Shown here in pieces: positions 1 to 62,019 of a DNA stretch of 62,019 nt. The stretch's first letter is position 1. Each line of letters opens with the position of its first letter. The position numbers and the translations under genes are program-made. Source of the stretch: Bacillus sp. EB01 (GTDB lineage Bacteria; Bacillota; Bacilli; Bacillales; Cytobacillaceae); the NCBI RefSeq assembly GCF_000613125.1, contig NZ_HG964497.1, positions 26,590 through 88,608 of the forward strand. Reading direction: 5' to 3'. Below the pieces are notes generated by a model. That model made no database searches and was not told the origin of the DNA. It saw only the letters and a program-made list of their open reading frames with translations.

Positions 1-51
1 AGTCCTTTTCATAAACCATCTTTCCGTTTCAGGCAGAAATGCTATTGGCGT

Positions 52-208
52 CATTTCAGGTTTAAAAAAAAGCTTGAAACATGTCCAATGAGCGCTATAG
101 GCACCATTTCAGGTTTAAAAAAAGCTTGAAACGTGTCCAATAAGTGCTATTGGCACCATTTCACGTTTAAAAAGAGTTTGAAACGTGTCCAATAAATACT
201 TCTGGCGC
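52..208. repeat. Tandem repeat, three units of 52-53 bp
   Basis: Three successive units begin CATTTCA at 52, 105 and 157. Each holds two inverted repeats: TTTCA...TGAAA and CCAAT...ATTGG (in the middle unit 107-131 and 137-153). Their centres lie 26 bp apart, half a unit. The array lies immediately downstream of arsC. Four other intergenic arrays in this window share the 51-53 bp period but not the sequence. Function unknown; the hairpins could end or stabilise the ars transcript. Confidence 0.85.
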
Positions 209-217
209 CGATTATCT

Positions 218-640
218 TTACTTCCCAGTTTCAGCAAAAGTCTTAATGCGGTCGCGAATCTCGTCGCGGACGCGCTGGAAGAATGCCCACTTTTCGTCGT
301 CGGTTCCTTCCGCTTTCGCTGGGTCATCGAAGCCCCAGTGTTCTTTTTTCACATGCGGAGGTGTTACCGGACAATGGTCTGCGGCATGGCCGCAAAGGGT
401 TACCACAAGATCCGCGTTGTTCAGAATGTCCGGATCAATAACATCTGAGGTATGGGTTGAAATGTCAACGCCCGCTTCCTTCATTGCTTTAACCGCATTT
501 GGGTTCAGTCCATGTGCTTCGAGGCCTGCACTTTTGACTTCCCATTCATTGCTGTTAAGATAATTTTTCGCCCAGCCTTCAGCCATTTGGCTGCGGCAGG
601 AGTTACCAGTACACAAGAAGTAAATTGTTTTTTTAGACAT
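218..640 (-). CDS. arsC: Arsenate reductase, thioredoxin-coupled
   Basis: Reduces arsenate to arsenite in the cytoplasm so that the efflux pump can export it. The 140-residue product belongs to the low-molecular-weight phosphatase-like ArsC family. The anion-binding CX5R loop is at residues 10-16 (CTGNSCR), and the redox-relay cysteines are C83 and C90, spaced as in the thioredoxin-dependent enzymes of Bacillus and Staphylococcus. I chose the ATG at 640, preceded by AGGAGA at good spacing, over a TTG further upstream that lies inside arsB. It is the last gene of arsR-arsB-arsC, 17 bp after arsB, and the ArsR family repressor probably controls it. Confidence 0.95.
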
Positions 641-657
641 AGAAAAATCTCCTTTTT

Positions 658-1956
658 TTAAGAAAGTATCAATAGCCAAATATAGAGTCCTACCAGGGTA
701 ATGAACAGAGTAGGAATCGTGAGAATGATTCCTGTTTTAAAGTAAGTACCCCACGATATCCTGACTCCTTTTAAGGACAAGACATGCAGCCATAGCAAGG
801 TGGCAAGTGAACCAATCGGGGTAATTTTCGGCCCGAGGTCCGATCCAATTACGTTTGCATAAATTAACGCTTCTCTTACAATCCCGGTTGTATTTGTTTC
901 AGCAATCGCAAGTGCATCAATCATAACGGTCGGCATGTTATTCATGACGGATGACAGGATAGCGGCAATAAAACCCATTCCAATGGTTGCCGCAAACAGT
1001 CCATGGTCAGCGGTCCATTGGATTGCATCCGCGAGGACATCTGTTAAACCGGCGTTTCTTAAACCGTAGACGACAACATACATACCAATTGAGAAAAACA
1101 CAATATTCCACGGCGCGCCTTTTACAACGGTTCTTGTGTTAACAGCAGGGCTTTTCCTTGCCATGAACAAAAAGAAAATCGCAACAATGCCCGCAATAAT
1201 TGAGACAGGGACATTCAAGAATTCACTAATGAAATAACCCACCAGCAGCACGCCTAAAACAGCCCAGGAAAGGCGGAACATTTTCTCATCTTTAATGGCC
1301 TCCAAAGGCTTCTTTAACTGACCCAGTTCATACTTCTTTGGCAGATTTTTTCTAAAGTAAAGATAAAGAACAAGGATGCTGGCCACTAGTGAAAAGAGAT
1401 TCGGGATAATCATTCTTGACGCGTATTCATTAAAGCCGATCCCAAAAAAGTCGGCGGAAACAATGTTGACCAAATTGCTGACAACAAGCGGCAGTGAAGT
1501 TGTATCCGCAATAAATCCACTGGCGATGATAAAAGGAAAAATCATTTTCTCTTCAAATTTAAGGTTTCTAACCATTGCCAGAACGATTGGGGTAAGGATG
1601 AGCGCCGCACCGTCATTCGCAAACAGTGCTGCGACAAGGGCACCAAGAATACATATGAATACGAATAATTTAATTCCATTTCCTTTAGCTGTCCTTGCCA
1701 TATGCAAAGCCGCCCATTCAAAAAATCCAATCTCATCAAGTATTAACGAAATAAGAATTATCGCAATGAATGTAAATGTAGCATTCCAGACAATCCCGGT
1801 CACATCGATGACATCGGCAAAGTCAACGACACCAAAGAGCAGAGCAAGAATCGCCCCTCCGCACGCTGACCAGCCAATCGATAAATTTTTTGGCTGCCAG
1901 ATGACCATGATGAGTGTTACTAAAAATATAAACGAAGCAAGTAATGTTGAAACCAA
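658..1956 (-). CDS. arsB: Arsenite efflux permease
   Basis: Integral membrane permease of the ArsB/NhaD (ion transporter) superfamily, expected to extrude arsenite. The product is about 432 residues, the usual ArsB length, with about 12 hydrophobic segments. It carries typical motifs such as [12 protein letters not shown] in the first half and NNMPTVM in the second, the repeated helix-break regions thought to bind anion. Two TTG codons are possible starts. The one at 1956 is seven bases after GGAGG and is preferred over 1962, which is too close. It lies 32 bp after arsR and 17 bp before arsC. There is no arsA, so transport should be driven by membrane potential alone. Confidence 0.93.
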
Positions 1957-1988
1957 GTTCAAACCTCCAGTGAATCACATAAATTTTT

Positions 1989-2336
1989 TCAACAGCCGCA
2001 GCGCATCGTCGGGTTGCTTTTCAGGATTTGCTGCATTTTTTCCGTCTGTTCAGGGACATACTGAAGGATGTTCTCAACCAGAGGAAAAGCATCACTATCC
2101 GTATTAATGGAATAATAAATCCACTGGCCCTTCCGTTCTTCCTTTACAAGTCCAGCATCCTTAAGTTTCCTGAGGTGCTGGCTAATGGAAGGCTGGCTCA
2201 TATCAAATACTTCAAGCAATTCACACACGCACAGCTCCCTAATTTGCAAAAGGGCCATAATTGTCAGCCTTGTCCGATCACCAAGGAGTTTCAATATGAC
2301 CGAAGCTTGCTCCACTTCCACTTTTACCTGTTGCAC
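1989..2336 (-). CDS. arsR: ArsR-family metalloregulatory repressor
   Basis: A 115-residue winged-helix repressor of the ArsR/SmtB family, expected to bind the ars promoter and dissociate when arsenite is bound. The metal site is visible as ELCVCEL (C36 and C38) at the start of the recognition-helix region, followed by the DNA-reading segment MSQPSISQHLRKL. A C-terminal CGC may add ligands. Translation starts at GTG, just after GAGGTGG. First gene of the ars operon, so it is most likely autoregulated. The TATATA-rich inverted repeat upstream is the candidate operator. Confidence 0.94.
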   Translation of the reverse strand: MQQVKVEVEQASVILKLLGDRTRLTIMALLQIRELCVCELLEVFDMSQPSISQHLRKLKDAGLVKEERKGQWIYYSINTDSDAFPLVENILQYVPEQTEKMQQILKSNPTMRCGC

Positions 2337-2371
2337 ACGTCCACCTCTTTTCTTGTACTCTAAACGATATA

Positions 2372-2401
2372 ATTATATAGCTATTCGCTTATATAAATCA
2401 A
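2372..2401 (-). promoter_or_regulatory. Candidate arsR promoter and operator
   Basis: On the minus strand a TTGATT box (2396-2401) stands 18 bp from TATAAT (2372-2377). Between and across them lies the inverted repeat TATATAGC...GCTTATATA (2374-2395), the AT-rich imperfect dyad usual for ArsR/SmtB sites. Overlap of dyad and promoter fits repression by occlusion. Read by eye; not tested. Confidence 0.55.
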
Positions 2402-2444
2402 GAAGCAGTGGACGATTCGCAAAGTAGAACCGTCCCCTGTTTGC

Positions 2445-3929
2445 CTAATGGCTGGCGACTTTTTCAAGTCCGCCTGGTTTATTGTGAGTTGCTATGCGTT
2501 CGATTAATTTATTGCTTTCTTTGTTTAACCCTTTTAGATTTACTTTTATCCCATTCTGATGGTATTTGATAACAACTTTATCAATCGCGCCAACTGCCGA
2601 GTCATCCCATAAATGTGTGTTTGATAAATCAAGGTCGATTTCTTTTACATCTTCCTTAAAGTCAAAGCTGTTCACAAAGTCCGTAACAGAAGCAAAGAAT
2701 AGCTGTCCTGATACATGATATACCTTTTTATGTGATCCCGGTGCGGACATACTGGTAACCTTCACTTTGGATATCTTTGCTGCAAAGAAAATTGAGCTAA
2801 GAATGATTCCAACCAACACACCTTTAGATAAATCATGAGTCTGCATGACAGTAATAACTGTTACGACCATAACAATAGTATCTGTAATCGGTACCTTCTT
2901 TACTGTCTTAAATAGCGACCAATCAAATGTTCCAATCGAAACCATGATCATAACGCCGACTAATGCAGCCATTGGAATTTGAACAAGGAAATCCTTAAAC
3001 ATAATGATTAGCATTAATAAGAAAGATCCAGCAACCAACGTGGACAGGCGTCCTCGTCCACCCGATTTTACATTAATAACAGATTGGCCAATCATCGCAC
3101 AACCCGCCATGCCCCCAAAAAAGCCGGAAACGATATTGGCGATTCCCTGTCCGCGCGCTTCTTTGTTTTTATCACTGTCAGTGTCTGTCATATCGTCAAC
3201 GATAGACGCAGTAAGAAGTGATTCAACTAATCCAACAATCGCAATCGATAAGGAATAGGGAAAAATGATTTGCAGTGTCTCCAGTGTGAATGGAATATCA
3301 GGAATCAAAAATACCGGGAGTGTGGATGTTAGTTCGCCCATGTCTCCAACTGTCCGGACATCACTGCCTGTAAAAATCGCAACAGCCGTCATGGTCACAA
3401 TAGCGACCAATGGAGATGGTACGGCTTTTGTAAAACGCGGAAGAATGTATATAATCGCTAGTGCCCCAGCTACCATCGCATACATTTGCCATGACTCTCC
3501 AACAAAATGGGGCAGTTGGGATGCAAAAATCATGATTGCGAGTGCATTAACGAATCCAATCATGACAGATCGGGGAACAAATTTCATCAGCCGTCCTAGT
3601 TTTAATGCTCCCATTACAATCTGAATTACACCGGTCAAAATGGTAGCAGCTAGCAAGTATTGTAATCCATGGTCTCTCACCAATGTGGTCATTAACAAAG
3701 CAGTTGCACCAGTTGCCGCTGAAATCATCCCCGGCCGGCCACCAACAAACGCAATCGTAAACGCTATACAAAATGAGGCATACAACCCAACCATAGGGTC
3801 AACCCCGGCAATAAGCGAAAAGGCAATTGCTTCTGGAATCAAAGCGAGGGCAACAACTATGCCTGCCAATACCTCTCCTTTGACACTTCCGTTTCCCAGC
3901 CATGCAGATTTAATTGTAGTTAAATTCAA
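2445..3929 (-). CDS. SulP-family anion transporter with STAS domain
   Basis: A 494-residue inner-membrane transporter of the SulP/SLC26 family, with about 10-12 hydrophobic segments followed by a cytoplasmic STAS domain (about residues 400-494, containing [17 protein letters not shown]). Family members move sulfate, bicarbonate or other anions with sodium or protons. The substrate cannot be read here; similar Bacillus proteins are annotated as sulfate permeases. The likely start is a TTG at 3929, ten bases after AAGGAGAG. Monocistronic, same strand as the ars operon, with no shared promoter visible. The 250 bp upstream contain a small hairpin (GACTTTC...GAAAGTC, 3965-3987). Confidence 0.9.
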
Positions 3930-4145
3930 ACCTTGTATCTCTCCTTTTCATCATTAGTATTTTTGACTTTCAACTCTCATGAAAGTCGGGTCCGTAGGCA
4001 ACAGGAAACAGTATAAAGGATTGTGGCTAAAATGTGAAACATGGTGTAAGCGCCTCAACTTAAAGTTTTCTCAGTTATTCAAGGCTTTTCTCCCATTTGC
4101 TATGTAACACCATATTTCTTTTTAAAAAGACTGCCAAAAACAGAG

Positions 4146-4176
4146 AAAACAGGTTAGCCTGGTGGCAACCTGTTTT
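4146..4176 (-). terminator. Terminator after the usp gene
   Basis: Ten-base-pair stem AAAACAGGTT / AACCTGTTTT with an 11-base loop, starting 5 bp after the stop codon of the usp gene and followed on the minus strand by a T-rich stretch. Confidence 0.75.
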
Positions 4177-4180
4177 GTCG

Positions 4181-4600
4181 TTACTTTACTATTAATACTG
4201 GACAATGTGCTCGCTTGGCTACTTTATGGCTGACGCTTCCTAATACAAACTCTTGCAATGTATTTAAGCCTCTGCTGCCTATAATTACTATCTCAAACTT
4301 ATTTCGATTTACATAATCAACTATTTCGGGGCCAGGGTCACCATGAAGTATTGTTATATCATAAGAAACACCTGCATTTTCAGCCATTTTTATTACTTGC
4401 CTTAACCGTTCTTTCCGGCTGTCTTCTAAACCAGCTGAATTCCAATTAGCCAGTACTTCCGATTTGACCTTGTCAGGATCGACTACATAGAGAATCTCTA
4501 ACTTTGAATTTGGACTACATTTTGCAATTTGCAGTGCATTTTCGGCTGCTCTTATTGCATGTTGGGACCCATCCGTTGCCAATGCTATTTTTTTATACAT
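4181..4600 (-). CDS. Universal stress protein, UspA family
   Basis: A 139-residue cytoplasmic universal stress protein. The nucleotide-binding signature G-2x-G-9x-G(S/T) is present as GSRG...LGSVSH near the C terminus, so it is probably of the ATP-binding class. The N-terminal MYKKIALATDGS is typical of the family. Start ATG at 4600 with GGAGGT at good spacing; an upstream TTG inside that ribosome binding site is rejected. Single gene with its own terminator. Role in stress survival is inferred from the family only. Confidence 0.93.
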   Translation of the reverse strand: MYKKIALATDGSQHAIRAAENALQIAKCSPNSKLEILYVVDPDKVKSEVLANWNSAGLEDSRKERLRQVIKMAENAGVSYDITILHGDPGPEIVDYVNRNKFEIVIIGSRGLNTLQEFVLGSVSHKVAKRAHCPVLIVK

Positions 4601-4864
4601 TCCCACTACCTCCAAAGATAGTTAATGGTCTTGTCATATTGATATTTATTTCTTCACAAGGATTGATTAACCCTCTAATTTTACACCCTCCGAATCAATT
4701 TCTAATCAAACAATTATGTATAAATGGAAAACCATAAGCAGATTTCTTCAAAGCTAAGTTCGTCTGTATTGGGTAACCTTTTCTGAATTGATCCGTCTTC
4801 TTTTAGGAAGCGCATTTATGGAAAGAACGTTTGGATTATGCAGATAGAGTTAAGGAGAATTTGT

Positions 4865-5388
4865 ATGGGTGTAATTGCTGAAACGGAACGTCTGCTATTG
4901 AGGGTCTTTGAAGAAAAGGATGTTGAAGTTGCGATAGGGTTTTGGGGAGACGAGTAAGTAATGAAGCATTGTAATGGCACCGCCCCTCATCAGCACCTGC
5001 CAAAAGCGATCGAGGCTTATGCCGCCTGCCAAGCGGCAAAAGGCCTTTCCGTATACGCGGTGTGGATAAAGAATCTGGAAAGGTTATTGGTGCAGCAGGG
5101 TTTAATGTACGTGAGTCTCCAGAAACATCTGAACTGATTTACCATTTCGCAAAATCAGCCTGGGGCAAAGGCTACGCTACTGAAGCTGCCGCAGCATGTG
5201 TTGAGCTTGCAAAAAAACATCCTGGAACAGTAACAATCTTTGCGTCATCCGACCCGGACAATACTGGTTCCCTGAAAATCTTAGAAACGATTGGCCTCGA
5301 GTATAAGGGCATGAAATGGTTCGATGACACAAATCAGGAAGAGCCTTATTACGAAATGAACGTAAAAAGCAAGGCAACCAAAAATTAA
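4865..5388 (+). pseudogene. GNAT N-acetyltransferase, broken by a stop and a frameshift
   Basis: A ribosomal-protein-acetyltransferase-like (RimJ/RimL) GNAT gene in pieces. After AGGAGA, ATG at 4865 opens a frame reading ETERLLLR...FWGDE and then stops at TAA 4955-4957. The same frame continues with sensible family sequence (VMKHCNGTAPHQHLP...KGLSVYAV) to about 5060. There a missing base shifts the frame, and the protein continues from GTG 5062 (DKESGKVIGAAGFN, then the acetyl-CoA loop region GKGYATEA) to 5388. Restoring one base between 5059 and 5063 and changing TAA to a sense codon would give one protein of about 174 residues. Recent decay or, less likely, sequencing error. Confidence 0.88.
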
Positions 5389-5391
5389 AAG

Positions 5392-5420
5392 AGGAAGCAG
5401 GGAACTTTCCCTTGCTTCCT
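5392..5420. terminator. Bidirectional terminator between convergent genes
   Basis: Stem AGGAAGCA plus GGGAA pairing with TTCCC and TGCTTCCT. It starts 4 bp after the acetyltransferase pseudogene and reaches the stop codon of the convergent YfmQ-like gene. A-rich on one side and T-rich on the other. Confidence 0.7.
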
Positions 5421-5848
5421 TAAAGCGGGTTAAGTGGAAATTTATCTGAGAAGAGGCTGTATGCGATAAGCTTCTTTTTTGATTTTTTGACAACATCAAT
5501 TCGGTCCGCGTACGGGAACACATAAAGTTCAGTAGAATGTTTTCCGGTTTTCGCATCAACTATAATTGGCTGAACACCGCTCTCGGGGTTCAAATACGTA
5601 TCCTCTGTACCAGGCCATACATAGTGTTTTTCTTTAAAGACAGATTCATTAAAAGCACTAATAAGCGTTGCTTTCTTCTCTTCTTCCAACACTTGTCCTT
5701 TATACAAAACCGTTGCATTTTTGCTATCCAACTGTGAATGTGTTTCAAATTTACCAGTCATCCAGTTAATCACATCTGTGGGCAGGCAGGTGACGACAAT
5801 TTTAAAAAGACTAAAAAGAACAATTGACAGGATTACACCCCAGGTCAT
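5420..5848 (-). CDS. YfmQ-like uncharacterised membrane-anchored protein
   Basis: About 142 residues: one N-terminal hydrophobic segment (about 1-24, with CLPTDVINW after it) and then a soluble domain of about 115 residues with the recognisable stretch FPYADRIDVVKK. It resembles the uncharacterised YfmQ family of Bacillus; this is recognition from memory, not a search. The ATG at 5848 is preferred over 5854 because of spacing to GGGAGCGG. No function known. Its stop codon lies in the terminator hairpin shared with the convergent pseudogene. Confidence 0.7.
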   Translation of the reverse strand: MTWGVILSIVLFSLFKIVVTCLPTDVINWMTGKFETHSQLDSKNATVLYKGQVLEEEKKATLISAFNESVFKEKHYVWPGTEDTYLNPESGVQPIIVDAKTGKHSTELYVFPYADRIDVVKKSKKKLIAYSLFSDKFPLNPL

Positions 5849-5891
5849 AATCATCCGCTCCCTATTATTTCATTAATATTTTAAAATAACA

Positions 5892-6086
5892 CTACACAAT
5901 CCAATAAATATACACACCAACAGCAACTAACGATAAAAAGATCACAACACCATAAATAATTAATAAGTTTGTCGTATTTCTCTTGGTAGACTTACTATAA
6001 TTCTCATCCGCCTTACCGGCTAAAAGCAGTGTAGAAATCAGAGCAACTATAATCACAATAATAACCAAAACAAGTCCGATATCCAC
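5892..6086 (-). CDS. Small two-helix membrane protein
   Basis: 64 residues with two hydrophobic segments (about 3-24 and 42-63) separated by a polar, positively charged linker (KADENYSKSTKRNTT). GTG start at 6086 after AAGGGGTG. Not recognised. It lies 43 bp upstream of the YfmQ-like gene on the same strand, so the two may be co-transcribed. Confidence 0.6.
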   Translation of the reverse strand: MDIGLVLVIIVIIVALISTLLLAGKADENYSKSTKRNTTNLLIIYGVVIFLSLVAVGVYIYWIV

Positions 6087-6190
6087 ATAAACACCCCTTT
6101 TAACTTATTAAACACGCTTCATCCTATCTAAGTATAACTTTTTCACCAAAGGATTGGAACAAATAAATCCCAAATAGAAGGGGGCGACCT

Positions 6191-6220
6191 TTACCCCGAG
6201 GGGTAAGGGTCAGACCCCTA
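6191..6220. repeat. GGGGTCAGACCCC-type palindromic element
   Basis: Contains TTACCCC-GA-GGGGTAA followed directly by GGGTCAGACCCC. The element overlaps the stop codon of the Dph6-like gene. A longer copy lies at 7042-7083 beyond the other end of the same gene. This short palindrome is familiar from intergenic regions of many Bacillaceae. Confidence 0.7.
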
Positions 6221-6877
6221 TATCAAATCGCAATAGTGAAACCTTTCATTTTCCAGTTTACTGCCAATAGTGAACTCAACGTTTGTTTTAAAAATGGGCC
6301 CGGCAAAACAAAACGTGTGAAATTCTCCGTTTTCCCCGCATGGGTCTGCGGTTGGAGGCAAGGCTTTGAGGAAATCCCAATCGAGAAGACTTCCTAGGAA
6401 TTCGCTGCCTAATTTTTCACTATCTATGCAAGTGGTAATCGTATGAAACCCGAGGGAAATGAATTCTTTTATAATTCCCTCTGTATCTTCATTCCATAGC
6501 GGGAATACACCTTTCAAGCCATGATTGTTAATAGTCCTTTCCCGGTATTCCTTAACATCTTTCAAAAAGATATCCCCGAACACCACGGAGGTCACACCAT
6601 CTTTTTTCAACGATTCGAGCATGCTGGCCATTCTTTCTTGATAAACATTGTTAGGGCATTCCCTTGGAATGTACATTTTTCTTAGCGGTAAACCAAGGCT
6701 ATCCGCTTGTTTCTCCAGCAGGCTCTCCTTCACGCCATGACTGCTGATCCGGTTATCCTCTTCTACGATTGTTGTAAATAAACTATCCACAATATAGTTG
6801 CCACTTTGCAAAATCCTATAGAGGGCAAAACAGCTATCCTTGCCACCGCTCCATGAAATCGCAATCCGATCCTTCAT
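6218..6877 (-). CDS. ATP-pyrophosphatase, diphthine-ammonia-ligase-like
   Basis: A 219-residue PP-loop (adenine nucleotide alpha-hydrolase) enzyme of the ATP_bind_4 / Dph6-like family. The PP-loop SGGKDS is at residues 9-14, and the C-terminal half has the family stretch GVFPLWNED and the GENGEFHTF motif. In eukaryotes and archaea the family amidates diphthine. Bacteria lack diphthamide, so the real substrate is unknown and is probably another amidation or ammonia-dependent ligation. Start ATG 6877 with GGTGGAGA upstream, preferred over 6910. Monocistronic and flanked on both sides by GGGGTCAGACCCC palindromes. Confidence 0.88.
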   Translation of the reverse strand: MKDRIAISWSGGKDSCFALYRILQSGNYIVDSLFTTIVEEDNRISSHGVKESLLEKQADSLGLPLRKMYIPRECPNNVYQERMASMLESLKKDGVTSVVFGDIFLKDVKEYRERTINNHGLKGVFPLWNEDTEGIIKEFISLGFHTITTCIDSEKLGSEFLGSLLDWDFLKALPPTADPCGENGEFHTFCFAGPIFKTNVEFTIGSKLENERFHYCDLI

Positions 6878-7041
6878 GTCTCTCCACCTTATATAAATTT
6901 TTAGTTTCACTGTTATTAACCCAATGATATCAAAAGTTTAATAGAAGAAGGCAGAGAACCGCTCCTATTTCTTAGTGAACCATCGATATTTTCACCTTAG
7001 TGTTTTAGTCCGCTTTTGGCTGTCTCAGGGTTTAAAGCTAA

Positions 7042-7083
7042 AGGGGTCAGACCCCTACCCCTAAGGGTAAGGGTCTGACCCCT
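7042..7083. repeat. 42-bp nested palindrome
   Basis: A near-perfect 42-bp palindrome in which each arm is itself AGGGGTC(A/T)GACCCCT, joined through TACCCCTAAGGGTA. It lies 125 bp before marR and shares its core with the element at 6191-6220. It could fold into one long hairpin or two short ones. Possibly a mobile palindromic repeat or a terminator. Confidence 0.75.
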
Positions 7084-7167
7084 AAAAAGGAAACATCCCT
7101 TGCTTCTTTCATGTAATTTAGTTATAATTTATAATTATGTTTTATAACGTGTTAAAGGTGGTTAAGG

Positions 7168-7626
7168 ATGAAGAATGATGTAAGGCTGTTTGATCGGGTA
7201 ATGGATAGCCTGGTTGCGGCAAAAAATTCATATGACGCACTCCCTCCCTTAAAACAAGGAATGAAGCCGATTTACCACCGGGTTCTCTATATGATTCACC
7301 GCCTCCAGGAAGAACATGGTGCCGCTCGGGTATCTGACCTCAGTTCCGGACTGGATATCCTTCTGCCTAATATGACAAAGCTTCTTAAAGAAATGGAAGG
7401 TCAGCAGCTCGTCGAAAAATACCGGCCTCCAATCGATAAACGGGTAGTTCAAATTAGAATGACCTCTCAAGGCGAACAGTATTTCAACGATCGTGTCCTG
7501 CCATACCGCAATCAAGTCCTGAAAGAACTTGATAATCTTGAAACGGCCGACGTTGAAACCATGATCCGCACAATTTACCAAATACAAGATATACTTCACC
7601 GGGTATATGCAGATAGAAAGGACTAA
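7168..7626 (+). CDS. MarR-family transcriptional regulator
   Basis: A 152-residue winged-helix regulator of the MarR family. The DNA-binding part spans about residues 35-105, with the recognition region LLPNMTKLLKEMEGQQLV and a wing with the DKR signature (PIDKRVVQIRMT). The ends are helical dimerisation segments. It overlaps or abuts the following MFS gene, the usual arrangement of a local regulator with the efflux pump it represses. The ligand is unknown. Confidence 0.92.
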   Translation: MKNDVRLFDRVMDSLVAAKNSYDALPPLKQGMKPIYHRVLYMIHRLQEEHGAARVSDLSSGLDILLPNMTKLLKEMEGQQLVEKYRPPIDKRVVQIRMTSQGEQYFNDRVLPYRNQVLKELDNLETADVETMIRTIYQIQDILHRVYADRKD

Positions 7627-7630
7627 TGCA

Positions 7631-8833
7631 ATGCAACAAGAAAAAATCTGGACGAAGGATTTCATCGTCCTTATAACATCGAATTTCTTTATCTCATTAA
7701 CATTTTATTTGCTCATGACTTCAATGGCTTTATATGCGGTTAAAACATTTCAATCTTCACAAAGCAGCGCGGGACTGGCAGCCAGTATTTTCATCATTGG
7801 CGCAGTTTTCTCAAGACTTATCGCTGGAAAATACGTCGATGTCATCGGCCGCAAAAAAACACTGTATGGAGGGCTTGCCCTCTTTTTGATTAGCTCACTT
7901 CTTTATTTTCCTGTGGAAAGTTTAGCGCTGTTGTTTGTCATCCGTTTTGTTCATGGCCTGGCATTTGGTGTTGTATCTACTGTTCTGGCAACTGCTGCCA
8001 TGGATTCCTTACCAATTGCACGCCGTGGTGAAGGCAATGGCTACTTTTCACTCAGTTCCGCGTTGGCTACTGCGGTTGGACCTTTTCTCGCATTATTTCT
8101 TTCCACGAACTTTGGATATAATGCCATCTTCTTGGGGGGAGTAATCTTCAGTATCCTGGCGCTGGGCTCAGCGATGCTTGGACACGTAAAGGAACCTACG
8201 CTAACTGTCCAGGACCGTGCCCTTTTAAAAAGTGGATTCAAGCCCGGTGACTTTTTTGAAATGTCAGCCGTACCTGTATCACTGATCATGGTTATTGCCG
8301 GTATTGGTTATTCGAGCGTTGTCTCCTTTATCAACTCTTATGCAATTGAAATCGATTTGACCAATGCCGCTGCTTTTTTCTTTGTGGTTTACGCCATCTT
8401 CCTGTTCATATCCAGGCCGATTGCCGGCAAACTCTTTGACAGTCGAGGTGAAAACACGGTTATCTATCCGTCGCTTATCATGTTCGCAATTAGCCTGTTA
8501 TTGGTCGGCATCGCACAGAATGGCCTAACGCTGCTTCTTGCAGGTGCCCTTCTTGCGTTCGGATTTGGAACCCTGATGTCGAGTTTGCAGACAGTTGCGG
8601 TAAAAGTAGCGCCGCATAATAGGATTGCCCTTGCGATTTCAACATTCTACATCTGCCTTGACGGCGGTATGGGGATCGGTCCTTACATTATCGGGCTCAT
8701 CGTCCCACTCGTCGGTTTCCGCGGCATGTACCTCATCCTTGCGGCCATTGTCCTAAGTTTGGTATTCCTCTATTACCAGCTCCACGGGCGAAAAGCCGCA
8801 GCAGAACAACGCTACAAACAAATTGAAGCTTAA
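7631..8833 (+). CDS. MFS drug-efflux-type transporter
   Basis: About 400 residues with 12 predicted hydrophobic segments. The cytoplasmic loop between helices 2 and 3 has the MFS motif form GKYVDVIGRKKTL, and helix 5 contains a family-type stretch (SSALATAVGPFLA). Most similar by eye to the YwoG/bacillibactin-exporter-like group of 12-TM proton antiporters. The ATG at 7631 with GAAAGGA upstream is chosen; an in-frame ATG at 7607 would overlap marR by 20 bp. Co-transcribed with marR and followed by a strong terminator. Substrate not deducible. Confidence 0.9.
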   Translation: MQQEKIWTKDFIVLITSNFFISLTFYLLMTSMALYAVKTFQSSQSSAGLAASIFIIGAVFSRLIAGKYVDVIGRKKTLYGGLALFLISSLLYFPVESLALLFVIRFVHGLAFGVVSTVLATAAMDSLPIARRGEGNGYFSLSSALATAVGPFLALFLSTNFGYNAIFLGGVIFSILALGSAMLGHVKEPTLTVQDRALLKSGFKPGDFFEMSAVPVSLIMVIAGIGYSSVVSFINSYAIEIDLTNAAAFFFVVYAIFLFISRPIAGKLFDSRGENTVIYPSLIMFAISLLLVGIAQNGLTLLLAGALLAFGFGTLMSSLQTVAVKVAPHNRIALAISTFYICLDGGMGIGPYIIGLIVPLVGFRGMYLILAAIVLSLVFLYYQLHGRKAAAEQRYKQIEA

Positions 8834-8855
8834 ATTTATATGAAAGCAGTAAATA

Positions 8856-8886
8856 AAAACGCTTGGAGAATACCAAGCGTTTTTTG
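8856..8886 (+). terminator. Strong intrinsic terminator of marR-MFS
   Basis: Stem AACGCTTGG / CCAAGCGTT with a 6-base loop and a run of T, 23 bp after the MFS stop codon. Confidence 0.92.
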
Positions 8887-8980
8887 TTAATTTAGCTAAA
8901 GAACTACTTAGAAAAGAGGCTTCTAAAAACGAAAGACACAATTTCCGCATTTTCACTATCACAAGTACATATATCTACTT

Positions 8981-9196
8981 TTAACTTCGAATTATATTAA
9001 CTACTTTTTTGGTGGTCAGTACCGAGGCCGGTATGGCAATTACGACTGTAAAAAATAGCTGAAAGAGAAATATAAGCATACCATACGGGGCAAGCATTTC
9101 AAGATTGCCTATATAAACAAAAATCCGGCTTATAATAATTGTATAAATAACGAAAAATACGAATGCTAAAAAATAATACACAAAATCTTTAGCCAT
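8981..9196 (-). CDS. Small membrane protein, hypothetical
   Basis: 71 residues, almost entirely two hydrophobic segments (about 6-27 and 37-61) with a short polar tail (TTKKVVNIIRS). ATG at 9196 after GGGGGTG. I do not recognise a family. It stands alone between two convergent transcription units. Confidence 0.55.
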   Translation of the reverse strand: MAKDFVYYFLAFVFFVIYTIIISRIFVYIGNLEMLAPYGMLIFLFQLFFTVVIAIPASVLTTKKVVNIIRS

Positions 9197-9375
9197 TCGT
9201 ACACCCCCATTATCCCCTTATTAAAACAAGCAGTTGAACAATACCCTCAAAATAATTTTAACATAAATATCCAGAAAAACCCATTCGAAAATATAAATTC
9301 CTTAGCTGCCCGGACTCCAAAAAAGGGCGACTATTTAGCCACCCCCTAAAATTCTCTCTTCTTAACATTGATTTT

Positions 9376-9497
9376 TGCCGTTGGGCTCGCGCAGCCTCAA
9401 CTTCTTCTTCGTACGGTCGTTTATACTGCCGTCTAATCGACCGAACCTTAACTTTTTCTCCGTACGGTCGTTTATATTACCTTCTAGTCGATTTTTA
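9376..9497. repeat. Tandem repeat, about 2.4 units of 51 bp
   Basis: TGCCGT at 9376 and 9427, and CGTACGGTCGTTTATA at 9410 and 9461, mark a 51-bp period. The second unit contains the dyad CGGTCG...CGACCG. It fills most of the gap (9197-9505) between the small membrane protein and the DegV gene and lies just after the DegV stop. Same period as the arrays at 52, 16246, 28802 and 34861. Confidence 0.8.
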
Positions 9498-9505
9498 CAC
9501 TCGCC

Positions 9506-10357
9506 CTACAATTCTAACCCCGCAACCCCAAATCCGCCGGGCCCGGCATGCGTGGATATCATCGCACCAGCTTGAATCCATCTAATATTTTCAAAACCAG
9601 ATTCCCTGGCAATTTCCTCCGCCCTCTGCTTAATGCTTTCTTCGAGTCCGAGCGAGTAAATGAGGTAAAGCTGGCTTCTATCAATATTGTACTCTGTTAA
9701 ATATTCGCGTAAGAGTTTCTCAGCAACGACGTTCATCTTCCCGCGGAATTTTTTAGTAGAAACAAGCTTTCCATCAATCAACTCGATACACGGCTTTATT
9801 TTTAGCAAAGCCCCGACAAGATAAGCAATATTGCTTACACGGCCACCGGCTCTTAAAAAATCAAGGCTACCCGGAGTGAAGGCAAGCTTCGACTTGGGAA
9901 TCACTGCTTCTATTTTTTCTATTAAGCGCGCCGGTTCAATCTCAGGTTCACTCTCCAACAAGGTAGCAGCATACATTACAACTGCCAATAATCCGCCAGT
10001 CACGTTCAAAGCGTCAATGAGAAATAGATTCTCGAATTCCTCGGCTGCAATTACTGCATTTTGAAAGGAAGACGATGCCTTTGATGTATAGCCAACATGA
10101 ATAATCGTGCAGCCTGGATGATCAGCTTTTATCCTCGAAAAAAACTCCTGGTACTCATGTACATTCGTAGCTGTTGTAGAGGGTATTTTTTTCGTCCGCT
10201 CATAATAATCATAAATATGCTCAACCGGTAATGAACCATCCGGATAATCTTTATCATCCATAATCACATGCATCGGTACAACCTCAATAGCATATTTATC
10301 CGTTAAATCCTTTGGTAAATCCGCGCCACTCTCCGTAGATAGCACAATCCGCCTCAT
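9506..10357 (-). CDS. DegV-family fatty-acid-binding protein
   Basis: 283 residues, the usual length of the DegV (FakB-like) family. These proteins bind a fatty acid between two domains and present it to a kinase. Family features seen: N-terminal STESGADLP, central TSKASSSFQNA, LDFLRAGGRVS and the C-terminal THAGPGGFGVAG. ATG at 10357 with GGAAGGGG upstream. No fakA neighbour, as is common because FakA is shared. Whether it truly serves as FakB cannot be told from sequence alone. Confidence 0.92.
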   Translation of the reverse strand: MRRIVLSTESGADLPKDLTDKYAIEVVPMHVIMDDKDYPDGSLPVEHIYDYYERTKKIPSTTATNVHEYQEFFSRIKADHPGCTIIHVGYTSKASSSFQNAVIAAEEFENLFLIDALNVTGGLLAVVMYAATLLESEPEIEPARLIEKIEAVIPKSKLAFTPGSLDFLRAGGRVSNIAYLVGALLKIKPCIELIDGKLVSTKKFRGKMNVVAEKLLREYLTEYNIDRSQLYLIYSLGLEESIKQRAEEIARESGFENIRWIQAGAMISTHAGPGGFGVAGLEL

Positions 10358-10470
10358 CGTATTTCCCCTTCCATCCCACAGCTAATATAGTTCGACTTTT
10401 ATAGACATATCTTAACTATACAGCAGAAGGACCAAACAATGAAGCGGTTTCCTAGAAAGGCAGCAGTGTT

Positions 10471-11115
10471 TTACTCCACCGATTGGCCTTTCCTATTCTG
10501 GTTGAACAAATGCTCGGTTGCCTTTATCCAAGTCTTTGCCATTAACATATTACCCATGCTGTTCATGTGGACACCATCAATTGTTAGTGGTTGGCCATTT
10601 CCATGCTTTAGATAGTTCATAAATGCGTGATGGGTCGGTACGACGGTTCCATTATATCGACGTGCCAATTTATCAACAATCTCAACGTACGGGATCAGCT
10701 TCAAATTTCCTTCGCCTTGGATTTCTTCATTTATAACCGTGGGTTCCATTAATATGATCGTTGAATTCGTTTTTTCTTTGAGGCTTCTAAGCAGTGATTC
10801 ATAAATTTCTTCAAAACGGTCTGGATAAATTTGAACCATATCAGGACTATCGAATTGCCGCCAAACATCATTAATTCCAATTGAAATCGATACAAAATTC
10901 GGTTGCAGGGAAACGACATCCCGCTCCCACCGTTCGGCCAGGTCATCCACCCGGTTACCGCTAATTCCTTTATTGAACATGTCCATATCTCGTTCCGGAT
11001 ATGTAATCTTTAAATAATCGTGAACTAAACGAACATAGCCAGTACCTATGTCATCACCTTCACTTTTTCCCCACCAAGTGATACTGTCTCCGATAAATAC
11101 AATTCGTTGTTTCAT
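10471..11115 (-). CDS. SGNH/GDSL-family esterase
   Basis: 214 residues of the SGNH hydrolase fold: block I GDSITWWG with the catalytic serine at residue 10, block II glycine region (FNKGISGNRV), block III SIGINDVWR, and block V with the Asp/His pair (DGVHMN). Probably a cytoplasmic carbohydrate esterase (deacetylase), since no signal peptide is seen. The ATG at 11115 is correctly spaced from GGAGG; the ATG at 11121 is too close. Last gene of a four-gene block with the GH67-like, six-hairpin and FAD proteins, so it likely removes acyl groups from the same glycan. Confidence 0.88.
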   Translation of the reverse strand: MKQRIVFIGDSITWWGKSEGDDIGTGYVRLVHDYLKITYPERDMDMFNKGISGNRVDDLAERWERDVVSLQPNFVSISIGINDVWRQFDSPDMVQIYPDRFEEIYESLLRSLKEKTNSTIILMEPTVINEEIQGEGNLKLIPYVEIVDKLARRYNGTVVPTHHAFMNYLKHGNGQPLTIDGVHMNSMGNMLMAKTWIKATEHLFNQNRKGQSVE

Positions 11116-11134
11116 GCTCATCCTCCAAACGTAG

Positions 11135-12706
11135 TCATTTACCGGCCTTCGCTTCCCATTCAGAAAGGTATGCGTCTAATTTTTCCCCGGTAAAATGAAC
11201 ATAAAAAGAAATCAGGCTGTTAGGTTCGCTAAAATTGTCTACTGGTTTCCCATTGAGTTGTTCAAAATCGCTTATCCAGCTTTTTATCTCATTAATAATC
11301 TTATCCATCCCATCAAAGGCCTTCACCTTTTCAGGATCAATCAACCGGTTTGGAAATAGATGAACATTCCATTTTGAAACATTCGAGAGAGCCGTTTCCA
11401 TAGTTCCAAGTATTTGTTTTACCTCACTATCATGGTTTCCGAACTGTGTGTAAAAATCGTTTTCAATATCTTCAAAAGAGTCTCCCCAGCTTAAGCGGGC
11501 AAAAAAATAACTATTCATCAACTGAATCGATTTCCACGGATACACCATGTCTTCATTTGTCGCATTGGATTTTGGGATGAACGGAACAATCAATTTAACG
11601 ATTTGCTCGATTCCCATTTGCGAATAAAATTCGATGTCATCCCTAATTCTTTGGAATAAAGGCGGAAAAAGGTCCCCTAACATGAAATGATCGCTGTAAT
11701 ACTCGAAAATCGTTAACTCTTTAGATTTCGCTGCAGTTGAGCTGCACCATTTTTGTAATGCCTCGTATGCTCTTTCTTCCTTCACGAAGGATTGCCGGTA
11801 GTTCCTGCCCCAAAAAGCAAATAAAGTATCAACAGATTTAGAGCTTTCCGCCCCATCTGGCAGCTCTAACATTTCCCATGATAGCCCTGCATTATAAGCG
11901 ATATGTTCGACACTAATATCAGGCAGCTGTTTTTTTAATTGTTCCGTAAACCCAATATAATGAGTTAAAAAGTGCTGATTATCCTCTATCCCAACATCCG
12001 CAGGCCATAACGATACCCGTTTTATTGAGCTTGATTCATTACAATAGCCTTCGATTTTGTTTATGACAAGTTCCTTCCAGCCATCATCCGAAAAGTCGAT
12101 TTGATTTTTCTCAACTCCTGAACCTTCACTTAATAGATAATGCATGCTATGCCCGCCCAGTGTTACCATCAGCCCGCGCTTTTCAATCTCTTTTGCAACT
12201 GCATGCTTTACCTTGTCCCATAACATAAAAGTAAAGAATAGTTCATTGATATACTGTTTTGCTGACCAGTCAATTAACTGCAGAAGAAAATCTGTATCCT
12301 CATAGTTTTCAAGGACCAAGCCCCTTCTTTTCATTTTCCCACTGAGCATCCCATAGGTATCAGCATTATTTCCAATGAAATTAAGTGTGTCTTTTGATAG
12401 AAAACTAGTCCACTTATACCCGAACAGTTTTTTACAAGTATGATATACACCAAACAGTACCGAACGCGTGTTAGATCCGATAATATAAATTTCGCTGTCT
12501 TTTTCCAGCACCTGAAAGGCATCAGTAGACCCTTCAGTATCTAAATTTGAATCGATAAGATTTCTTTCATGAAAATCCCGATATACCCCTAATACAAATG
12601 AATAAGGGATAGACTGACCAACCTGTCCCGCGTAGTCCAGCAGCTCTTCTTTTGCAAACTTTACCACAGGATCTTCATTTAAAATAGTACATTGAATGTC
12701 CGGCAA
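11135..12706 (-). CDS. GH67/DUF4838-like intracellular glycan-processing protein
   Basis: About 523 residues. The N-terminal part has the strand-rich domain found at the front of alpha-glucuronidases, GH20 and DUF4838 proteins, ending in IIGSNTRSVLFGVYH. Then comes a barrel-like region starting KRRGLVLENYED, with aromatic-rich stretches (LFFTFMLWDKV, FEYYSDHFM) as in that clan. I cannot assign catalytic residues, and no signal peptide is seen. TTG at 12706 with GAGGAGGT is preferred over TTG at 12745, which would overlap the upstream gene and has no ribosome binding site. A glycoside hydrolase role is inferred from fold resemblance and context. Confidence 0.7.
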   Translation of the reverse strand: MPDIQCTILNEDPVVKFAKEELLDYAGQVGQSIPYSFVLGVYRDFHERNLIDSNLDTEGSTDAFQVLEKDSEIYIIGSNTRSVLFGVYHTCKKLFGYKWTSFLSKDTLNFIGNNADTYGMLSGKMKRRGLVLENYEDTDFLLQLIDWSAKQYINELFFTFMLWDKVKHAVAKEIEKRGLMVTLGGHSMHYLLSEGSGVEKNQIDFSDDGWKELVINKIEGYCNESSSIKRVSLWPADVGIEDNQHFLTHYIGFTEQLKKQLPDISVEHIAYNAGLSWEMLELPDGAESSKSVDTLFAFWGRNYRQSFVKEERAYEALQKWCSSTAAKSKELTIFEYYSDHFMLGDLFPPLFQRIRDDIEFYSQMGIEQIVKLIVPFIPKSNATNEDMVYPWKSIQLMNSYFFARLSWGDSFEDIENDFYTQFGNHDSEVKQILGTMETALSNVSKWNVHLFPNRLIDPEKVKAFDGMDKIINEIKSWISDFEQLNGKPVDNFSEPNSLISFYVHFTGEKLDAYLSEWEAKAGK

Positions 12707-12737
12707 AACAGGTACCTCCTCAGAATCCTTTTTTATC

Positions 12738-14591
12738 TTAATCAAGTAGCGATTGATTCATTTCGCTTAAAAGAAGACCTGATAAGATAATGGCATTCGT
12801 CCAGCCACTTTCAATAACATATGCTCCCCAGCCCGTATCACCATTATTGCCAAAATACTCGCCTCGGTCCAAATGGAAGGAACGCATCCAGCCGCCATCG
12901 AATTCTTTTTTGGCTGAAGTGATTTGAATGGCAGATATAAAGCTGAGTAACTTCTCATGCAAATCTTTAATTGCCGGATCGCCAGTCGCTTTACTAGCCT
13001 CCCACGCGTTCATAACCAGGAAATTATTCGTATATAATTGATCGGCAATACCTTCATTATTAAATTGAAAAACACCCGTATCTTCAAAACCATATCGCTC
13101 CGGGTCTGGATTATCACTTTCCTCAATTCCGCCCTGCTCATGCTGATTTGCTAATAAGTACTCAACCACTTCATATAATCCCTGGCAAATCGTTTCATCT
13201 TTACTAATGGCATACATTTGCGATAGTGACAGGAGGAACCTGCTGTATCCCGCTGTTTTGCTATACATATACTTTAAATTCTCTTTATTCTTCAGCAATT
13301 CCAAACTACCTTGATAGGCCGCCTGTTTAAACTGTTCATCCTGGGATACAATATAGGCCTGTATAAAGGCTGCATGGACAATTGATTCAAAATGCGGGTT
13401 CATACTTGCCGCAATGGAATTTTTGAAAAAGGTAGCTCCGTTCTCAAGCAGTTCCTTTTCTCGGATACATTCTGGACGAAGCCCATTCATATTTTGCGTG
13501 TTTAAAAGAGCATATGCCGTTAATAGGCCTCTCTCCTTGTATTCTTCATTTCCTGTTTTACGGTAAAGATATAATAGAACAAGTGCCACCCAGCCATTAT
13601 CATCTGAAAAAATTTGATCCGGTTTCTTTTTTGGACTTTGAAACCATTTCCAAAAACCGTAGGTGACTGAATCAGGGTTGGTATCCTGATAGCCTTCTTC
13701 GAACAAAAAGGCCAGCAAATTCGCTGATAGCTCTGTCCATTTCTTTTCCTTCCTATATTCTCCATATAAGTAAAACAACAATGCAGTATGGGCGTGGCAA
13801 TCCGGCCTTAAATCTTTACTAATCTCACTCCGGATCGAATGAACATTTTCATAAACTCCGAGACTTCCATCATCCTTCGGCAAGATACCCGATGTTAAAA
13901 ACCAGTTCACACCCTTTTCAAGGGTTTTTGCAATATCAGTATGCTTTAATAGCTCGATAATCGGCTGTATGGTCTTAATTGGCAATTGATAATCAGATTT
14001 CAACCAGTTTATAACATCATTCCATAACCAATTTGGACGTAATGTCCAGGGCTGTTCATTACCTAAAAAGGAAATGGCTGAATAGATAGCTTTCCCTTCC
14101 CCATGTTTTTTGGCAATGATGGCTGGATAATCCCCTGTCGCTTCCGTGCTATGAGTTTCTCTAAAATGGCCAATATCCATCAGTCTTTCGATATCGAAAG
14201 TAAAATCAAATGCAAAACCGGTTATAAAAGGACCGTGCCATTCGAGCAACTGGCCTTTTTTACAAAAATCGCTATCCTTTGATATGACTAATTTTTCAAG
14301 ACGGCGATTGGTCACGTTAAAATCCTGCTTGAACCCAAAAAGCCGCGAAGTCGGAAAATCATCACAATTGATCATTTCCCCATATAGGATGCCGCCATTG
14401 TCGACAAAATCCCATAGCTTCTCAACTAATTCATAAGGCAATTTCAAGGGTACACCGTTGTCGTTGCCATTTATAAAGATAAACTTATAGTTTAGTAAAT
14501 CCTCATCCATCAGCTGGCTAATATCCGAGAAGAAGTTGGTAAAATCAACAAAACCGTTCATTTGCTTGCTTTTGTCAACAAGAGCTATCAC
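12738..14591 (-). CDS. Amidotransferase-like plus six-hairpin glycosidase-like protein
   Basis: 617 residues in two parts. Residues 1-190 look like the class I glutamine-amidotransferase-like fold often attached to glycan enzymes (LLNYKFIFINGNDNGV, then HGEGKAIYSA). Residues about 220-617 have repeated helical hairpins with aromatic and acidic motifs (YGFWKWFQ, SDDNGWVALVLLYLY, DGGWMRSFHLDRG) like (alpha/alpha)6 barrels of unsaturated glucuronyl hydrolases and relatives. No signal peptide, so it would act on imported oligosaccharide. GTG start 14591 after GGAGTG. Substrate unknown. It lies 31 bp before the GH67-like gene. Confidence 0.65.
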   Translation of the reverse strand: MIALVDKSKQMNGFVDFTNFFSDISQLMDEDLLNYKFIFINGNDNGVPLKLPYELVEKLWDFVDNGGILYGEMINCDDFPTSRLFGFKQDFNVTNRRLEKLVISKDSDFCKKGQLLEWHGPFITGFAFDFTFDIERLMDIGHFRETHSTEATGDYPAIIAKKHGEGKAIYSAISFLGNEQPWTLRPNWLWNDVINWLKSDYQLPIKTIQPIIELLKHTDIAKTLEKGVNWFLTSGILPKDDGSLGVYENVHSIRSEISKDLRPDCHAHTALLFYLYGEYRKEKKWTELSANLLAFLFEEGYQDTNPDSVTYGFWKWFQSPKKKPDQIFSDDNGWVALVLLYLYRKTGNEEYKERGLLTAYALLNTQNMNGLRPECIREKELLENGATFFKNSIAASMNPHFESIVHAAFIQAYIVSQDEQFKQAAYQGSLELLKNKENLKYMYSKTAGYSRFLLSLSQMYAISKDETICQGLYEVVEYLLANQHEQGGIEESDNPDPERYGFEDTGVFQFNNEGIADQLYTNNFLVMNAWEASKATGDPAIKDLHEKLLSFISAIQITSAKKEFDGGWMRSFHLDRGEYFGNNGDTGWGAYVIESGWTNAIILSGLLLSEMNQSLLD

Positions 14592-14606
14592 TATTATTCA
14601 CTCCAT

Positions 14607-16187
14607 TCATACTTTATGAATTTTTGGCCACTCAAGTTCAATCCCGGCTTTTACTAATCGGTCCTGAAAATCCTTTAATCGATGCCCGTTATTCCTCACT
14701 TCACGCGGGCTGATACCGTGATCAATGCAGTAAGCAGCCAGGTGGCCTGCCGCCTCACCAATATTCCATTCAACCGGATGAAGACGGTAAGAGCCATTCG
14801 ATAAATGAGTCGTTCCAATGTTTTTACAGGCAGGCAGCAAGTTTTGAACGCGTATTGGTATCAAACTCCCGAGTGGAATTTGGAATGGATGGGATGAAAT
14901 ATCAATATACGTATTCATACCTGTACTTGGATGAAGGTCTAAGCGATAACAGCCAATGCCAACACTGTCCTCAAAAAACGTGGCACTGTCCTTCCCCTCG
15001 ATTTCCCCGCTTATATGCTGTTCTTTCACGGTGAATTCAGCCTTTATCCTGCGTGATTCGCGGATGTATGGATACATGGCCAATCCATCTTCAGTACCTA
15101 ATACATCTTTTCTTAAACGGATTCCCGGATACCCGCAGCCTCCGTCAGGCCTTGGTGCTTCAGTTTGCAGCCAATACAGCAGCGATAAGCTTAACTGTTT
15201 TGCATTATATAAATGCTTTTCCTTCTCATCTTCAGATACATCGATTACAGGCCCCAGCCAATAATCATTCTGCGGCCAGTTGACTATCGTTATATCACTT
15301 TCAAAGGTCCCTGGTTCAAAATTTGTTTTATCGATTACTCTGCGGTAATTCCAAAGCGAAAAGCGTTCCGGCTCATAAAAAAAAGAATATTCTATTGGTT
15401 CCAATGTATAAGGCACTACACCCCACCAGCTTAATTGCTTCGCTGGCCAAAAGTCAGCCTGATACCCTTTCCAAAACTCATATTGTACAGGCTTTTCAAT
15501 TGTATGGTCTTCACCTTCGATATAATCAATAGCAAAGCAATATGTAAACGCCTGCATATTGGAGGGCTCCGGCTCACCTTTTGGCGCATGCTCCTCGCCG
15601 GTTTCCGCCTGAGACTCCGACCCAATTACATACTCAACATTTGCGAGCGGTAAAACATCACCCATTTCAGTTGCATCCAAAAAGTAGCTTCCCTTTAAAA
15701 GGGCGGAGTGGCCCATAACTGAGTGGCGGACGGTAACCGTGAGCACCTGGTCATTTTCTGTATCAGCGTGAATAATTTTATACTCCGATAACAAAGTAAG
15801 CTTCTTGCTATGCAGAAAAGGCGCCAGCATATCATATAACACACGTAATGCTACTCGAGGTTCATGGCTTATCGTACTGACAATGGCATTGCCAGGATTG
15901 AATTGATCACTGAACCGGTAGCTATTCTTCACAGGAAAATGATTTAAATAGTAGTCTCTAACCTTTCTTCTGAAGGTCCGGTAGTTTCTTGTTGCACCGA
16001 AGCTTTCAATCCATGGATGCTCATCCGGTGGAACACCCTGGCTTGTAATTTGTCCGCCAATCCATTTCGTTTCCTCGGTTAAAATGACCGTTTTGCCTGA
16101 TTGGAGCGCGGATAGTGCGGCTGAACATCCGCCAAGCCCGCCGCCAACAATAACAAGATCTGCCTGTAATTCCTGAGAGACTGTCAA
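14607..16187 (-). CDS. FAD-dependent oxidoreductase, glycan-locus type
   Basis: About 526 residues of the FAD_oxidored family that is common in polysaccharide-utilisation loci. The N-terminal dinucleotide fold is ADLVIVGGGLGGCSAA, followed by the family signature WIGGQITSQG. The C-terminal part has HLSNGSYRLHPVEWNIGEAAG, contributing to flavin binding. The exact reaction in this family is mostly unknown; oxidation of a sugar hydroxyl is the likely role. I prefer the TTG at 16187 (GAGGTG six bases upstream) to the ATG at 16202. A paralogue lies at 35224. Confidence 0.82.
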   Translation of the reverse strand: MTVSQELQADLVIVGGGLGGCSAALSALQSGKTVILTEETKWIGGQITSQGVPPDEHPWIESFGATRNYRTFRRKVRDYYLNHFPVKNSYRFSDQFNPGNAIVSTISHEPRVALRVLYDMLAPFLHSKKLTLLSEYKIIHADTENDQVLTVTVRHSVMGHSALLKGSYFLDATEMGDVLPLANVEYVIGSESQAETGEEHAPKGEPEPSNMQAFTYCFAIDYIEGEDHTIEKPVQYEFWKGYQADFWPAKQLSWWGVVPYTLEPIEYSFFYEPERFSLWNYRRVIDKTNFEPGTFESDITIVNWPQNDYWLGPVIDVSEDEKEKHLYNAKQLSLSLLYWLQTEAPRPDGGCGYPGIRLRKDVLGTEDGLAMYPYIRESRRIKAEFTVKEQHISGEIEGKDSATFFEDSVGIGCYRLDLHPSTGMNTYIDISSHPFQIPLGSLIPIRVQNLLPACKNIGTTHLSNGSYRLHPVEWNIGEAAGHLAAYCIDHGISPREVRNNGHRLKDFQDRLVKAGIELEWPKIHKV

Positions 16188-16245
16188 TTCTATACACCTC
16201 ATTCAGTGAAATTGATATTTTAGATAAGCTCTTCGTTTTGCATTA

Positions 16246-16345
16246 CCATTAATCTAATAAAATGGCTTTTTAGTTTAATCCTTGGTTTCTACCTGGCAAT
16301 TAATCTAATAAAATGACTTTTTAGATTAAACTTCGATTCGGACAG
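16246..16345. repeat. Tandem repeat, two units of 51 bp
   Basis: ATTAATCTAATAAAATG occurs at 16248 and 16299. Within each unit a second box (TTTAATCC, then GATTAAAC) follows about 27 bp later. This two-box layout, ATTAATCT then TTAATCC, matches the unit of the 12-copy array at 28802, so the two loci appear related. It lies between two blocks of the glycan locus. Confidence 0.8.
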
Positions 16346-16451
16346 CGTCATTTTTCTATAATTGGGAAACGATTGCCCATCATATAGTTGAACGGACTGT
16401 TGCATTGTTTCTTGACCATTAACGCTGCCCACTGCCCTATTAAATTATTTA

Positions 16452-16476
16452 AGGAATCAAGTATTCCTTGATTCCT
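16452..16476 (-). terminator. Possible terminator after the Gfo/Idh pair
   Basis: Ten-base-pair stem AGGAATCAAG / CTTGATTCCT, 7 bp after the stop codon of the downstream Gfo/Idh gene. The following minus-strand sequence is AT-rich but has no clean T run, so read-through into the FAD-oxidoreductase block is possible. Confidence 0.55.
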
Positions 16477-16482
16477 CAGTTT

Positions 16483-17457
16483 TCAGCGCAGTTTTACAGG
16501 TTTGTTTTTGTCAAAAGAATCGTAGGCAGCCATTGCAACTTCTACAGCCTTCAAACCTGAATTCCCTGTCGCAAGCGGCGGCTTTCCTTCTTTAACACTC
16601 CTAACAAAATTCTCAATTAGTCCCTCATCCATATCATCGCCCCAGCCGAGCCATTGAACTCCCTCAGTATTGGAATACAAATCGAGCTTTTGGGAAAACG
16701 CATCAACTTTTGCGTTTCCCTTTGATCCGATTATTTCCAAGGTCACATCGCCCCATATAGGGTAGCTACTATTCCGTGACCAGCTGCAATCCAGGGTAGC
16801 GAACATTCCATTTGAGAATTCCATCGTAATTATCCCGCAATCATCAATTGGATGATCAATATACACATTGCCTATTTCCGCATAAACTTCTTCAACTTCC
16901 GCACCTGTGAACCATCTCATAATATCGACAACGTGAACTGTATGGTCAAGAACGGCTCCGCCACCTGATTTTTCTTTATCGATGAACCAGCCGCCGGGAT
17001 TGGTTCCGCGATTCGTTCCTTTAATCGCCAGAATTTCTCCGAGTACTCCCTGTTCAATCATCTTTTTAGCTTCACGGATTGGTGTATTAAACCGTACTGG
17101 AAAAGCAGTACCTAATAAAACTTGGTTCGCTTCACAAACACGAATCATTTCCTCACTATCTTTTACATTGGTAGCTAGGGGTTTTTCACATAGTACATGC
17201 TTTCCAGCCCTGGCTGCCGCAAGCACATGCTGGTGATGAAGACTATTTTCGGATGTCACGATTACGGCATCAATGTCAGTCTCCAGTAATTCTTGATAGT
17301 TTTTAAAATAGGCCGTATTAAACATATCGGCATATTTCCGGCCTCTTTCTTCATTTTCATCGGCGATGCCTGCAAACGTCACATTCTCCATGCCATTTAG
17401 TACGGAAGCATAACTATGGGCATGCATATGCGCGAAACTGATAATTCCAATTTTCAT
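16483..17457 (-). CDS. Gfo/Idh/MocA-family oxidoreductase 1
   Basis: 324 residues: N-terminal Rossmann fold (IGIISFAHMHAHSY) and the family signature CEKPLATNV, with the C-terminal substrate domain holding GGAVLDHTVHVVDIMRW, whose D/H residues usually shape the active site. Such enzymes oxidise or reduce sugar hydroxyls or inositols with a nicotinamide cofactor. The nucleotide loop is atypical (no GxGxxG). Starts at ATG overlapping the stop of the upstream Gfo/Idh gene by one base (TAATG), so the two are translationally coupled and may form consecutive steps. Confidence 0.9.
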   Translation of the reverse strand: MKIGIISFAHMHAHSYASVLNGMENVTFAGIADENEERGRKYADMFNTAYFKNYQELLETDIDAVIVTSENSLHHQHVLAAARAGKHVLCEKPLATNVKDSEEMIRVCEANQVLLGTAFPVRFNTPIREAKKMIEQGVLGEILAIKGTNRGTNPGGWFIDKEKSGGGAVLDHTVHVVDIMRWFTGAEVEEVYAEIGNVYIDHPIDDCGIITMEFSNGMFATLDCSWSRNSSYPIWGDVTLEIIGSKGNAKVDAFSQKLDLYSNTEGVQWLGWGDDMDEGLIENFVRSVKEGKPPLATGNSGLKAVEVAMAAYDSFDKNKPVKLR

Positions 17458-18464
17458 TACAGTGCTCCCCCTTTCGAATCAAGGGTTACAGGCAATCCTG
17501 TTTTTAAGGATTGAAGAGCAGCTGCAGATATTTCCATTGCTTTATAAGCATCTTCAGCGGTTACAAGTGGTGTTTCATTTGTCTTCAAACATATTAGGAA
17601 ATGTTCAAGTTCTACATGATAAGGTGATTTTTTCAATGGGCTTTGAGGTACCGCTACCCCGGCCTGCTCCTCATGTGTTTGCCTGATAGAAAGCAAGACT
17701 GGCTCTTCTTTTAAACTATCGTATTCGAGAATTCCAGTTTTACCGGCAAATTCAAATTGTGAAGAGAATGTTTGATGTGCCCATGATCCTTCCACATGGG
17801 CAATGACTCCAGATTTAAAGGCAAGTGTGACCAAAGCGTAATCAAGGTGTTCAATATTCCGTTTGGCAAGCCCTTTTGCAAATACCCTTTCAACCTCGCC
17901 AAAGGTCCAGCGCAGAAAATCAAAATCATGGATAATCAAATCAAGGATTACGCCACCGCTTTTCGTTTGGTCAGCATACCAATCGCTCCAGCCAGCAGGG
18001 AAATTCCCTCCTCTTCTTGTACGGGCGACACCAACCTCCCCAATTGCCCCATTCGCTACGAGTTCACGTACTTTTGCATATTGAGGGAAGAAACGGACAA
18101 CATGGCCAACAAATAATTTAACATGTTTCTCTTCACAATAATCAATCATTTCTCTTGCGTCCTCGAGCGTATAGGCCAGAGGTTTTTCACAGATGACATC
18201 AATACCATAATCCGCTGCCTTCATCACATATTCCTTATGCAAGAAAGTAGGAACACAAATATCAATCACATCAATATGGTGCAAATTTTTCACAGCTTCA
18301 TCTAATGTTTCGAAAATCTTCGTATCATGGTCGCCAACAAGCCGGGCAGCCTGCTCTTTTCGCAATTCAACAATCCCTGCTACCTCAACATGATCCATCG
18401 CGTAATAAGAAACGGCATGCTCCATCCCCATCGTTCCTGCGCCAATTAACAAAACCCTTTGCAT
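17457..18464 (-). CDS. Gfo/Idh/MocA-family oxidoreductase 2
   Basis: 335 residues with a normal cofactor loop (LIGAGTMGMEH), the CEKPLAYT motif and the active-site helix GGVILDLIIHDFDFLRW. Likely a sugar or inositol dehydrogenase. Partner of the next gene, with a one-base stop-start overlap, and 42 bp after the GH1 gene. Two coupled Gfo/Idh/MocA enzymes beside glycosidases suggest oxidation and reduction at a sugar carbon, as in 3-keto-sugar pathways. That link is inference. Confidence 0.92.
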   Translation of the reverse strand: MQRVLLIGAGTMGMEHAVSYYAMDHVEVAGIVELRKEQAARLVGDHDTKIFETLDEAVKNLHHIDVIDICVPTFLHKEYVMKAADYGIDVICEKPLAYTLEDAREMIDYCEEKHVKLFVGHVVRFFPQYAKVRELVANGAIGEVGVARTRRGGNFPAGWSDWYADQTKSGGVILDLIIHDFDFLRWTFGEVERVFAKGLAKRNIEHLDYALVTLAFKSGVIAHVEGSWAHQTFSSQFEFAGKTGILEYDSLKEEPVLLSIRQTHEEQAGVAVPQSPLKKSPYHVELEHFLICLKTNETPLVTAEDAYKAMEISAAALQSLKTGLPVTLDSKGGAL

Positions 18465-18506
18465 ATCATCAATCCCTCTTTTGGATTTCCGGATAATAGC
18501 TTCCGA

Positions 18507-19850
18507 TTAAATTTCCATCCACCCATTGGCAATGACGTTTTTATACCAGGAGAAGCTATTCTTCCGTATTCGTTCGCGTGTATTGAAGTCCACGTAGACA
18601 AGGCCAAATCGTTTTCCATAGCCCTCGGCCCATTCAAAATTGTCCATTAATGACCAGGCCAGATATCCGATAATTGGGATACCCGATTCAATCGCTCTAC
18701 TCACAGCAGTTAAGTGCTGTTGATAATAATGAATTCGATCCTGATCTTCCACTTCTTCATTAACCAGTTCATCAATGCAGCACGCTCCATTTTCCGTGAT
18801 GAAAAGTGGAATAGTGCCATATCGATCCACAAGATAATGAAACACTTTATTTAGGCCGTCTGCATAAATTGGCCAGCCAATATGGGTATGTTGATAATCG
18901 ACCTCAATATTTTCTATATCCAATAAACCGGTATTCTCTTTGTAGCGCGCGATATTGCCTGAATAATAGTTTACGCCTATAAAATCAATCGGCTGATGAA
19001 TAACTTCCATGTCTCCATCGGCAATATGAAGTTCTGCACCTTTTTTCTTAAACCATTCAACCATATATCCGGGATAATGCCCCTTCAGAATAGGATCGAG
19101 AAACCAGTCGATATTAATCCCAATTTCCCGCCTGCACGCTTCCCTATCTTCCGGTCTAGTACTATATGGTTCTCTCCAGGTTGTATTGGTTGCAGTTCCA
19201 ATTTTCCCTTCGATCCCCATTTCTCTAAATATCTGGACTGCCCTGCCATGTGCCAAAACTAGATGGTGGGAAACATCCACTGCTAATTGCAAGTCTTGAA
19301 ACCCTGGAGCATGGACCCCATGATAATTGGATAAAAAGGCGGCACAGAAAGGTTCATTAATCGGTTGCCAAAACTTTACTTTCCCATTAAACTCCTTAAA
19401 AACTGTTTCTGCATATTGACTGAACGCCTCGACAGTATCCCGATTTGCCCAACCGCCAAGATCCTGCAAGGACTGTGGAAGGTCCCAGTGATAAAGGGTC
19501 AGCATCGGTTCAATTCCTTTATCCAACAATTTGTTGATAAGGTTATGGTAGTAGTTCAGTCCTTTAGGATTGAGTTCTCCCTTTCCATTTGGATAAATCC
19601 TCGGCCAGGAAACAGAAAATCGGTACACCTTCGCACCCAAATCGGCTAACAATTCGATATCCTCTTCATACCGATGATAACTGTCACACGCTATATCACC
19701 ATTATCGCCATTCTTCACCTTTCCCGGAGTATGGGAAAAGGTATCCCATATCGATAAGCCTCTCCCATCCTCAAATGCCGCCCCTTCAATCTGATATGCA
19801 GCAGTTGCAGTTCCCCACTTAAAATCCTTTGGGAACGTAATTGTTGGCAT
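18507..19850 (-). CDS. GH1 beta-glycosidase
   Basis: 447 residues, standard length for glycoside hydrolase family 1. Acid/base E166 in WQPINEP and nucleophile E353 in ITENG are both present, with the family N-terminal signature FKWGTATAAYQIEG. No signal peptide and no PTS-type phosphate-binding signature evident to me, so it should cleave unphosphorylated beta-glucosides or similar imported disaccharides in the cytoplasm. ATG at 19850 with GGAGGAG. Part of the long minus-strand operon. Confidence 0.95.
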   Translation of the reverse strand: MPTITFPKDFKWGTATAAYQIEGAAFEDGRGLSIWDTFSHTPGKVKNGDNGDIACDSYHRYEEDIELLADLGAKVYRFSVSWPRIYPNGKGELNPKGLNYYHNLINKLLDKGIEPMLTLYHWDLPQSLQDLGGWANRDTVEAFSQYAETVFKEFNGKVKFWQPINEPFCAAFLSNYHGVHAPGFQDLQLAVDVSHHLVLAHGRAVQIFREMGIEGKIGTATNTTWREPYSTRPEDREACRREIGINIDWFLDPILKGHYPGYMVEWFKKKGAELHIADGDMEVIHQPIDFIGVNYYSGNIARYKENTGLLDIENIEVDYQHTHIGWPIYADGLNKVFHYLVDRYGTIPLFITENGACCIDELVNEEVEDQDRIHYYQQHLTAVSRAIESGIPIIGYLAWSLMDNFEWAEGYGKRFGLVYVDFNTRERIRKNSFSWYKNVIANGWMEI

Positions 19851-19901
19851 AGTCTACTCCTCCTAAAGCTTGGATGAATCCCCTAATCAGAACTCACCGA
19901 T

Positions 19902-21782
19902 TTAAATGATATTTCCCGCTGTGGCAATTCGGTGATAGAAATGATTGCCTAAGGATCCTTCAGGAATACCAAGTGGACCATCATGAATAAGTCTCTTTTC
20001 GTCCAACTCTTCTATCCTGTCAATTTTATCTTCAAGCCATAGTTGGATTCGGTATTGCGCCGTTTCCATACGAGCTATCAGTCCGCCGTAGCGAAGTTCA
20101 AGGATTTCCCAGCCAAATGGCTTATATAAAGAAAACCAAACATCCCGATGCTTATGGTGAAGAATTTTCATCTGTGAAGTCAGCTCTTTAACCTCTGCTA
20201 AAAGTGACTCCATGGTTTCTTTGTCCTTCTGGTCATAGGCAGCCTTTAATTGAATGCCGATTTCCGCCTTTACACTTAACACCTTTGCCAATTGCCCATA
20301 GAACTCAAATAAAAGTGATGCATGAGGGTTTCTTTCCTTGGCAGCCTGTAACTTAGGGACAATGCTCCGATAATGCTCGTTCATCCCAAGACCCCGGATA
20401 TTTTCATCAAATAGTCCGATTAGGACATCCTGCCACAACAAAAACTTTGAGGCATTCGATGACTTTAAATTATTTTCCATAACACCAGGCGTTTCATCCA
20501 ATAGGTTTAGCACAAGAAAATCATCTAAGTGGTTGTTAGTACAAAAACGGAAACGCTCTGCCAAATCGTCTTTAGTAACTGTTTTGTGATAGGTATGCTC
20601 TGCAAATAGCTGCATCACTGGTTCGGCGGTTATAAGTGGGGTTTCTGCTCCGTTGTCACCCCATAATGTTGTAAAGACTTCTTGAAGCCCCTCTTTTTTA
20701 CAAGCTGCAAGTGCGGCTTCTGTTGTTGTAAAGGCTCTTCCATAATTCGGTGATATACCATTCCACGTCCATGCTCCGCCTGCAAAAACAGTATCTGTTC
20801 CTAACTCTTTATGCTTCTGGATATATCCGCGATAAAAATCTTCATTCTCATGGTAATAGTCCCAATAAACAAGCTGAACATTTTCGGGAATAGACTCAAT
20901 TGCTTCCTTTGGAATATGGACATCTTCATCGTAGTATTCACCAAATTTGGAGCCTAAGCGAAAATACATATCACTCCAGATCATTGGTTTTAGCCCATGG
21001 CGCTCAGTGATCTGAACCACTTGATTTAGATGTTTATTCATAATTTCGAATCGGTTTTCGTATCCATTCAAATCCAAATATCGGCCCAGCCCTAGTTGAA
21101 ATGCTTCATCCATGCCTATATGTATCCGGCTTGTTCTAAATGGTTTTGAAGCGGCCCTAATCAAGCTTTCAATTAATTCATAGGTCTTCTGTTCACCAAC
21201 CAATAAAATATCGGCTGTGTCTCTTATTTCCGCGGCATAGCCCCATTTTAAAGCCATTGCTAAATGACCAAGTGTTTGGATGCATGGAATCATTTCAATT
21301 CCTAACGTATCCGCATAGTCATCACAAATTTTCAGTTCACTTTCTGTATACCTTCCACGCATATAACCAAAGTATGGATAGTCAGGAACCTCATAAGTAT
21401 CTTCTGTATAAAGCATCACCACATTTAATCCCATAACCGCCATCTTATTGAGAAGTACTTTAATTTCATCTACCTTTAAAACTGCATTCCTCGAGGCATC
21501 GAGCATAACACCGCTAGTTTGAAATTGAGGTTGTTCAGTAAGTTCAAATTCTCCGGTCTTGTTATAGTGTTCCAGCCATAACCCAATAGCCCGGTAAAAG
21601 TGAATTTTTTCCTGGAAATAGATTTCTCCCTTTCCGTTTTTATTGATTACCTGAATAGGGCCGACCCTTTGTGTGACAGTAATTGGGTAACCATCAGAAT
21701 GTAAATGGAGGTTCAATTGATCCGATAGCAGCTCTAATCCTGCTAAAATTGAATTTGTATCTCCGGTGATATTGATTTGCAT
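19902..21782 (-). CDS. GH20-like beta-N-acetylhexosaminidase, cytoplasmic
   Basis: 626 residues. The TIM-barrel part has the GH20 catalytic pair D225-E226 in HIGMDEAFQLG and the preceding substrate strand MLYTEDTYE. In front lies the small N-terminal domain common in the family. The C-terminal about 200 residues are helical and charged. No signal peptide, so it would act on imported oligosaccharides ending in GlcNAc or GalNAc. Context fits: NagA follows upstream in the operon. ATG at 21782 after GAGGT. Confidence 0.87.
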   Translation of the reverse strand: MQINITGDTNSILAGLELLSDQLNLHLHSDGYPITVTQRVGPIQVINKNGKGEIYFQEKIHFYRAIGLWLEHYNKTGEFELTEQPQFQTSGVMLDASRNAVLKVDEIKVLLNKMAVMGLNVVMLYTEDTYEVPDYPYFGYMRGRYTESELKICDDYADTLGIEMIPCIQTLGHLAMALKWGYAAEIRDTADILLVGEQKTYELIESLIRAASKPFRTSRIHIGMDEAFQLGLGRYLDLNGYENRFEIMNKHLNQVVQITERHGLKPMIWSDMYFRLGSKFGEYYDEDVHIPKEAIESIPENVQLVYWDYYHENEDFYRGYIQKHKELGTDTVFAGGAWTWNGISPNYGRAFTTTEAALAACKKEGLQEVFTTLWGDNGAETPLITAEPVMQLFAEHTYHKTVTKDDLAERFRFCTNNHLDDFLVLNLLDETPGVMENNLKSSNASKFLLWQDVLIGLFDENIRGLGMNEHYRSIVPKLQAAKERNPHASLLFEFYGQLAKVLSVKAEIGIQLKAAYDQKDKETMESLLAEVKELTSQMKILHHKHRDVWFSLYKPFGWEILELRYGGLIARMETAQYRIQLWLEDKIDRIEELDEKRLIHDGPLGIPEGSLGNHFYHRIATAGNII

Positions 21783-21903
21783 ACTGGATACCTCGTTTCA
21801 TTTGTAATAGAAACAGCATTTCTAAGAGATTTATATAGGACCATGTAAAATCTGCATATTTATACTTTTAAATTTCCGTCCCAGCTACCCGCATTTCCGT
21901 TTT

Positions 21904-23076
21904 TTAAAAAGCGCCTTGAATGAATGGGGTTACAAATTCTCCTGACAAAATGGTGTTTTCCACTTCTAAATCTTTGGATAAAAGTACAAGATCTGCATCA
22001 TATCCATCAGCAATGCGGCCTTTTTTATTACTGACACCACAAACTTCAGCTGGATTGAAGGTCGCCATATAAACTGCATTTTCCAGTGATACACCGCATT
22101 TTTGGACTGTAAATTGAACTGCCTTATTTAAAGTCAGTGAACTGCCGGCAATACTTCCATTCTCCAACTCTACTTTTCCGTCTTTTTTATATACCGTTTT
22201 CCCGCCAATATGATGGCAGCCGTCGGGGAGAAGATTAGTCCCGGTACAGTCGGATACGAGGGTGATTTTATCGGCACCCTTCAATTTGTACAGTAATTCA
22301 ATCATTCTTTGATGAACATGAAACCCATCGGCAATGAGCTCACAATGCAAATCATCTAAATAAAGGGCTGCGAAGGCTGCTCTTAAATCCCTGTGAGATA
22401 ACCCGGCCATGGCATTAAAACAATGGGTCACCCTCGATAGGCCATACTCGATTGACTCTTGTATCTCTTCATAAGAAGCATCCGTATGCCCTGCTGAAAC
22501 TGACACTTTTTGTTCATGCATCATCTGAATAACTTCATTACTGTTTGGAAGCTCAGGTGCCAAAGTTATGACTCGCATCAACTCTCCAGCGTAACCGAGT
22601 ATTGATTCTACATCCTTGATAACCGGAGCCTTAATATGTTCCGCCTTTTGGGCGCCTTTGAATTTCTGGTTAATCCAGGGACCTTCCAAATGAACTCCTA
22701 AAAGCTGAGCCCCGTCCCGTTTTTCTTCAGCAACCTGTTTACTCAATAAAAGGAAGGTTTTTATATCATCAAAAGAGGCTGCTCTTGATGTTGACAAAAA
22801 ACTTGTCACCCCAAAGAATGGAAGCCCATCCTGAATCCGATAAAAACTTTCCTTTGTGCCATCCATAAAATCGCAGCCGTTAAGGCCGTGGATATGTGTA
22901 TCAATAAAACCCGGACATATCCACCCTTCCACCTTATAACAGGGCAAATCATCCCTTACATTTTCAAATTTCCCTGCATAAATGATTCTTCCATCTTTAA
23001 TTTCTATGAGCATGTTTTCAACAATTTTTTTGTCGGTAACTACATTTCCATTTAGGTAAAAATGGTCTCGGCTCAT
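21904..23076 (-). CDS. nagA: N-acetylglucosamine-6-phosphate deacetylase
   Basis: 390 residues of the amidohydrolase superfamily. Metal and catalytic motifs: DTHIHGLNGCDFMDG, the acid site HLEGPW, metal-ligand histidines in SAGHTDAS and VTHCFNAM, and the catalytic Asp in LVSDCTG. Converts GlcNAc-6-P to GlcN-6-P and acetate in the cytoplasm. No nagB or GlcNAc kinase is nearby, so either these lie elsewhere or the enzyme works on another N-acetyl sugar. The ribosome binding site before ATG 23076 is weak and distant. Confidence 0.93.
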   Translation of the reverse strand: MSRDHFYLNGNVVTDKKIVENMLIEIKDGRIIYAGKFENVRDDLPCYKVEGWICPGFIDTHIHGLNGCDFMDGTKESFYRIQDGLPFFGVTSFLSTSRAASFDDIKTFLLLSKQVAEEKRDGAQLLGVHLEGPWINQKFKGAQKAEHIKAPVIKDVESILGYAGELMRVITLAPELPNSNEVIQMMHEQKVSVSAGHTDASYEEIQESIEYGLSRVTHCFNAMAGLSHRDLRAAFAALYLDDLHCELIADGFHVHQRMIELLYKLKGADKITLVSDCTGTNLLPDGCHHIGGKTVYKKDGKVELENGSIAGSSLTLNKAVQFTVQKCGVSLENAVYMATFNPAEVCGVSNKKGRIADGYDADLVLLSKDLEVENTILSGEFVTPFIQGAF

Positions 23077-23115
23077 AGCGACTTCAAAACCCTTCCAAGT
23101 TTATTGCTGATAAGA

Positions 23116-24120
23116 TTATTTATAGTGAATCAGTTTTGTAAGAGTTGTAGATTCCTTCTCAAACAATTTTTCAAATTCTTGTGGCGCATCTTCAAATTCC
23201 ACGGTTTCTGTTATAAAGGGACTAACATCAATTCTTTTTTCTGCAATCAGCCGGATATATTCCGCGACATTCCTGCCTTCGGTCCAGCGGACATATTCAT
23301 AGGGATAATCAATCGCTTCTTTTTCATAAACACTGTCATATCGTCCTGGCCCGCCTGCCCGCGAGATACGCAATTCTGCTTCCTTAGCAAACATTAAATC
23401 TCTTGGGAAATCCGGTTCAATATCCCCAACAATTACCGCCTTTCCTTTCGTGCGGATCCACTTCAAACACTGTTGAGTAAGTGGGGAGCGTTTCCCGCCT
23501 GTGCATAAAAGAACAGCATCAGCCCCATGGGAGTTCGTTTCGTTGCGAATAGCTTCCTCCATTTCTTCAACTGATGAAAAAGACTTGAAGTTTTCCTCCT
23601 TCAACATGTCAACTCTGCTTTTACTCAGATCATAGGCGATAACATTATAAGCGGCAGCATTTGCGATTTTCGCAATTAATTGTCCTAACACGCCTAATCC
23701 TACGATTACCACTGTTTCCCCAAATTGCAGGTTTGCGATGCGGAGCGCATGAATGGCTATCGCACCAAGCCCTCCAAGAGCCGCTTCCTTTGGATCGACT
23801 GATTCGGGAATCTTGGCATACAACGTTTTTGGAACAAGCAAATATTCGTCGTGATGGACATATGGGGCACCATAACAAGCTACCAAATCACCTATTTTCA
23901 CATCAGTGATTTCACTTCCGCATCCTACTACTTCCCCCATCGCACTATATCCCAAATGAACTTGCTTATTTTCACTGTTAGCAAGGATAGTCAGCTCGGT
24001 TCCTGGTGAAATAACTGAATACTTTGTTTTGACTAATACATAGGATGGTTTTCCATCTAAAGATGGAATTTCATCGTTAATGATTTCGACCTTCTTGTTA
24101 TGTGCCACAATTCTTCTCAT
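23116..24120 (-). CDS. Zinc-type alcohol/polyol dehydrogenase, MDR family
   Basis: 334 residues, medium-chain dehydrogenase/reductase fold. The cofactor loop is VIVGLGVLGQL with an acidic residue after the second strand (AYDLSKS), which favours NAD. The catalytic-zinc region is unusual: the early cysteine and GHE motif of classical enzymes are replaced by SPGTELTI and LGYSAMGEVVG, as in the bi-domain oxidoreductases of sugar and threonine-dehydrogenase-like type. The structural-zinc cysteines are not evident. Likely oxidises a sugar intermediate. ATG at 24120 after AAGGA. Confidence 0.85.
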   Translation of the reverse strand: MRRIVAHNKKVEIINDEIPSLDGKPSYVLVKTKYSVISPGTELTILANSENKQVHLGYSAMGEVVGCGSEITDVKIGDLVACYGAPYVHHDEYLLVPKTLYAKIPESVDPKEAALGGLGAIAIHALRIANLQFGETVVIVGLGVLGQLIAKIANAAAYNVIAYDLSKSRVDMLKEENFKSFSSVEEMEEAIRNETNSHGADAVLLCTGGKRSPLTQQCLKWIRTKGKAVIVGDIEPDFPRDLMFAKEAELRISRAGGPGRYDSVYEKEAIDYPYEYVRWTEGRNVAEYIRLIAEKRIDVSPFITETVEFEDAPQEFEKLFEKESTTLTKLIHYK

Positions 24121-24138
24121 CGATAATCCTTCTTTCTA

Positions 24139-25194
24139 TTAATTAGCAAACCATTTGGCTAAATTGGCTTTTACAAATTCATCATCATGTAAGTGTGGGT
24201 AGCTGGCATATACACGGTCCAACTCATCTGCCTGCCCCGGGCTTAATCTTTCACGGTCAAGCAGGCACCAATTGCCCTTGAGCAATCCTTGTCTTGTTAA
24301 AATCTCATTGATTCCTGCAATGCTCCCTTTAAAAGAGTTGCGGGAATCAAAGATAGCCGCATTTGCATCCGTAATCTGCTGGCCAAGAGTCAGGAGCTCG
24401 CTAGGAATCGCCTTTTGTTTTCGCAGTATTTTTATTTCTTCAAAGGTGTCAACGACTGTTTTTGTCCAAACTGACCAATGTCCCAGAAGTCCGCCAACAA
24501 TCCGCTTCTCGACTTTTTTATCACCAACTGTAATTTCAAAGGTTGATATTAAATCGTTGATGATGTTATCATCATTGCCTGTGTATAAAGCAATTTCCTC
24601 ATTTCTAGGGGAATGGCAAACAGCACGGACAACATCAATCGAACAGTACCTGTCAAAAGGGGCAATTTTGATGGCATATACATTTGGAATCGAGGCGAAC
24701 CGCAGCCAAAAATCGTAAGAGAAAATTCTCCCGCCTACTGCCGGCTGCAAGTAAAAACCAAAGACCGGAATGATTTCCGCTACCTTTTCGGCCCGTTCGA
24801 TAAGCTCATCCTCAGACAGATGATGTAAACCGCCCATACTTAGTAAGCCTAAATCATACCCAATGCCTTTGCTGAATGTTGCTTCCTTGATTGCTTGTTC
24901 TGTTGGTCCGCAAATCCCTGCCACTTTAATAAAATCATCGGGGACGCCGGCGCGCTTTGTTTCTTCAATTGCCAATGAAAGTACCTTTTCATAAAGATTA
25001 AATTCGGGATCCCTGATTTCAAATTGAGTGGTATGGACTCCTACAGCAATTCCACCTACTCCGGCATCAATATAATAACGGGTTAGTGCCCGCTGGCCAG
25101 ATTCATCAAGCTGCCTCTCTTCCGTTAATGCAAGTGGATGTGCCGGAATCACGGTACCCGCGTAAAGCCTTTCCTTAACAGCCTCCTTCAGCAT
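24139..25194 (-). CDS. DapA-family aldolase/lyase
   Basis: 351 residues of the dihydrodipicolinate synthase / N-acetylneuraminate lyase family. The Schiff-base lysine is probably in YAIKIAPFDR, and the tyrosine is in FGFYLQPAVGGR. Length exceeds true DapA (about 290) by a C-terminal tail, and context is catabolic, so a keto-acid-sugar aldolase is more likely than lysine synthesis. Stop-start overlap (TAATG) with the upstream epimerase gene couples the two. The substrate could be a 2-keto-3-deoxy or keto sugar; not resolved. Confidence 0.87.
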   Translation of the reverse strand: MLKEAVKERLYAGTVIPAHPLALTEERQLDESGQRALTRYYIDAGVGGIAVGVHTTQFEIRDPEFNLYEKVLSLAIEETKRAGVPDDFIKVAGICGPTEQAIKEATFSKGIGYDLGLLSMGGLHHLSEDELIERAEKVAEIIPVFGFYLQPAVGGRIFSYDFWLRFASIPNVYAIKIAPFDRYCSIDVVRAVCHSPRNEEIALYTGNDDNIINDLISTFEITVGDKKVEKRIVGGLLGHWSVWTKTVVDTFEEIKILRKQKAIPSELLTLGQQITDANAAIFDSRNSFKGSIAGINEILTRQGLLKGNWCLLDRERLSPGQADELDRVYASYPHLHDDEFVKANLAKWFAN

Positions 25195-26210
25195 TAAAAG
25201 ACACCTTCTCTTTCCTGGAAGTGCGTAGGCTTATTAATTGTATGGCCATCGCTAACCACCCAGTCAGCAATCAAATCGATCATTTGCTCAACTGTTACTC
25301 TTGGATAACCAAATAATTTATGCGCATGGGAAGCATTATTTAACAATGCAGTAGGACTCTCCGTATTCACAAACCTCGGTTCCTTCTTCATCCTCTTTCC
25401 AAATTCTTTAGCAACCCATCTTATTGATAATGTTTCAGGCCCTGTTACATTTAATAGTTTAGGAGGATAACTCGCATGCAATAAGGAACGGATCGCATAT
25501 TCATTGGCGTCACCCTGCCAAATGACATTGGCATTCCCCATCGTCAAATCAATCTCTTTTCCTTCCTGTACTTGTTTTGCAATCTCCAGCAAAACTCCAT
25601 AACGCAAGTCAATTGCATAATTCAGCCTAAAAAGCACCATTGGTGTTTGGTGTTTATGAGAAAAATAAGTCAATACGCGCTCCCTACCAAGGCATGATTG
25701 GGCATATTCACCGACAGGGTTTGGAATAACATCCTCCGTACAGCTATTACTTAAAACAGAAGTTAAAGGGTAGACATTACCTGTTGAAAAAGCAACAATC
25801 CGTGAGTCTTTGAACTTTTCTGCTAAGCGGCCTGGAATATAGGCATTCATTGCCCATGTATAATGCTCGTTGCCAACGGTTCCGAACTTATTTCCTGCCA
25901 TATAAATAATATTTTTTACGTCCGGAAGGCCATCGAGGTCTTCTTCATTCAAAAGATCCGCCTGAATTGTTTCAATCCCGGATGCCTCTAACTCCTCTTT
26001 CAAACCGTGTTCGGAAAATCTTGCTACTCCTATCACACGTTTTCGGACACCAGCCAGATCCACCGCTCTTTTTGTCATTTTCGCCAATGTAGGACCCATT
26101 TTCCCACTGACGCCCACTATCATGATATCTCCATCCAACTGCTGTATATCCTGAACTAAATCCTCGCTGGGTGATGACATAAACTCTTCTAATTCTGCAA
26201 TCGTTTTCAT
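25194..26210 (-). CDS. NAD-dependent epimerase/dehydratase
   Basis: 338 residues, extended short-chain dehydrogenase fold with cofactor loop IVGVSGKMGPTLA. The usual YxxxK is replaced by EYAQSCLGRE, i.e. Y and no clear lysine four later, so catalysis may be altered. First gene of the long minus-strand operon that runs at least to 16483. The region before it holds a promoter with the shared operator. Role: isomerisation, reduction or dehydration of a sugar derivative; substrate unknown. Confidence 0.82.
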   Translation of the reverse strand: MKTIAELEEFMSSPSEDLVQDIQQLDGDIMIVGVSGKMGPTLAKMTKRAVDLAGVRKRVIGVARFSEHGLKEELEASGIETIQADLLNEEDLDGLPDVKNIIYMAGNKFGTVGNEHYTWAMNAYIPGRLAEKFKDSRIVAFSTGNVYPLTSVLSNSCTEDVIPNPVGEYAQSCLGRERVLTYFSHKHQTPMVLFRLNYAIDLRYGVLLEIAKQVQEGKEIDLTMGNANVIWQGDANEYAIRSLLHASYPPKLLNVTGPETLSIRWVAKEFGKRMKKEPRFVNTESPTALLNNASHAHKLFGYPRVTVEQMIDLIADWVVSDGHTINKPTHFQEREGVF

Positions 26211-26276
26211 TTATACCCTCCTTAGAGTTATTCACTTTACATTGTTTCGTATTAAAAATTTTTAATTTTCAACTTT

Positions 26277-26324
26277 ATTTTAGTATTGGCATTTTTAAAA
26301 GACAAGTCACTTAAAGGTCTTTAA
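26277..26324 (-). promoter_or_regulatory. Promoter and operator A of the glycan operon
   Basis: Minus strand: TTGTCT (26300-26305), 17 bp, TAAAAT (26277-26282). The -35 box is part of the operator TTAAAGAC-CTTTAAGT-GACTTGTC (26301-26324), shared with three other upstream regions here. Position over the -35 suits a repressor. Drives the epimerase-to-Gfo/Idh operon. Confidence 0.72.
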
Positions 26325-26356
26325 TACCGATCCTCTATATAACACCAAATTTCCCT

Positions 26357-26428
26357 TTGACAATTCAGACAACTCTCCTTAATCTAAAAGTAAGATTAAT
26401 TAAAGACATTTCTTTAATGTGTCTTTTT
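26357..26428 (+). promoter_or_regulatory. Promoter and partial operator B of the regulator gene
   Basis: TTGACA (26357-26362), 17 bp, TAATCT (26380-26385). Just downstream, about where transcripts would begin, lies TTAAAGAC-N13-GTCTTT (26400-26426), which keeps the left half and the outer GTC of the shared operator but not the inner GACTT. This position would allow autoregulation. Confidence 0.6.
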
Positions 26429-26441
26429 AGGAGATGAACAT

Positions 26442-27824
26442 ATGAAAATGAATCAATTGTCAGGCCATCCCATTGAGATTACGATTGGCATAATCAGCCC
26501 TAAAGCGCTTGAAAACGAAATAATGAAAGCGCTTGAATCATTTCCGAACTTGCGGCCTGTATTTATTAATGCAACGCCCTCTACCATTCATTCGATAATT
26601 TCGTCTGAATTGTTTCATCAACTGGAAGTAATTTTGTTTATTGAATTTCAAACCTACTTAAAGGCCAAACATCTTTTCGATTTCCAAATACCGGTGCATT
26701 ATGTTCCTCTAATGGGGACCGGGCTTTTCCGATCATTATTTATAATCAAAAACCAGTATGACTTTTCCTATTTCTCTATCGACACGGTTGAAGAAAAATA
26801 CATTCACCAGGTTCTTTATGACTTAGGTGAAAACAATAATAAATTTACATCCTTTCCCCAATACGATCACTCCAGTTCCATTCAATCAATTGTTGACTTT
26901 CACCAGAACAATTATCAAGCACTCGGCACAATCGCGATTACCGGAATTCAGGAGGTCTCAATGAAATTATCGGAAATGGAGATTCCAAATGAATGGGTTA
27001 CGCCAACGTATCAGGATTTAATCGTTTCTCTAGAACGTGCATTACTTGCGACTGAAGCTAGGAAAAATAAAGAGTCGCAAATTGTTTTCGGGATTATCGA
27101 CATCGATAAATTTAAGAAAGCAACTGAAAAATACACGACAGAACATGAAGTACAAATGTTCAAATTAAAGTTCCAGCAGATGATGCTGAACTATACTAAA
27201 CTGCTTGATGGGCATCTAATTAATTCCGGCGGAGAAGAATTTTCATTTATAACAACACGCGGTATTTTTGAAAGAGAAACACGCGGTTATAAATTTATTC
27301 CTTTACTTAATTCCGCTAAAAGCGAGCACGGTGTAACAATTAGCATCGGTGTTGGCTTTGGCCGCTCAGCAGCTGAGGCAGGCAGCCACGCAAGGCTGGC
27401 ACTTCGCCAATCAAAAGAGTTAGGAGGAAATGTTTGTTACATTGTCCGTGAAGACCAAAGTGTGGTTGGTCCGGTTGACATCATTACGGATACTCAATAT
27501 GAAAAGTATGATTTATCAATTACAGATGCTGACCTACTGGAAAAGGCCGAAAAGGCTGGAATGTCTGCTGCTTATATGACGAAATTGATGGCGAGAGTCG
27601 CCCGCCATAAAAAGTATGATTATACAGCCCAGGAACTCGCTTCAACATTGGATATAACAACGAGAAGCGCCCATCGGATCCTTTTAAAATGGATGGATGC
27701 AAATTTGGTGGATATTGTGGGGGAAGAAAAAATTACCTATAAAGGAAGGCCAAGACGGATATACAGGCTAAGTTTTATCCTCGGTGAAAACGTTCCGGAT
27801 GAAGCTGCCTATCCTTTAAACTAG
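26442..27824 (+). CDS. GGDEF-like / winged-helix transcriptional regulator
   Basis: 460 residues, cytoplasmic, in three parts. Residues 1-190: an alpha/beta sensor-like domain starting ITIGIISPKALEN. Residues about 210-335: a GGDEF-type palm domain with FGIIDIDKFKKA, the loop SGGEEF (262-267) instead of GGDEF, and GVGFGRSAAEA...ELGGN. Residues about 390-445: winged helix (TAQELASTLDITTRSAH then a basic wing KGRPRRIYRL). The palm retains much of the nucleotide-binding shape, so it may sense or make a nucleotide. Divergent from the glycan operon, with operator sites on both sides of its promoter, so it is the likely local regulator. Confidence 0.8.
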   Translation: MKMNQLSGHPIEITIGIISPKALENEIMKALESFPNLRPVFINATPSTIHSIISSELFHQLEVILFIEFQTYLKAKHLFDFQIPVHYVPLMGTGLFRSLFIIKNQYDFSYFSIDTVEEKYIHQVLYDLGENNNKFTSFPQYDHSSSIQSIVDFHQNNYQALGTIAITGIQEVSMKLSEMEIPNEWVTPTYQDLIVSLERALLATEARKNKESQIVFGIIDIDKFKKATEKYTTEHEVQMFKLKFQQMMLNYTKLLDGHLINSGGEEFSFITTRGIFERETRGYKFIPLLNSAKSEHGVTISIGVGFGRSAAEAGSHARLALRQSKELGGNVCYIVREDQSVVGPVDIITDTQYEKYDLSITDADLLEKAEKAGMSAAYMTKLMARVARHKKYDYTAQELASTLDITTRSAHRILLKWMDANLVDIVGEEKITYKGRPRRIYRLSFILGENVPDEAAYPLN

Positions 27825-27836
27825 AATGGTCGAAAC

Positions 27837-27870
27837 GGCGGGAAAAGGTGCTTCCCGCTGTTTCTTTTTC
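27837..27870. terminator. Terminator between convergent genes
   Basis: Stem GCGGGAA / TTCCCGC with a short loop followed by TGTTTCTTTTTC. It lies 13 bp after the regulator gene and 10 bp beyond the stop codon of the convergent Gfo/Idh gene. Confidence 0.8.
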
Positions 27871-27879
27871 CTCTCCCCC

Positions 27880-28776
27880 TCATACATACATTGTTTTTCC
27901 CGTTTTCCTGCTTTCATTTGCCGCTTCGATAAATCGGATAACTTCCACCGTTTCATCCAGCGGGACTGCCGGTATGCCAGTTTGAAAGAAAAGCAGAACT
28001 TGTTCCAATAAACTGGCATAAAACGGCTTTGATGAAGAATCAATCAGTACATACTCATTTCCTTTTTCAAAATGAATAACTGCTCCAAAGGTATAATTGC
28101 CTTTTCTATTTCCCCTGGCCGTACCGATTATTCCATCCTCCCATTGTGCAACGATGAGATCGGAATGCTGATTGGATACGACCTTAACGTCTCTGGGCCC
28201 TCTCCCCACTATTGCATAAAGCATTTCAATCGTATGTATCCCATACCAAAAATAACCTGGCTGCGTGTCTATCATTTCCATAGGACCGAAACAATCTGCA
28301 CCAATGATTTTCCCCTTATCCTTAATGGACGCTATCTGCCTGATGGGTTCAGCAAACCTGAGTGCAGATGAACTCATTATAGGGACACCATAGTGCTTTG
28401 ACAATTCGACCATTTTTAATGCATCGGCAGTTGTTAAGCACAATGGTTTATCTACGAAAATTGGTTTCTTGAATTTCACTAGTTTTCTTACCTGTTCGAG
28501 ATGTACCCTGCCATCTACAGACTCAAGTAAAATGGCATCACAGTGCTCTGCTACCTCTTCGAATGTATCCACCATTTGCACGCCATACTGCTCGACTTCT
28601 TTTACAATCCCGTCAATCCGTGAATAGCTAAGCTCTAAATCATCCGAACCAGCAGGACATGCCATGACAACCTTTCCACCTTTTACATGGAACGGATGGG
28701 CCGGGTCGTTTAATAATTTTGTAAAAGCAGCTGCGTGTGATGTGTCGAGGCCAATCATCCCGATTTTTAAACTCAC
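27880..28776 (-). CDS. Gfo/Idh/MocA-family oxidoreductase 3
   Basis: 298 residues, shorter than the two at 16483-18464. N-terminal IGMIGLDTSHAAAF lacks GxGxxG and resembles the subgroup starting GLDTSH. The KP signature is present as FVDKPLCLT and the active-site region as GYFWYGIHTIEMLYAI. Cofactor may bind differently. GTG start at 28776. It follows the ABC importer genes on the same strand but is separated from them by the 12-copy repeat array, so it may be the distal gene of that operon. Confidence 0.87.
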   Translation of the reverse strand: MSLKIGMIGLDTSHAAAFTKLLNDPAHPFHVKGGKVVMACPAGSDDLELSYSRIDGIVKEVEQYGVQMVDTFEEVAEHCDAILLESVDGRVHLEQVRKLVKFKKPIFVDKPLCLTTADALKMVELSKHYGVPIMSSSALRFAEPIRQIASIKDKGKIIGADCFGPMEMIDTQPGYFWYGIHTIEMLYAIVGRGPRDVKVVSNQHSDLIVAQWEDGIIGTARGNRKGNYTFGAVIHFEKGNEYVLIDSSSKPFYASLLEQVLLFFQTGIPAVPLDETVEVIRFIEAANESRKTGKTMYV

Positions 28777-28801
28777 CCTTTTACCCTCTCTCCTTATCCA
28801 T

Positions 28802-29441
28802 AATATACTAGACAGCCTCTCTCGGATTAATCCTTCCTTTCCGGACTGTGATTAATCTATGAGACAGCCTCTCTTGGATTAATCCACTCTTTCCAGACTG
28901 CGATTAATCTATGAGACCGCCTCTCTCGCATTAATCCCCTCTTTCCAGATTACGATTAATCTATGAGACAGACTCTCTCGGATAATCCTTCCTTTCCGGA
29001 TTGCGATTAATCTATGAGACCGCCTCTCTCGGATTAATCCCCTCTTTCCAGACTGCGATTAATCTATGAGACAGTCTCTCTCGGATTAATCCCCTCTTTC
29101 CAGAACGCGATTAATCTATGAGACCGCCTCTCTCGGATTAATCCCCTCTTTCCGGACTGTGATTAATCTAGGAGACAGTCTCTCTCGGATTAATCCTTCC
29201 TTTCCGGACTGTGATTAATCTATGAGACAGCCTCTCTCGGATTAATCCCTTCTTTCCAGACTGCGATTAATCTATGAGACAGCCTCTCTCGGATTAATCC
29301 TTCCTTTCCGGACTGTGATTAATCTATGAGACAACCCCTCTCGGATTAATCCCCTCTTTCCATACTGCGATTAATCTATGAGACAGCCTCTCTCGGATTA
29401 ATCCTTCCTTTCCGGACTGCGATTAATCTAGCAGACAGACT
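28802..29441. repeat. Tandem array, 12 copies of a 52-bp unit
   Basis: GATTAATCT recurs at 28850, 28902, 28954, 29005, 29057, 29109, 29161, 29213, 29265, 29317, 29369 and 29421, a period of exactly 52 bp except one 51-bp unit that lost a T. Each unit has two palindromic boxes, GATTAATC and GGATTAATCC, about 27 and 25 bp apart. Units are 85-95 percent alike by eye, and neighbours show alternating variants (CTTCC/CCCTC and GACTGC/GACTGT), as if amplified in blocks. No unique spacers, so not CRISPR. The array begins right after the ABC permease stop codon and occupies the whole 672-bp gap. Confidence 0.95.
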
Positions 29442-29448
29442 CGCTTCG

Positions 29449-30255
29449 TTATTTCAATCCTGATAGCTGAATGCCTTCTGTAAAGTATTTTTGGAAGAAC
29501 AAAAAGATTAAAAAGGTCGGGATGAACGAAAGCGTAGCCCCCGCCATTTCAATTCCAAAGTTTCCTTCCTTATTTAACGTCGAAGCCAAACCAACTGTAA
29601 TTGGGAACATTTTTTCATTGGTCATAAAAATTAACGGCTGAAATAAATCATTCCAGTTCCCAACGAACGAAAACGTTCCGACAGTTGCAATCGATGGAAA
29701 CGCCAGTGGCATATAAATCTTACGGAAAACCTGAAAATCGCCAGCACCATCCATACGGGCAGCTTCATCCAACTCCATCGGGATACCCTGCATAAATTGG
29801 CGAACTAAAAATACACCCATGATTCCCCAGAGTTCAGGAACGATTAGCGCCTCATATTCGTTAATCCAGCCAAATTTTGAAAACATGATAAATTTAGGAA
29901 TGATCAATAACTGGGACGGAATCATGATGACCGCCATGAATGTCCAGAAAATGAACTCCCTGCCATAAAATTGCTTTCTGGCAAAAATATAGCCCAATAT
30001 CCCCGCAAAGAACATTTGTGTAAATACAGGGATAACTGTAATGACAACCGAGTTGAAAATCCAGCGCAAAAAGTTGTCATTCCTAAACAGATATATAAAG
30101 TTATTCAGGGATGGATCAGTTGGAAGCCAAAATAGCGGGCTCAACGATGCAAACGTCGTTTCCTTTAATGAACCAAATACCATGATCATAAATGGAAGGA
30201 GAAAGCAAAATCCCAGGAAGAACATGACCGCATATTTTCCTACTTTTTTCAACAA
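29449..30255 (-). CDS. ABC sugar importer permease, MalG type (system 1)
   Basis: 268 residues with six hydrophobic segments. The EAA loop that contacts the ATPase is ELDEAARMDGAGDFQVF. CUT1-family second permease. TTG start at 30255 after GGGGAGATG. Follows the MalF-type permease by 31 bp. No ATP-binding subunit is encoded anywhere in the window, so an MsmX-like shared ATPase is presumed. The 52-bp repeat array starts right after its stop. Confidence 0.93.
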   Translation of the reverse strand: MLKKVGKYAVMFFLGFCFLLPFMIMVFGSLKETTFASLSPLFWLPTDPSLNNFIYLFRNDNFLRWIFNSVVITVIPVFTQMFFAGILGYIFARKQFYGREFIFWTFMAVIMIPSQLLIIPKFIMFSKFGWINEYEALIVPELWGIMGVFLVRQFMQGIPMELDEAARMDGAGDFQVFRKIYMPLAFPSIATVGTFSFVGNWNDLFQPLIFMTNEKMFPITVGLASTLNKEGNFGIEMAGATLSFIPTFLIFLFFQKYFTEGIQLSGLK

Positions 30256-30286
30256 GATAGTTCATCTCCCCTACTAAGCAGCTTCA

Positions 30287-31246
30287 TCAATAAATACCTT
30301 GATCCTTTCCTACCAACTTCCTCTGAATAAGCGAGATAATCAAGATGATCACAAAGAGGACATAGGATAAAACGGCTGCATAGCTAAAGTTCAAATTTGT
30401 AAATCCGATTGTGTATAAATAGTAAACAATAGTGCTTGTTGAGAAGTTTGGCCCTCCACCTGTCAACAGGAACGCTGAATCAAAGATTTGGAAAGACCCA
30501 ATCGTCGTGATAATCAACACATAGAAATGAATGGGTTTCAATAATGGGAAGGTAATTTTCCAAAAGGCTTTAAAAGATGATGCACCATCGATTTTTGCTG
30601 CTTCATACATTTCTTTTGGAATTGACTGCAGTCCAGCAAAGTAATAGATCATAGTACTTCCCGCGACTTTAAATACACTTAAGCCGGCCAGTACTATCAG
30701 TGCCTGGGAGGAGTCTGACAGGAACAATTGAGTATCAATACCGATAAAGCTTAATAAGTAGTTAACAAAACCTGATTTCGTCCCGGAAAATAACCATTCC
30801 CAAATACCGGCTATTACAACAAACGAGGTAACCACTGGCAGGAAGAATACCCCTTTAAAAAACTTTGTCATCCGCATTCCCGTTTTTAAAATGAGTGCCA
30901 GGATTAAGCCAAGTGCCATGGTAGGGACGATATAATAAATGGAAAACAGAACAGTGTTCCAAATCGATTTCCAGGCAATTTTATCGTTGAATAATTGCTC
31001 CCAGTTCCGTAAGCCTACAAATTCAGACGTACCGATAATTCGATATTGAAGGAATGTTAAGACAAAGCTATACACAAAGGGAATAATTTGAAAGATAAGA
31101 AAATGAATTAAGATCGGAGTAAGGATAATATAGACAATCGAGTTCTTTTTCCATTCATCCTTGATTCTTTTTGTTAAAGGCCGCTTAAACTGGGGGCCAT
31201 TTTCCAAAGGCAATTTGTTATTATTTACTGTTATGACCTTTTCCAA
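30287..31246 (-). CDS. ABC sugar importer permease, MalF type (system 1)
   Basis: 319 residues: a cytoplasmic N-terminal tail of about 35 residues, six hydrophobic segments and the EAA loop EMYEAAKIDGASSFKAF. First CUT1 permease of the system. TTG start at 31246 after AAGGTG. Separated from the substrate-binding protein by 133 bp that contain a strong hairpin. Imports an oligosaccharide that the enzymes of the neighbouring operon presumably break down. Confidence 0.93.
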   Translation of the reverse strand: MEKVITVNNNKLPLENGPQFKRPLTKRIKDEWKKNSIVYIILTPILIHFLIFQIIPFVYSFVLTFLQYRIIGTSEFVGLRNWEQLFNDKIAWKSIWNTVLFSIYYIVPTMALGLILALILKTGMRMTKFFKGVFFLPVVTSFVVIAGIWEWLFSGTKSGFVNYLLSFIGIDTQLFLSDSSQALIVLAGLSVFKVAGSTMIYYFAGLQSIPKEMYEAAKIDGASSFKAFWKITFPLLKPIHFYVLIITTIGSFQIFDSAFLLTGGGPNFSTSTIVYYLYTIGFTNLNFSYAAVLSYVLFVIILIISLIQRKLVGKDQGIY

Positions 31247-31324
31247 GCAATCACCTTATTTCGTTTATAATTAGGCAGCAAATGAGCATATGCCCTGCCT
31301 GCCACCTGTACTTTTCAAAGTAAC

Positions 31325-31358
31325 AGAGAGTTTTATTCACGTTGGAATAAAACTCTCT
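31325..31358 (-). promoter_or_regulatory. Intercistronic hairpin between binding protein and permease
   Basis: Perfect 14-bp stem AGAGAGTTTTATTC / GAATAAAACTCTCT with a 6-base loop. On the transcribed strand no T run follows, so it is probably a stabiliser or partial terminator that lets the binding protein be made in excess over the permeases. A similar hairpin stands in the same place in the second ABC operon (58611). Confidence 0.75.
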
Positions 31359-31379
31359 TATAATAAGGAAGCTAATGGT

Positions 31380-32636
31380 CTATGGCTTTGCCAACTCGGC
31401 TTTAATAGCTTCTGCAGCTGCATCCGCTGCTTCTTGAGGAGTTTTTTCTCCAGCCATCATCGCTTGAACCTCAGCCTGGATAAATGGCATGATTGCACGG
31501 CCTTTTGGATGGATGACACCTGGTAAAGCGTATTGTGTATAAGATGCCAATTGGCTCATATTCTTGTTTGAATCAAAGATATCCTTCGCTTCTTCTTGAG
31601 TCGGGATATATTGAGTTACTGTGTTAAAGATCCGCTGGTTTTCAGCGGTTGTAATGGATTTTACAAATTCGGCTGCTGCATCTGGATTGTCACTGTTGGA
31701 CGGAACAACAAACATACCAGTTGTACCATATGTTAACTGTTCTTTATTTTTTAATGGCGGTGCAAATGCAAACTCAAATTTACCTTCTTTTTGAAGATTT
31801 GTGACATCAATTCCGGAGCCAAGAATGGCTAGGATTTTTCCGCCCATCCAAAGTTCGTTATGGTTGCTCGCTGTTACGGAATCTTCCGGAATATACTTGT
31901 TTTTATACAAGTTGTTAACCATTTCGAATGCTTTCACACTGTCAGCATTATTGATGAGCACTTCATTATCAGCTGTAACAACACCTCCGCCAGCTTGCCA
32001 AATCCATGGGTAAATCGTTCCGTTCATGGAACCGCCGCCAGCATAAGACAATGCATAGAAATCTTTTGCTTTTGCTTTAGCTGCCCAAGCTTCAAACTCT
32101 TCCCAAGTAGTTGGAAGTTTTGCCGGGTCTTCGCCAATCGCTTTTACAACATCGAGATTGTAGAAAAATGTATACGCTTCTTGCAGGATTGGCAATCCAT
32201 AGCGCTTGCCTTTCCACTCAGTTGATACCAATGAGGACTCAACAAAGCCTTCAAGATCTTTCTTTTCCAAATAAGGATCGAGTTCCAAAAGCATGCCTAC
32301 ATCGGCATATTGCGGCATTTGGTCAGGAATCGCATAAAATACATCTGGGCCATTGTTTGCCGCCAATGCAGTCAGGACTTTCTGATCGCGGTTGGACCAA
32401 GGAATCGTCTCAATATTTACCTTAACATCAGGAAATTGCTTATTATAATTCGCAGTAATCTCTTTCCACATATCCTCTTCTTTTTTCGCATCACCAGTAT
32501 AAGGATGTACCCAAACGGTTATTTCACCTTCGACTTTTCCATCTTTTGATTTTGTTCCAGCCTCATCGCTGCAGCCCGCAAGCACTAAACTGAACGCCAG
32601 CATAAGCACCATAAACCATAAACTTTTCTTTTTCAT
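31380..32636 (-). CDS. ABC sugar-binding lipoprotein (system 1)
   Basis: 418 residues. Lipoprotein signal with lipobox LVLAGC (lipidated C22), then a family 1 extracellular solute-binding fold (EITVWVHPYTGD at the front, PDVFYAIPDQMPQYAD). Anchored outside the membrane, it captures an oligosaccharide for the two permeases downstream. ATG at 32636 matches the signal peptide; a TTG further upstream is rejected. First gene of its operon, with promoter and operator C about 170 bp upstream. Ligand unknown. Confidence 0.94.
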   Translation of the reverse strand: MKKKSLWFMVLMLAFSLVLAGCSDEAGTKSKDGKVEGEITVWVHPYTGDAKKEEDMWKEITANYNKQFPDVKVNIETIPWSNRDQKVLTALAANNGPDVFYAIPDQMPQYADVGMLLELDPYLEKKDLEGFVESSLVSTEWKGKRYGLPILQEAYTFFYNLDVVKAIGEDPAKLPTTWEEFEAWAAKAKAKDFYALSYAGGGSMNGTIYPWIWQAGGGVVTADNEVLINNADSVKAFEMVNNLYKNKYIPEDSVTASNHNELWMGGKILAILGSGIDVTNLQKEGKFEFAFAPPLKNKEQLTYGTTGMFVVPSNSDNPDAAAEFVKSITTAENQRIFNTVTQYIPTQEEAKDIFDSNKNMSQLASYTQYALPGVIHPKGRAIMPFIQAEVQAMMAGEKTPQEAADAAAEAIKAELAKP

Positions 32637-32786
32637 GTAATGTAATCCCCCTATTTTAGTTTTAGAAACAGAATCTACAAGACTATGACTTAAGTTCTTT
32701 TTCAATCCCCTCCTTAAAAATCCCGCCTTGTAATCACAGGTTTGAAAGCGTTAACAAATGGTCCTAAAAAAACTTCAACTACATGT

Positions 32787-32834
32787 ATTTTAAATTTTTT
32801 GAATTTTTGTGACAAGTCTATAAAGTGTCTTTAA
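32787..32834 (-). promoter_or_regulatory. Promoter and operator C of ABC importer 1
   Basis: Minus strand: TTGTCA (32810-32815), 17 bp, TAAAAT (32787-32792). The -35 lies in TTAAAGAC-ACTTTATA-GACTTGTC (32811-32834), the same arrangement as operator A. Confidence 0.72.
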
Positions 32835-32871
32835 TTAAAAGACCTTCTATTTTGTTCACACTTTATTTCAA

Positions 32872-33954
32872 TTACACATAATTAAGGCCTTGTGGGAAAG
32901 GAAACGGGATTGGAAAAACATCCGGTAAAGGTATGCTGACATCTTTTGTTCCTTTTAAAATCAGTTCTTCCAGGTCCTGATTGCCAAGGATAATGGAATT
33001 CCCGTTTACTTTAAGTTCTTTATGGTTTTGATCAACATCTGAAATGGTCAACTTATTTTCAAAGTAAGGGCCGAGCTGGGAAAGTAATAAATCAAGATTC
33101 ATTACTTTGATGGTTCCTGGATATTGAAGTTCAGTTTTCGGCAGAAATTCGAGTTGATTGTTTAGTTCCCTTTCAAAAGTTGGAACATTCACTACCAAAG
33201 AATTGAGCTCATAAGTAAACGCCGCTCCAAGCAAGCTACGGACGGCAAGAGGGTCTCCTCCCCATTCAACAACCCGGGAATCAATAACTTCCTGCTTTTG
33301 ATATGGCATTCCAAATGCTAAAAAGGCTTTTAGTTCCCGGTCCTTTTCAGCTACTAGAACCTTATGATTCATTTTAAAAATACTTGCAAACCCAGCTGCT
33401 TCATTTAGAAGAGCTAATTCATAGATACTTTGTTCATACCTGATGGTACGGTTATGGCTTAATTTCCTCATTTGAAACCAGTCGTAAGGACCGAGTTCCC
33501 GGATTGAATAGGTATCCTCTGCTTCCAAGTCACCCGGGCGAATGGTATATTGATTCATCTTCCCATAGAAGGTACATCCTTGTTTCAGGTAAATCGGTAA
33601 ATCACCGGAAATAAATAAAACAGATGCCCCTGACTTGTTGACATGTTCAAAAATCATTTGCAAAAGGGTATTGGCCAACCCCTGTCTCCGGTAAGCCGGA
33701 TCGGTACAGACAGCACCGATTGAATAAGCCTGAACTTCAGCTCTATCAATGTGAAGGAGCGATGGTACTAATCCGATAAAACTAACTAATTTCCCATCAA
33801 TAAAAGCACCATATGATTGGTTCAGCGCCGGTGAAAACACCTGCGGAAAGGCTACTCCCATCGAGACATGTCCAGCCTTTCGAAAAACCTTATCTGCCAA
33901 ATCACTGGCCTGCTTAAAATCATCTTCCTCCTGCAACAATCGGTATTCCGCCAT
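32872..33954 (-). CDS. Eis-like GNAT N-acetyltransferase
   Basis: 360 residues. N-terminal GNAT domain with the acetyl-CoA loop region AVCTDPAYRRQGLAN (about residues 80-95), a second GNAT-like part, and a C-terminal segment resembling a sterol-carrier fold, the layout of Eis-type acetyltransferases. Start ATG 33954 fits the family; an upstream alternative at 34020 has no support. The substrate could be an amino sugar or an amine. Its promoter contains operator D, placing it in the glycan regulon. Confidence 0.82.
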   Translation of the reverse strand: MAEYRLLQEEDDFKQASDLADKVFRKAGHVSMGVAFPQVFSPALNQSYGAFIDGKLVSFIGLVPSLLHIDRAEVQAYSIGAVCTDPAYRRQGLANTLLQMIFEHVNKSGASVLFISGDLPIYLKQGCTFYGKMNQYTIRPGDLEAEDTYSIRELGPYDWFQMRKLSHNRTIRYEQSIYELALLNEAAGFASIFKMNHKVLVAEKDRELKAFLAFGMPYQKQEVIDSRVVEWGGDPLAVRSLLGAAFTYELNSLVVNVPTFERELNNQLEFLPKTELQYPGTIKVMNLDLLLSQLGPYFENKLTISDVDQNHKELKVNGNSIILGNQDLEELILKGTKDVSIPLPDVFPIPFPFPQGLNYV

Positions 33955-34037
33955 TTCCCACCATCCCCCGTTATTCCCATTAATGGTATAGTAACCCATC
34001 CGGATTATGCTATAATACAACTAAACTTTATATCTCT

Positions 34038-34085
34038 ATCTTATTTTTAAATAAATTAAGTGACAAGTCTATTAAACGTCTTTAA
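34038..34085 (-). promoter_or_regulatory. Promoter and operator D of the GNAT gene
   Basis: Minus strand: TTGTCA (34061-34066), 17 bp, TAAGAT (34038-34043), with the -35 inside TTAAAGAC-GTTTAATA-GACTTGTC (34062-34085). Third example of the same promoter-operator layout. It may also affect the divergent YesL-like gene. Confidence 0.72.
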
Positions 34086-34145
34086 ATAGTCTCATTAGTA
34101 GTAAAGCTAGGGCCTGAATACTTTTTATGATAATGAGGTGTTAAA

Positions 34146-34772
34146 TTGGGTAACTGGGAGAAATTTAATAGCTTTGCGACGTGGATGGTAAAGATAGCTT
34201 ATTTAAATATTCTTTGGATTTTCTTCACACTTTGCGGATTGGTACTTTTTGGTCTCTTCCCTTCTACAGGAGCAATGTTTTCCATCGTTCAAAAATGGCT
34301 TCGAAAAGAACCAGTAGGAAGAATCTTTCCTGCCTTTTGGAAAATTTATAAAAAAGATTTCATCTCGCTCAATAAATTTGGTTTGTTTTTCATCGCAATT
34401 GGCTACATCATTGTTTATGATTTCTTGTTTATACAAATGAACGGTGAGAAACTTCAATTGTTATATCCTGTCATTGGATTTGTTGCCATTTCCTATTTCC
34501 TGACTTTATTGTATTTCTTTCCTGTTTACACTCAATTTGAAATGAAATTTTTTCAGTATATTAAGCAATCTTTTTTATTAGGCGCAGGTTCCCTGCTAGA
34601 AACCATTCTTATTATTACATCTTTTATGCTGTTGACGATTATCATTAGGTTCGTGCCGGGGATCATCCCTGTGTTTACTGGAAGCGTGATGGCAGTAGTG
34701 ATTACGTATTGCAGCAACCGGGCACTTCACAGAATTAACAGCCGCAGGAAACCGATGAATCTAAATATTTAA
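34146..34772 (+). CDS. YesL-like (DUF624) membrane protein
   Basis: 208 residues with about five or six hydrophobic segments; the front FNSFATWMVKIAYLNILW and the loop FPSTGAMFSIVQKWL are typical of DUF624/YesL proteins, which occur beside ABC sugar importers and plant-polysaccharide genes in Bacillaceae. Function unknown; possibly an accessory of the importer. TTG start at 34146 after GAGGTG. Divergent from the GNAT gene with operator D between them. Ends in its own terminator. Confidence 0.88.
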   Translation: MGNWEKFNSFATWMVKIAYLNILWIFFTLCGLVLFGLFPSTGAMFSIVQKWLRKEPVGRIFPAFWKIYKKDFISLNKFGLFFIAIGYIIVYDFLFIQMNGEKLQLLYPVIGFVAISYFLTLLYFFPVYTQFEMKFFQYIKQSFLLGAGSLLETILIITSFMLLTIIIRFVPGIIPVFTGSVMAVVITYCSNRALHRINSRRKPMNLNI

Positions 34773-34779
34773 TGTGTTG

Positions 34780-34813
34780 AAGGGTGTCCGATTATCTCGG
34801 GGCACTCTTTTTG
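34780..34813 (+). terminator. Terminator of the YesL-like gene
   Basis: AGGGTGTCCGA pairs with TCGGGGCACTCT (one G-U pair and one bulge), followed by TTTTT. Confidence 0.8.
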
Positions 34814-34860
34814 TATTCATCCAGTCAGTTTCTGAACCGATCCTGCTTATTTGATGTCTT

Positions 34861-34964
34861 CTTACCTTTTAACCCCCAGGTCACTCTGGTCGGGAACTGA
34901 GACGGCTCCTCTGTTACCTTTTTAAAGACAAGTCACCCTGTCCGGGACACTGAAAAATGAAACT
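34861..34964. repeat. Tandem repeat, two diverged units of 52 bp
   Basis: TTACCTTTT at 34862 and 34914, and GTCACTCTGGTCGGGAACTGA at 34880 against GTCACCCTG-TCCGGGACACTGA at 34932, give a 52-bp period. The second unit contains the palindrome TGTCCGGGACA. It lies in the 450-bp gap between the YesL-like gene and the FAD oxidoreductase; apart from this and operator E, I see nothing else in the gap. Confidence 0.7.
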
Positions 34965-35138
34965 CCCCTTCAATCTCGGGAACAAGGTAAATCAATCGAA
35001 TCGCTGACTTCTGTTTGAAGATCATTCAAATGGACAATAGCACATGTACAATATCCTTCAAGGTCAGTTCCCCATATTCCTTGTTATTAGTCTATTTCAG
35101 ATGCTATTGAAACTATCCTGCCTTTTCTAGCTTAGTAT

Positions 35139-35162
35139 TTAAAGTCCATTTAAAGTCTTGAT
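35139..35162 (+). promoter_or_regulatory. Operator E before the FAD oxidoreductase
   Basis: Read on the minus strand: ATCAAGAC-TTTAAATG-GACTTTAA, keeping AAGAC-N8-GACTT of operators A, C and D. It lies 62 bp before the ATG. A clear promoter was not picked out; TTGATT-N16-TACACT just inside and after it (from 35159) is one option. Confidence 0.5.
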
Positions 35163-35223
35163 TAATCAAATCATTGCCATACACTTTAAGGAAAGCCGAG
35201 TATCCGATCAAGGAGGTATTTAT

Positions 35224-36819
35224 ATGGATTTCAGCCAGTTGCATTATTATGAACCTACCCCGAAGGCAAGTGAACCATTAATAATTGAAAGAGACTTAAT
35301 AGTTTATGGCGCAACTCCTGCCGGAATCACAGCAGCGATTCAAGCGAAACGAATGGGAATGACTGTAGCCATTGCTGAGTTTGGCCAACATATTGGCGGC
35401 ATCACAGCGAGCGGGCTTGGGGCTTCCGATGCTGGAGCGAAAGAGGCCATTGGCGGTTTGTCCAGGGAATTCTTCAGAGAGTTGGGAAAGTACTACAATA
35501 CAGAAGAGCAATGGACGTTTGAACCGAAAGCAGCCCTCTATGTTTTTAAAAAATGGTTAAAGGAATACGAAATTGATGTATTTTATAATCAGCATTTAGA
35601 AGATGTAAAATCAGAGAATTTCAGAGTTAAAGAAATAAGTATGGAAGATGGGACTACCTATCAGGCAGACTTTTTCATTGATTGCAGCTATGAAGGGGAT
35701 TTGATGGCTAAAGCTGGTGTTTCTTATTTTGTAGGCAGGGAATCGAATGCGACCTATAAAGAGACTTATAATGGAATACAGTTTGGACACCCACACCATC
35801 AATTTGAAAAATGGATTTCCCCCTATGTTCACGAAGACGTTCCTTCGAGCGGAGTTTTACCTGGCATTACGGAATCAAGCCATGACACGCTTGGCTATCA
35901 AGGCCAGGGAGATCATCGAATCCAGGCTTATAACTTCCGGATTTGCTTAACGAAGAAACAGGAAAACAGGATTCCATTTCCAGAACCTCCTTCTTATGAT
36001 CCGGAACGCTATATGCTGTTACTGCGTTATATCCATTCTGGTGTTTGGGACGCGATGAACCTACATACCATGCTGCCTAATGGAAAAACGGACTTAAATA
36101 ATTATGGCGGTTTCTCAACCGACCATATTGGGATGAATTATGAATGGCCGGATGGAACCTATCAAACTCGTGAAAGGATTTTCCAGGACCATTTTACATA
36201 CAATCTTGGAATCCTCTATTTCTTAGCTAATGATGAGCGAGTGCCCCAGGCGATTCGCGATGAAGTATCCCAGTGGGGACTGGCTGGGGATGAATTTCAA
36301 GAGACCGGACATTGGCCGCACCAGCTTTATATTCGGGAAGCAAGAAGAATGGTTTCGGACTATGTGATGACCGACCGGAATTGTCTTGGCGACCTTTCAG
36401 CCGAAGATTCAATTGGCCTCGCTTCCTATCAAATGGATTCCCATCATTGCAGAAGAGTCGTTATAGACGGCAGGGTTTATAATGAAGGAGATGTTGAAAT
36501 ACCGATTTCACCTTATCCCATTTCGTATCGTTCAATTCGTCCAAAAAGGAATGAGTGTACTAATTTACTAGTCCCAGTTTGTTTGTCCAGTTCACATATT
36601 GCCTATGGCTCGATCCGAATGGAGCCGGTATTTATGATTCTAGGCCAATCGGCAGGTGTGGCTGCTGCTTTGGCGCATCAAAATAAAACCACTGTACAAG
36701 ACGTTCCATATGACAAATTACGAAACGTCTTACTAGATTATGGGCAAGTACTCGAGTGGGATGATTCTATAGAAGATAATCCTGTCTTACGCATGAAATC
36801 AACTTTCGGGAAAAAATAA
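35224..36819 (+). CDS. FAD-dependent oxidoreductase, glycan-locus type (2)
   Basis: 531 residues, same FAD_oxidored family as the gene at 14607. Cofactor fold DLIVYGATPAGITAAIQA, family signature HIGGITASGLGASD, and C-terminal SSHIAYGSIRMEPVFMILG. ATG at 35224 with AGGAGGT; an upstream start at 35158 has no ribosome binding site. No signal peptide. It probably oxidises a sugar or sugar acid; reaction unknown. It faces the YesL-like gene in the same direction but has its own upstream region with operator E. Confidence 0.85.
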   Translation: MDFSQLHYYEPTPKASEPLIIERDLIVYGATPAGITAAIQAKRMGMTVAIAEFGQHIGGITASGLGASDAGAKEAIGGLSREFFRELGKYYNTEEQWTFEPKAALYVFKKWLKEYEIDVFYNQHLEDVKSENFRVKEISMEDGTTYQADFFIDCSYEGDLMAKAGVSYFVGRESNATYKETYNGIQFGHPHHQFEKWISPYVHEDVPSSGVLPGITESSHDTLGYQGQGDHRIQAYNFRICLTKKQENRIPFPEPPSYDPERYMLLLRYIHSGVWDAMNLHTMLPNGKTDLNNYGGFSTDHIGMNYEWPDGTYQTRERIFQDHFTYNLGILYFLANDERVPQAIRDEVSQWGLAGDEFQETGHWPHQLYIREARRMVSDYVMTDRNCLGDLSAEDSIGLASYQMDSHHCRRVVIDGRVYNEGDVEIPISPYPISYRSIRPKRNECTNLLVPVCLSSSHIAYGSIRMEPVFMILGQSAGVAAALAHQNKTTVQDVPYDKLRNVLLDYGQVLEWDDSIEDNPVLRMKSTFGKK

Positions 36820-36825
36820 ATAAGC

Positions 36826-36865
36826 AAAAGGGGCTTTATCCTTTATAGGGATATAGTCCTTTTTC
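36826..36865 (+). terminator. Probable terminator after the FAD oxidoreductase
   Basis: AAAAGG...ATCC pairs with GGGAT...CCTTTT, then TTC. It includes AGGGATATAGTCCT, an imperfect palindrome also found (AGGAATATAGTCCT) before the paralogous propeller gene at 52049. Confidence 0.6.
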
Positions 36866-37084
36866 TTTATAAACTTGTTCGATTTAACACCCTACTATAG
36901 CACTAAAATGATTATCGTCATTTAAAAGACGTTAGAAGTTATATACTCTTTAACTGAAATAATTTTCAGATAATTGGGACGTTTCGCTCAGTGCGGCATG
37001 ATGATTGGAGGTGCAAAAAGAGTACACGTTCGCACTAAAGTGTATCCGCTTACAAACTACTATTTTTATAGGAGATGGCTACTA

Positions 37085-40000
37085 TTGAAGAAACTAGTTA
37101 AGAAACTTATGGTAACACTGCTCGTAGCACTGCTAATCTCATCTACCCTCCCCTTTTCCCGGCAATCAACTTCAGCAGCTGAAGCCGATCGTTGGAAAGA
37201 GCTAAGTGTTCAAAATGGAGGTTTTGAGGCAAAACCATCATCCGGAACAAATCTGCCTTCCTGGGTCTATTGGTCCGGCGGCCTTAAATCTGGAATGAGC
37301 ATCTCCAATGAAGTCGTCTATGCAGGTAATCAGAGCTTGGCCGTGAATAATACCGGATCCATAGGATTATTTAGTCAGGAAATTGATGTCACCGAAGGAG
37401 GCCAATATAAATTAACAGCAAAGCTTCATGTTAAGGAGTTAACAGGCAAACCAGGGATCTGGCTGCGCTGGTACAATGACCAGGGAAAGAATTTCACAGA
37501 CACTCCAAGATACTTTGATGTCCCAGCATTAAATGAATGGCAAACGGTTGAAATCGAAGTAACTGCCCCAACAGGTGCAACCGGGCTAAAGGTCTTCATT
37601 TATCAGCCCACCACATCCAAGATGAAAGGTTACTATGATGAAGTAAAGCTTTTTGAGAAGGAATCAAGCGTCCTCGATTTCCCTTTCGAATTTGGAGAGC
37701 CAATCAATCATGGCCCTGCTGCTTTAGCGGCTAAATCCCAAGGAGTAGCAATTGGTGATGGCGAGCTTTACTACGCAACAAACGGTTCACCTGCCACCTT
37801 TTATGCCGCTGATGCTGTAACCGGTAAAAAAATCTTTTCACAGGACCTGCCTGGAAGTGATGTAGTCTGGGCAATGGTCATCGGTACGGACGGCAATGTT
37901 TATTTCGCAGGTACTTATAACGGAATTTTATACCGTTATGTTGTAAAAGAAAAACGACTTGAACAGCTGGGGAAAAACCCTTCCGATAATTGGGTTTGGC
38001 AGCTGGAGGCCTCAAAAGACGGAAAGATTTACGGAGCTACATATCCAAATGCAAAGGTGTTTGAGTATGATATCAACTCCTCCCAATTCAAAGACTTAGG
38101 CACTTTTTACGAAGGCCAGCAGTATGCCCGCGGGCTTGGGATTACCGATGAAAGCCTATATGTGGGAACTGGCACTACTGCTTATTTAATGAAGATGGAT
38201 TTACAATCCGGTGAAAGAACAGAGATTAAGACGCCTATAACAGGAGTATCTACGCAAATATCAAATATTTGGGAATATGGCAGCAATATTTTTGTCGCCT
38301 ACGGAACTTCCCTTGTTACCATTGATAAAACAACTGGGGAAGAGAAAAATACAATGAATTGGCAGGATGAACATACGTTTGACGGGCTTATCTCCCCTCC
38401 TTCTCCTTATGACGAAAATATCATCTATTACATTAATAAAAATACTCAGCAGCTGTGGACATATGATATGAGGACACATGAGCAGGCAAAGGTAGAACCG
38501 ACTGTCCAATTGCCGCCTACACCGGCGAAAGCGATCCGCTGGATTAAGGATGAAAGCGGCAAAGATGTACTGGCGATTTTACATCACCAGATTGAATATT
38601 CACTTTACGACCCGACAACAAATACTGTCAAGGTCAGCTATCCTGAAGTAGCCATGCAGGGACTATTAATGCAAAGCCTTGAAATTGGTGAAGACCAAAA
38701 GATTTATATGGGCGGTTACCAGGGGTCATTTGGTGTTTTTGATACGGCTAGTGACGAGTATATCCTTCACGAACGCGATCCGCACCAGATCGAAGGGATT
38801 GGATTCCTAAATGGTGATGTTTACCTAGGCACCTATGGCGGTGCGAGAATTTTTAAATATGACCCAGAACTGCCGTTTCATTACTCAGGTGGTGTAAAAG
38901 GTGATAATCCCGAGATGGTATATGATATCGGGGATGACCAGAGCAGGCCTTTCACTTTTACATCAGGTGATAACAAGCTCTTTGTAGGAACCATTTCCGA
39001 TTATGGACGGTTAGGCGGAGCGTTAACAGTATATGACTCTGAAACAGGCAAATGGAACACGATTCGCAATATCATAGAAAACCAAAGCATCATTGGGTTA
39101 GCTTACCATAATGGAACAGTGTTTGGCGGATCAACCACAGCTGGCGGCCTTGGCATCACCCCTACCGAGCCAAAAGCTAAAATGTTTGAATATAATGCTG
39201 AAACTGGTACACATGAAGTATTTTACCTTCGTGTTGAAGGATTAGAAAAGCCCGAAATGATTGGAGAGCTTTCAGTCGGACCCGATGGAAACCTTTGGGG
39301 TGTAGCGTGGGGCTTAGATAAGGCTGGTGCCTATAACACAGTGGTCTTTGCAATGAATCCCGACAGCAGAGAAATCGTGAAAAGTACCCAGATTCATAAA
39401 GGTGTAAATAGAGGAAGCCAGTGGAGGCCGTTCTTTCTTCGCTGGGATAAACAGGGCTACCTGTATACAACAGCAGCCAGGAAATTGACGGTCATCGACC
39501 CAGAAACAATGAAAAGCAAGGTTCTGGTTCCGGGTACGGTCCAATTAATGGACCTCGATGATGAAGGTAATATCTACTACACAGCCGATGAAAATTTATA
39601 TCAGTTACCAGTTCCATTAGAAAAGGGCATCTTATCTATCAAAAATGAATCGATGCTGCAAGGCACCGATCAATACATTGATTTGACTGTAACGCTCGTA
39701 AATGGAAACACCATCAATTTAAAGGGAACCGACATTGAATGGTTTAATTCCAACCCGGCTGCCGCCGACTTGAATGATGGTAAAATCACAGCTAAAAATG
39801 CTGGGACGACAGAAATATATGCGAAGGTTTCCTATAACGGAGAAGAACTCACTACCAATACAATCAAGGTAACAATCGAAGTAACAACAGATACACTCTC
39901 ACAACAAATTTTAAAGCTTGAAGAAGCGGGAACCATTCCCCATTCTTTGGCCAGACAATTGACCAATCGATTAGCACAGGCTGAGCACCATTATGAAAAA

Positions 40001-40132
40001 GGAAGAACAAAACAAGCATTAAAGCATCTCGATGATTTCCGTCAGCATTTGGATAACAGCAGTATTGAGCAATCGATGAAAGATACATTACACGGTAATC
40101 TTGATTCAATTGAAGCTGGATATACAAATTAA
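37085..40132 (+). CDS. Secreted beta-propeller protein with CBM, Ig-like and FIMAH-like domains
   Basis: About 1015 residues. Signal peptide with AEA-type cleavage near residue 35. Then a carbohydrate-binding-module-like jelly roll of about 150 residues (NGGFEAKPSSGT...YYDEVKLFE), then a long beta-propeller region with repeats such as DGNVYFAGTYNG, EDQKIYMGGYQG and DGNLWGVAW. Then a bacterial Ig-like domain (STSIEWFNS-type stretch, KITAKNAGTTEIYAKV) and a C-terminal FIMAH-like helical domain. TTG at 37085 after AGGAGATGG fits the signal peptide better than upstream codons. Likely binds or cleaves an extracellular polysaccharide; some lyases are propellers, but no catalytic residues are assigned. 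Paralogue at 49687. Confidence 0.83.
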   Translation: MKKLVKKLMVTLLVALLISSTLPFSRQSTSAAEADRWKELSVQNGGFEAKPSSGTNLPSWVYWSGGLKSGMSISNEVVYAGNQSLAVNNTGSIGLFSQEIDVTEGGQYKLTAKLHVKELTGKPGIWLRWYNDQGKNFTDTPRYFDVPALNEWQTVEIEVTAPTGATGLKVFIYQPTTSKMKGYYDEVKLFEKESSVLDFPFEFGEPINHGPAALAAKSQGVAIGDGELYYATNGSPATFYAADAVTGKKIFSQDLPGSDVVWAMVIGTDGNVYFAGTYNGILYRYVVKEKRLEQLGKNPSDNWVWQLEASKDGKIYGATYPNAKVFEYDINSSQFKDLGTFYEGQQYARGLGITDESLYVGTGTTAYLMKMDLQSGERTEIKTPITGVSTQISNIWEYGSNIFVAYGTSLVTIDKTTGEEKNTMNWQDEHTFDGLISPPSPYDENIIYYINKNTQQLWTYDMRTHEQAKVEPTVQLPPTPAKAIRWIKDESGKDVLAILHHQIEYSLYDPTTNTVKVSYPEVAMQGLLMQSLEIGEDQKIYMGGYQGSFGVFDTASDEYILHERDPHQIEGIGFLNGDVYLGTYGGARIFKYDPELPFHYSGGVKGDNPEMVYDIGDDQSRPFTFTSGDNKLFVGTISDYGRLGGALTVYDSETGKWNTIRNIIENQSIIGLAYHNGTVFGGSTTAGGLGITPTEPKAKMFEYNAETGTHEVFYLRVEGLEKPEMIGELSVGPDGNLWGVAWGLDKAGAYNTVVFAMNPDSREIVKSTQIHKGVNRGSQWRPFFLRWDKQGYLYTTAARKLTVIDPETMKSKVLVPGTVQLMDLDDEGNIYYTADENLYQLPVPLEKGILSIKNESMLQGTDQYIDLTVTLVNGNTINLKGTDIEWFNSNPAAADLNDGKITAKNAGTTEIYAKVSYNGEELTTNTIKVTIEVTTDTLSQQILKLEEAGTIPHSLARQLTNRLAQAEHHYEKGRTKQALKHLDDFRQHLDNSSIEQSMKDTLHGNLDSIEAGYTN

Positions 40133-40143
40133 ACTAGAATACG

Positions 40144-40179
40144 AAAAAAGGTTTTCTGCGATGCAGAGAACCTTTTTTT
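40144..40179 (+). terminator. Strong terminator of the propeller gene
   Basis: AAAAAAGGTT-TTCTGC / GCAGAG-AACCTTTTTTT hairpin with a 3-base loop, 12 bp after the stop. Confidence 0.9.
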
Positions 40180-40234
40180 GATTATTATTTCTAAAGTAAG
40201 AAAAGGTCACCTTTTCCCGGGTTTATTCTAAGTA

Positions 40235-40270
40235 AAATGACAGCCTTCTAAAAATTGAAAGCTGTCATTT
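40235..40270 (-). terminator. Terminator of the IclR-led operon
   Basis: Ten-base-pair stem AAATGACAGC / GCTGTCATTT, 47 bp beyond the last small gene on the minus strand, followed by a T-rich end. Confidence 0.65.
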
Positions 40271-40316
40271 ACCAATCTATCATTCGGCATCCCAGGGCCG
40301 ACCCGATTTGCAGACT

Positions 40317-40499
40317 TTAAAATTTTAATTTGAATTCATTGATGAATTCATTATAATCAAGGTCGAGTATTTCGCAGCACCGTTTAACTTCTGCATAGAA
40401 ATCCATGTCAGAAGTCACAGGGCGGTCGCGGTTTACGTAATAAAACTGAACAAGCTCAAATAATTCAGCAGCTACTTTGACTTTTTCAACTTTATCCAA
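40317..40499 (-). CDS. Small soluble hypothetical protein
   Basis: 60 residues, acidic and helical, no membrane segment (ELFELVQFYYVNRDRP, then LDLDYNEFINEFKLKF). Preceded by a GGGGGAC ribosome-binding-like stretch, and 14 bp after the dihydroorotase-like gene, so it is the likely last gene of that operon. Not recognised. Confidence 0.6.
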   Translation of the reverse strand: MDKVEKVKVAAELFELVQFYYVNRDRPVTSDMDFYAEVKRCCEILDLDYNEFINEFKLKF

Positions 40500-40513
40500 A
40501 TGTTCCGTCCCCC

Positions 40514-41938
40514 TTATTTATTTCCACTGAAAACCTTTTCACTGTTAGCCTCTGGCACGACCATCTTTCCGATTGGACCTGATACGATGTTCCCATCTTC
40601 CATGACAGTAACTCCCCTGACAATGGTCTGGACGGGAACCCCCTTTATAGGGAACTGGTCAAATGCGGTAACCTTGCTTTTACTATGGAGGTTTTCTCTT
40701 TTAATGACCATTTCTTTCTCCATGTCTACGATGGTGATATCTGCATCCGTTCCCACGGCCAGCGAGCCTTTTTGCGGATAAATACCAAACTGCCTGGCAG
40801 GGTTTCCGGATAATACCTCGCAAACCTGTTTTAAAGTAACTTTTCCTTTGCTGACAGCATTCAGCATGAGCGGAGCTAGGGTTTCAACACCACACATGCC
40901 AGCAGGAATTGACCATAAGTCACCGTCTTTTTCTTCCTCAGTATGTGGGGCATGGTCGGAACATACAATGCTGACCGTACCATCCTGGATACCGCTCCAC
41001 AGTTCATCCTGATCCTCCTTATATTTTACGGGCGGATACACCTTCATTTGTGGTCCGACTTTTTCATAATCCTCATTGCTCAAAAACAGGAAATGAGGAC
41101 ATGTTTCCGATGTAATCGGATAGCCTTCCTTTTGTGCATCACGAACGAGGCGTAAAGATTCTCCCGCGCTTACGTGTAGGATATGCAGGCGTGTCCCGAG
41201 CTCTTTTGCCATCGAAATCCCTGTTTGAACTGTCAATACTTCGGCAAGGTTCGGCCTGCCTTCAAGCAATGCTTCATAATCGCGCCTTCCTGATATCTCC
41301 ACCTGCTGTGTCAGCCTTTGGATAAGTTCATTGTTTTCAGCATGGATGGCAAGAATCTGGCCAGTTTTCTCAACTTCCTTGAAGATATCATATACCTCTC
41401 CATCGGGAAGCGGCGGGATCACACCTTTTTCTCCTTCTTTGTAGTTGTACATCAACTGATATGTCTCACTGTTGATCGCATAACCCCAGAAGAACTTAAA
41501 GCCGATGACGCCCGCTTCATGCAGGGGGACAATGTCCTTTCTGTTCAAATCGCCAAGGCAAATCGCCCAAATTCCAAAATCCACATGGGCTTTTGCAGAT
41601 AGATTTTCCTTCTGTTTGAGAAGGTTATCAACATTGTTGATTGGCGGATTCGTATTTGGCATTTCGAAAACCATCGTGACTCCGCCCGCGGCAGCCGCTC
41701 TCGTACTGTGATAAAAATCTTCCTTGTACTCAGCACCAGGGTCCCTTGAGTGGACATGTGTGTCAATGAAGCCTGGAAGTACATACTTTCCTTCGGCATC
41801 TGTCGTTTTGGCCGCTCCCCCCGCTAGTTCTGTTTCAGAAACAGCAGCAATCTTCCCGTCCCTAATATACAAATTCCCTTTGACAAATTCCGTTCCTGAA
41901 TAAATGAAGCCATTTTTAATGATATGATCCCACGCCAT
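40514..41938 (-). CDS. Cyclic amidohydrolase: allantoinase / dihydroorotase / hydantoinase group
   Basis: 474 residues of the allantoinase-dihydropyrimidinase-dihydroorotase family. First metal pair HVH (61-63) followed by SRDPG. Likely carboxylated lysine K148 in GFKFFWGY, ligand H199 in IHAEN, H255 in LHILHVSAG, and the catalytic Asp in CSDHAPH. RDPG after HVH is typical of allantoinases and type I dihydroorotases. Allantoinase would be the default annotation, but neighbours are PyrD- and PyrK-like rather than urate genes, so hydrolysis of dihydroorotate (or a dihydropyrimidine) is at least as likely. Overlaps the PyrD-like gene by 23 bp. Confidence 0.9.
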   Translation of the reverse strand: MAWDHIIKNGFIYSGTEFVKGNLYIRDGKIAAVSETELAGGAAKTTDAEGKYVLPGFIDTHVHSRDPGAEYKEDFYHSTRAAAAGGVTMVFEMPNTNPPINNVDNLLKQKENLSAKAHVDFGIWAICLGDLNRKDIVPLHEAGVIGFKFFWGYAINSETYQLMYNYKEGEKGVIPPLPDGEVYDIFKEVEKTGQILAIHAENNELIQRLTQQVEISGRRDYEALLEGRPNLAEVLTVQTGISMAKELGTRLHILHVSAGESLRLVRDAQKEGYPITSETCPHFLFLSNEDYEKVGPQMKVYPPVKYKEDQDELWSGIQDGTVSIVCSDHAPHTEEEKDGDLWSIPAGMCGVETLAPLMLNAVSKGKVTLKQVCEVLSGNPARQFGIYPQKGSLAVGTDADITIVDMEKEMVIKRENLHSKSKVTAFDQFPIKGVPVQTIVRGVTVMEDGNIVSGPIGKMVVPEANSEKVFSGNK

Positions 41939-42851
41939 GCTTTCCGCTCCCTTCCACTTGGCCGATGATTTCTTTTAAACTATTAATGTCATACATCTCC
42001 ATATACTCATTTATTTCCTGCAAGATCGTCAGCATCACAGTCGGATTGATAAAATTGGCGGTGCCCACCTGTATTGCTGTTGCACCGGCCAGCATCATCT
42101 CAATTGCATCCTCCCCGTTCATAACACCGCCACAGCCAATGATAGGCAGCCTGCAAACCTTGTAAACCTGATGTATCAACCGGACAACAAGCGGCTTGAT
42201 TGCCGGGCCTGATATGCCGCCAATCATATTGCCGATTTTCGGCTTCCTTGTATGGACGTCAATTGCCATGGCAACAAACGTATTTGCAACGGTAAGGGCA
42301 TCCGCCCCGCCTTCTTCAGCAGCCCTGGCGATGCGTCCAATATCGGTCACGTTCGGGGACAGCTTGGCAATGACAGGTTTGTCGGTCACCTGACGGACCG
42401 CTTTGACGAGCTGGCGGGTTATCGTTTCATCCATCCCGAAGGCAACCCCGTTATTTTTTAAATTAGGGCAGGAGATATTGAGTTCAAGTGCGGCTACTTC
42501 CTCCATGGCTGCCAGCTTTTCACTCATTTCCGCAAATTCTTCAATGCTGTCGGCCGAGATGCTCGAAATCAGCGGACTTTTAAATTGCCCATAAAATGGG
42601 ACCGCCACCTTTTGATAATAATCCAGCCCTTTGCTTTGAATGCCTATCGAATTAATCATTCCCCCGGTTGTTTCACAAATCCGTGGTGTCGGATTGCCTT
42701 TCCTCGGCGTTTTGGTTATGCTTTTCGGCAGCAGGGCGCCAAGCTGATTGAAATCAAGCACCCCTGCCATCTCTTCACCAAAAGTTCCTGATGCCGGCAT
42801 GATTGGATTTTTCAGCGTAAGGCTGCCAATTGAGACTTCCATATTCCTCAT
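41916..42851 (-). CDS. PyrDB-like dihydroorotate dehydrogenase, catalytic subunit
   Basis: 311 residues, class 1B DHODH fold binding FMN. Substrate motifs of true DHODH are kept: NSIG (67-70), NISCPN (125-130, with the catalytic-base cysteine C128) and the Asn in ANTF (190). FMN region GCGGVMNGEDA and VGTANF. PreA-type dihydropyrimidine dehydrogenases have a different loop (SCPH), so orotate/dihydroorotate is the best guess. In this operon it would run from orotate to dihydroorotate with NADH electrons. Start 42851 overlaps the PyrK stop (ATGA). The usual pyr genes (pyrB, carAB, pyrF, pyrE) are absent. Confidence 0.9.
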   Translation of the reverse strand: MRNMEVSIGSLTLKNPIMPASGTFGEEMAGVLDFNQLGALLPKSITKTPRKGNPTPRICETTGGMINSIGIQSKGLDYYQKVAVPFYGQFKSPLISSISADSIEEFAEMSEKLAAMEEVAALELNISCPNLKNNGVAFGMDETITRQLVKAVRQVTDKPVIAKLSPNVTDIGRIARAAEEGGADALTVANTFVAMAIDVHTRKPKIGNMIGGISGPAIKPLVVRLIHQVYKVCRLPIIGCGGVMNGEDAIEMMLAGATAIQVGTANFINPTVMLTILQEINEYMEMYDINSLKEIIGQVEGSGKHGVGSYH

Positions 42852-43636
42852 AAGAACACCACCTTTTCCAGTGGCAGTACCGGACCATCCTGGCAAAGGC
42901 GGATCGTCCGAATTTCATCGCCTTCTTTAATATCACAAACACAGGCAAAGCAAGCACCCATCGCACAGCCCATATTTTCTTCAAGAGCAATTTCCGAAAA
43001 TAACATATATCGCTCAGCAAGCTCCCTCGTTAACAGGGCCAGCCTTTGGGAACCACAAGTATAAACAGCATCGATTTGCCGGGTACGAATGATTTCTTTG
43101 GCAAGCGTCCTCACGGCTGCCGGATCGCTGGAACCGTTCCCGTCATGAACAACAAACGTAATAACCCCAGCTTTATTAAGCTCTTTCTCTACTAAAATAT
43201 CTTCCCGGGATCGGGCACTTAGAATTGAATAGCATGGAATCCCCGTTTCACCTGCCTTATAGGCAAGTGCTGAAAGAGTCGCTATCCCGACACCTCTTGC
43301 AATCAGCAGCAGGCCTTTGCCCCCATCTCCGAGTGTAAACGTATTTCCGAGCGGCCCAAGAATGTCCAGGAGCTCGCCAGGTTTCCTCTCAGCCAATTTT
43401 TTCGTCCCCGCACCTTTAACCAAATAAAGAAATTCCAATATGTTATCCCTGTTATTAATTCGGTAGATGCTAAATGGCCTCCTCAGCAGCGGAGAATAAT
43501 CATCCGTTGTCCTTATATGAAAAAATTGTCCTGGTTTAACATCAGCTACTGTCCAGTCAGGAATTCTGATTTTCATATGGCAATAACGGCGGCTAATATA
43601 ATCATTCGATAGTATTTCTGCCTTAGTAAGCTTCAT
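42848..43636 (-). CDS. PyrK-like electron-transfer subunit (FAD, 2Fe-2S)
   Basis: 262 residues: FAD-binding barrel with RRPFSIYRI (52-60), NAD-binding part with the loop LLIARGVGIATL (canonical PyrK has GGGVG), and a C-terminal 2Fe-2S site CAMGACFACVC (224-234) plus C248. Passes electrons between NAD(H) and the PyrD-like subunit. Start and stop overlap its neighbours by 4 bp each (ATGA), which fits a fixed stoichiometry with PyrD. The extra cysteine C234 is also seen in PyrK proteins. Confidence 0.9.
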   Translation of the reverse strand: MKLTKAEILSNDYISRRYCHMKIRIPDWTVADVKPGQFFHIRTTDDYSPLLRRPFSIYRINNRDNILEFLYLVKGAGTKKLAERKPGELLDILGPLGNTFTLGDGGKGLLLIARGVGIATLSALAYKAGETGIPCYSILSARSREDILVEKELNKAGVITFVVHDGNGSSDPAAVRTLAKEIIRTRQIDAVYTCGSQRLALLTRELAERYMLFSEIALEENMGCAMGACFACVCDIKEGDEIRTIRLCQDGPVLPLEKVVFL

Positions 43637-44898
43637 AGCTGGCCTCCAACTTCAAGTGAAGAGGATGATACTTTTGCGTAACAGAGCACCGCTTCCTCAA
43701 GAACATCGACCCCAAGCATGATGTCATCAAAGTCTGTATGCTCATTCGGATGGTGGCTAAGACCATCAACTGATGGAATAAAAACAAGGCCAACCGGCCC
43801 GAAACCAGTCATGTTCATGGCATCATGCCCCGCTCCGCTTTGCATCAACCGATAAGGAAGCTGTTTTTCTTCACATATCTTTGCAAGTTCCCCGCATATT
43901 TCTTCAGACAAAAGGACAGGTTCCTCAAGACTAATTTCTTTGCAATCTATACCAAGCTGCCTTTCCTTTTGTACCGTGGCCAGGGTTTCGTGTAAACAAT
44001 CCAGCACCCGATGCCTGGATTCTAAAGAGGAAGATCGGATATCAATTTTCATTTCGACTTCTCCCGGGATAACATTCATCGCTCCTGGATGGACAGCCAA
44101 CACCCCGACTGTTGCAACAGTCCCAAAGTCTGCTTCCTTTTTTGCGGCCTTTTCCAGCTCAAGTGCAATTTCAGCAGCACCTAGAAGTGCATCTTGCCTC
44201 ATATCCATTGGAGTCGTGCCCGAGTGAGAAGCTTTTCCCGAAATAGTCACAATAAATCTGGCTGGAGCAGCAATACCTGTTACAATCCCAATTTTCTTTT
44301 GTTCGGTTTCAAGGACAGGCCCCTGTTCTATATGCATTTCAAAGAATGCTTTAAAAGTCTCCTTTTCCCTGTGTGCTTCATTAATGCTGTCAAAGTCAAG
44401 GGCGCAAAGGGAAAATGCTTTTTCAATTGTAATCCCGTCACGGTCTTTAAGAGTCCGGTGCTTGCCTTTGTCTATGCGGCCAGCCATTGCTTTGCTTCCG
44501 AGAGTCGCAACACCAAATCTCGCTGACTCCTCACAGGCGAACGAAATTAATTCAATCGGATGTTCAGTTGTGATTCCCCGGTCATTTAGCCGGTTGATGA
44601 TCTCTAGTCCCGCCGCGACTCCTACAACACCATCATACTTGCCTCCTTCGTAAACCGAGTCGATATGGGAACCAATAACGACAGGCGGCAGTGTATTATT
44701 TTTCCCATCCCTACGCGCAATCAGATTGCCGGCATTGTCCAATTTGACAGACATCCCCGCGTCCTTGCACATTCTCATCAAAGCATGTGTACAAGCCTGT
44801 TCTTCATTTGAATAGGCAATCCTGGTGATACCCTTTTGCCCTGAATTATACTGGTTAATTTTCGCGAGCAGTGTTTCATATCGTTTCCGTTTATCCAT
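43633..44898 (-). CDS. M20 N-carbamoyl amino acid / allantoate amidohydrolase
   Basis: 421 residues of the M20 peptidase-like carbamoylase family (AllC, HyuC, beta-ureidopropionase, ureidosuccinase). Metal ligands: H78 in GSHIDSV, D89 in KYDG, the Glu pair in CEESARFG, the His in MHIEQGPVL and the last His in HHPNEHT. The dimerisation-domain stretch SGKASHSGTTPMDMRQDA is the family hallmark. It splits a carbamoyl group off an amino acid. After the dihydroorotase-like step the expected substrate is N-carbamoyl-L-aspartate, giving aspartate, CO2 and ammonia. Exact specificity is not readable. Confidence 0.9.
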   Translation of the reverse strand: MDKRKRYETLLAKINQYNSGQKGITRIAYSNEEQACTHALMRMCKDAGMSVKLDNAGNLIARRDGKNNTLPPVVIGSHIDSVYEGGKYDGVVGVAAGLEIINRLNDRGITTEHPIELISFACEESARFGVATLGSKAMAGRIDKGKHRTLKDRDGITIEKAFSLCALDFDSINEAHREKETFKAFFEMHIEQGPVLETEQKKIGIVTGIAAPARFIVTISGKASHSGTTPMDMRQDALLGAAEIALELEKAAKKEADFGTVATVGVLAVHPGAMNVIPGEVEMKIDIRSSSLESRHRVLDCLHETLATVQKERQLGIDCKEISLEEPVLLSEEICGELAKICEEKQLPYRLMQSGAGHDAMNMTGFGPVGLVFIPSVDGLSHHPNEHTDFDDIMLGVDVLEEAVLCYAKVSSSSLEVGGQL

Positions 44899-44915
44899 AG
44901 GAGTGCCCTCCCTTA

Positions 44916-46223
44916 TTAGCCAGAGGCTATCGCAATATATCCTTTGCCACTTTCAATCTGTATCGTTGTACCAAACTCCGAAGAAAGCTCAGCAAGTTCA
45001 TTCAGAATCCGTTCGCCATCCACTTCGTTTGCAAATGACGGCCTCCCTTTTCCAGCTCTGCTTTTTTCAAAACCAAGAGTGATGGGCAAGAGTTCTATCC
45101 CTGTAATTAAATCCTCTTCTATTGAAAAAGAAGCAATAACTGATTCAAACACCTTTCGATTGGCAGCAAGGCCCCTCGTTCCTTTCTTGCTGCGGGCATC
45201 CATCCCGTCAGCCGTCGTATGGCGGGAATCAAGATCGTACAGCTGATAAAATTCAGCAGGCTGCTTTTCTACGGTATCATTTTGAAAAATTAAATCTCCC
45301 AAGCTGTAAAAAATCGGCCTGTTCCTATAAATCTGTATTCCACGTAGAATATGAGGGCCGTGCCCGATGACGGCGTGCGCTCCTTCGTCTATGCAAAACC
45401 TGCTGAATTCCTTTAAAAAACCAGCCGGTTTATCCTTATTGGTCCCTTTCATTTCATGGGCATGAAGACTGACAAACACGGTATCCGCTTGCCTGGCTGC
45501 CTCCTTGATTGCCTTAGCAATCCTTTTCGCGTCTTCCTGGTCCATATAGGTTTCGGTCCCCGGCTCACCTTCTTCAAAAAGAAGATTCCCAAATTGATAG
45601 GATCCGCTGTGGTCTTTCCAGAATCCTTCACTAACATTCAAATTCCTTGCAGCATTTACATCAGTGCTTGCATCGATTTGTTTTAGATTCTGCATGGTTT
45701 CGCTGCTGATTCTGTGTACTTGTTTATGTCCGAGCGAATTCACACCCGGCCTTCCAGGTACATCTGGCCTCTGCTCCCCTGCCTTGTGCCATTGGTCAAA
45801 AGAAGATGTTACTGAAATCAGGGCAACCCTTCCGTTTTTGGTTTCGAGGTATTTTGGCTGCCCTGCTTCAGCCAAATTCCTTCCAATTCCTGCGAATACC
45901 CAATCATCTTTTTCAAGCGCATGAATTGTTGAAAGCAACCCACCGTGCAGCCAATCAAGGCTATGATTGTTAGCACAGGCCAGCAAATTGAACCCCAACC
46001 ATTTGAGGTCTTTTAAAACGTTCGGCCTGGCTGCTGCCCACGTACCTCCGCTTGTTGCTGATGGCGCCTGGTCAAAATTGTGCAGGACGACTTCAAAATT
46101 CGTAAACCTGACGTCACAGTCCAAAAGAAATTCCTTTATCTTGTTTAAATTTACTTCGTCTCTCGGCAGCCTCTGGGTAATGAAAGAATCTCCCGTTACA
46201 GCTACTTTTATTGGTTCACTCAT
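44916..46223 (-). CDS. CapA-family metallophosphatase-like protein, cytoplasmic
   Basis: 435 residues resembling the CapA/PgsA metallophosphoesterase domain: VAVTGDSFITQRLP at the front, FTNFEVVLHN, CANNHSLDW, FVSLHAHEM and HGPHILRGIQIY, the metal-site pattern of the family. Unlike capsule CapA it has no N-terminal membrane anchor or signal peptide, so it acts in the cytoplasm. Tight spacing (17 bp) to the carbamoylase and 14 bp to IclR ties it to the pathway, but what it does there is unknown. Confidence 0.85.
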   Translation of the reverse strand: MSEPIKVAVTGDSFITQRLPRDEVNLNKIKEFLLDCDVRFTNFEVVLHNFDQAPSATSGGTWAAARPNVLKDLKWLGFNLLACANNHSLDWLHGGLLSTIHALEKDDWVFAGIGRNLAEAGQPKYLETKNGRVALISVTSSFDQWHKAGEQRPDVPGRPGVNSLGHKQVHRISSETMQNLKQIDASTDVNAARNLNVSEGFWKDHSGSYQFGNLLFEEGEPGTETYMDQEDAKRIAKAIKEAARQADTVFVSLHAHEMKGTNKDKPAGFLKEFSRFCIDEGAHAVIGHGPHILRGIQIYRNRPIFYSLGDLIFQNDTVEKQPAEFYQLYDLDSRHTTADGMDARSKKGTRGLAANRKVFESVIASFSIEEDLITGIELLPITLGFEKSRAGKGRPSFANEVDGERILNELAELSSEFGTTIQIESGKGYIAIASG

Positions 46224-46237
46224 TTTCTTACTCCTTT

Positions 46238-47011
46238 TTACAGTTTGATGGAGGTAAGCAAATGCATGGATTTTAAATGCTCACTTGCTTTTTGCGATAC
46301 AGCTTTTAATTCCCGGATGATGGCATCCTCTTCCTGTTCTATGTAGGTGTTCTCTCCCACAACGCTAATGCTCAACGATGTTTCCCTGTCTTCATGGAAA
46401 ATAGGGACAGAAATCGCTGAAACGCCAACTTCCAACTCCTGCAGACAGAAAGCCACCCCTTGATGAAGGACCCTGCTTAGCTCATGTTTCAATGCTGCGA
46501 TATCTGTCAATGTATGAGGCGTGATTGGCCTAATCGATTCCTTCCCAAGGCAGGAATCAATGATGTGTTGTTCTTTATAGGCCAAAATCGCTTTTGAAGC
46601 TGCAGTGCAATAAAAGGGCATCCGCTGGCCAACATGCACGAAGAACTTATTCCGCAAATCGGAAGGCTGGTGGGTATGGATACAATAGACCTGATCACCC
46701 TGGAATCTGCTTAAGTACGAATATAGGCCAGTTGCTCTTGAAACTTCCTCGCAATACTGCCCCATCAAACCAATAGGGTCCTGTGAACGCAGGAAACGGC
46801 TACCCCAAAACATCGCCTTAGGACCCATCATATAGTTTTTCGTTTGAAAATTTTGCGTCACGAGTTGGTGATGGACCATGCTGGAAAGCATACGGTGGAT
46901 TGTACTTTTGCTTAGATTGGTTTCCCTTGACAGATCGCTGATGCCTATTCCATCAATTGGGTGTTCACTTATGCAATCCATGACCTCTGTAAAACGGTTT
47001 AACCACTCCAT
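46238..47011 (-). CDS. IclR-family transcriptional regulator
   Basis: 257 residues: N-terminal winged helix (ISDLSRETNLSKSTIHRMLSS) and a C-terminal GAF-like effector domain with GQRMPFYCTAASKAILA and the FCLQELEVGVSAISVPI signature. First gene of a minus-strand operon running through CapA-like, carbamoylase, PyrK-, PyrD- and dihydroorotase-like genes. Palindromes upstream of it and upstream of the MFS gene suggest it controls both and itself; the effector is probably a pathway intermediate. Confidence 0.93.
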   Translation of the reverse strand: MEWLNRFTEVMDCISEHPIDGIGISDLSRETNLSKSTIHRMLSSMVHHQLVTQNFQTKNYMMGPKAMFWGSRFLRSQDPIGLMGQYCEEVSRATGLYSYLSRFQGDQVYCIHTHQPSDLRNKFFVHVGQRMPFYCTAASKAILAYKEQHIIDSCLGKESIRPITPHTLTDIAALKHELSRVLHQGVAFCLQELEVGVSAISVPIFHEDRETSLSISVVGENTYIEQEEDAIIRELKAVSQKASEHLKSMHLLTSIKL

Positions 47012-47039
47012 TATTCGTCTTCCTTTGTTCTGTAGTATC

Positions 47040-47056
47040 GTTCTGTTGTACGGGAC
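47040..47056 (-). promoter_or_regulatory. IclR-type operator before iclR
   Basis: GTTCTGTTGTACGGGAC, 29 bp before the iclR start. It matches 14 of 17 positions of GTTCCGTTGAACGGAAC found before the MFS gene. Confidence 0.65.
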
Positions 47057-47082
47057 AACGTTCCATTTTTAAAAGAATAATT

Positions 47083-47109
47083 TTCCCTGTCCAGATTTCA
47101 GACAGGGAA
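47083..47109 (-). terminator. Terminator of the MFS gene
   Basis: Nine-base-pair stem TTCCCTGTC / GACAGGGAA with a 9-base loop, then AAAATTATTCTTTT on the transcribed strand. Separates the MFS unit from iclR. Confidence 0.75.
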
Positions 47110-47117
47110 GGCCGTTA

Positions 47118-48353
47118 TTAAGTAAGTTCCTTTCCTTTTGTTTCCGGAATCAAAAATAGAAATGCGAGTGCAGATAAAACATAGATTCCTGAAATTAGAC
47201 TAAGGGCATAGCTTAATGAATGATTCAAAGAGATATATCCGATAATGAATGGTGCAAAGCCCGCCACAGCTCTGCCGATATTGAAGATGATATTCTCAGC
47301 TGACGATCTGGCTTCGGTCGGGTAATGTTCAGCAAGCAAGGCACCAAAACCGCCCATCATTCCATTTACGAAAAATCCAAGGATTCCGCCAAGTGCCAAG
47401 AGGACAGCCATTGACGATTGCTGGAAATAAATCCAGACAATGATTGCCGAAGCCACCAGGAATATCAGATACGAAGGCCTGCGGCCAATTCTGTCAGCCA
47501 AGTAGCCGAATACCATTATTCCAATGATCATTCCGGTAATCGTAATAACCGTCCACCATGTGGTTTTGTTGAACGTTACACCCATTTCAGTTGCGAGCAT
47601 GGTAGGCATCCAGGTCATAATTCCATAAAAACCGAAGTTTTGGACACTGGTAGCAACGATTAAGCCGAGAGTAATTTTTGTTGTTTTGGCTGATGAAAAC
47701 AAATGTCCGACGGAGACATTATTTTTGTTTTCATTTTTCATTTTTGTCCAAACTTCCGGTTCTTCGAGGTTCCGGCGGGACCAGAATGCCAGGATTGCAG
47801 GGAGCACTCCTGCCACAAATACTCCCTGCCAGCCGAATTTAGGGGAAATGAAAAGGACAGCCAATGTTGCAAGGACGATACCAAACTGGAACCCGGTTGC
47901 AACAACTGCCGTAGCCCTGGCTCGATACTTCTTGTGCCACGCTTCACTGACAAGCGTCATTCCGATCCCGAACTCACCGCCGAGTCCAAGTCCGGCAAGG
48001 AACCTGAAAACAGCCAATGTTTCAAGATTTGGGGACAGAGCACATAAGCCGGTGAACACTGAAAAAATTAAAATAGTCCAGGTAAACACGCGAACGCGTC
48101 CATATTTATCTGCTAAGATACCAAAGACAATTCCGCCAAGCACAGAACCAAGCAGTGTGATCGTAGAAACACTGCCCGCCTGTGCAGCATTGATTCCAAA
48201 ATAAGCAATAATAAGCGGCATCGTGAATGCAAGTATCATCATATCCAGACCATCCATTGCATAACCAATCGTCGAAGCCCAGAGCGTTTTCCACTGATAG
48301 CCAGTAATCTTACCAGGTTCTGTTTCAATATTCTTTTGAACAGCTGTCTCCAT
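47118..48353 (-). CDS. MFS acid transporter, aromatic acid/H+ symporter type
   Basis: 411 residues, 12 hydrophobic segments. Loop 2-3 motif GILADKYGRVRVF, repeated as GYLADRIGRRPSY in the second half, and GLGLGGEFGIGMTLVSEAW in helix 4-5, as in aromatic-acid/H+ symporters (AAHS group; benzoate, shikimate, sialate relatives). Such carriers import small carboxylates, which fits uptake of orotate or a related acid for the neighbouring catabolic operon. Own promoter region with a perfect IclR-type palindrome, and its own terminator. Confidence 0.9.
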   Translation of the reverse strand: METAVQKNIETEPGKITGYQWKTLWASTIGYAMDGLDMMILAFTMPLIIAYFGINAAQAGSVSTITLLGSVLGGIVFGILADKYGRVRVFTWTILIFSVFTGLCALSPNLETLAVFRFLAGLGLGGEFGIGMTLVSEAWHKKYRARATAVVATGFQFGIVLATLAVLFISPKFGWQGVFVAGVLPAILAFWSRRNLEEPEVWTKMKNENKNNVSVGHLFSSAKTTKITLGLIVATSVQNFGFYGIMTWMPTMLATEMGVTFNKTTWWTVITITGMIIGIMVFGYLADRIGRRPSYLIFLVASAIIVWIYFQQSSMAVLLALGGILGFFVNGMMGGFGALLAEHYPTEARSSAENIIFNIGRAVAGFAPFIIGYISLNHSLSYALSLISGIYVLSALAFLFLIPETKGKELT

Positions 48354-48403
48354 GATTTACCCCCTTGATTCATCCCTTCCAGATAGGAAAGTGAAATTTT
48401 GTT

Positions 48404-48422
48404 TGTTCCGTTGAACGGAACA
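48404..48422 (-). promoter_or_regulatory. IclR-type operator before the MFS gene
   Basis: TGTTCCGTTGAACGGAACA, a perfect 19-bp palindrome about 50 bp before the ATG. The form TTCCGTT-N-AACGGAA is close to known IclR boxes. Confidence 0.75.
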
Positions 48423-48592
48423 GCATTCCATTTTACAGCAATACTTGGGTAATGTTCGCATTGGTGCAGGGTGTGTTGCAAAATCTTTTACCGTGTAATT
48501 TTGGTTGCTCATCCCTCCTTTTTAATCATATTCCCTTTAGTATTATGATTATTATAAATTTTCAAATTATTTTAGGCAAGTTCAATTTACAA

Positions 48593-49336
48593 TTAATCAA
48601 AATTAAAGCCCTGTTTTTTAATAAAATCCTTTAAATGTACACGACGTGGTTTACTTAAGTATTCAGCCATTTGTTTCGTCCACCCTTCAGTGCGTACACC
48701 ATTTGTTCTTCTTGTGTAGTAATCAGACGAAATTTCCTCATAATTTGCCAACCCTTCAAGAATAGCCTCCTTCGGTTTATAGTGGTTATAATGAACAACC
48801 GCTCCTATGGGAGTCCTTGGTTTTTGCCACGGTTCCTGGTCAGGGTAACCAAGACACATCCCCATCATGGGAATAGTATATGGCGGAAGTCCTAACAGAT
48901 CTTTTACCTTATCAGGATTATTGCGGATTCCCCCTATCATCACACCACCCAGACCGTAAGCCTTTGCAGCAATAAAGGCATTTTCGGCAGCAAGCGCAGT
49001 GTCAACCGCTGCGACCAATACGTTTTCAACCTCATTTATTTCAAATTTTGTATCCCACATTTCACACGTTAGGCTGAGACGATAAAAGTCCGCGCAAAAC
49101 ACTAAAAAAACAGGACAGGCCGCTACGTACTTTTGGTTCCCCGCTATTTCGGACAGTTTTTCCTTTTTATCCTGATCATCTACAACAATAATACTGTATG
49201 CCTGTACATTATGGGATGACGGAGCCCATTGGGCACAAGCAAGAATTTCCGTAAGAACATCTTCAGGAATCGGATCAGGTTTATATCTTCGGATGGATCG
49301 ATGACTTTGGAGCAGATTTATCGTTTCATTTCGCAA
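48593..49336 (-). CDS. Nitroreductase-family flavoprotein (NfsA/NfrA type)
   Basis: 247 residues of the FMN-dependent nitroreductase fold: HRSIRRYKPDPIPEDVL at the front (the RSxR FMN-phosphate site), WAPSSHNVQAY, and GGVMIGGIRNNPDKVKDLLGLP in the second half, followed by the C-terminal extension of the NfsA/Frp type. Uses NAD(P)H to reduce quinones or nitro compounds. TTG at 49336, seven bases after AAAGGAGA, is the chosen start. Not clearly part of the IclR regulon since I found no palindrome before it. The usual annotation would be NADPH-dependent oxidoreductase. Confidence 0.9.
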   Translation of the reverse strand: MRNETINLLQSHRSIRRYKPDPIPEDVLTEILACAQWAPSSHNVQAYSIIVVDDQDKKEKLSEIAGNQKYVAACPVFLVFCADFYRLSLTCEMWDTKFEINEVENVLVAAVDTALAAENAFIAAKAYGLGGVMIGGIRNNPDKVKDLLGLPPYTIPMMGMCLGYPDQEPWQKPRTPIGAVVHYNHYKPKEAILEGLANYEEISSDYYTRRTNGVRTEGWTKQMAEYLSKPRRVHLKDFIKKQGFNFD

Positions 49337-49644
49337 TGAAGCATCTCCTTTCAACTTTTTAGTGTAGATAGTTGCTGAATATTTTAAATAGTCGGCAAAT
49401 TATATTATACAAATGTTTAAAACTAACGTAAATTCTAATGCAAGATTGATTTGCTCTATTATATTTCTACTGTAACAGCAAATAGGAATGTTTACTCATT
49501 TCCCTTAACCATGCCCAAAAGGTCATAAATATTTAAAACAAGTAAAGTACGCTTACTTGGAACCTTTGCAAACTAAGGTCTGTAAGCAACTTGAACTCGG
49601 AAAGGAATTTTTATCTCAGATATATTGTTCGCAAACTATCAGGA
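49337..49644. other. Intergenic region, nothing recognised
   Basis: AT-rich stretch of about 300 bp that must hold the promoter of the nitroreductase gene. I found no repeat, small gene or known operator in it. Confidence 0.4.
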
Positions 49645-49675
49645 AAAGACCAGACTAAAGTCTAGCCTGGCCTCT
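49645..49675 (-). terminator. Probable terminator of the second propeller gene
   Basis: GGCCAGGCTAGACT / AGTCTGGTC hairpin with one asymmetric bulge, then TTTTCC on the transcribed strand, 12 bp after the stop codon. Confidence 0.6.
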
Positions 49676-49686
49676 TCGATAAATTA

Positions 49687-51912
49687 TTAAATAGAGGTGA
49701 GAATATGCCGTAATTGTTCACGCATGTCTAGTTCTATATCCGTTTCTTTGGCATTATCCAAATGTTTCAAAGCATCCTGTAAATGTTTGCTTGCTTCCTC
49801 CTGCCTTCCCATATCACGATGATGGATGGCTGTTTTCAGTGAATTAATTAGCTGCTGACTGACTGAATTTGTGATATTGCCATAAACCGTTTCCCGTTCC
49901 ACAAACTTCAAAGCTGACTCTAGCGTGTCGGATACTTCAATTTTCATTAAATCCACTTTATTAACGTAATAGATATTTCCATCGTTGCCGATTGTCATTA
50001 GCTCAGTCACAGTGTTGGTTAACACCTCATGTTCCAACGTAACAGGGTCAATTTCCGTTAAGTTGCCAGCAAGATTTGTGTACATAAGACCATCCTCACT
50101 CCAGCGAATATGGATTGGTCTCCATCTTCCGTAATCTTTTACTTCAGGAAAGATGTTTTTGCTTTTCACAATTTCCAGTGTATCCGGATCCATTGCAAAA
50201 ATTGCTCCTGCTGCTGCTGACCAAAGCAAACCGTCAGGACCAAGGCTCATCCCGCTAATCATTTTTGGCTGGACTGTGACACCTGGTATCTCCGGTACAA
50301 ACTCAGTAATTTTTTCACCCTTTTCTATATCCCAAACGAATATCTTTGCAGCAGGCTCAGTTGGGTCAATTCCCAATCCGCCGGCAACGGTTGTAGAGCC
50401 ATATAGCTTGCCATTCACTTCTGCCAGCCCGGCGATGGCTTGATTATGGACAACATTTGGATATACAGCTGTGTCTTTTACATTGGCAGGATCCAGGACA
50501 GTTAAAGAGCCGCCAAGATACCCGTAGTCGGGAATTGTACCAATGAATAATTTATTTTGAGCGGCAGTCATAATAAATGGGCGGTCCTGATGAGGGATAT
50601 CGTAAATCTGTTTAGGCGTTGAAGCTGGATTCGTAGCATCCATTTCAAAAATGGTAGCACCAGTATAAACACCAAAATACATCTTATCACCAAGAGCTAC
50701 CATACCTTCTGCCTGCCCTAACGTGAAATTGCGGTTTACATTTGTTTCCGGATTATAAACGGCACCTTTACCACCAGGGTAGCCACTTAAATATAAATTG
50801 CCTTCAGGCCCTTTTTCCAACGTTTGAATTGGAATTGGATTTCCTACAATCGGTAATTGAGTTGTTTTTACTTTTTTAGTTTGCAAGTTCATATACGTGA
50901 CTTGGCCGCCAAATTGGACAGTAACCAAAGATTTGCCCGGCAAGTCTGGATCGTTCTCTACTTCAACCCAAGCTGTGTTCCGCAAGAAAGTTCCGAACAC
51001 GACTTTAGTATCGGTCGCGCTTAGCGTATTAAAATCCACTTCCATTAATTTACTGCCTTGCAGGAAGTATACTTTGTTACTTCCAGGCAAGCCATGTATT
51101 AATCGGATTCCTTTACTGTTTGTGTAGTACTTGTCACTCCATTGGCCAGTTTCTGTATCATAAAACAGGAGGGTGTTACTTCCGCCGCCAACTCCTGCGA
51201 CGATATATTTGCCTGCCGCATCCATTTGCCAAACACTGCTGCCAGGAACAACATGGTCAGGAACCTTAATTTTTTCATATTCGCCCGTTTCTACATCCAA
51301 TTTCACGATTGCATTCTCAACGCCAATGCCTAAATACAAGTACCCATTATGGTAGGCTGTGGATCTGGAATAGCTTTGGCCGGGGGCAATACTGCCATAA
51401 TCCTTCATTTCACCTGTTTTTGGGTCATAGCGGCCAGCTTTTGCATTTGGAAATGAGCCAAAATAGACACGTCCTTCTTCATCATAGGACAAGCCGTATA
51501 CAACACTCTCACCGATTCCCCCTAGGTTCTTTACTTCCTTCGTTACAGGAGAATATTCATAAAGATATCCATTGCCTCCAATGTAGACATTGCCATTTGG
51601 TACCGTGATATGTGTCCAAACGGCCCCCGTTCCTTCTAAAGGATAAGTTCTTAAAACTTCCTGGCTTTTAAGGTCTACAACCTGAAAGATAGCCGGGCTG
51701 CCGCTTGAAGTTGTGTACATGATATCCCGTCCATCTTCAACCCCATATGTAGAGTCATAGACTGCTACACTTTGAATAAGTGAACCTAGATTCCTTGGTT
51801 CTGAATATCTCTTTCCTGACTCTGCATGGGCGGGATTACCCATAAAGAAAGAAGAAACAATTAACACAAATGTAGTTAAAAGAATTGCGAACTGTTTTGA
51901 AAACGCCTTCAT
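49687..51912 (-). CDS. Secreted beta-propeller protein with FIMAH-like domain
   Basis: 741 residues. Signal peptide with cleavage after GNPAHA (about residue 30), then a propeller of repeated four-strand blades (NGNVYIGGNGYL, EGRVYFGSFPN, GNLYLSGYPGG, DGLLWSAAAG), then a C-terminal about 80-residue helical FIMAH-like domain. Closely parallels the propeller of the 37085 protein: for example both have TTxAGGLGIxPTEPxAKxF and GTIxDYGxLGG. It lacks the CBM and Ig-like domain of that paralogue. Binds or processes an extracellular substrate, perhaps a polysaccharide; function unknown. ATG 51912 after AAGGAG. Confidence 0.82.
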   Translation of the reverse strand: MKAFSKQFAILLTTFVLIVSSFFMGNPAHAESGKRYSEPRNLGSLIQSVAVYDSTYGVEDGRDIMYTTSSGSPAIFQVVDLKSQEVLRTYPLEGTGAVWTHITVPNGNVYIGGNGYLYEYSPVTKEVKNLGGIGESVVYGLSYDEEGRVYFGSFPNAKAGRYDPKTGEMKDYGSIAPGQSYSRSTAYHNGYLYLGIGVENAIVKLDVETGEYEKIKVPDHVVPGSSVWQMDAAGKYIVAGVGGGSNTLLFYDTETGQWSDKYYTNSKGIRLIHGLPGSNKVYFLQGSKLMEVDFNTLSATDTKVVFGTFLRNTAWVEVENDPDLPGKSLVTVQFGGQVTYMNLQTKKVKTTQLPIVGNPIPIQTLEKGPEGNLYLSGYPGGKGAVYNPETNVNRNFTLGQAEGMVALGDKMYFGVYTGATIFEMDATNPASTPKQIYDIPHQDRPFIMTAAQNKLFIGTIPDYGYLGGSLTVLDPANVKDTAVYPNVVHNQAIAGLAEVNGKLYGSTTVAGGLGIDPTEPAAKIFVWDIEKGEKITEFVPEIPGVTVQPKMISGMSLGPDGLLWSAAAGAIFAMDPDTLEIVKSKNIFPEVKDYGRWRPIHIRWSEDGLMYTNLAGNLTEIDPVTLEHEVLTNTVTELMTIGNDGNIYYVNKVDLMKIEVSDTLESALKFVERETVYGNITNSVSQQLINSLKTAIHHRDMGRQEEASKHLQDALKHLDNAKETDIELDMREQLRHILTSI

Positions 51913-52283
51913 TTTGTTTCGCTCCTTTTTATTTAATTTTTTCAGAAAGATTATGTACCAGGTTCACCTCCCATCTTTTCCTAATATTCTAAAAATAACA
52001 AACCTGCACCTAGACTTATATGTCGAAAAATAGCCCGTAATTAATAAAGGAATATAGTCCTATGAGGATATAAGGCTCGTCTCGTTCTTTTGTACTGTGT
52101 TTAGGCTTTTATTGGAACACACAGTGGTTATCTTTATTTGCACATGAAGAAGGGTTGTTCATTTAACGTAAAACTCGCTAACTACATTCCCGGAAATATC
52201 GATGAGAGAAATATAACCTCGGTCCCTTTCCATTGTATAGTTTTGATTCAAATAGCAAAGATAAAAAAGCGGAGGTGACTGAA
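51913..52283. other. Intergenic region with a shared AGGAATATAGTCCT palindrome
   Basis: About 370 bp between divergent genes. At 52049-52062 lies AGGAATATAGTCCT, also present as AGGGATATAGTCCT before the paralogous propeller gene (36848-36861). Otherwise nothing recognised. Confidence 0.45.
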
Positions 52284-52427
52284 ATGCCTAGTAAAAACAA
52301 CAATCAAAACAGCGTGAAATATAGTATTTGGGAAACGAGAGTAGATGAAAAACAAAAAGAAATAATTCAAAGATCTCCTGAATTAAATCATGAACACAAG
52401 TTGGATAATAAAAAATTCGAAAAATAA
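52284..52427 (+). CDS. Small hydrophilic hypothetical protein
   Basis: 47 residues, very polar and charged (SIWETRVDEKQKEIIQRS), no membrane segment. Excellent GGAGGTGA ribosome binding site six bases before ATG 52284, and its own terminator at 52486, so it is very likely expressed. Looks like the short acid-soluble or spore-type proteins of Bacillus, but I cannot name a family. Confidence 0.65.
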   Translation: MPSKNNNQNSVKYSIWETRVDEKQKEIIQRSPELNHEHKLDNKKFEK

Positions 52428-52485
52428 CTTGGATAAGCTGCATAATTTGTAATCCTTGTTCTTGAAGCTTTAGTATTAAAAGAAA

Positions 52486-52518
52486 AAAGCTGAACGAGTA
52501 AATCGCTCAGCTTCTTTC
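52486..52518 (+). terminator. Terminator of the 47-residue protein gene
   Basis: AAGCTGA-A-CGA pairs with TCG-C-TCAGCTT around a 5-base loop, followed by CTTTCTTT. Confidence 0.85.
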
Positions 52519-52597
52519 TTTATCCGTCACTAATAAGATAATAGAAACCCGTCCTCGCTCGCCTACTGCTTTGGCTTGCTAAAACTGTCTCTGTTTT

Positions 52598-53095
52598 TTA
52601 TTCGTAATATATCCCTAGTATTTCGTTCATCTCGTCAATACGGTCATTTACGTCTTTCATCTCTTCGCTGAACATGTAATCAAACGACTCAAAGTCCTGT
52701 GAATAATTTAATCCATTGTACATATAATCAAGGGTTTCTTCCAGGTCGGTAATTGTATTCAAAACGCTTTTCTTTAAATCCTGGGTGTCCTCTTCCTTGA
52801 CATCCCGATTTACGATTTTTTCTCTTGCCGCTTTTAGCTCACTCTGTATGTCGAGATTTTCTTCAAACCCTTTTTCAACCTGCCAGCTCGAATATTCGAG
52901 ATAAGTTGTGTTTTCCACCGCACTATTAACATGGTCGTTAAACTTATGAAGGACAGGGAAATATTCCTCGTCCAAGTACTCTCTAAATGCATAAAAATCT
53001 TCTCTTTCTTTATTGTGCTGGTATGTAAAAACGCCAATAAAACCAGCCAGCAAGATAACAACTACCAGTACAGCCCTAACTATAATCTTTCTCAT
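52598..53095 (-). CDS. Membrane-anchored helical hypothetical protein
   Basis: 165 residues. One N-terminal membrane anchor (about 5-25, VRAVLVVVILLAGFIGVFTY), then an outside domain that is highly acidic and helical, perhaps coiled coil (ELKAAREKIVNRDVKEED, DFESFDYMFSEEMKDVND). ATG 53095 after AAAGGGG. Family not recognised. Monocistronic. Confidence 0.7.
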   Translation of the reverse strand: MRKIIVRAVLVVVILLAGFIGVFTYQHNKEREDFYAFREYLDEEYFPVLHKFNDHVNSAVENTTYLEYSSWQVEKGFEENLDIQSELKAAREKIVNRDVKEEDTQDLKKSVLNTITDLEETLDYMYNGLNYSQDFESFDYMFSEEMKDVNDRIDEMNEILGIYYE

Positions 53096-53220
53096 TTGAC
53101 TTCCCCTTTTTCTGTATATCCATGATGGTTAACAGAAAAATTTTACTATCCGTCCTCTATAAATACAAATGTAATTTTTTACTTTTTCTCTACTCCATAT
53201 CAAACATAAAAAACATTACA

Positions 53221-53253
53221 AAAAGCCGCTTGCGGGTAAGCAAGCGGCTTTCT
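53221..53253 (-). terminator. Strong terminator of ahpCF
   Basis: AAAGCCGCTTGC / GCAAGCGGCTTT, 12-bp perfect stem with a 6-base loop and flanking A/T runs, 36 bp after the ahpF stop. Confidence 0.92.
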
Positions 53254-53288
53254 GCATAGAGGTCACCTCAATTGTGTCCTCTTATTAT

Positions 53289-54818
53289 TTAATTCCTGAT
53301 GAGATAATCGAATGCACCCAACGCTGCGGTAGCACCTGATCCCATCGAAATGATGATTTGCTTGTACGCACTGTCGGTACAATCTCCTGCAGCAAACACG
53401 CCTGGGATGCTGGTAGCACCGTGCTTGTCTACTACGATTTCACCGAATCGTGTGCGCTCAAGTGAGTCTCCAAGCCAGTCAGTGTTTGGAACAAGGCCGA
53501 TCTGTACGAACACGCCTTCGAGCTCAACATGATGCTCTTCCTCTGTTTCACGGTCAATATAGGAAATTCCGTTGACTTTGTCTGTTCCGGTAATTTCTTT
53601 TGTTTGAGCGTTCTTGATGACAGTCACGTTCGGAAGGCTATATAAGCGGTCCTGAAGAACTGTATCGGCTTTTAGCTCTGACATGTATTCAAGCACTGTT
53701 ACGTGCTTTACAATGCCTGCCAGGTCAATTGCCGCTTCAATTCCTGAGTTGCCGCCGCCGATTACAGCAACGTGCTTTCCTTCAAATAATGGGCCGTCGC
53801 AATGCGCACAGTAGGCCACACCTTTGTTTTTGAACTCAGCTTCGCCTGGAACGCCGACATTTCGCCAGCGTGCACCAGTTGAAAGAATAATGGTCTTGCT
53901 CTTCAGCACTGCGCCATTTTCGAGCTCGAGTTCGATAAGGTCTTTCTTTTCAAGGCCAACAGCACGCTGAAGGTTCATGATATCGACATTGTACTCTTTC
54001 ACATGCTCTTCAAGGGTGGCAGCAAGCTTAGGGCCTTCTGTATATTTCGTGCCAATGAAGTTCTCAATGCCGAGTGTATCCATTACCTGGCCGCCAAAAC
54101 GCTCAGCGACAATACCGGTGCGAATGCCTTTACGCGCCGCATAAACAGCTGCACTTGCACCAGCTGGACCGCCACCGACAACAAGCACATCAAATGGCTC
54201 TTTATCAGCAAATTCGGATGCATCCGGAGCACTGCCAATCTTGGAAAGAATTTCTTCCAAGGACATGCGGCCGCCCCCGAACGATTCGCCATTAAGGAAT
54301 ACAGTCGGGACTGCCATAATGCCTTTGCTTTCCACTTCTTCCTTAAATGCTCCGCCATCGATCATCGTATGAGTAATCCCAGGGTTAACAAGGCTCATTA
54401 CATTCAATGCCTGGACAACGTCAGGACAGTTATGGCAAGTCAGGCTGATATAGGATTCAAAATGATATTCACCCTTAATACTTTTCGCCTGGTCAAGCAG
54501 CTTCTGGTCCACTTTCGGAGCCCTTCCGCTAACCTGCAGGAGAGCGAGAACAAGGGAAGTGAATTCGTGTCCAAGCGGAATCCCGGCAAAAACGATTCCA
54601 GTGTCTTCACCAATACGGTTGACACTAAAGCTTGGAGTCCTCTCCAATTCTGCTTTCTCTACTTTAATTCTCGGTGACATTGTTGCAAGTTCATCAACGA
54701 GAGCCAGCATATCGCGAGATACATCATCAGACCCTGCACTTACTTTTAACAGTACATCCCCCTCCATCATCTGGAGGTATTGTTCCAATTGTGCTTTAAT
54801 ATCTGCATCTAACAACAT
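53289..54818 (-). CDS. ahpF: Alkyl hydroperoxide reductase subunit F
   Basis: 509 residues, full length. The N-terminal thioredoxin-like double domain holds the CHNC redox centre; then the FAD domain GGGPAGASAAVYAARKG, the thioredoxin-reductase-like disulfide CAHC, the NAD domain GGGNSGIEAAIDLAG, and the C-terminal FAD signature GVFAAGDCTD. Moves electrons from NADH to AhpC. ATG 54818 after AAGGAG. 14 bp downstream of ahpC in the usual ahpC-ahpF order. Confidence 0.97.
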   Translation of the reverse strand: MLLDADIKAQLEQYLQMMEGDVLLKVSAGSDDVSRDMLALVDELATMSPRIKVEKAELERTPSFSVNRIGEDTGIVFAGIPLGHEFTSLVLALLQVSGRAPKVDQKLLDQAKSIKGEYHFESYISLTCHNCPDVVQALNVMSLVNPGITHTMIDGGAFKEEVESKGIMAVPTVFLNGESFGGGRMSLEEILSKIGSAPDASEFADKEPFDVLVVGGGPAGASAAVYAARKGIRTGIVAERFGGQVMDTLGIENFIGTKYTEGPKLAATLEEHVKEYNVDIMNLQRAVGLEKKDLIELELENGAVLKSKTIILSTGARWRNVGVPGEAEFKNKGVAYCAHCDGPLFEGKHVAVIGGGNSGIEAAIDLAGIVKHVTVLEYMSELKADTVLQDRLYSLPNVTVIKNAQTKEITGTDKVNGISYIDRETEEEHHVELEGVFVQIGLVPNTDWLGDSLERTRFGEIVVDKHGATSIPGVFAAGDCTDSAYKQIIISMGSGATAALGAFDYLIRN

Positions 54819-54832
54819 GTTTATCGTGCTCC

Positions 54833-55396
54833 TTAAATTTTGCCTACAAGGTCAAGGCTTGGCTTAAGTGTTTCTCCGCCTTCCTGCCATTTAGCCGGGC
54901 AAACTTCGCCTGGATTGTTGCGTACGTATTGTGCCGCTTTGATTTTGTTTACAAGTGAGCTAGCGTCACGGCCGATACCGTCTGCATTGATTTCAACAGC
55001 CTGGACAATGCCATCTGGATCGATGATGAATGTACCGCGTTGTGCAAGTCCTTCTTCTTCATCAAGAACATCAAAGCCACGGGAGATCTTTTGGGAAGGA
55101 TCGCCGATCATGATGTACTCAATTTTGCCGATTGTATCAGAATTGTCATGCCATGCTTTGTGAGTGAAATGTGTATCAGTAGAAACGGAGTAAACTTCAA
55201 CTCCAAGGTCTTTTAGTGTTGCATATTGGTTTTGAAGGTCTTCTAGTTCAGTTGGGCAAACGAATGTGAAGTCAGCTGGGTAGAAGCAAACAACACTCCA
55301 TTTACCTGTGAAGTTTTGATCAGTTACATCGATGAACTCACCTTTTTGGTAAGCTTTTGCAAAAAATGGCTGTACTTGTTTTCCAATAAGAGACAT
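54833..55396 (-). CDS. ahpC: Alkyl hydroperoxide reductase subunit C, peroxiredoxin
   Basis: 187 residues, typical 2-Cys peroxiredoxin. Peroxidatic cysteine in [13 protein letters not shown] and resolving cysteine in GEVCPAKW. The C-terminal extension keeps the sensitive form. Reduces hydrogen peroxide and organic hydroperoxides, recycled by AhpF. ATG 55396 with AGGAGGAACT; a start further up at 55441 is unlikely. In Bacillus this operon is PerR-controlled; a possible site lies 53 bp upstream. Confidence 0.97.
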
Positions 55397-55448
55397 GTAT
55401 AGTTCCTCCTTAAAATCTATGGTGATTGTATTACTGTTCACAAACTCA

Positions 55449-55462
55449 TTATTATAAAATAA
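55449..55462 (-). promoter_or_regulatory. Possible PerR-type box before ahpC
   Basis: On the minus strand TTATTTTATAATAA, an imperfect AT-rich dyad similar to, but short of, the Bacillus PerR consensus (TTATAAT-N-ATTATAA). Position and regulon knowledge support it more than the sequence does. Confidence 0.35.
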
Positions 55463-55533
55463 TTATTGTTTGTCAAGAATAATGATAAATAAGCAATATT
55501 TTTTAATAACGCAAATATTTTTCCCAATAAAAC

Positions 55534-55570
55534 GGGCGGTTCTTTGCTTTAACTCAGCATAGAACCGCCC
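55534..55570 (-). terminator. Orphan terminator-like hairpin
   Basis: Perfect 10-bp stem GGGCGGTTCT / AGAACCGCCC with a 17-base loop and, on the minus strand, GTTTTATT after it. No clear gene ends here; it may insulate ahpC or end an unannotated minus-strand transcript. Confidence 0.6.
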
Positions 55571-55998
55571 ATTGTTTTCGTTTCGGAATTCTCTTAATTT
55601 GCGGATTAAATTATTGCTGACTATATTATTATCGTATCATTCGTTCTCATTTATGCAAGCAATTGAACTTTGAATTAATAATCCACAATAAGTTGAAAGT
55701 GACTCCGATTTTGGGTTGGGGAAAGAAAGCCATCGCATACAATTTGGCTGCCCTGAATAAGTCAATCTGGTGAGATATTCTTCCCTATCCACATATATAA
55801 GGCAATCATGTATGGGTCCTTTTAACCAAAATGAACAGAGAAACACCTGATGTATTAGAATTAAAGAGCACTAATGAAACAACTTTTCGGGAATAATGGT
55901 AAGATAGAAGGTAAGGATTAATACCTTGGACAAAATTCTGAAAGTGAATTGGAGGAAGGAAGTCACTTTTGTCTACTATGGCGAAAAGGAGAATGATG
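55571..55998. other. Intergenic region without a convincing gene
   Basis: About 430 bp. Two short minus-strand open frames (55637-55846 and 55806-56102) lack ribosome binding sites and family features. The distal part must hold the promoter of the 55999 gene. Confidence 0.4.
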
Positions 55999-56217
55999 AT
56001 GACTACAATGACTACACTCACTTTTGCGAATAACCAAAAGGAATTGGATCGAAAGATCGAGCAAATCACGGAAAACCACCAAAGACTTAATCCGGAGAGC
56101 ACCGTGGAGATTTCTTATGTAGACCCCAAGTTAAGTGAAATTCATTTTCTTCCCCACCACACGACCCAATTATTAATCGGAATAAAAATCCTGGATAAGG
56201 CCGATCACGACTTGTAA
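55999..56217 (+). CDS. Small hypothetical protein
   Basis: About 72 residues, soluble, with a helical middle (NNQKELDRKIEQITENHQRL) and a mixed C-terminal half (EISYVDPKLSEIHFLPHH). AAAAGGAG precedes a run of three ATG codons; 55999 is best spaced, 56008 is possible. Followed 42 bp later by another small gene with which it probably forms an operon. Family not recognised. Confidence 0.6.
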   Translation: MTTMTTLTFANNQKELDRKIEQITENHQRLNPESTVEISYVDPKLSEIHFLPHHTTQLLIGIKILDKADHDL

Positions 56218-56259
56218 CAAGGAGAAACGCGTTACCAACTGCAAAAGAGGTGTTAACTA

Positions 56260-56436
56260 TTGTCTGGAAAAAACAAGTATCAAATTGGAGATAAAGTAAC
56301 AATAAAAGCAACTGATGAAACAGTAACAATCAGTAAACTTATGTTTGTAAAAAACATGAAGAAGTATTCTTATACCATCAAAGAAAATCCTTCTACTTTT
56401 TACTTCGAAGATGAGTTAGTTAAAAAGGACATTTAA
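56260..56436 (+). CDS. Small hypothetical protein, 58 residues
   Basis: TTG start at 56260, seven bases after AGAGGTG, giving a 58-residue basic beta-rich protein (YQIGDKVTIKATDETVTI, then YSYTIKENPSTFYFED). Looks like a small SH3- or OB-like barrel; no family recognised. A strong terminator follows at 56530. Together with the 55999 gene it makes a two-gene unit. Confidence 0.6.
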   Translation: MSGKNKYQIGDKVTIKATDETVTISKLMFVKNMKKYSYTIKENPSTFYFEDELVKKDI

Positions 56437-56529
56437 ACAAAGCTCACTTAAAGCTACACATTTTCAAACTCAGTGTGGTATACTGAATGAGCCTTTTAGC
56501 AAAAACCATTTCCTTTACCGGAACCATCT

Positions 56530-56558
56530 CCCTACTCGCAACTTGAGTAGGGTTTTTT
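56530..56558 (+). terminator. Strong intrinsic terminator
   Basis: CCCTACTC / GAGTAGGG, 8-bp stem, 7-base loop, TTTTTT tail. Ends the two small genes upstream. Confidence 0.93.
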
Positions 56559-56833
56559 ATTTAGTAGGAAACTCAAGAAAGTGAAAAATAATTCTCGTCC
56601 TCTCATTCACCGTATGTAACGTTCGGTATGCCTGCGATTTTTACAAGCTTCCATGTCACACCGGACACCCTTGCCTTTAACCAAAACAACCCCCATGGTT
56701 AATAAAAACTCATTCACACAAAAGAACTCAGCCACGATTTTACAAGTGACCGAGCCCCACGTAGATGGCAATATCCTTTTTAAGCGTAAAAAATACTCCA
56801 TTTATTAATGTTTACAACTTCCAAACTTTAAAA

Positions 56834-57664
56834 TTATTCTTTTACCGCCCCACCTAAAATCCCGGAAATAAAATGTTTTTGCAACAATAAGAAGAAGATC
56901 ATAATCGGTATCGTGGATAATGTCGTACCAAGCATTAGCTGCCCATAATCAATCCGCGCCATACCAATTAAACTAGATAAAGCGACCGGCAACGTGAACA
57001 TTTCGCTGGAATTCATCGTTATTAGCGGCCAGAGCAAACTATTCCATTGGGACATAAACAGGAAAATGGCAACTGCCGCGAGTGCCGGTCTCGTTACAGG
57101 AAAAATAACAGAAAAGAAAATCTTAAACTCACCTGCACCATCCACCCGTGATGCCTCAATAATCGAGTCTGGGACAGCCTTCATATTTTGCCTCATCAAA
57201 TAAATCGCAAAAGGTGATGCCAACGTTGGCAGTATAATCGCCTGATACGTATTAAGCCAGTTAAAGGAAACCATCATTTCAAATAACGGAATTAATGTTA
57301 CCTGGGAAGGAATCATTAATGTACATAAGATAATGAAGAAAAACAACTGCTTCCCTTTAAACTTAAATTTCGCAAAGGCATATCCCGCCATTGCACTGAT
57401 GAGTGTACCGAACCCTGTATACACAAGGGCAACGAACAAAGAATTCCAAAAAATTCTGCCAATGTTTAGAGATTCGTTTAAACTCTGGAAGTTTTCCGCC
57501 AGATGATCACCAGGGAGCAGTTTTGGCGGAAGATGAAACAACTCTCCTGAAGGCAAGGTCGAACCAACAATCATCCAATAGAACGGACCAATCGATAGCA
57601 GGACACCAATAATCAATAAACCATACAACACAATTTTTGAAACCAATTTCCTGGATGCAATCAC
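56834..57664 (-). CDS. ABC sugar importer permease, MalG type (system 2)
   Basis: 276 residues, six hydrophobic segments, EAA loop SIIEASRVDGAGEFKIF. CUT1 family. GTG start overlaps the stop of the MalF-type gene (GTGA). Last gene seen of the operon that begins with the GcvP-like genes. No ATPase gene follows. Confidence 0.93.
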   Translation of the reverse strand: MIASRKLVSKIVLYGLLIIGVLLSIGPFYWMIVGSTLPSGELFHLPPKLLPGDHLAENFQSLNESLNIGRIFWNSLFVALVYTGFGTLISAMAGYAFAKFKFKGKQLFFFIILCTLMIPSQVTLIPLFEMMVSFNWLNTYQAIILPTLASPFAIYLMRQNMKAVPDSIIEASRVDGAGEFKIFFSVIFPVTRPALAAVAIFLFMSQWNSLLWPLITMNSSEMFTLPVALSSLIGMARIDYGQLMLGTTLSTIPIMIFFLLLQKHFISGILGGAVKE

Positions 57665-58581
57665 TCCTCATCACCTACCAGTTTCATTTGAATCCATGAG
57701 ACAAAAGCTGTAATCATAACCAGGACATATGCTATTGCCGAAGCATAACCAAAGTCAAAAAACTTAAAGCCAGTTTCATATAAATAGAGAGTTATCGTCA
57801 TTGTAGCTGCATTTGGCCCGCCATTTGTTAAAATGAACGGTTCATCAAAAAGCTGCAGGGTTCCAATCGTTGACATGACAACAGTAAAAATAAAGACGGG
57901 CTTTAATTGAGGGATTGTAATCATGAAAAATTGCTTTATCTTGCCAGCCCCATCAATACTCGCTGCTTCATATAACTCTGAAGGAATATTTTGCAGGCCT
58001 GCTAGAAAAATGACCATATTATAGCCTGTCCATCTCCAAGTCATAACAAGAATGACGGACATTTTTGCCCAAAAAGGTGTATTCAGCCATGAAATAGGAT
58101 TAACCCCAATAAGGGACAGAAAATAATTAATAAGCCCAAATTGTTCATCCAATAAAATCATAAAAACTATCGACGCGGCAACAAGAGCTGTGATTGCTGG
58201 CATAAAATAAGAAATCCTAAAAAAAGCTTTCCCCTTTAACATGGAAGAATGGAGTCCTACCGCAATCAACAAGGCGAAAAAAAGCATGATTGGGACCTGG
58301 ATAACCAGGATTTGAAATGTGTTGATGAGTGACTTATAGAATATTGGATCCTGAAACAACCTTATGTAATTGGCTAAACCTACAAATGTTTTTTGAATGC
58401 CGCGTACTTCCTGAAAGCTTAAAATAAATGAAGAAAAGAATGGATAGACAGTAAACAATAAAATGAGAAGAAATGCAGGTGCAAGAAAAAAGTAAGGAGC
58501 ACTTCTTGGAGTAATTAAAGGCTTTTTCGTTTTAACCTCAATGTTCATTACCGTTGTTGTAACCTTTTCAGTCTGGTCCAC
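57661..58581 (-). CDS. ABC sugar importer permease, MalF type (system 2)
   Basis: 306 residues, cytoplasmic N-terminal tail, six hydrophobic segments, EAA loop ELYEAASIDGAGKIKQF. GTG start at 58581 after AGGAGG. Separated from its binding protein by a 75-bp gap with a strong hairpin. Partner of the 56834 permease. Confidence 0.93.
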   Translation of the reverse strand: MDQTEKVTTTVMNIEVKTKKPLITPRSAPYFFLAPAFLLILLFTVYPFFSSFILSFQEVRGIQKTFVGLANYIRLFQDPIFYKSLINTFQILVIQVPIMLFFALLIAVGLHSSMLKGKAFFRISYFMPAITALVAASIVFMILLDEQFGLINYFLSLIGVNPISWLNTPFWAKMSVILVMTWRWTGYNMVIFLAGLQNIPSELYEAASIDGAGKIKQFFMITIPQLKPVFIFTVVMSTIGTLQLFDEPFILTNGGPNAATMTITLYLYETGFKFFDFGYASAIAYVLVMITAFVSWIQMKLVGDEE

Positions 58582-58610
58582 CTGTGTCGCCTCCTGCTTT
58601 ATAAAGTGAT

Positions 58611-58646
58611 AGAGCTGAGAGGATTGGTATACAACCTCTCAGCTCT
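58611..58646 (-). promoter_or_regulatory. Intercistronic hairpin between binding protein and permease
   Basis: Perfect 12-bp stem AGAGCTGAGAGG / CCTCTCAGCTCT, 12-base loop, no T run on the transcribed strand. Same position as the hairpin in ABC operon 1. Confidence 0.75.
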
Positions 58647-58656
58647 TTTCCTTTAC

Positions 58657-59952
58657 CTATTTTTTAGTTTCATTTTCAAGCTGCTTTTGTGCATCTTTTA
58701 ACGCCGATTCAACGGGTTTATTTTCCAGCAATATGGCCGCCTGGGCATTGCTATTCAAACTGCTCGCTTTAGCAAAATTTTCGTTAACATGAATTTCAGG
58801 TACCTGATCTACAATATCAGCAAACTTTTTGAAAATCGGACTATTATTAAAGTACTCACTATTGCCGGTAAATTGAGGGGCACTATAGGTTTCCTTCAAA
58901 GATGGGAAAAGTCCATATTTTTCAAATCCCAACAGCTGAGAGTCTTTATCTGTTGTAAAAAATTCTACAAAGGCATAAGCTGCAGATTGATTTTTGCTTG
59001 TAGAAGGGACCAGAAGCGATGAACCTCCCACATTCGCATATCTAGTGCCGCCTTCTTTAAAGCCTGGCAGATAAAAGACATCCCATTTACCCTTTAAATC
59101 TGCTGCCTGATCCATGATAGAACCTGCATACCAGACACCATAAGGTATTGTAGCAACACTTCCATTTACGGTTGCCGTTACAATCCCATCCCAACCTTTA
59201 TTGTTTAAAATCAAATCCTCGTCATGAAGCTTTTTGATTACTTCCATCGATCGGATCGCTTCCTCTGATTGCAGCGTAATATTCCCTTCCTTATCAAAAT
59301 AAGAGAGGCCCTGCTGCTGCATCATCATCTGAAATACGCCATCGTAATTTGGGATATCAATTGGGAGTAACTTCGCACCCGTTGCTTCCTTAATCTTTTT
59401 ACCGGCTTCGATATAGTCATCCCATGTTTCAATAGAGTTAGGATCAATATTTGCTTTTTCAAAATAATCGACACGATAGAATACTCCTGCCGGCCCAATA
59501 TCCCATGGTGCGGCGATAAAATTTCCATCCTTATCCTGAACTGCAGCTACTTTAGCGGGGTTGAACGAATCTTTGTATTTGTCATAACCCAATTCATTCA
59601 GTTTTAAAAATCCCTCAGGAAACTGATAAAGGTAACCCGGTATCCGCTCATCTTCCATTAATACAACATCAGGCAGTCCAGAACCTCTAGCTGCAAGGCC
59701 GACTGTTAACTTATCATATAGATCAGAGCTGTTAAAATCCTCTACTTTTACTTTTACATCAGGATGTTTTTCCTGAAACTTGTCTACTGCTTCTTTCATT
59801 GTAGCAGCAGCCACATCCCATCCCCAAATAGTAATCGTCCCCGATGGATTCTTTGAATTTCCTTTGTTCCCTTCATCGCCAGATGCATTATTGGAGCATG
59901 CAGATAATAAAACTAAAACCACAACCATCAGAAACGATACGTACTTTTTCAA
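58657..59952 (-). CDS. ABC sugar-binding lipoprotein (system 2)
   Basis: 431 residues. Lipobox LLSAC (C19) after a short signal, then a family 1 solute-binding fold (TITIWGWDVAAATMKE, LPDVVLMEDERIPGYLYQ). TTG start at 59952, seven bases after GGGGGG; upstream in-frame codons lie inside the GcvPB-like gene. It begins 28 bp after the GcvPB-like stop, so importer and GcvP-like enzymes share an operon. Ligand unknown; the family binds sugars, glycerol-phosphates and some other polyols. Confidence 0.92.
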   Translation of the reverse strand: MKKYVSFLMVVVLVLLSACSNNASGDEGNKGNSKNPSGTITIWGWDVAAATMKEAVDKFQEKHPDVKVKVEDFNSSDLYDKLTVGLAARGSGLPDVVLMEDERIPGYLYQFPEGFLKLNELGYDKYKDSFNPAKVAAVQDKDGNFIAAPWDIGPAGVFYRVDYFEKANIDPNSIETWDDYIEAGKKIKEATGAKLLPIDIPNYDGVFQMMMQQQGLSYFDKEGNITLQSEEAIRSMEVIKKLHDEDLILNNKGWDGIVTATVNGSVATIPYGVWYAGSIMDQAADLKGKWDVFYLPGFKEGGTRYANVGGSSLLVPSTSKNQSAAYAFVEFFTTDKDSQLLGFEKYGLFPSLKETYSAPQFTGNSEYFNNSPIFKKFADIVDQVPEIHVNENFAKASSLNSNAQAAILLENKPVESALKDAQKQLENETKK

Positions 59953-59980
59953 ATTACAGCCCCCCATTTTCTTTAAACAT

Positions 59981-61555
59981 TTACTTAGCTGGTTCATATA
60001 CTTCTGTCTTTTTAAAATAAGAACGCCAGGTAATGCACCATTTTTCAGGGTTATCAAGAAAATCTTGCTCGTCCAATTTATGAATTGTACTATTTTGGGG
60101 TGCAGCCTTAACTATTTCCGGATTTTCATAGGCTTCTTTGGAGATCTGCTCCAATGCATGAATGTATTCATCCAAATCCTCTTTTGAGTAGGATTCAGTT
60201 GGTTCAAGGGTGAATGGCTGCTTTACGATGTATGGATGGTGGCTCGTCCAGTAATGGAGTCCAAAATCAGCCATTCGCAGCGTAACATCCTCGGTTGTAA
60301 CACCTGTTTCTCTCGTCAGCTGCTCCCAGCTATAGCGGACCTGCTCTAGCCTGTGCCCTTTTATATATGGCGCCCCAGCCCCGCGAATGGCCAAAACACG
60401 ATGGTACATGTAGTTATTATTCAATACAGCAATTTTCGCTACTTCCTTCAGCCCCTCAGCTCCAAGTGACCGAATCCAGGCATATGCTCGAAGCACTGTT
60501 TGGGCAACTCCATGGAAGGAGCGGACTTTTCCAATCGAATGTTTTAAATCATAACAAAGCGTGTATCTCCCGTTAGAAGATCCAACAATTGGTACAGGCA
60601 AATACTCTTTCAGTTCAGCAATTACCCCTAGTGCACCCGTTGCCGGTCCTCCGCACATATGTGGTGCAGCGAACGTTTTATGAAGGTTAAAGAAGCACAT
60701 ATCAAATCCCGCTTCTTTCGCCCTTGTAATTCCCAATAGTCCATTTGCATTTGCCTGGTCATAAAAGCAAAGGCCGCCTGCCTGATGGACGATATCCGTA
60801 AACTCTTTAATTCTTGGATTAAAAATCCCCGTATCTTCAGGGTTGGCAACTACAAAACCTGCCGTTCTTTCCGATACTGCCGCTTTCAGCTTCTCGATAT
60901 CAGGAAACCCATTTTCATCGGGGTGCAGGGTAATGATTTTATAACCTTTTACAGCCGCGGTTGCCGCCTGGGATGGATGGGAGAAAATCGTTGTAATGAT
61001 TTCATTGCGCTGCTCCCCTTCTCCCCTTTGCTCGTGATATTTTCTTACGATGGATGCCATTGCAAATAATGCCTGTGTCCCGCTGCTTGGCTGGAATGAA
61101 AAGTAATCCATTCCTGAGATTTCCCTCATGCATAAATCCAGCTTGTGAAAAATCTCAAGCATTCCCTGAACTGTTTCCTCGTCCTGAAGCGGATGAAGTT
61201 CTGTCATTTTTGGATCACGAACAAGCATTTCATTAATTTTGGGAATATATTTCATCGTACAGGTGCCCTGTCCAATCTCCACGTTAAAATCTGAACCAAG
61301 AGTTTCCTGGGACAGTCTTAGGTAATGCCGTAGAACGCGTGCCTGCCCGATTTCGGGAAGATTCGGCTTAGCGTTCCTCCTCATTGCTGGCGGAATTGCC
61401 GAGATGCCATCCCCAACTGCCATTACAACTTTTTTATTGGCTGGCGGGAGTTCGACGCCCTTTTCACCAGGCTGATGAAGTTCAAAGATAATCGGTTCAT
61501 TCCATTTTGCTTGATGGAAATCACGGGTTTTACTCGTGCGTTGAATCCTTTTCAT
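59981..61555 (-). CDS. GcvPB-like PLP enzyme, diverged from glycine decarboxylase
   Basis: 524 residues (normal GcvPB about 485-490). PLP lysine K293 in NLHKTF. Core family stretches are present (TCTMKYIPKINE, HPLQDEETVQG). However, signature glycine-decarboxylase loops differ: the usual HKTF-(S/T)xPHGGGGPG is HKTFAAPHMCGGPA, AHGTNPAS is SHPSQAAT, YYDGANLNA is FYDQANANG, and PAAGAHGE is PSSGTQAL. No gcvT or gcvH is nearby. ATG 61555 has AAAGGAG at better spacing than 61561. Probably a paralogue with another amino-acid or amino-sugar substrate. Confidence 0.82.
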   Translation of the reverse strand: MKRIQRTSKTRDFHQAKWNEPIIFELHQPGEKGVELPPANKKVVMAVGDGISAIPPAMRRNAKPNLPEIGQARVLRHYLRLSQETLGSDFNVEIGQGTCTMKYIPKINEMLVRDPKMTELHPLQDEETVQGMLEIFHKLDLCMREISGMDYFSFQPSSGTQALFAMASIVRKYHEQRGEGEQRNEIITTIFSHPSQAATAAVKGYKIITLHPDENGFPDIEKLKAAVSERTAGFVVANPEDTGIFNPRIKEFTDIVHQAGGLCFYDQANANGLLGITRAKEAGFDMCFFNLHKTFAAPHMCGGPATGALGVIAELKEYLPVPIVGSSNGRYTLCYDLKHSIGKVRSFHGVAQTVLRAYAWIRSLGAEGLKEVAKIAVLNNNYMYHRVLAIRGAGAPYIKGHRLEQVRYSWEQLTRETGVTTEDVTLRMADFGLHYWTSHHPYIVKQPFTLEPTESYSKEDLDEYIHALEQISKEAYENPEIVKAAPQNSTIHKLDEQDFLDNPEKWCITWRSYFKKTEVYEPAK

Positions 61556-61570
61556 TGTCATAACTCCTTT

Positions 61571-62019
61571 CTATTTCGCAGCAGATACAATTTCATGAAT
61601 GGATTGAACAAGATAATCAATATCTTCCTTGGTATGAACCTCAGTTACACAAAACAAAGCTGCCTGGCCAAACTCAGGGAACTCCTGTGAAAGATCCTTT
61701 CCTCCAAAAACTTTCCTCTCTATCAATTGTTGATTAATCTCACTAACTTGAAGGCCAGTATTATTAAAATCTACAATGAATTCTTTAAAAAATGGCGACA
61801 CAAGACGGGATCCTTTAATACCCTCAATCTGATTTAATTGCTGGACTGCATACTGGCTATTTTGCATGATCGTTTGCCCAACTTCCTCAATGCCATCAGG
61901 CCCCAGCAAAGCTAAATATACGCCCGCTGTTATCCCCCATAGTGCGGTCTGGGTGCCTACCGATTCCTTTCCATTTTCCCTTTTCGCAAAAGATGTACGG
62001 TCGTAGGCGACATCTCCAA
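61571..62019 (-). CDS. GcvPA-like protein, C-terminal part (cut by window end)
   Basis: The last about 149 residues of a GcvPA-like PLP-fold subunit. The stop is at 61571; the reading frame is open to the window edge. C-terminal domain typical of the family (FKEFIVDF, KVFGGKDLSQEFPEF, CVTEVHTKEDIDYLV). The segment before it reads AKRENGKESVGTQTALWG, where true GcvPA has a conserved (T)SNIC-NQAL stretch, so the change is in the same direction as in the GcvPB-like partner. 15 bp before that gene. Confidence 0.8.
   Translation of the reverse strand, partial: GDVAYDRTSFAKRENGKESVGTQTALWGITAGVYLALLGPDGIEEVGQTIMQNSQYAVQQLNQIEGIKGSRLVSPFFKEFIVDFNNTGLQVSEINQQLIERKVFGGKDLSQEFPEFGQAALFCVTEVHTKEDIDYLVQSIHEIVSAAK

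Follow-up and report, generated by a model that had tools for sequence, protein, structure and literature searches.

The locus of Bacillus sp. EB01 considered here raises the question whether genes akin to those for dihydroorotate dehydrogenase and dihydroorotase, arranged in one run with a carbamoylase gene, serve to make orotate or to consume it. An initial annotation of the window (that is, the entire analysed stretch of 62,019 nucleotides) had read them as a catabolic cluster working in reverse of biosynthesis, and our analysis supports this reading: we consider it quite probable that the cluster constitutes a dedicated operon for the degradation of orotate, with both substrate and direction of flux deduced from context. 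The observations comprise the gene content and its conservation, an ancestry separate from that of the biosynthetic set, the active-site residues and a recurrent operator pattern. The chemistry is old; a dedicated, regulated gene set for it seems to be undescribed in the open literature searched, in which we found no paper naming genes for orotate degradation.

Organization of the locus

On the minus strand, a single tight run (40514–47011) comprises, in gene order, the genes for an IclR-family regulator (46238–47011; PF01614 and PF09339 above their cut-offs), a CapA/MslH-like metalloenzyme (44916–46223), an M20 N-carbamoyl-amino-acid amidohydrolase (43633–44898), the FAD/[2Fe-2S] electron-transfer subunit PyrK, representing the NADH side (42848–43636), the FMN subunit PyrD (41916–42851) and a cyclic amidohydrolase (40514–41938). 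The amidohydrolase and pyrD, pyrD and pyrK, and pyrK and M20 genes overlap by 23, 4 and 4 bases, respectively, and gaps of 17 and 14 bases separate M20 from capA and capA from iclR. The gene for an MFS transporter of the aromatic-acid/H+ symport type (47118–48353, minus strand) lies upstream of this run. All genes named in the initial annotation were thus located, overlapping, led by iclR and next to the symporter gene as it had described; the span it gave, 40317 to 48422, covers the cluster but starts about 200 bases past the stop of the last gene. Absent from it were the capA/mslH-like gene inside the run and, upstream of the symporter gene, a gene for an NfsA-like, putatively accessory nitroreductase-family flavoprotein (48593–49354, minus strand; PRK10765, 256 bits, cut-off 223), a relative of which adjoins the amidohydrolase gene in several other loci. 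PADLOC returned no match.

Two lineages of PyrD

The PyrD protein, a candidate orotate reductase, scores above the class-1B cut-offs (PRK07259, 382 bits versus 269; TIGR01037, 340 versus 270), and its pocket positions agree in the alignment with those of the Lactococcus lactis enzyme DHODB (1EP1). The residues which we take to contact orotate (Lys, Asn-x-Ile-Gly, Asn/Cys/Asn of NxSCPN, and Asn-Thr) are all found when it is compared with 1EP1 and 26 biosynthetic PyrDs, and the NISCPN motif, the Lys and the Asn within NSIG are conserved in 45 of 45 sequences aligned. Both motifs named in the initial annotation, NSIG and NISCPN, are present, and the match to the PreA model PRK08318 reaches 132 bits (cut-off 335). 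A search of the window's own genome gave no PreA-like match. PyrK, encoded next to pyrD, carries the [2Fe-2S] domain PF10418 (49 bits, cut-off 23.9); its best equivalog match, within the PRK00054 family, stays below the cut-off (172 versus 314 bits). Since DHODB is reversible, the direction of flux rests on the context.

A complete de novo pyr operon, which the initial annotation had suggested looking for, lies outside the window at ∼4.08–4.10 Mb of the same 5.28 Mb genome. Hence, the case in which that annotation would have taken the cluster genes as biosynthetic, namely the lack of any other pyrD, pyrK and pyrC, does not apply. Two class-1B PyrDs above the cut-off are likewise encoded in 25 of the 29 genomes searched, and three of the remaining four possess a class-2 PyrD. 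In the 25 two-copy genomes, the bit scores of the cluster PyrDs (313–354) and of the other copies (374–419) do not overlap; the latter, first labelled as biosynthetic by score, all have pyrK and pyrF as neighbours, and 24 of the 25 also have carB. The cluster PyrDs are a lineage apart from the biosynthetic ones: 42 cluster and 26 biosynthetic sequences fall on opposite sides of one branch (support 100/100) in a tree that leaves out the L060 row (a biosynthetic copy), the very long rows L104 and L136, and the fused PyrK-PyrD frame of L098. With the L060 row, L104 and L136 included, the groups are not cleanly split, and the L104 PyrD, which stems from a complete cluster, is placed outside the cluster group. 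Cluster PyrDs mostly exhibit NSIGIQS, whereas de novo PyrDs exhibit NAIGLQN.

The hydrolases and the CapA/MslH-like protein

The amidohydrolase belongs to the TIGR00857 dihydroorotase subfamily (352 bits, cut-off 279), and among its best 25 matches listed no equivalog-level dihydroorotase model is reached (e.g., PRK09060, 343 versus 482 bits). Its top single match is an allantoinase model (354 bits), yet all allantoinase equivalog cut-offs are missed (354 versus 631, 343 versus 358 for AllB, and 255 versus 688 bits). According to PMC12809426, Arg60, Asn89 and His306 of Methanocaldococcus jannaschii dihydroorotase hold the α-carboxylate of carbamoyl-aspartate. In our alignment, they correspond to R65, N95 and H332 of the window protein. 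R65 and N95 are found in 76 of 76 aligned amidohydrolases and H332 in 75, the remaining one having a gap. All three ligands are present in dihydroorotase 4yiw; the closest solved structure, L-hydantoinase 1gkr, keeps the His and is devoid of the Arg and Asn. The nearest allantoinase, 3hm7, is devoid of the Arg and His, and its Asn can be matched past an insertion of one residue. At two other positions the window protein departs from 4yiw, with Y301 and K305 in place of Asn and Arg. We propose that the protein is a catabolic dihydroorotase, which would convert dihydroorotate to N-carbamoyl-L-aspartate.

The M20 protein falls well within its family (TIGR01879, 417 bits, cut-off 204) and also exceeds the cut-off of a subfamily model that bears the name allantoate amidohydrolase (471 versus 399 bits); its best solved relative is the N-carbamoyl-L-amino acid hydrolase 3n5f. 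The conserved His/Asp/Glu and Arg positions, to which we presumptively assign functional roles, are invariant in 54 aligned relatives. We propose that it acts as ureidosuccinase, yielding aspartate, CO2 and NH3 from N-carbamoyl-aspartate.

The best solved relative of the CapA-type protein (PF09587) is the lasso-peptide epimerase MslH (8gq9). All eight residues forming the four Ca ligands and the two His/Asp dyads of MslH are present in the window protein, and each position is kept in 28–30 of 30 relatives, the rest being gaps; such residues could be a common trait of CapA proteins, and the score against the curated MslH model remains below its cut-off (292 versus 700 bits). It is a tentative and rather doubtful thought that the protein represents a new kind of small-molecule racemase, an MslH-type metalloenzyme interconverting the D and L enantiomers of dihydroorotate, hydantoin-5-acetate or N-carbamoyl-aspartate. 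If true, it would fill the place of the hydantoin racemase in hydantoinase pathways, and the cluster would therefore use racemic cyclic ureides besides orotate.

Transport and regulation

The symporter, a candidate orotate importer, matches TIGR00895 best (321 bits, below the cut-off of 418.55). Upstream of its gene, a perfect 19-bp palindrome, TGTTCCGTTGAACGGAACA (48404–48422), is the only perfect palindrome of 18–21 bp in the window and a candidate IclR operator. Of the 10 stretches compared upstream of symporter genes, 8 carry the pattern GTTCC-N7-GGAAC, versus 2.6% of random stretches, a count that leaves out L045 as a near copy of the window, relies on a pattern defined from the window itself and includes several loci that are close kin; without the window, 7 of 9 stretches carry it. 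A weak second site 5' of iclR (47041–47055) has two mismatches to the pattern at 48406–48420, and matches of this quality are not rare by chance. IclR probably controls the operon through GTTCC-N7-GGAAC.

In many relatives the regulator is PucR instead of IclR, and TRAP transporters are present. PMC11668362 reports the TRAP binding protein 4NN3 with bound orotic acid. Among solved structures, 4NN3 comes closest to one cluster DctP, ranks second and third for those of L102 and L061, second for a 14-sequence DctP profile, and eleventh for the DctP of a locus devoid of PyrDK. Its Lys in place of Arg occurs in 21 of 21 aligned DctPs, the non-PyrDK one included, and also in 4ovs; a structure prediction of one DctP reached a pLDDT of 37. 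This likeness lends weak support to orotate as the TRAP ligand.

Distribution in relatives

We counted 83 of 89 loci, dropping the duplicates L058, L062, L064 and L075 as well as L114 and L129, which have no amidohydrolase frame. PyrD, PyrK and M20 adjoin the amidohydrolase in 41 of them: 37 of the 54 with at least 60% amidohydrolase identity and 4 of the 22 with 48–60%. The 17 close relatives without PyrD nearby (7 with M20, 10 with neither, of which two are on contigs below 6 kb and L087 has M20-PyrK-PyrD ∼6 kb away) indicate that the amidohydrolase serves other contexts too. Seven of the 83 loci encode aspartate ammonia-lyase, four of these together with PyrDK; among 76 loci, four encode carbamate kinase and two ATCase, all of them from Clostridia. 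The occurrence in relatives of aspartate ammonia-lyase, of carbamate kinase with ATCase, or of TRAP transporters thus points to N-carbamoyl-aspartate and aspartate. The gene set is found mostly in Bacillales, often in cultured type strains. The suggestion of a dedicated, IclR-controlled form in Bacillaceae is supported as to the dedicated set and too narrow as to its range, PyrDK-bearing clusters occurring also in Sporolactobacillaceae, Paenibacillaceae (Brevibacillus), Alicyclobacillaceae and one Lachnospiraceae MAG.

Proposed pathway and alternatives

In the pathway we favor, orotate would be imported by the H+ symporter (or, in many relatives, by TRAP transporters) and reduced to L-dihydroorotate by PyrDK with NADH; the amidohydrolase would open the ring to N-carbamoyl-L-aspartate, and the carbamoylase would release L-aspartate, CO2 and NH3. 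Aspartate would then enter metabolism, straight to fumarate where the cluster carries aspartate ammonia-lyase. CapA may racemise the D-isomer of an intermediate, and IclR, or PucR in many relatives, would govern expression.

It appears unlikely, if worth keeping in mind, that hydantoin-5-acetate (5-carboxymethylhydantoin) is instead the substrate, so that the amidohydrolase forms N-carbamoyl-aspartate, CapA racemises, M20 finishes and PyrDK is a side branch. Given the closeness to 1gkr and the epimerase-like CapA, the three proteins do resemble a hydantoinase/racemase/carbamoylase trio; a Lachnospiraceae locus has a separate PyrC-like dihydroorotase besides the amidohydrolase and PyrDK, and a Mesobacillus harenae site combines M20, amidohydrolase, aspartate ammonia-lyase and an EutA/arylmalonate-decarboxylase-like protein without PyrDK. 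This route, however, leaves PyrDK unaccounted for in 41 of 76 loci (at least 48% identity), and the carboxylate ligands fit dihydroorotate; the amidohydrolase could act on both compounds.

The uracil, hydantoin and allantoin alternatives raised in the initial annotation are weakened by the active-site residues, the absence of PreA-like matches from this genome and the relatives' neighbours. Use of allantoin/allantoate or of hydantoins in general would suit the top match of the amidohydrolase, its near miss to AllB and the allantoate-named model passed by M20, but it is highly improbable in view of the missed cut-offs and the residues absent from 3hm7, and would give PyrDK no role. Reductive uracil/thymine catabolism shares the order reductase, cyclic amidohydrolase, carbamoylase; it is more improbable still, the class-1B assignment of PyrD, the carboxylate-binding residues and the aspartate ammonia-lyase of relatives all standing against it, and 15 further matches of 176–200 bits in the 29 related genomes look, by score and length only, like separate PreA-type genes. 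Least probable of all is that the cluster forms a further set for biosynthesis or salvage, by which orotate/UMP would be made or buffered. The cluster does directly follow pyrF-pyrE in Brevibacillus centrosporus and Sporolactobacillus putidus; M20 would, however, destroy the pathway intermediate, and an importer and IclR/PucR control are present. We reject a biosynthetic role because of the full pyr operon elsewhere and the two PyrD lineages.

If orotate degradation is indeed its function, the cluster provides a concrete, widespread and regulated gene set by which orotate, a nucleotide building block, most likely serves as a nutrient and is degraded to aspartate, ammonia and carbon dioxide. 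It further suggests that dozens of genes annotated as dihydroorotate dehydrogenase, dihydroorotase or allantoinase carry labels that mislead as to name or direction. In addition, it supplies a promoter predicted to respond to orotate and, with the CapA and NfsA-like partners, leads for enzyme discovery.

Comparison with known systems

Clostridium (Zymobacterium) oroticum ferments orotate by NADH-linked reduction, dihydroorotase and ureidosuccinase to aspartate, the same order of reactions as proposed here; that pathway is known as enzymes of an anaerobe, whereas the genes described here, mostly from Bacillales, form a regulated run that also encodes an importer, IclR and CapA. De novo class-1B PyrDK shares family, subunits and pocket residues with the cluster PyrDK, which differs in its lineage, its prevailing NSIGIQS and its placement with a carbamoylase and an importer. 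The reductive uracil pathway (PreTA/PydB/PydC) likewise employs a reductase, a cyclic amidohydrolase and a carbamoylase in series; here the reductase is of another family, and a carboxylated substrate would lead to aspartate rather than β-alanine. Both hydrolase families are shared with the ergothioneine-type ErtD/ErtE, whose substrates, hydantoin-5-propionate and N-carbamoyl-glutamate, are homologous and one carbon longer, but the cluster hydrolases score below both curated cut-offs (327 versus 650 and 404 versus 520 bits). Finally, while CapA has all metal and catalytic residues in common with MslH, it resides in a catabolic rather than a peptide cluster.

Organization of the gene cluster

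The cluster is most likely an orotate-catabolic operon. All of its genes lie on the window's minus strand. The first to be transcribed is an MFS symporter gene (48353-47118), followed by iclR (47011-46238), a CapA-family gene (46223-44916), the gene of an M20 carbamoylase (44898-43633), pyrK (43636-42848), pyrD (42851-41916) and, last, a cyclic amidohydrolase gene (41938-40514); a nitroreductase-family gene (49354-48593, likewise minus) is located upstream of the symporter. Since iclR and capA are separated by 14 bases and capA and the M20 gene by 17, while the overlaps are 4 bases each for M20/pyrK and pyrK/pyrD and 23 for pyrD/amidohydrolase, the layout suggests that iclR to the amidohydrolase gene constitute one transcription unit. 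The initial annotation had described the genes it named correctly but omitted CapA. Two FIMAH proteins (36974-40132, plus; 49687-51912, minus) are encoded on either side of the cluster and point toward it; they share 33% identity, carry the FIMAH domain C-terminally and also match repeat (propeller-type) families weakly. In one further genome, G021, the cluster is likewise flanked by genes of similar length and strand.

The only perfect palindrome of 18-21 bp in the window (48404-48422) precedes the symporter gene and is a predicted IclR operator. Its core, GTTCC-N7-GGAAC, was found with at most one mismatch upstream of 8/10 symporter and 3/10 iclR genes (the window and nine IclR-type loci), as compared with 2.6% of 4000 random 220-base stretches from the same sequences. 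A weak copy precedes the window's iclR, but at this looseness chance matches are fairly common (5 found versus 2.0 expected).

Relation to pyrimidine biosynthesis

The pyr-type genes of the cluster are a spare set beside a de novo operon. They had been read initially as catabolic, and a complete de novo pyr operon is indeed present outside the window (bases 26590-88608 of a single-contig genome of 5.28 Mb), at 4.08-4.10 Mb. It comprises pyrB, pyrC, carA, carB, pyrK, pyrD, pyrF and pyrE, with an adjoining uracil-permease-like gene (names assigned from translations and two family searches). Among 29 cluster-bearing genomes, picked from loci with PyrDK (PyrD plus PyrK, the class-1B dihydroorotate dehydrogenase), 25 encode two class-1B PyrDs above the curated cut-off: the cluster copy scores 313-354 bits versus 374-419 bits for the other, which is adjoined by pyrK and pyrF in 25/25 and by carB in 24/25. 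Three of the four single-copy genomes hold a class-2 PyrD above cut-off, so that synthesis need not depend on the cluster PyrD in these; the fourth, a Lachnospiraceae MAG, yielded no other PyrD. In the PyrD tree, one branch (support 100/100) separates 42 cluster from 26 biosynthetic PyrDs. The cluster directly follows pyrF-pyrE in Sporolactobacillus putidus and Brevibacillus centrosporus; in the latter (L059:1-3582) carB precedes pyrF-pyrE without pyrK-pyrD, a class-2 PyrD is encoded elsewhere, and the biosynthetic dehydrogenase class is thus replaced.

Distribution among relatives

Within the window's family (193 genomes), 10 matches to the amidohydrolase reach 64-100% identity (the window's included), after which identities fall to 39% and below; PyrK, PyrD and M20 adjoin it in 9/10. 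A wider scan covered 84,980 species' genomes, from which the best 80 of 184 relatives were taken, and 83 loci were scored after removal of duplicates. In this set, PyrD, PyrK and M20 occur together in 37/54 loci at ≥60% identity, 4/22 at 48-60% and 0/7 below 48%; of the 54 close loci, 44 have M20, 26 CapA and 12 NfsA, a nitroreductase-family flavoprotein. Hosts among these best 80 of 184 are Bacillaceae, Caryophanaceae, Sporolactobacillaceae, Paenibacillaceae (Brevibacillus), Alicyclobacillaceae and one Lachnospiraceae MAG. PyrD is missing nearby in 17/54 close relatives from the same set (7 with M20, 10 without; two on very short contigs), and the amidohydrolase family therefore occurs in other contexts as well. 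In L087, the M20-PyrK-PyrD genes lie ~6 kb from the amidohydrolase. Five loci (L105, L106, L113, L126, L130) carry a conserved pair of amidohydrolase and NfsA-like flavoprotein behind a dCTP-deaminase-family gene, with no PyrDK or M20 nearby.

Substrate of the pathway

Aligned with L. lactis DHODB, PyrD retains the orotate pocket; 45 cluster PyrDs show no variation at the Lys, at the Asn of NSIG or in NISCPN. The amidohydrolase carries Arg65, Asn95 and His332; their counterparts Arg60, Asn89 and His306 in M. jannaschii dihydroorotase are described as holding the alpha-carboxylate of carbamoyl-aspartate (PMC12809426). Dihydroorotase 4yiw, when aligned, shows all three, whereas the nearest solved structure, L-hydantoinase 1gkr, retains only the His, and allantoinase 3hm7 lacks Arg and His, its Asn being aligned behind a one-residue insertion. 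Among relatives at ≥48% identity (scan part, best 80 of 184), Arg and Asn are each found in 76/76 and His in 75/76, with one gap. K148 occupies the metal-bridging Lys position (Lys in 76/76 of these relatives), where bacterial type I dihydroorotases are described as having Asp (PMC12809426), which makes it improbable that the amidohydrolase recently arose from the PyrC of this genome. A PreA-like match is absent from the genome, the next match after the two PyrDs scoring 38 bits. Against orotate, allantoinase and allantoate amidohydrolase models rank high, AllB being only just missed.

Neighbouring genes in the same set (scan part, best 80 of 184) point to N-carbamoyl-aspartate: aspartate ammonia-lyase in 7/83 loci, four of these with PyrDK (one member scanned, 886 bits, cut-off 876; others by clustering), and, in Clostridia, carbamate kinase in 4/76 and ATCase in 2/76 (scanned members, taken from L092 and L103, scored 386 and 344 bits against cut-offs of 358 and 237). 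With carbamate kinase and ATCase, M20 could be bypassed and carbamoyl phosphate and ATP released. Clostridial loci L092, L100, L103 and L109 pair the amidohydrolase with carbamate kinase and partly also hold ATCase, aspartate ammonia-lyase and xanthine-dehydrogenase-type molybdenum hydroxylases; an ATP-yielding catabolic use of ATCase is possible there. Importers vary yet remain of carboxylate type, with an aromatic-acid/H+ symporter in the window and TRAP DctPQM plus a PucR regulator in its place in many relatives; the TRAP binding protein is weak evidence for orotate itself. An OMP-decarboxylase-family protein is encoded in or beside the cluster at L053:12954-13910 (PRK13813 type, 219 bits, cut-off 208) and L102:13976-14635.

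The best solved relative of CapA is MslH, described as epimerising the C-alpha of a C-terminal residue via Ca and two His/Asp dyads (PMC10406935). All eight of these metal and catalytic residues occur in the window's CapA, and 28-30 of 30 relatives share them, with gaps in the rest; the match is permissive, since CapA proteins in general may carry them. Dihydroorotate, N-carbamoyl-aspartate and hydantoin-5-acetate each possess a stereocentre adjoining a carbonyl or carboxylate, and one locus without CapA and PyrDK encodes a protein like EutA/arylmalonate decarboxylase, relatives of hydantoin racemases. It is a tentative and rather doubtful idea that CapA racemizes or epimerizes one of these three compounds.

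Comparison with known systems

The enzymology of orotate catabolism is known from Clostridium oroticum. The chemistry of the proposed operon is ordinary; the dedicated, widespread and regulated gene set is apparently new. Searches of the open-access literature turned up no paper whose title and abstract assign genes to orotate catabolism, a negative that is not proof of novelty because subscription journals are mostly absent. One Lachnospiraceae MAG locus (L104:3-13741) encodes a branched-chain-type ABC transporter, amidohydrolase, CapA, M20, a PyrC-like dihydroorotase, PucR-like regulators, PyrK and PyrD (PyrC-like and PucR-like names assigned from translations). In gene content this locus resembles the physiology of C. 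oroticum, which employs a dihydroorotase plus a carboxymethylhydantoinase.
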